DNA from: Planctomycetes bacterium RBG_16_43_13
GTDB lineage: Bacteria > Planctomycetota > MHYJ01
DNA length: 8,856 nt
Direction: 5' to 3'
NCBI GenBank assembly: GCA_001828445.1
Contig: MHYJ01000119.1
Span: 1-8,856 of the forward strand
The position numbers and the translations under genes were made by a program. Under the pieces are notes generated by a model. The model did not search any database. It had not been told where the DNA came from and saw only the letters and a list, made by a program, of their open reading frames with translations. Below, piece after piece: positions 1-8,856 of this stretch; positions within the stretch are counted from its first letter, which is position 1; every line of letters begins with the position of its first letter.

Positions 1-1
1 T

Positions 2-232
2 ATAGCGAGTGCTAAGGATATAGCAAAGAATATGAGGAATAATTGTGATAGATGTCATAATGCCTTCGAGAGGACTTTTAGCAAGAAGGGGAGAGAGTAT
101 AAGATAGCGTATGGCAGTTATTTTTATGTAGGATACGACGTTATCCCCGTTAAAGGGCTCTCAAGTGATGTAATGCAGAATTTAGCCACCGCTATTAGGA
201 AGAATGTTTTAATTATGTTAGAGGCAAAGTAA
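2..232 (+). CDS. C-terminal part of a protein with one CXXCH (heme c-type) motif
   Basis: The frame is open from the left edge and stops with TAA at 230-232, so this is the last 76 residues of a gene whose start lies outside the window. The first ATG inside (base 32) should not be taken as the start, because coding-like sequence continues upstream of it (SAKDIAKN). The clearest motif is CDRCH, a CXXCH signature that in exported proteins covalently binds heme c. It is preceded by a helix-like stretch (KDIAKNMRNN), as seen before heme sites in small cytochromes. About 55 residues follow, with an aromatic patch (YGSYFYVGYD) and a helix-like end (SSDVMQNLATAIRKN). I do not recognise the family. 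A zinc-binding CXXC is possible instead, because no signal peptide or second cysteine pair can be seen in this fragment. It has no evident link with the cassette downstream, which has its own promoter. Confidence 0.6.
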   Translation: MASAKDIAKNMRNNCDRCHNAFERTFSKKGREYKIAYGSYFYVGYDVIPVKGLSSDVMQNLATAIRKNVLIMLEAK

Positions 233-241
233 ATTTTATGC

Positions 242-271
242 TTGTAGATATATTAGGAATTTGCTTATAAT
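242..271 (+). promoter_or_regulatory. Candidate sigma70 promoter for the peptide/radical SAM cassette
   Basis: There is a perfect TATAAT at 266-271. An 18-base spacer separates it from a poor -35 match, TTGTAG at 242-247. Transcription would start near 278, about 55 bases before the peptide start codon. The -10 box is convincing and the -35 is weak, so an activator may be needed. It sits in the 101-base gap after the upstream gene, where I see no clear terminator hairpin. Confidence 0.45.
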
Positions 272-317
272 AATAGGTGTTTGGAATGTAGAGGAACCAC
301 TGTTGTAAATATTAAGT

Positions 318-323
318 AGGAGG
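318..323 (+). promoter_or_regulatory. Strong Shine-Dalgarno site of the small peptide gene
   Basis: AGGAGG lies 10 bases before the ATG at 334. It is one of the two full AGGAGG sites seen before start codons in this window and is the main support for translation of the 53-residue peptide. The downstream radical SAM gene has no comparable site, which suggests that more peptide than enzyme is made. Confidence 0.7.
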
Positions 324-333
324 GCTGTCTAAG

Positions 334-495
334 ATGGAAAAGAAAGAGGGGGACAGGAATCAGGATAAAAAGAAGATTTATCAAAGTCCAAAAATAGAAA
401 CTCAGCATTACCTTGAAAGGGGAGCGCTGGCTTGTGGAAAGGAGATGGATAATTTCCTCAACGAACCTTGCCAAACATCTCCAATGAATTCTTAG
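334..495 (+). CDS. Putative RiPP precursor peptide, 53 aa, with ACGK motif
   Basis: This small gene encodes 53 residues, ATG 334 to TAG 493-495. The N-terminal half is charged and lysine-rich (MEKKEGDRNQDKKK) and runs into IYQSPKIE at 15-22. A Y-x-x-P-x-I-E pattern of this kind is typical of RiPP leader peptides bound by recognition domains. The C-terminal half (residues 23-53) has two cysteines, C34 within ALACGKEM and C46 within NEPCQTSP, followed by a Ser/Pro/Asn tail. There is no signal peptide. It sits 15 bases before a radical SAM/SPASM gene, the classic arrangement for a precursor and its maturase. A radical SAM/SPASM family named after ACGX repeats in its substrates is known to me from memory; here only one ACGX copy is present, so membership is uncertain. 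The likely product is a cysteine-crosslinked (thioether) peptide, which is inference. The alternative is a small unmodified protein. Confidence 0.72.
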   Translation: MEKKEGDRNQDKKKIYQSPKIETQHYLERGALACGKEMDNFLNEPCQTSPMNS

Positions 496-510
496 TGTAA
501 ATCCAAGATT

Positions 511-1845
511 ATGGGGATATTAGGTGAAATTTCTCAACTTGTAACTAAGAAATATATCCCTTATTCTGTTATATTAGAACTCACCCGCAAATGTAACCTT
601 AACTGCCAGCATTGCTATGCTACGCCAGAGAGGGGAAGGAGAGAACTCTCTTTTGAGGACACAAAGCACATTATAGATGAACTCCGTGAACTTGGGACGC
701 TCTTCGTCAGTTTTACTGGGGGCGACCCAACCGTTAATCCAAATTTCCTAAATATCCTTCGTTATGCCAGTGATAGAAAGATGGCTCTGCAGATATTTAC
801 AAATGGATTGGCAATAACTGATGATGTTGCTAATGAGTTATCTAAACTAAATATATTCTACGTTGGAGTTAGCGTTTATGGTGCTACTGCCAAAACGCAT
901 GATGCAATAACCCGTGTTCCCGGCTCATTCAATAAGACAATAAATGCCTGTAAGCGGCTGAAGGAGCAGGGTATATATGTCCTATTAAAATATATATTAA
1001 TGCATCTTAACTTTCACGAGTATGATTCTATGATTGAAATGGCAAATCAGCTTGGCATACCTTATCGGATGAATACCAAAATGACTGCTCGGGATGATTT
1101 GGCACGGGATACATTTGACCTCTCTGTAGCGGAAGGAGATATGAAAAGGAGTTTCAGCGACCGCTTTGACGAAGAGTTCCATGAAAAGAGGGTCAATAAC
1201 AACAACTTCAGCGATCTTGGTTGTAATATGGGACGTTCGCTGATGAGTATAAATGCTTATGGAGATGTATTCCCCTGTATTACGGTTCCAATTCCTGCCG
1301 GTAATGTGAGATACGTCTCGCTAAAAGAGATATGGCATAATTCGCCATTCCTAAAAGAGATTCGCAGGTTTCCTGACAAAGATAAGATATATGGTTGCAC
1401 GAGTTGTAATATAAGGAAATATTGCAATAGGTGTCCAGGTAATACCTTCACTGAAACAGGCGATATATATGGTCCAAGCCCATCTGCCTGCAGGGAGGCA
1501 CTGATATGGAAAGAGGTTGCAGATGAGAGAGACGGTAGGCATTATGAGTCGGTAGAACTACCGCCCGGGTTGGTAGGTATTGAGGATAGTAATGAGCATA
1601 AGCCAATAGTATGGGATAGATTTAGCTATTTCAAGACGGAGAGATATAGTGAAGATGAGCCACCATTCGCAGTATCGCACATCGGGGGATGGGAGCCGTA
1701 TGAGATTGTTCACGGGGCGGGAAGTAATAGCGGCGGCTGTTCTCAGGCATCCCAATCCTGCGGTAAAGATATACGGTTATCTATGAATACGAGGGGAGAA
1801 AAAGCAGATATAGATGCTGTGCCGGTAGAATGGGCTAAAATATAG
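511..1845 (+). CDS. Radical SAM/SPASM peptide maturase
   Basis: The 444-residue protein has a radical SAM core (about 18-200) with the cluster motif CNLNCQHC (C28, C32, C35, Tyr after the last) and TGGDP at 69-73, equivalent to the SAM-contacting GGE motif. A SPASM domain follows, with C238, C256, C296, C299, C305, C308 and C327, enough for two auxiliary 4Fe-4S clusters; the landmarks GDVFPC, GN, a Trp and CNRCPG are in the expected order. SPASM enzymes mostly modify ribosomal peptides, for example in sactipeptide, PQQ or mycofactocin pathways. The substrate is probably the 53-aa peptide just upstream, which is in the same frame and separated by one TAG and five codons. Residues from about 335 form an extra tail of roughly 110 residues, not cluster-binding in pattern, with a Gly/Ser/Cys stretch and SCGKDI near 420. 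No PqqD-like or RRE domain is evident. The ATG at 511 lacks a good Shine-Dalgarno, suggesting low expression or coupling to the peptide gene. The enzyme class is firm; the chemistry and product are unknown. Confidence 0.9.
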   Translation: MGILGEISQLVTKKYIPYSVILELTRKCNLNCQHCYATPERGRRELSFEDTKHIIDELRELGTLFVSFTGGDPTVNPNFLNILRYASDRKMALQIFTNGLAITDDVANELSKLNIFYVGVSVYGATAKTHDAITRVPGSFNKTINACKRLKEQGIYVLLKYILMHLNFHEYDSMIEMANQLGIPYRMNTKMTARDDLARDTFDLSVAEGDMKRSFSDRFDEEFHEKRVNNNNFSDLGCNMGRSLMSINAYGDVFPCITVPIPAGNVRYVSLKEIWHNSPFLKEIRRFPDKDKIYGCTSCNIRKYCNRCPGNTFTETGDIYGPSPSACREALIWKEVADERDGRHYESVELPPGLVGIEDSNEHKPIVWDRFSYFKTERYSEDEPPFAVSHIGGWEPYEIVHGAGSNSGGCSQASQSCGKDIRLSMNTRGEKADIDAVPVEWAKI

Positions 1846-1920
1846 TTCTTAGTTCCCAGTTCAAGGTTCCAAGTTTTAGATTATCTTAAGTTAATGCCTT
1901 TAAACTCTGAACTGCGAACT
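1844..1920. repeat. Heptamer repeats AGTTCNN on both strands forming an inverted repeat
   Basis: On the + strand five 7-base units run from 1844 to 1878 (AGTTCTT, AGTTCCC, AGTTCAA, GGTTCCA, AGTTTTA). On the - strand three units of the same type run from 1920 back to 1900 (AGTTCGC, AGTTCAG, AGTTTAA). As a result 1851-1863 and 1908-1920 are complementary at 12 of 13 positions, with a 44-base loop. The element fills almost the whole gap between the convergent radical SAM and pilO genes, and its first unit overlaps the TAG of the radical SAM gene. It could act as a bidirectional transcript-end hairpin, although neither strand has a clean U-tract right after it. It could equally be one copy of a genome-wide short repeat family, like the heptanucleotide repeats known in cyanobacteria. 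Confidence 0.7.
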
Positions 1921-1924
1921 TCGC

Positions 1925-2608
1925 CTAATCTGGGATTGGTGTAGTTTGTTGTATATTTTCTACCTGTTTCTGTTCTTGAGAAGATGCTTTATACGTATAG
2001 GCAGTAATTTTCAACTTTAATTCGCATAAGTCAGGCAATATTATCCCTGATGTTTTTGCTCGGTCGGTTAGCTTGGCTGCATCGCTCTTTATAGGTGCGA
2101 TGGAGTAGCTGTTGACTATTATGAATCTCTCATTCTTTTCAAGAAGGTCGATGAATTTTAATACGTTGTAGAACTCACCATAGACCTTTAGGTCGAAGTT
2201 GCTTTCTTCAACTGTTGGGGGTAATTTTTTCTGTCCTGGTGTAGGTGCCGCTATCCCTCCACTTTTTGCAACATACTTAACTGAAGGTATAGACACCCCT
2301 GTTGTTCTACCTATCTTGTCCAGAGTATTGATAAAATTGTCGTATTCGTTTATATCGAGGGTTGGGACCATTGCCTTCGCCTGTGCGGTCTTTTGCCTCA
2401 GCTCTTCTAACCTTCTTACCAGTTCTTGCAGTTTATCCCTTTTATTCTGCGCGTCTATTAACTGGGCATCTAAATTCTTACCTTTTTTTTGCTCTTCTGC
2501 GAGGACATTAAACTGGAAATAGTATATAGCGGCGGCACCTCCAAGAATAGTTACTATTATTACAGCAAATACTAAGATTGTCATCCGTCTTTCTGTCAGT
2601 AGTGCCAT
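1925..2608 (-). CDS. pilO: Type IV pilus alignment protein PilO
   Basis: This 227-residue bitopic inner-membrane protein has a short basic cytoplasmic N-terminus (TERRM), one membrane helix at about 10-31, a periplasmic coiled coil at about 37-80, and a ferredoxin-like C-terminal domain from about 84. The coiled coil is rich in Glu, Lys, Leu and Gln. The C-terminal domain carries the PilO-type patterns YDNFINTLDKIG and YGEFYNVLKFIDLLEKNERFI. PilO pairs with PilN in the periplasm to form the alignment subcomplex linking the cytoplasmic motor side to the outer-membrane secretin. It follows pilN with a 15-base gap and has an AAGGAG site about 12 bases before its ATG. The C-terminal end is polar (QQTTPIPD). 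pilP and pilQ, the usual next genes, are absent, because the operon ends here against a convergent gene. A T2SS GspM-like role is less likely given the actin-like PilM with a separate PilN. Confidence 0.88.
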   Translation of the reverse strand: MALLTERRMTILVFAVIIVTILGGAAAIYYFQFNVLAEEQKKGKNLDAQLIDAQNKRDKLQELVRRLEELRQKTAQAKAMVPTLDINEYDNFINTLDKIGRTTGVSIPSVKYVAKSGGIAAPTPGQKKLPPTVEESNFDLKVYGEFYNVLKFIDLLEKNERFIIVNSYSIAPIKSDAAKLTDRAKTSGIILPDLCELKLKITAYTYKASSQEQKQVENIQQTTPIPD

Positions 2609-2623
2609 TTTATAGTATTCTCC

Positions 2624-3289
2624 TTATCTAACAGGTTGTCCTGCAGAAGTAGGTGGAGCGGCAGTTATACCTATCAATATTATACTAAACGATACTGAAC
2701 TGCCTTCCTGGAAGTCCTTTTCCTCTTCTACTGTATAGTCAGGATTTATGTTTATGACGTTGAATATTTTACTAAGTTTAGGGTCTGTCTTCAGGTCCAT
2801 TCTGAATTTCGTCATAAAGTTTGGATACGGACCTATAGCATGACAGACCAGTTTTACAGCACCAATTGCTATATCCTTGGTATCAGGCCTGACCTTCTTT
2901 AGCTCGCTCTGGGCAGTTCTTAAATTTATTGCCTCGAGTTTGTCTATCCAGACCTTATTTTTGCTTATAACGGCCCATATATTCTCTGTAATCTCCGCCC
3001 ATCTGAACTGACGATATACGACATCTTGTGCCTCCTTTGCCCTTGCCTCAACTGTCTTGATATCGGCATCTATTCTATCATATTTAGCTACATCTTCTGC
3101 TAAGCCCTTAATCGCATTGTCTTTATCTTTATTTGCATCTTTGGCATCTGATACTTTGAGAAGTATAGAGATTATGTAAATAACGAGTATTGCTGTTATA
3201 GCGGCATCCGCCACTATTAGGAAAAATCGGGGTAGAGGTGTCTTCTCTGCCCTTCTCTTCTCTAATGGTAGTAGGTTAATTTTAAGCAT
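2624..3289 (-). CDS. pilN: Type IV pilus assembly protein PilN
   Basis: The protein has 221 residues and begins MLKINLLPLEKRR. The INLLP motif near the N-terminus is the hallmark of PilN and is the cytoplasmic peptide that docks into the groove of PilM. One membrane helix follows at about 22-45, then a charged coiled coil at about 47-90 and a periplasmic domain that dimerises with PilO. The start is supported by AAAGGA about 10 bases upstream; this site touches the pilM stop codon, and the gap between pilM and pilN is only 5 bases, so translational coupling is likely. The C-terminal domain holds the usual late region (YTVEEEKDFQ, VSFSIILIG) and finishes with a short Pro/Ala/Ser tail. Length is close to the usual PilN size of about 180-220 residues. 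No defects are seen. Confidence 0.9.
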   Translation of the reverse strand: MLKINLLPLEKRRAEKTPLPRFFLIVADAAITAILVIYIISILLKVSDAKDANKDKDNAIKGLAEDVAKYDRIDADIKTVEARAKEAQDVVYRQFRWAEITENIWAVISKNKVWIDKLEAINLRTAQSELKKVRPDTKDIAIGAVKLVCHAIGPYPNFMTKFRMDLKTDPKLSKIFNVININPDYTVEEEKDFQEGSSVSFSIILIGITAAPPTSAGQPVR

Positions 3290-3294
3290 ACACT

Positions 3295-4326
3295 CTAATC
3301 CTTTCGTATGCGAGAAGCCAACCCTAATGCTATTGCTACCTGCGGCATATCATCAGTGAGTTGTGCCTTTTTCTCATCATCAAGATTAATCTCAAAGTTT
3401 TCTAAAGGATTCCATTTCACAATTGGTCTGCCTATAGTTCTTTCTATATCTTCAGATAATCCTACTGTTTGGCTGCAACCGCCGGTCAGCAGTATAGAGT
3501 CAACCCTTCTATCGTATTGATTCTCGAAGAAGTCGATACTTATATTTATATCGTGGCATATATCATCTATGGTGCCTGCTATACATTCGGATACTCTACT
3601 TATTTCACTACCTGGATTTCTTTTCAGCACTTCTGCTTCCTTGACCTCTAAAGCCATCTTTTTGCATAATACATCTGTTATATCATCTCCTCCCTTATAG
3701 AATTCTCTTGTGAAATACGAGGTAGTAGCATTCGCTATATTTATATTTGTTTTTGTTGCACCTACATCTATAATAGCTATCAGTTTGTTACGGTCTTGTT
3801 GTTCTGGATTTAGAGTGCTTCCGAGTTCGTAACAGTTTCCTAATGCAAACGAGTCCACATCAATTACGTGGGGTTGTAAGCCAGCGTCCTCTAATAGTGA
3901 TGTATGTTCATCTATGAAAGTTCTTTTTGCCGCTACGAGTAAAACCCTCATCTCTTTCTCGCCTTCTGGTGTGGTTGGCTCTTGAACTTCCTCTAACTTC
4001 TGGCAGTCGTGTATTACCTCGTCTACCTCAAATGGTATATATTTACCCAACTCATATTTTGCGGCGTTTCTCAGCTCGTCCTCGCTCATTACCGGCATAG
4101 TTATATACCTTACTATAACAAATCTACCGGATACTGACGTTACCACACGCTTTGTCTGGAAGTTGTTGCTTTCAAATATTCCTCTTAAGGCATCCGGTAT
4201 TGGTTCTTGCGGTTGTATCTCTATGCGAGCGTATTGGGTTATAGAATAAGTATCTTTTTCTTCCGTTAGCTGGACTGCCTTTATAAATCTTGAGCCGATG
4301 TCTAATCCTACAAGATTCCTCGCCAT
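3295..4326 (-). CDS. pilM: Type IV pilus actin-like ATPase-fold protein PilM
   Basis: This 343-residue cytoplasmic protein has the FtsA/actin fold. The N-terminal phosphate-binding strand pair reads NLVGLDIGSRFIK (4-16), the second is IIDVGATKTN (185-194), and the adenosine region is ILLTGGCSQ (278-286), followed by the C-terminal PQVAIALGLA (328-337). A 1C-like subdomain containing YITMPVMSEDELRNAAKYEL lies at about 74-93, as in PilM. PilM binds the N-terminal INLLP segment of PilN and passes signals between cytoplasmic ATPases and the periplasmic PilN/PilO. It is the first gene of the - strand operon, with CCTCCT (AGGAGG on the coding strand) at 4338-4343, 11 bases before the ATG. Length is typical (about 340-350 residues). 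The family is certain; whether it serves twitching pili, a pseudopilus or DNA uptake cannot be told here. Confidence 0.93.
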   Translation of the reverse strand: MARNLVGLDIGSRFIKAVQLTEEKDTYSITQYARIEIQPQEPIPDALRGIFESNNFQTKRVVTSVSGRFVIVRYITMPVMSEDELRNAAKYELGKYIPFEVDEVIHDCQKLEEVQEPTTPEGEKEMRVLLVAAKRTFIDEHTSLLEDAGLQPHVIDVDSFALGNCYELGSTLNPEQQDRNKLIAIIDVGATKTNINIANATTSYFTREFYKGGDDITDVLCKKMALEVKEAEVLKRNPGSEISRVSECIAGTIDDICHDINISIDFFENQYDRRVDSILLTGGCSQTVGLSEDIERTIGRPIVKWNPLENFEINLDDEKKAQLTDDMPQVAIALGLASRIRKD

Positions 4327-4349
4327 AAACCCTTTTCCCTCCTGAAGGT

Positions 4350-4367
4350 TAACTGTAATAACTGTAA
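4350..4367. repeat. Perfect tandem 9-mer over the pilM promoter
   Basis: TAACTGTAA occurs twice with no gap (4350-4358 and 4359-4367). Read in the pilM direction it is TTACAGTTA twice. The second + strand copy covers the candidate -10 box and the first covers the likely transcription start. A direct repeat in this place could be an operator for a regulator binding as a tandem dimer, which is inference. Confidence 0.5.
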
Positions 4368-4388
4368 CACAATATTTTTGGTTGTCAA
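4361..4388 (-). promoter_or_regulatory. Candidate promoter of pilMNO
   Basis: On the - strand a perfect -35 TTGACA (4388-4383) is followed after 16 bases by TACAGT (4366-4361), a 4 of 6 match to TATAAT. The start would be near 4354, giving a leader of about 28 bases that contains the AGGAGG. This is the only good site seen in the 171-base divergent gap on this strand. Confidence 0.5.
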
Positions 4389-4441
4389 GTGTAAAGTGGC
4401 TTCATCAGTGGACGTATTGTTATACTTCTGCCCTTTTTTAG

Positions 4442-4470
4442 TTGCATTCTTATTACATAATATCTATACT
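4442..4470 (+). promoter_or_regulatory. Candidate promoter of rpmB
   Basis: TTGCAT (4442-4447) and TATACT (4465-4470) are separated by 17 bases, a good sigma70 match. The start would be near 4477, about 20 bases before the rpmB ATG. It is divergent from the pilM promoter with about 50 bases between the two -35 boxes; nothing else is recognised in the gap. Confidence 0.5.
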
Positions 4471-4497
4471 TCCCGCGTCTAATTGAGAGAATATAAT

Positions 4498-4728
4498 ATG
4501 AGCAGAATATGTGAGATTTGCGGAAAAGGACCGATAAGAGGTTTCAGCATAGCTCGTCGCGGTTTAGCAAAGAAGAAGGGTGGTGTTGGTAAGAAGATAA
4601 CGGGTAGAACACATCGCAGTTTCAAACCCAATTTGCAGAAGGTAAGAGGTATTGTAAATGGCAAGATAGTTAGGATAAAGGTCTGCACCACCTGCCTACG
4701 GTCCGGGAAAGTGGCTAAACCTGCGTAA
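4498..4728 (+). CDS. rpmB: 50S ribosomal protein bL28, zinc-ribbon (four-cysteine) form
   Basis: The product is a 76-residue basic ribosomal protein starting MSRICEICGKGP. It carries two CXXC pairs, C5/C8 (CEIC) and the later CTTC in VKVCTTCLRSGK, which together form the zinc-binding C+ version of L28. The middle segment RRGLAKKKGGVGKK followed by PNLQKVR is the insertion seen in Thermus- and planctomycete-type L28 rather than in the enterobacterial type. I chose ATG 4498 because alignment to L28 begins at MSR. The frame could be extended to a TTG at 4483, but that would add five non-homologous residues. A GAGAG site at 4485-4489 lies 8 bases before ATG 4498. The gene has its own promoter and is followed after 13 bases by a hydrolase gene with no functional tie to ribosomes. 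No C- paralogue is visible in this window. Confidence 0.95.
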   Translation: MSRICEICGKGPIRGFSIARRGLAKKKGGVGKKITGRTHRSFKPNLQKVRGIVNGKIVRIKVCTTCLRSGKVAKPA

Positions 4729-4741
4729 GTAGTTTGTTGTT

Positions 4742-5317
4742 ATGAGGCACGAGTATATACTATCGAAGGATAAGTCGGCACTGCTCATAATCGATATGCA
4801 GGACCGTCTTATGCGGGAGATAGTAGGGGCGAAGGAGATAGCGCAAAACGTAGCACTGATAATAGAAACTGCAAAAATCTTACACCTGCCAATACTTCTA
4901 ACAGAGCATAACTCCCGTGTGTTTGGTCAGACAATTCCTGAGATAAAAACCAAACTCGACAATTACTCACCAGTAGAGAAGATAATATTTAGCTGTTTTG
5001 GCTCTGAAGAGTTTAGGAAGAAGATTTCAGATGTAGGAAGGGAGCAACTTATTGTAGTGGGCATTGAGACCCATATATGTGTTTGCCAGACGGTGCTTGA
5101 CGCAATGGTAGAAGGTTATGATGTCCACGTCGTAAGTAATGCCGTATCTGCACGTTCTGAGTTAGACCATAAGATAGGATTGGAAAAGATGTATAGTGGT
5201 GGGGCGATTCCTTCCTCTACTGAGATTGTTGTATATGACTTACTTGAGAAAGGTGGGACGGATGAGTTTCGTGCTGTTCTGCCTCTAATAAAGAAAAAAG
5301 CTACTACATCAGGATAA
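4742..5317 (+). CDS. Isochorismatase-family cysteine hydrolase
   Basis: This 191-residue cytoplasmic hydrolase has the Rossmann-like isochorismatase fold. The catalytic triad expected for the family is visible: D18 in LLIIDMQDRL, K80 in VEKIIFSCF, and the nucleophile C113 in GIETHICVCQT. The last motif matches the YcaC/ISOC-type subgroup better than nicotinamidase (PncA), whose metal-binding histidine cluster I do not see. Members hydrolyse amides, vinyl ethers or related small molecules, and the substrate cannot be predicted here. The motif NAVSAR (about 137-142) is also typical. The ATG has no clear Shine-Dalgarno (only AAGTAG nearby), so translation may depend on coupling to rpmB 13 bases upstream. 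The 3' end overlaps the convergent membrane-protein gene by 9 bp, leaving no room for a private terminator. Length is normal for the family (about 180-200). Confidence 0.85.
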   Translation: MRHEYILSKDKSALLIIDMQDRLMREIVGAKEIAQNVALIIETAKILHLPILLTEHNSRVFGQTIPEIKTKLDNYSPVEKIIFSCFGSEEFRKKISDVGREQLIVVGIETHICVCQTVLDAMVEGYDVHVVSNAVSARSELDHKIGLEKMYSGGAIPSSTEIVVYDLLEKGGTDEFRAVLPLIKKKATTSG

Positions 5318-6373
5318 CTTTTCAGCATTATTGGTGTCTTCTTTTCCTTTTGCTACCTTCATTAGTCCATAGTGGCTTATCATCCACAGCCCCGCAAATA
5401 CCATAGCGAGTTCGCCTATACGCGTGATTATGGAGAATGCTATCGCCTCTGCACTGCCACTGCCCAGCCCTGCTATCTGGAAAGTGAGTATCATACCACC
5501 TTCAAAGGTGCCGAAGCCGCCGGGCGTCAGCTGGAATACCAAGACAATCTGTGTAAGAACATAGATTATGAAAAGTTTTGTGAGCAGAGTAAAGAGCTGG
5601 GTTTCTATTAAGATGTTTTTATTATAAAAGTAGTAGAATATAATAGGTCTAATAAACACCGAAGCGGCTGATACGAGTGTTATAAGTTGGGAATTCAGGT
5701 ATGTCTTCCATCTTTTTATGAAGTGCTCTCGCACCATATTCTCCAGTTCTTCTGCCTTATGCCTCATACCCTCTATCTTACTTGAGAATAATTTTAATTT
5801 AGAGAGGATATTTACCGTCTTCAGAACTGGTTTGAAGTTACTTAAGAAGGCGTATAACATAGCTATTAGAACGAGTGCTATTATAGAGATGGCTACTATT
5901 ATGGAGATAGTTTCTCCCTGAGATAGACCGCCACTGCAAACGATTATAATTGTTCCTATTAAGCACAGGAAAACTAATCCTGCAAGTTCTTGGAATTTAT
6001 TTACTATTACTGATGCGAGCACCTTTCTCTTTGGCAGATTATGGATGTCGGCAATATAGAAGACCCGCAACGGTTCGCTACCTAAATACATAGATGGTGC
6101 TACGAAGTTTATTGGATATCCCATAATATTGGCTTTAAGTAAGCTTATCAGGGGTACTGTCTGGCCGTCTTTGTCTATGAGTATCTTCCATCCGATTGCA
6201 GGAGCGACAAGTATAAGAGCGCTATTTACACAAAATAATATGATGCCGAGCCACCCCACTGCCCTTATTATAGACCATACTTCTTCTATTCCTACAAATA
6301 GTGGAATGCATAGAAAGGCGGCTATGCCGATTAGGAGTGATGCTATGAATAGTGCTTTCTTTGGTATTCGCAT
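5309..6373 (-). CDS. LPG-synthase transmembrane-domain (UPF0104) family membrane protein
   Basis: The 354-residue polytopic inner-membrane protein has about seven to eight hydrophobic helices (for example near 8-29, 39-61, 126-145, 155-176, 228-250, 262-284 and 315-340). The signature QLTPGGFGTFEGG in the last third, together with the early segment INFVAPSMYLGSEPLRVFYI, identifies the flippase-like transmembrane half of lysylphosphatidylglycerol synthase (PF03706-type, also called UPF0104). The soluble aminoacyl-transferase half of MprF is absent, so this is a stand-alone membrane protein. Such proteins are linked to lipid or lipid-linked sugar translocation, but the true substrate is unknown. 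A charged cytoplasmic or periplasmic loop (KIEGMRHKAEELENMVREHF) separates the two halves. The ATG at 6373 is only a few bases from the predicted transcription start and has no Shine-Dalgarno, so the mRNA may be near-leaderless. The gene overlaps the hydrolase gene tail-to-tail by 9 bp. Confidence 0.87.
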   Translation of the reverse strand: MRIPKKALFIASLLIGIAAFLCIPLFVGIEEVWSIIRAVGWLGIILFCVNSALILVAPAIGWKILIDKDGQTVPLISLLKANIMGYPINFVAPSMYLGSEPLRVFYIADIHNLPKRKVLASVIVNKFQELAGLVFLCLIGTIIIVCSGGLSQGETISIIVAISIIALVLIAMLYAFLSNFKPVLKTVNILSKLKLFSSKIEGMRHKAEELENMVREHFIKRWKTYLNSQLITLVSAASVFIRPIIFYYFYNKNILIETQLFTLLTKLFIIYVLTQIVLVFQLTPGGFGTFEGGMILTFQIAGLGSGSAEAIAFSIITRIGELAMVFAGLWMISHYGLMKVAKGKEDTNNAEKLS

Positions 6374-6386
6374 TTACAGAATATTG

Positions 6387-6416
6387 ATTCTATCCATTAC
6401 GCATTGCATAAGTCAA
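6387..6416 (-). promoter_or_regulatory. Candidate promoter of the UPF0104 gene
   Basis: On the - strand TTGACT (6416-6411) and TAGAAT (6392-6387) are separated by 18 bases, each a 5 of 6 consensus match. Transcription would begin near 6380, leaving only about 6 bases before the ATG at 6373 and no room for a ribosome-binding site. Confidence 0.5.
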
Positions 6417-6423
6417 GTTGTTT

Positions 6424-6443
6424 TACAAGATATTAACCTTGTA
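6424..6443. promoter_or_regulatory. 20-bp interrupted dyad between divergent promoters
   Basis: TACAAG (6424-6429) and CTTGTA (6438-6443) are perfect 6-base inverted arms around an 8-base centre. The dyad lies 7 bases upstream of the -35 box of the UPF0104 promoter and about 30 bases upstream of the purH -35 box. It has the size of an operator for a dimeric regulator, but one weak dyad can arise by chance. I do not recognise it as a PurR site. Confidence 0.3.
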
Positions 6444-6474
6444 GGAGTGGCTTCCCAACTGTGTAAATAAACAT

Positions 6475-6503
6475 TTGACGCGGTTTTGCTATATACTTAT
6501 AAT
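6475..6503 (+). promoter_or_regulatory. Strong sigma70-type promoter of purH
   Basis: TTGACG (6475-6480) and a perfect TATAAT (6498-6503) are separated by exactly 17 bases, the best promoter match in the window. The start would be near 6510, giving a short leader of about 24 bases with no room for a riboswitch. The purH Shine-Dalgarno is weak (AGG at 6517-6519, 14 bases before the ATG). Confidence 0.7.
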
Positions 6504-6533
6504 CTAAACAGTATATAGGTATTTTTACTTTTT

Positions 6534-8096
6534 ATGCAGATAAGACGTGCACTCGTAAGTGTTCACGACAAGACAGGAATAGTTGATTTTGTTAGAGCCC
6601 TGCAGGGCTTTGATATAGAAATTCTATCTACTGGTGGTACTGCCAAACTTCTCAGAGAGAATGGGCTGAATGTTGTAGAAGTATCGAGTTATACGGGCTT
6701 CCCTGAGATTATGGATGGTAGAGTGAAGACACTACATCCAAAGATCCACGGCGGCATCCTCGCTGTAAGAGATAATAATACGCATAAGCAAGAGGCAGAG
6801 AAACAAGGTATAAAGTTCATAGACCTTGTGGTAGTGAATCTGTATCCATTTCAGGAGACGATTGCGAAGCCAAATGTTACTTTGGAGGATGCCATTGAGA
6901 ATATCGATATAGGTGGCCCATCTATGGTGCGTGCCGCTGCCAAGAATTATAAGTATGTGACAGTTGTTACATCCCCTTCGGACTACGATAGTGTGATTAG
7001 GAAAATGAAGGAAGAAGGTTGCTCTCTCCCCATTGAATTTAGACAGGAACTTGCCACAAAGGCATTCAGACATACTGCTGTCTATGACTCTGCTGTAGCA
7101 AACTATCTTGGCAGTGTAGGTGATTCATCGCACAGTTCATTTCCTGATACATTAACTATTACTTACCAGATGTCTCGTATGCTACGATATGGCGAGAACC
7201 CACATCAGAGGGGTGCGTTCTATATATCTGCTGACAACATTGATTCATCTGTAGCTCGCGCTAAAGTGCTTGGCGGTAAAGAACTCTCTTATAACAACAT
7301 TCTCGACCTGGATTCAGCATATCGCCTTGCGAAGGAGTTTGACCGTCCCCTCGCAGTTATAGTTAAGCATAATAATCCTTGCGGTGTAGGATGGGCTGAC
7401 GGTGCGGAAAAGGCGTTTGTTAAGGCACTTGCAGGCGACCCAGTGTCTGCGTATGGAGGTGTTCTTGCCTTTAATGTAACAGTGGATGTAGCAACTGCCG
7501 AGAAGGTTGCGGATAAGGGTAACTTTTTCGAAGCGATAATTGCTCCTGCTTATGAGGCAAAGGTATTGGATATACTTACAAAGAAGCCCAAATGGGGTAA
7601 AAATCTTAGGATACTGGAGGCGGGTCTTAAGAAGGAACGACGCTATAGTGGATATGAACTTCGCAGTGTGGAGAGTGGGCTACTCGTTCAGACAGCAGAT
7701 GATAAGTTATTTGAAGCAATGAAAACAATGACCGTAGAGCCGACTGAAAGTCAGAGGCGAGACCTTATATTTGGCTGGAAGGTTGCAAAGCATACTAAGT
7801 CGAACGCCATAGTATTAGCAAAAGATGAGATGGTTGTAGGCGTAGGTGCGGGACAGATGAGTCGGCTTGATTCTGTAAAGATAGCAGTAGAAAAGGCAGG
7901 TAAAAGGGCTAATGGCTCTGTTCTTGCCTCAGACGCTTTCTTCCCATTCAAAGACGGTGTCGAGGAGGCGATAAAGGCAGGCGTATCAGCGATTATACAA
8001 CCGGGTGGCTCTATTCGTGATGACGAAGTTATCGAGACGGCGAGAAAGCATAATGTTCCTATGATATTTACAGGTATGAGACATTTTAAACATTAG
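6534..8096 (+). CDS. purH: Bifunctional AICAR transformylase / IMP cyclohydrolase PurH
   Basis: The protein of 520 residues, the normal family length, catalyses the last two steps of de novo purine synthesis: formyl transfer from 10-formyl-tetrahydrofolate to AICAR, then ring closure to IMP. The N-terminal MGS-like cyclohydrolase domain (about 1-195) shows HDKTG (11-15), STGGTAK (32-38), GRVKTLHPKIHGG (62-74) and the later NIDIGGPSMVRAAAKN. The transformylase domain shows RYGENPHQ (218-225), the catalytic Lys-His pair in KHNNPCG (278-284), DPVSAYGG, KHTKSNAIVL, GVGAGQMSR and the C-terminal FFPFKDG, IQPGGSIRD and MIFTGMRHFKH ending. All key motifs are intact. The start at 6534 is supported by RRALVSVHDKTG beginning within the first 15 residues. 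A DUF1015 gene follows after 10 bases, probably co-transcribed. Confidence 0.98.
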   Translation: MQIRRALVSVHDKTGIVDFVRALQGFDIEILSTGGTAKLLRENGLNVVEVSSYTGFPEIMDGRVKTLHPKIHGGILAVRDNNTHKQEAEKQGIKFIDLVVVNLYPFQETIAKPNVTLEDAIENIDIGGPSMVRAAAKNYKYVTVVTSPSDYDSVIRKMKEEGCSLPIEFRQELATKAFRHTAVYDSAVANYLGSVGDSSHSSFPDTLTITYQMSRMLRYGENPHQRGAFYISADNIDSSVARAKVLGGKELSYNNILDLDSAYRLAKEFDRPLAVIVKHNNPCGVGWADGAEKAFVKALAGDPVSAYGGVLAFNVTVDVATAEKVADKGNFFEAIIAPAYEAKVLDILTKKPKWGKNLRILEAGLKKERRYSGYELRSVESGLLVQTADDKLFEAMKTMTVEPTESQRRDLIFGWKVAKHTKSNAIVLAKDEMVVGVGAGQMSRLDSVKIAVEKAGKRANGSVLASDAFFPFKDGVEEAIKAGVSAIIQPGGSIRDDEVIETARKHNVPMIFTGMRHFKH

Positions 8097-8106
8097 AGGA
8101 AAAACT

Positions 8107-8856
8107 ATGCCAAAAATATTTCCATTCAGGGCAATTCTGTATAACAAAGATAAGGTAAAGAATGTAAACAGTGTTGTTACTCAGCCATACGATAAGATTG
8201 ATTCATCACTCCAAGAGATATATTACAAACGGAATGAATATAATATAGTTCGCATAATAAAGAGAAAAGATGAGCCGGATAAATATAATGCAGCGGGGAA
8301 GACCTTCAAGGATTGGTTATCAAGTAGTGTCTTACAGAGGGATGCGGTTCCTGCCATCTATGTCTATCACCAAATATATAAGGTTGGCGATGAGATAAGG
8401 GTTAGAAAGGGTTTAACAGCCCTTGTGCAATTGGAGGAATTTGGTAAAGGTAGGGTTTATCCACACGAGGAGACGCACACTGGTCCCAAAGTCGATAGGT
8501 TTAACCTAATGCTTACTACTGGTGCGAATTTTGGGCACGTCTTTATGCTATATTCTGATAGAGAACAGTTCGTAAATAAATTGCTTGATGAATATTCTCG
8601 TAGCGAACCGGTATTTGAGACAAAGGACGATTTCGGAGAAGTTCACAAGGTCTGGCGGATAACTGATGCGCAGGCAATTAAAAGATTGCAGAAGGAGTTA
8701 GATGGCAAGGACGTCATAATTGCGGATGGTCATCATCGCTATGAAACAGCTATTGCCTATAGAAATGAGATGATAAAGCGTGGAGTAAAGTGCGCTAATG
8801 CCTGCACGGAGACGCATTACAATGTTTTGGTTACCCTTATAAATATGGACAGTGGC
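8107..8856 (+). CDS. DUF1015 family protein, 3'-truncated by window end
   Basis: The first 250 residues are present and the frame is open to the right edge; full-length members run to about 400-450 residues, so roughly the last 40% is missing. The start at 8107 has AGAGGA at 8095-8100, overlapping the purH stop and 6 bases before the ATG, which suggests coupled translation. Family landmarks are the N-terminal FPFRAI and VTQPYD (24-29), YPHEETHTGPKVDR (118-131), and IADGHHRYETA (205-215), the most conserved motif of DUF1015. DUF1015 proteins are distantly related to ParB/SerK-like kinases; a phosphotransfer activity on a small molecule such as serine has been suggested for relatives, but no activity can be assigned here. 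Placement after purH is suggestive only. It is soluble, with no signal peptide or membrane helix in the visible part. Confidence 0.88.
   Translation, partial: MPKIFPFRAILYNKDKVKNVNSVVTQPYDKIDSSLQEIYYKRNEYNIVRIIKRKDEPDKYNAAGKTFKDWLSSSVLQRDAVPAIYVYHQIYKVGDEIRVRKGLTALVQLEEFGKGRVYPHEETHTGPKVDRFNLMLTTGANFGHVFMLYSDREQFVNKLLDEYSRSEPVFETKDDFGEVHKVWRITDAQAIKRLQKELDGKDVIIADGHHRYETAIAYRNEMIKRGVKCANACTETHYNVLVTLINMDSG

Follow-up and report, generated by a model that had tools for sequence, protein, structure and literature searches.

A 53-residue peptide ahead of a radical SAM/SPASM enzyme is a probable RiPP precursor belonging to a peptide family of Omnitrophota and Acidobacteriota

A two-gene unit of a short peptide and a radical SAM/SPASM enzyme

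Does a 53-residue open reading frame that directly precedes a radical SAM/SPASM enzyme encode a RiPP precursor, and is the enzyme its maturase? We addressed this question for the window, i.e. the whole stretch of DNA analysed (8,856 bases, 41% GC), in which a two-gene unit on the plus strand consists of the 53-aa ORF (334–495, stop included; ATG at 334, stop TAG at 493–495) and a 444-aa enzyme (511–1845). The elements on which the original prediction was built were all confirmed in the sequence. This included the ORF itself, a strong Shine-Dalgarno sequence, AGGAGG (318–323, plus strand), 10 nt before its ATG, a YxxPxIE motif, two cysteines (C34 within ACGK, and C46) and a gap of 15 bases (496–510) up to the ATG of the SPASM enzyme at 511. 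No Shine-Dalgarno-like site was seen before the enzyme start on inspection of the sequence, and a strong site on the peptide with none before the enzyme is consistent with a single message from which both would be co-translated. Peptide and enzyme also share one reading frame across 334–1845, in which one TAG and five sense codons lie between them, and read-through of this TAG would yield a fusion. By our estimate, a shared frame of this kind is likely to be unremarkable by chance.

The downstream neighbours of the enzyme lie on the minus strand and comprise a PilO-like gene, a gene without clear family and a PilM gene, beyond which are L28, an isochorismatase-type gene, a flippase-like gene, PurH and DUF1015 (L28 and PurH from our own reading of the ORFs). 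The identity of PurH reached at most 54% across 145 Omnitrophota genomes and 55% across 40 Acidobacteriota genomes. The 333 bases 5' of the peptide hold the end of an ORF with no convincing match in NCBIfam or Pfam. Promoters and terminators were predicted in the window no more often than in shuffles, and the window had no Rfam match at the gathering threshold. By eye, repeated AGTTC/GTTCC-like words were noted at 1846–1925, between the convergent enzyme and PilO-like genes.

The enzyme and its relatives

The enzyme frame is intact, and a CxxxCxxC motif together with a SPASM domain places the protein, a predicted maturase, among the radical SAM/SPASM enzymes. Both Pfam domains scored above cut-off (PF04055, 2.7e-26; PF13186 SPASM, 1.5e-10). 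On the plus strand, the radical SAM cluster motif C28-x3-C32-x2-C35 is encoded at 592–615 and the SPASM region, with seven cysteines (238, 256, 296, 299, 305, 308 and 327), at 1222–1491; all ten radical SAM and SPASM cysteines are present. Further cysteines are C147 and, in a C-terminal tail, C410 and C417. As the radical SAM motif begins at residue 28, there is no room for an N-terminal RRE.

The combination of radical SAM and SPASM domains is shared with the sactipeptide and ranthipeptide maturases SkfB, AlbA, StsB and PapB, and, among solved structures, SkfB (6efn, 6.5e-20) gave the best sequence score. However, scores stayed below the cut-offs of the corresponding models (StsB, 119 of 625; SkfB, 83 of 300; AlbA, 73 of 850; PapB, 66 of 340), and no NCBIfam cut-off was reached among the 25 models shown of 91 matched. 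Viperin models (PADLOC, 74 bits) also matched the enzyme, which we took as general radical SAM similarity.

A protein search returned 158 homologues at E ≤ 1e-20. The closest group comprised the first 26 (P0001–P0026; 42–54% identity), followed by the next protein at 39%, among the 120 of 158 listed. A quick tree was built from 123 rows, namely the window, 60 of the 120 proteins listed and 62 related loci (all of the 64 described below but L008 and L009). In it, this 26-protein group formed one side of a branch (SH-aLRT 93), and its sister set (SH-aLRT 90) contained the Acidobacteriota locus L047, where PqqD, HprK and a peptide also occur. Closer enzymes were not found in 384 Omnitrophota genomes (four at E ≤ 1e-100, best 5.3e-108), nor at 1e-95 in 396 Acidobacteriota genomes, only 4–5 candidates per genome being scored in both searches. 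A scan of 84,980 species genomes via two short conserved patterns confirmed three loci only (28–34%). Viral contigs gave no match in the search for relatives, and 475 plasmid records matched, the 15 listed being at ~30% or less.

The peptide belongs to a family encoded near related enzymes in two phyla

As a single query, the window peptide found no homologue by word search, so its family link rests on profiles. It had no NCBIfam match and nothing above the Pfam cut-off; the same held for nine (NCBIfam) and four (Pfam) family peptides. Loci fetched with the enzyme profile, covering 64 of 100 enzyme places (best-scoring first), were scanned with a regular expression, which gave 55 lines of similar short ORFs. 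From these, 33 peptides were hand-picked as short, near the enzyme and on its strand (one duplicate and 21 others were dropped); they include that of L047, located 1.2 kb upstream of its enzyme. The expression demanded Y..P and a later Cys, so these two features are not independent evidence.

A profile of these 33 peptides, encoded near distant homologues of the enzyme and built with the window left out, scored the window peptide at E 1.3e-6, whereas the best of 2,000 shuffles reached E 0.36, and it was the only profile built here that hit the window at E ≤ 1e-4. Together with its layout, this match establishes the window peptide as a member of a YxxP...E..A..C peptide family. The layout comprises KKxYxxP(I/V), a Tyr–Cys distance of 18, Glu at Cys−6, Ala at Cys−3, Lys at Cys+2, a second Cys and a final Ser (Ser53, 490–492). 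The two cysteines, C34 (433–435) and C46 (469–471), are the only ones in the peptide and are 12 residues apart.

Across the 33 locus peptides, the Tyr–Cys distance was 18 in 22, Cys−6 was Glu in 23 and Asp in two, Cys−3 was Ala in 19, and 25 ended in Ser. Y16 and P19 were invariant in a 26-row alignment, A2, for whose members Y..P had been required at picking. A2 contains the window and 25 of the 33 peptides; L010, L017, L019, L028, L032, L033, L047 and L062 were omitted, Phe-type peptides among them. A database search with the 26 aligned peptides returned 886 proteins at E ≤ 1. The best 120 of these 886 (E 3.6e-9 or better) were all named 'hypothetical protein'; all 120 had a Tyr–Cys distance of 18, 118 had Glu/Asp at −6, 118 had Ala at −3 and 119 had a final Ser. 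The selection of A2 and the restriction to the best 120 of 886 both overstate uniformity. The second Cys mostly followed at a spacing of 7–8 in the best 120 of 886 versus 12 in the window, and such variable spacing argues against one fixed Cys–Cys ring. Across the 26 aligned peptides, the sequence after the first Cys varied widely.

The original prediction looked to conservation of two motifs, YxxPxIE and ACGK. YxxP is common in the family peptides (as required at picking), and the residues around the Cys vary. Its comparison with the ACGX system (TIGR04340), suggested by the A-C-G-K tetrapeptide, led nowhere. Substrates of that system carry ACGX repeats, whereas the window peptide has a single ACGK copy, and membership was rejected on the score of the enzyme (106 bits against a cut-off of 400).

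The family recurs beside related enzymes across phyla. A profile of the 19 Omnitrophota peptides gave 32 hits at E ≤ 1e-3 among 4,788 six-frame ORFs, namely all 19 peptides used for training, 12 of the 14 from Acidobacteriota and a single new ORF (L030, 364 bases upstream). Relative to the downstream end of the enzyme match, 30 of the 32 hits lay between 72 bases before and 176 bases after it; the L016 hit scored inside the enzyme match because of a long open frame. The reverse test was weaker, the Acidobacteriota profile finding 7/19 Omnitrophota peptides at E ≤ 1e-3 and two new ORFs, in L044 and L045, ~1 kb upstream of the enzyme. The profile from one phylum thus also finds peptides of the other. 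Enzyme homologues lacking a similar upstream peptide had been named as the case against the original prediction; instead, a peptide was found within 1.5 kb of 34/64 enzyme matches (33 of these being the peptides that built the profile), and 30/64 had no peptide hit within that distance. The peptide usually lies downstream of the enzyme, and upstream in a minority of relatives, as in the window. The proposal of a RiPP-like precursor, short and easily missed, with a SPASM maturase is therefore supported by similarly designed peptides close to homologous enzymes in both phyla. Selection, also raised in the original prediction, was assessed on the relatives' peptide genes, where pN/pS was 0.13–0.44 (uncorrected; 16 most similar pairs printed), which looks like purifying selection. 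That the peptide is not a substrate and its neighbourhood accidental, a reading in line with the missing homologue in the word search, is highly improbable given the profile match and the repeated nearness in two phyla.

One locus, L027, departs from this layout in that two similar short ORFs flank a single enzyme, 36 bases after and 62 bases before the match. Both were weak profile hits (E 0.016 and 0.044), and Trp replaces Tyr in their leader motif.

Partner genes of related enzymes and their absence from the window

Within flanks of up to 1.5 kb around the 64 enzyme matches (Omnitrophota, Acidobacteriota), we detected HprK-like genes in 56, PqqD in 53, NTP transferase in 22, S24/S26 in 22, C25 in 11, B2 in four and ABC in two. 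In 23 wider loci (three named plus 20 picked from the higher-scoring matches), the corresponding numbers were PqqD 23, HprK 21, peptide 18, NTP transferase 15, S24/S26 13, ABC 10, C25 6 and B2 5; the partner profiles were seeded partly from loci that were counted again, and 13 of the 23 wider loci seeded the PqqD profile. Pfam confirmed PqqD, NTP_transf_5, Transglut_core3, Peptidase_S24 and Peptidase_C25 on example loci, and one B2 example attained the NCBIfam lasso B2 cut-off (33.4 of 33). The enzyme's relatives thus have established partner genes.

The type of predicted leader peptidase (B2 or S24/S26) went with the residues before the first Cys. Phe occupied Cys−3 in 5/5 B2 loci and 0/28 others, and Glu/Asp occupied Cys−6 in 1/5 B2 loci versus 12/14 S24/S26 loci (counted by eye). 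The last residues of the B2 peptides were C, N, T, P and A, and those of the S24/S26 peptides were Ser (13) and Thr (1). With L-E-R-G-A-L-A-C and a final Ser, the window peptide is of the non-B2 kind. Given this association, the cleavage and modification sites are directly testable.

In the window, the profiles for PqqD, HprK, NTP transferase, S24/S26, B2, ABC and C25 gave no hit at E ≤ 1e-4. The absence of a transporter, protease or RRE, as originally reported, was borne out: no RRE, kinase, peptidase or exporter was hit by profile within the 8,856 bases, 333 of which lie upstream of the peptide, a bound that applies to the window and not to the whole genome. The suggestion drawn from this, that the product may be cytoplasmic, found no echo among the relatives, which have predicted leader peptidases (S24/S26 in 13 and B2 in five of the 23 wider loci) and ABC genes (10 of 23).

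Considering the peptide profile match, the family layout and the partners near relatives together, the best overall explanation is that the 53-aa ORF encodes a RiPP precursor and the adjacent gene its radical maturase; we assign this a rough probability of 0.72. The window appears to be a minimal outlier of the family, with no partner genes in its 8,856 bases and a Gly-Cys tail on the enzyme. Missing partners might also be read as the trace of a former cluster, now unproductive after losing its RRE, kinase, peptidase and exporter. We regard such a remnant as improbable, as both frames are intact and the ten radical SAM/SPASM cysteines, the strong Shine-Dalgarno sequence and the motif residues have all been kept. 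Still less probable is a peptide-derived redox cofactor, comparable to PQQ or mycofactocin and kept inside the cell, rather than a secreted peptide. No exporter or peptidase was found in the window and the enzyme scored moderately with the mycofactocin and PqqE models, but these scores are far below the cut-offs (137 of 265 and 100 of 381, respectively), the sequence after the first Cys varies widely in the 26 aligned peptides, unlike a cofactor, and related loci carry predicted leader peptidases and some ABC genes.

Comparison with known phosphorylated peptides and a proposed route to the product

The leader and the relatives' partner genes resemble those of the linear polyphosphorylated peptides (LPP; Popov et al. 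2026, PMC13381572). In that work, RRE binding was shown for the LPP leader YxxPxVLxHQxIxFETxxS, cleavage follows T-1 and phosphorylation falls on Ser3. Y16-Q-S-P19-K-I21 of the window fits the YxxPxV-type start of this leader, as does YxxP(I/V) in general, whereas the rest of the consensus (HQ, FET) is unmatched. Relatives' loci share with the LPP clusters a discrete PqqD-type protein, an HprK-like kinase, an NTP transferase and a signal-peptidase-like gene (PMC13381572). In contrast, the window, with 333 bases upstream covered, gave no profile hit for an RRE, HprK-like kinase, NTP transferase or SpI-like peptidase. The LPP clusters are also described without a radical SAM enzyme (the word 'radical' is absent from the main text) and as restricted to Bacillota (PMC13381572). 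By our own count, Cys in the window takes the place of the Ser that is phosphorylated at core position 3 in LPP.

Related loci likewise have a discrete RRE-type protein, an HprK-like kinase and an NTP transferase in common with paeninodin-type phosphorylated lasso peptides; a final Ser is the kinase target in paeninodin (PMC9266682), and relatives' peptides mostly end in Ser. They differ in having a radical SAM enzyme instead, with no lasso cyclase recognised among the recurrent neighbours of related loci. In the window, no B2 profile hit was obtained and no cyclase occurred among the Pfam hits of nine scanned window proteins. We considered the final Ser as the HprK site and set this aside, as HprK is present in five B2-type loci whose peptides lack a final Ser. 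SynChlorMet (TIGR04248–TIGR04251), on which Haft has reportedly worked, was a further point of comparison. The relatives' HprK-like and PqqD proteins matched ScmC and ScmD weakly and the window enzyme matched ScmE and ScmF, all far under the cut-offs (ScmC, 24–33 of 125; ScmD, 46 of 100; ScmE, 114 and ScmF, 106 of 400).

On these analogies, residues to about A31 would form a leader of the lasso/LPP type with K-K-x-Y16-x-x-P19-x-I21. Its motif Y16-x-x-P19-x-I21-E22 (379–399, plus strand) is a predicted RRE-binding site, YxxPxI corresponding by analogy to the leader motif bound by lasso/LPP-type RREs, and a PqqD-like recognition protein (RRE) would bind it. In the printed LPP consensus, we counted 15 residues from Tyr to the cleavage site and 18 to the modified residue (PMC13381572). 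T-1 at Tyr+15 and Ser3 at Tyr+18 thus coincide with the family Ala and Cys, which points to cleavage after A31 and modification centred on C34. A signal-peptidase-like enzyme may cut near A31/L32 and release a 22-residue core, predicted as residues 32–53 (LACGK...C...S; 427–492, plus strand) and containing C34, C46 and Ser53. Thioethers are a common outcome of SPASM enzymes acting on Cys-bearing peptides. The SPASM enzyme may oxidise the core so that a thioether joins C34, and perhaps also C46, to a neighbouring carbon, each link costing 2 H; we place the odds of a thioether against other radical chemistry at about even. The peptides of relatives are probably also substrates of the HprK-like kinase. 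For the window pair, where only peptide and enzyme occur together, the RRE and the peptidase would lie upstream of the window or elsewhere in the genome.

The C-terminal Gly-Cys tail

The enzyme carries a C-terminal extension (1492–1842, plus strand) whose Gly/Ser/Cys-rich stretch includes C410 and C417. Of the 26 group proteins, 16 have a related tail (P-P-G-L ... G-W ... E-L ... G-C); three others (P0016, P0018, P0019) have a different C-x-C-G tail, one is truncated and six (P0005, P0015, P0020, P0022, P0023, P0025) have no tail. In an alignment of 16 rows, made up of the window and 15 group proteins selected because they carry the tail (P0002 was omitted as a near-copy), the Cys was invariant and the preceding Gly nearly so. 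The tail was also considered as a fused precursor, given an E-x5-C that some tails share with the peptides, and rejected at an hhalign probability of 0.3%.

A tail of this kind raises the alternative of a true maturase pair without any RRE, in which the enzyme group would bind the substrate itself, perhaps via the Gly-Cys tail. We consider this unlikely. The window has no PqqD hit as against 23/23 wider related loci (13 of which seeded the profile), and the tail, present in 16/26 group proteins, keeps its Cys in all 16 aligned rows; yet the leader retains YxxPxI, a motif bound by RREs, only 333 bases of the window lie ahead of the peptide, no tail exists in six of the 26 group proteins, and tail and peptides have no detectable similarity (hhalign 0.3%). 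Equally tentative is a broader proposal of a large RiPP class in which a lasso/LPP leader, RRE and kinase are joined to a radical SAM enzyme, a radical Cys crosslink replaces phospho-Ser3, and the window group dispenses with the RRE, binding or priming via the Gly-Cys tail.

With the fewest genes, the window offers a compact test of whether an enzyme of this kind can work with no RRE gene adjacent. Through the peptide, an isolated two-gene operon becomes linked to a family of up to 886 protein clusters (E ≤ 1) in Omnitrophota and Acidobacteriota, two phyla with few studied natural products. In this family, radical SAM chemistry meets recognition and phosphorylation of the lasso/LPP type, two toolkits that are usually described apart. 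Searches of open-licence papers brought up no account of a peptide family combining radical SAM, HprK and RRE, and passages of PMC12710340 and PMC9902471 contain no case of one.

A literature search found no paper on C25 peptidases together with RiPPs. The C25 hits in 11/64 flanks all belonged to the Acidobacteriota set, and in the eight of them with a peptide this peptide always had E-(A/T)-(R/K)-A-x-x-C. At L089:5908-10218 and L079:7552-11850, gingipain-type C25 peptidases with a propeptide (Pfam) lie in the same gene run as the radical SAM enzyme.
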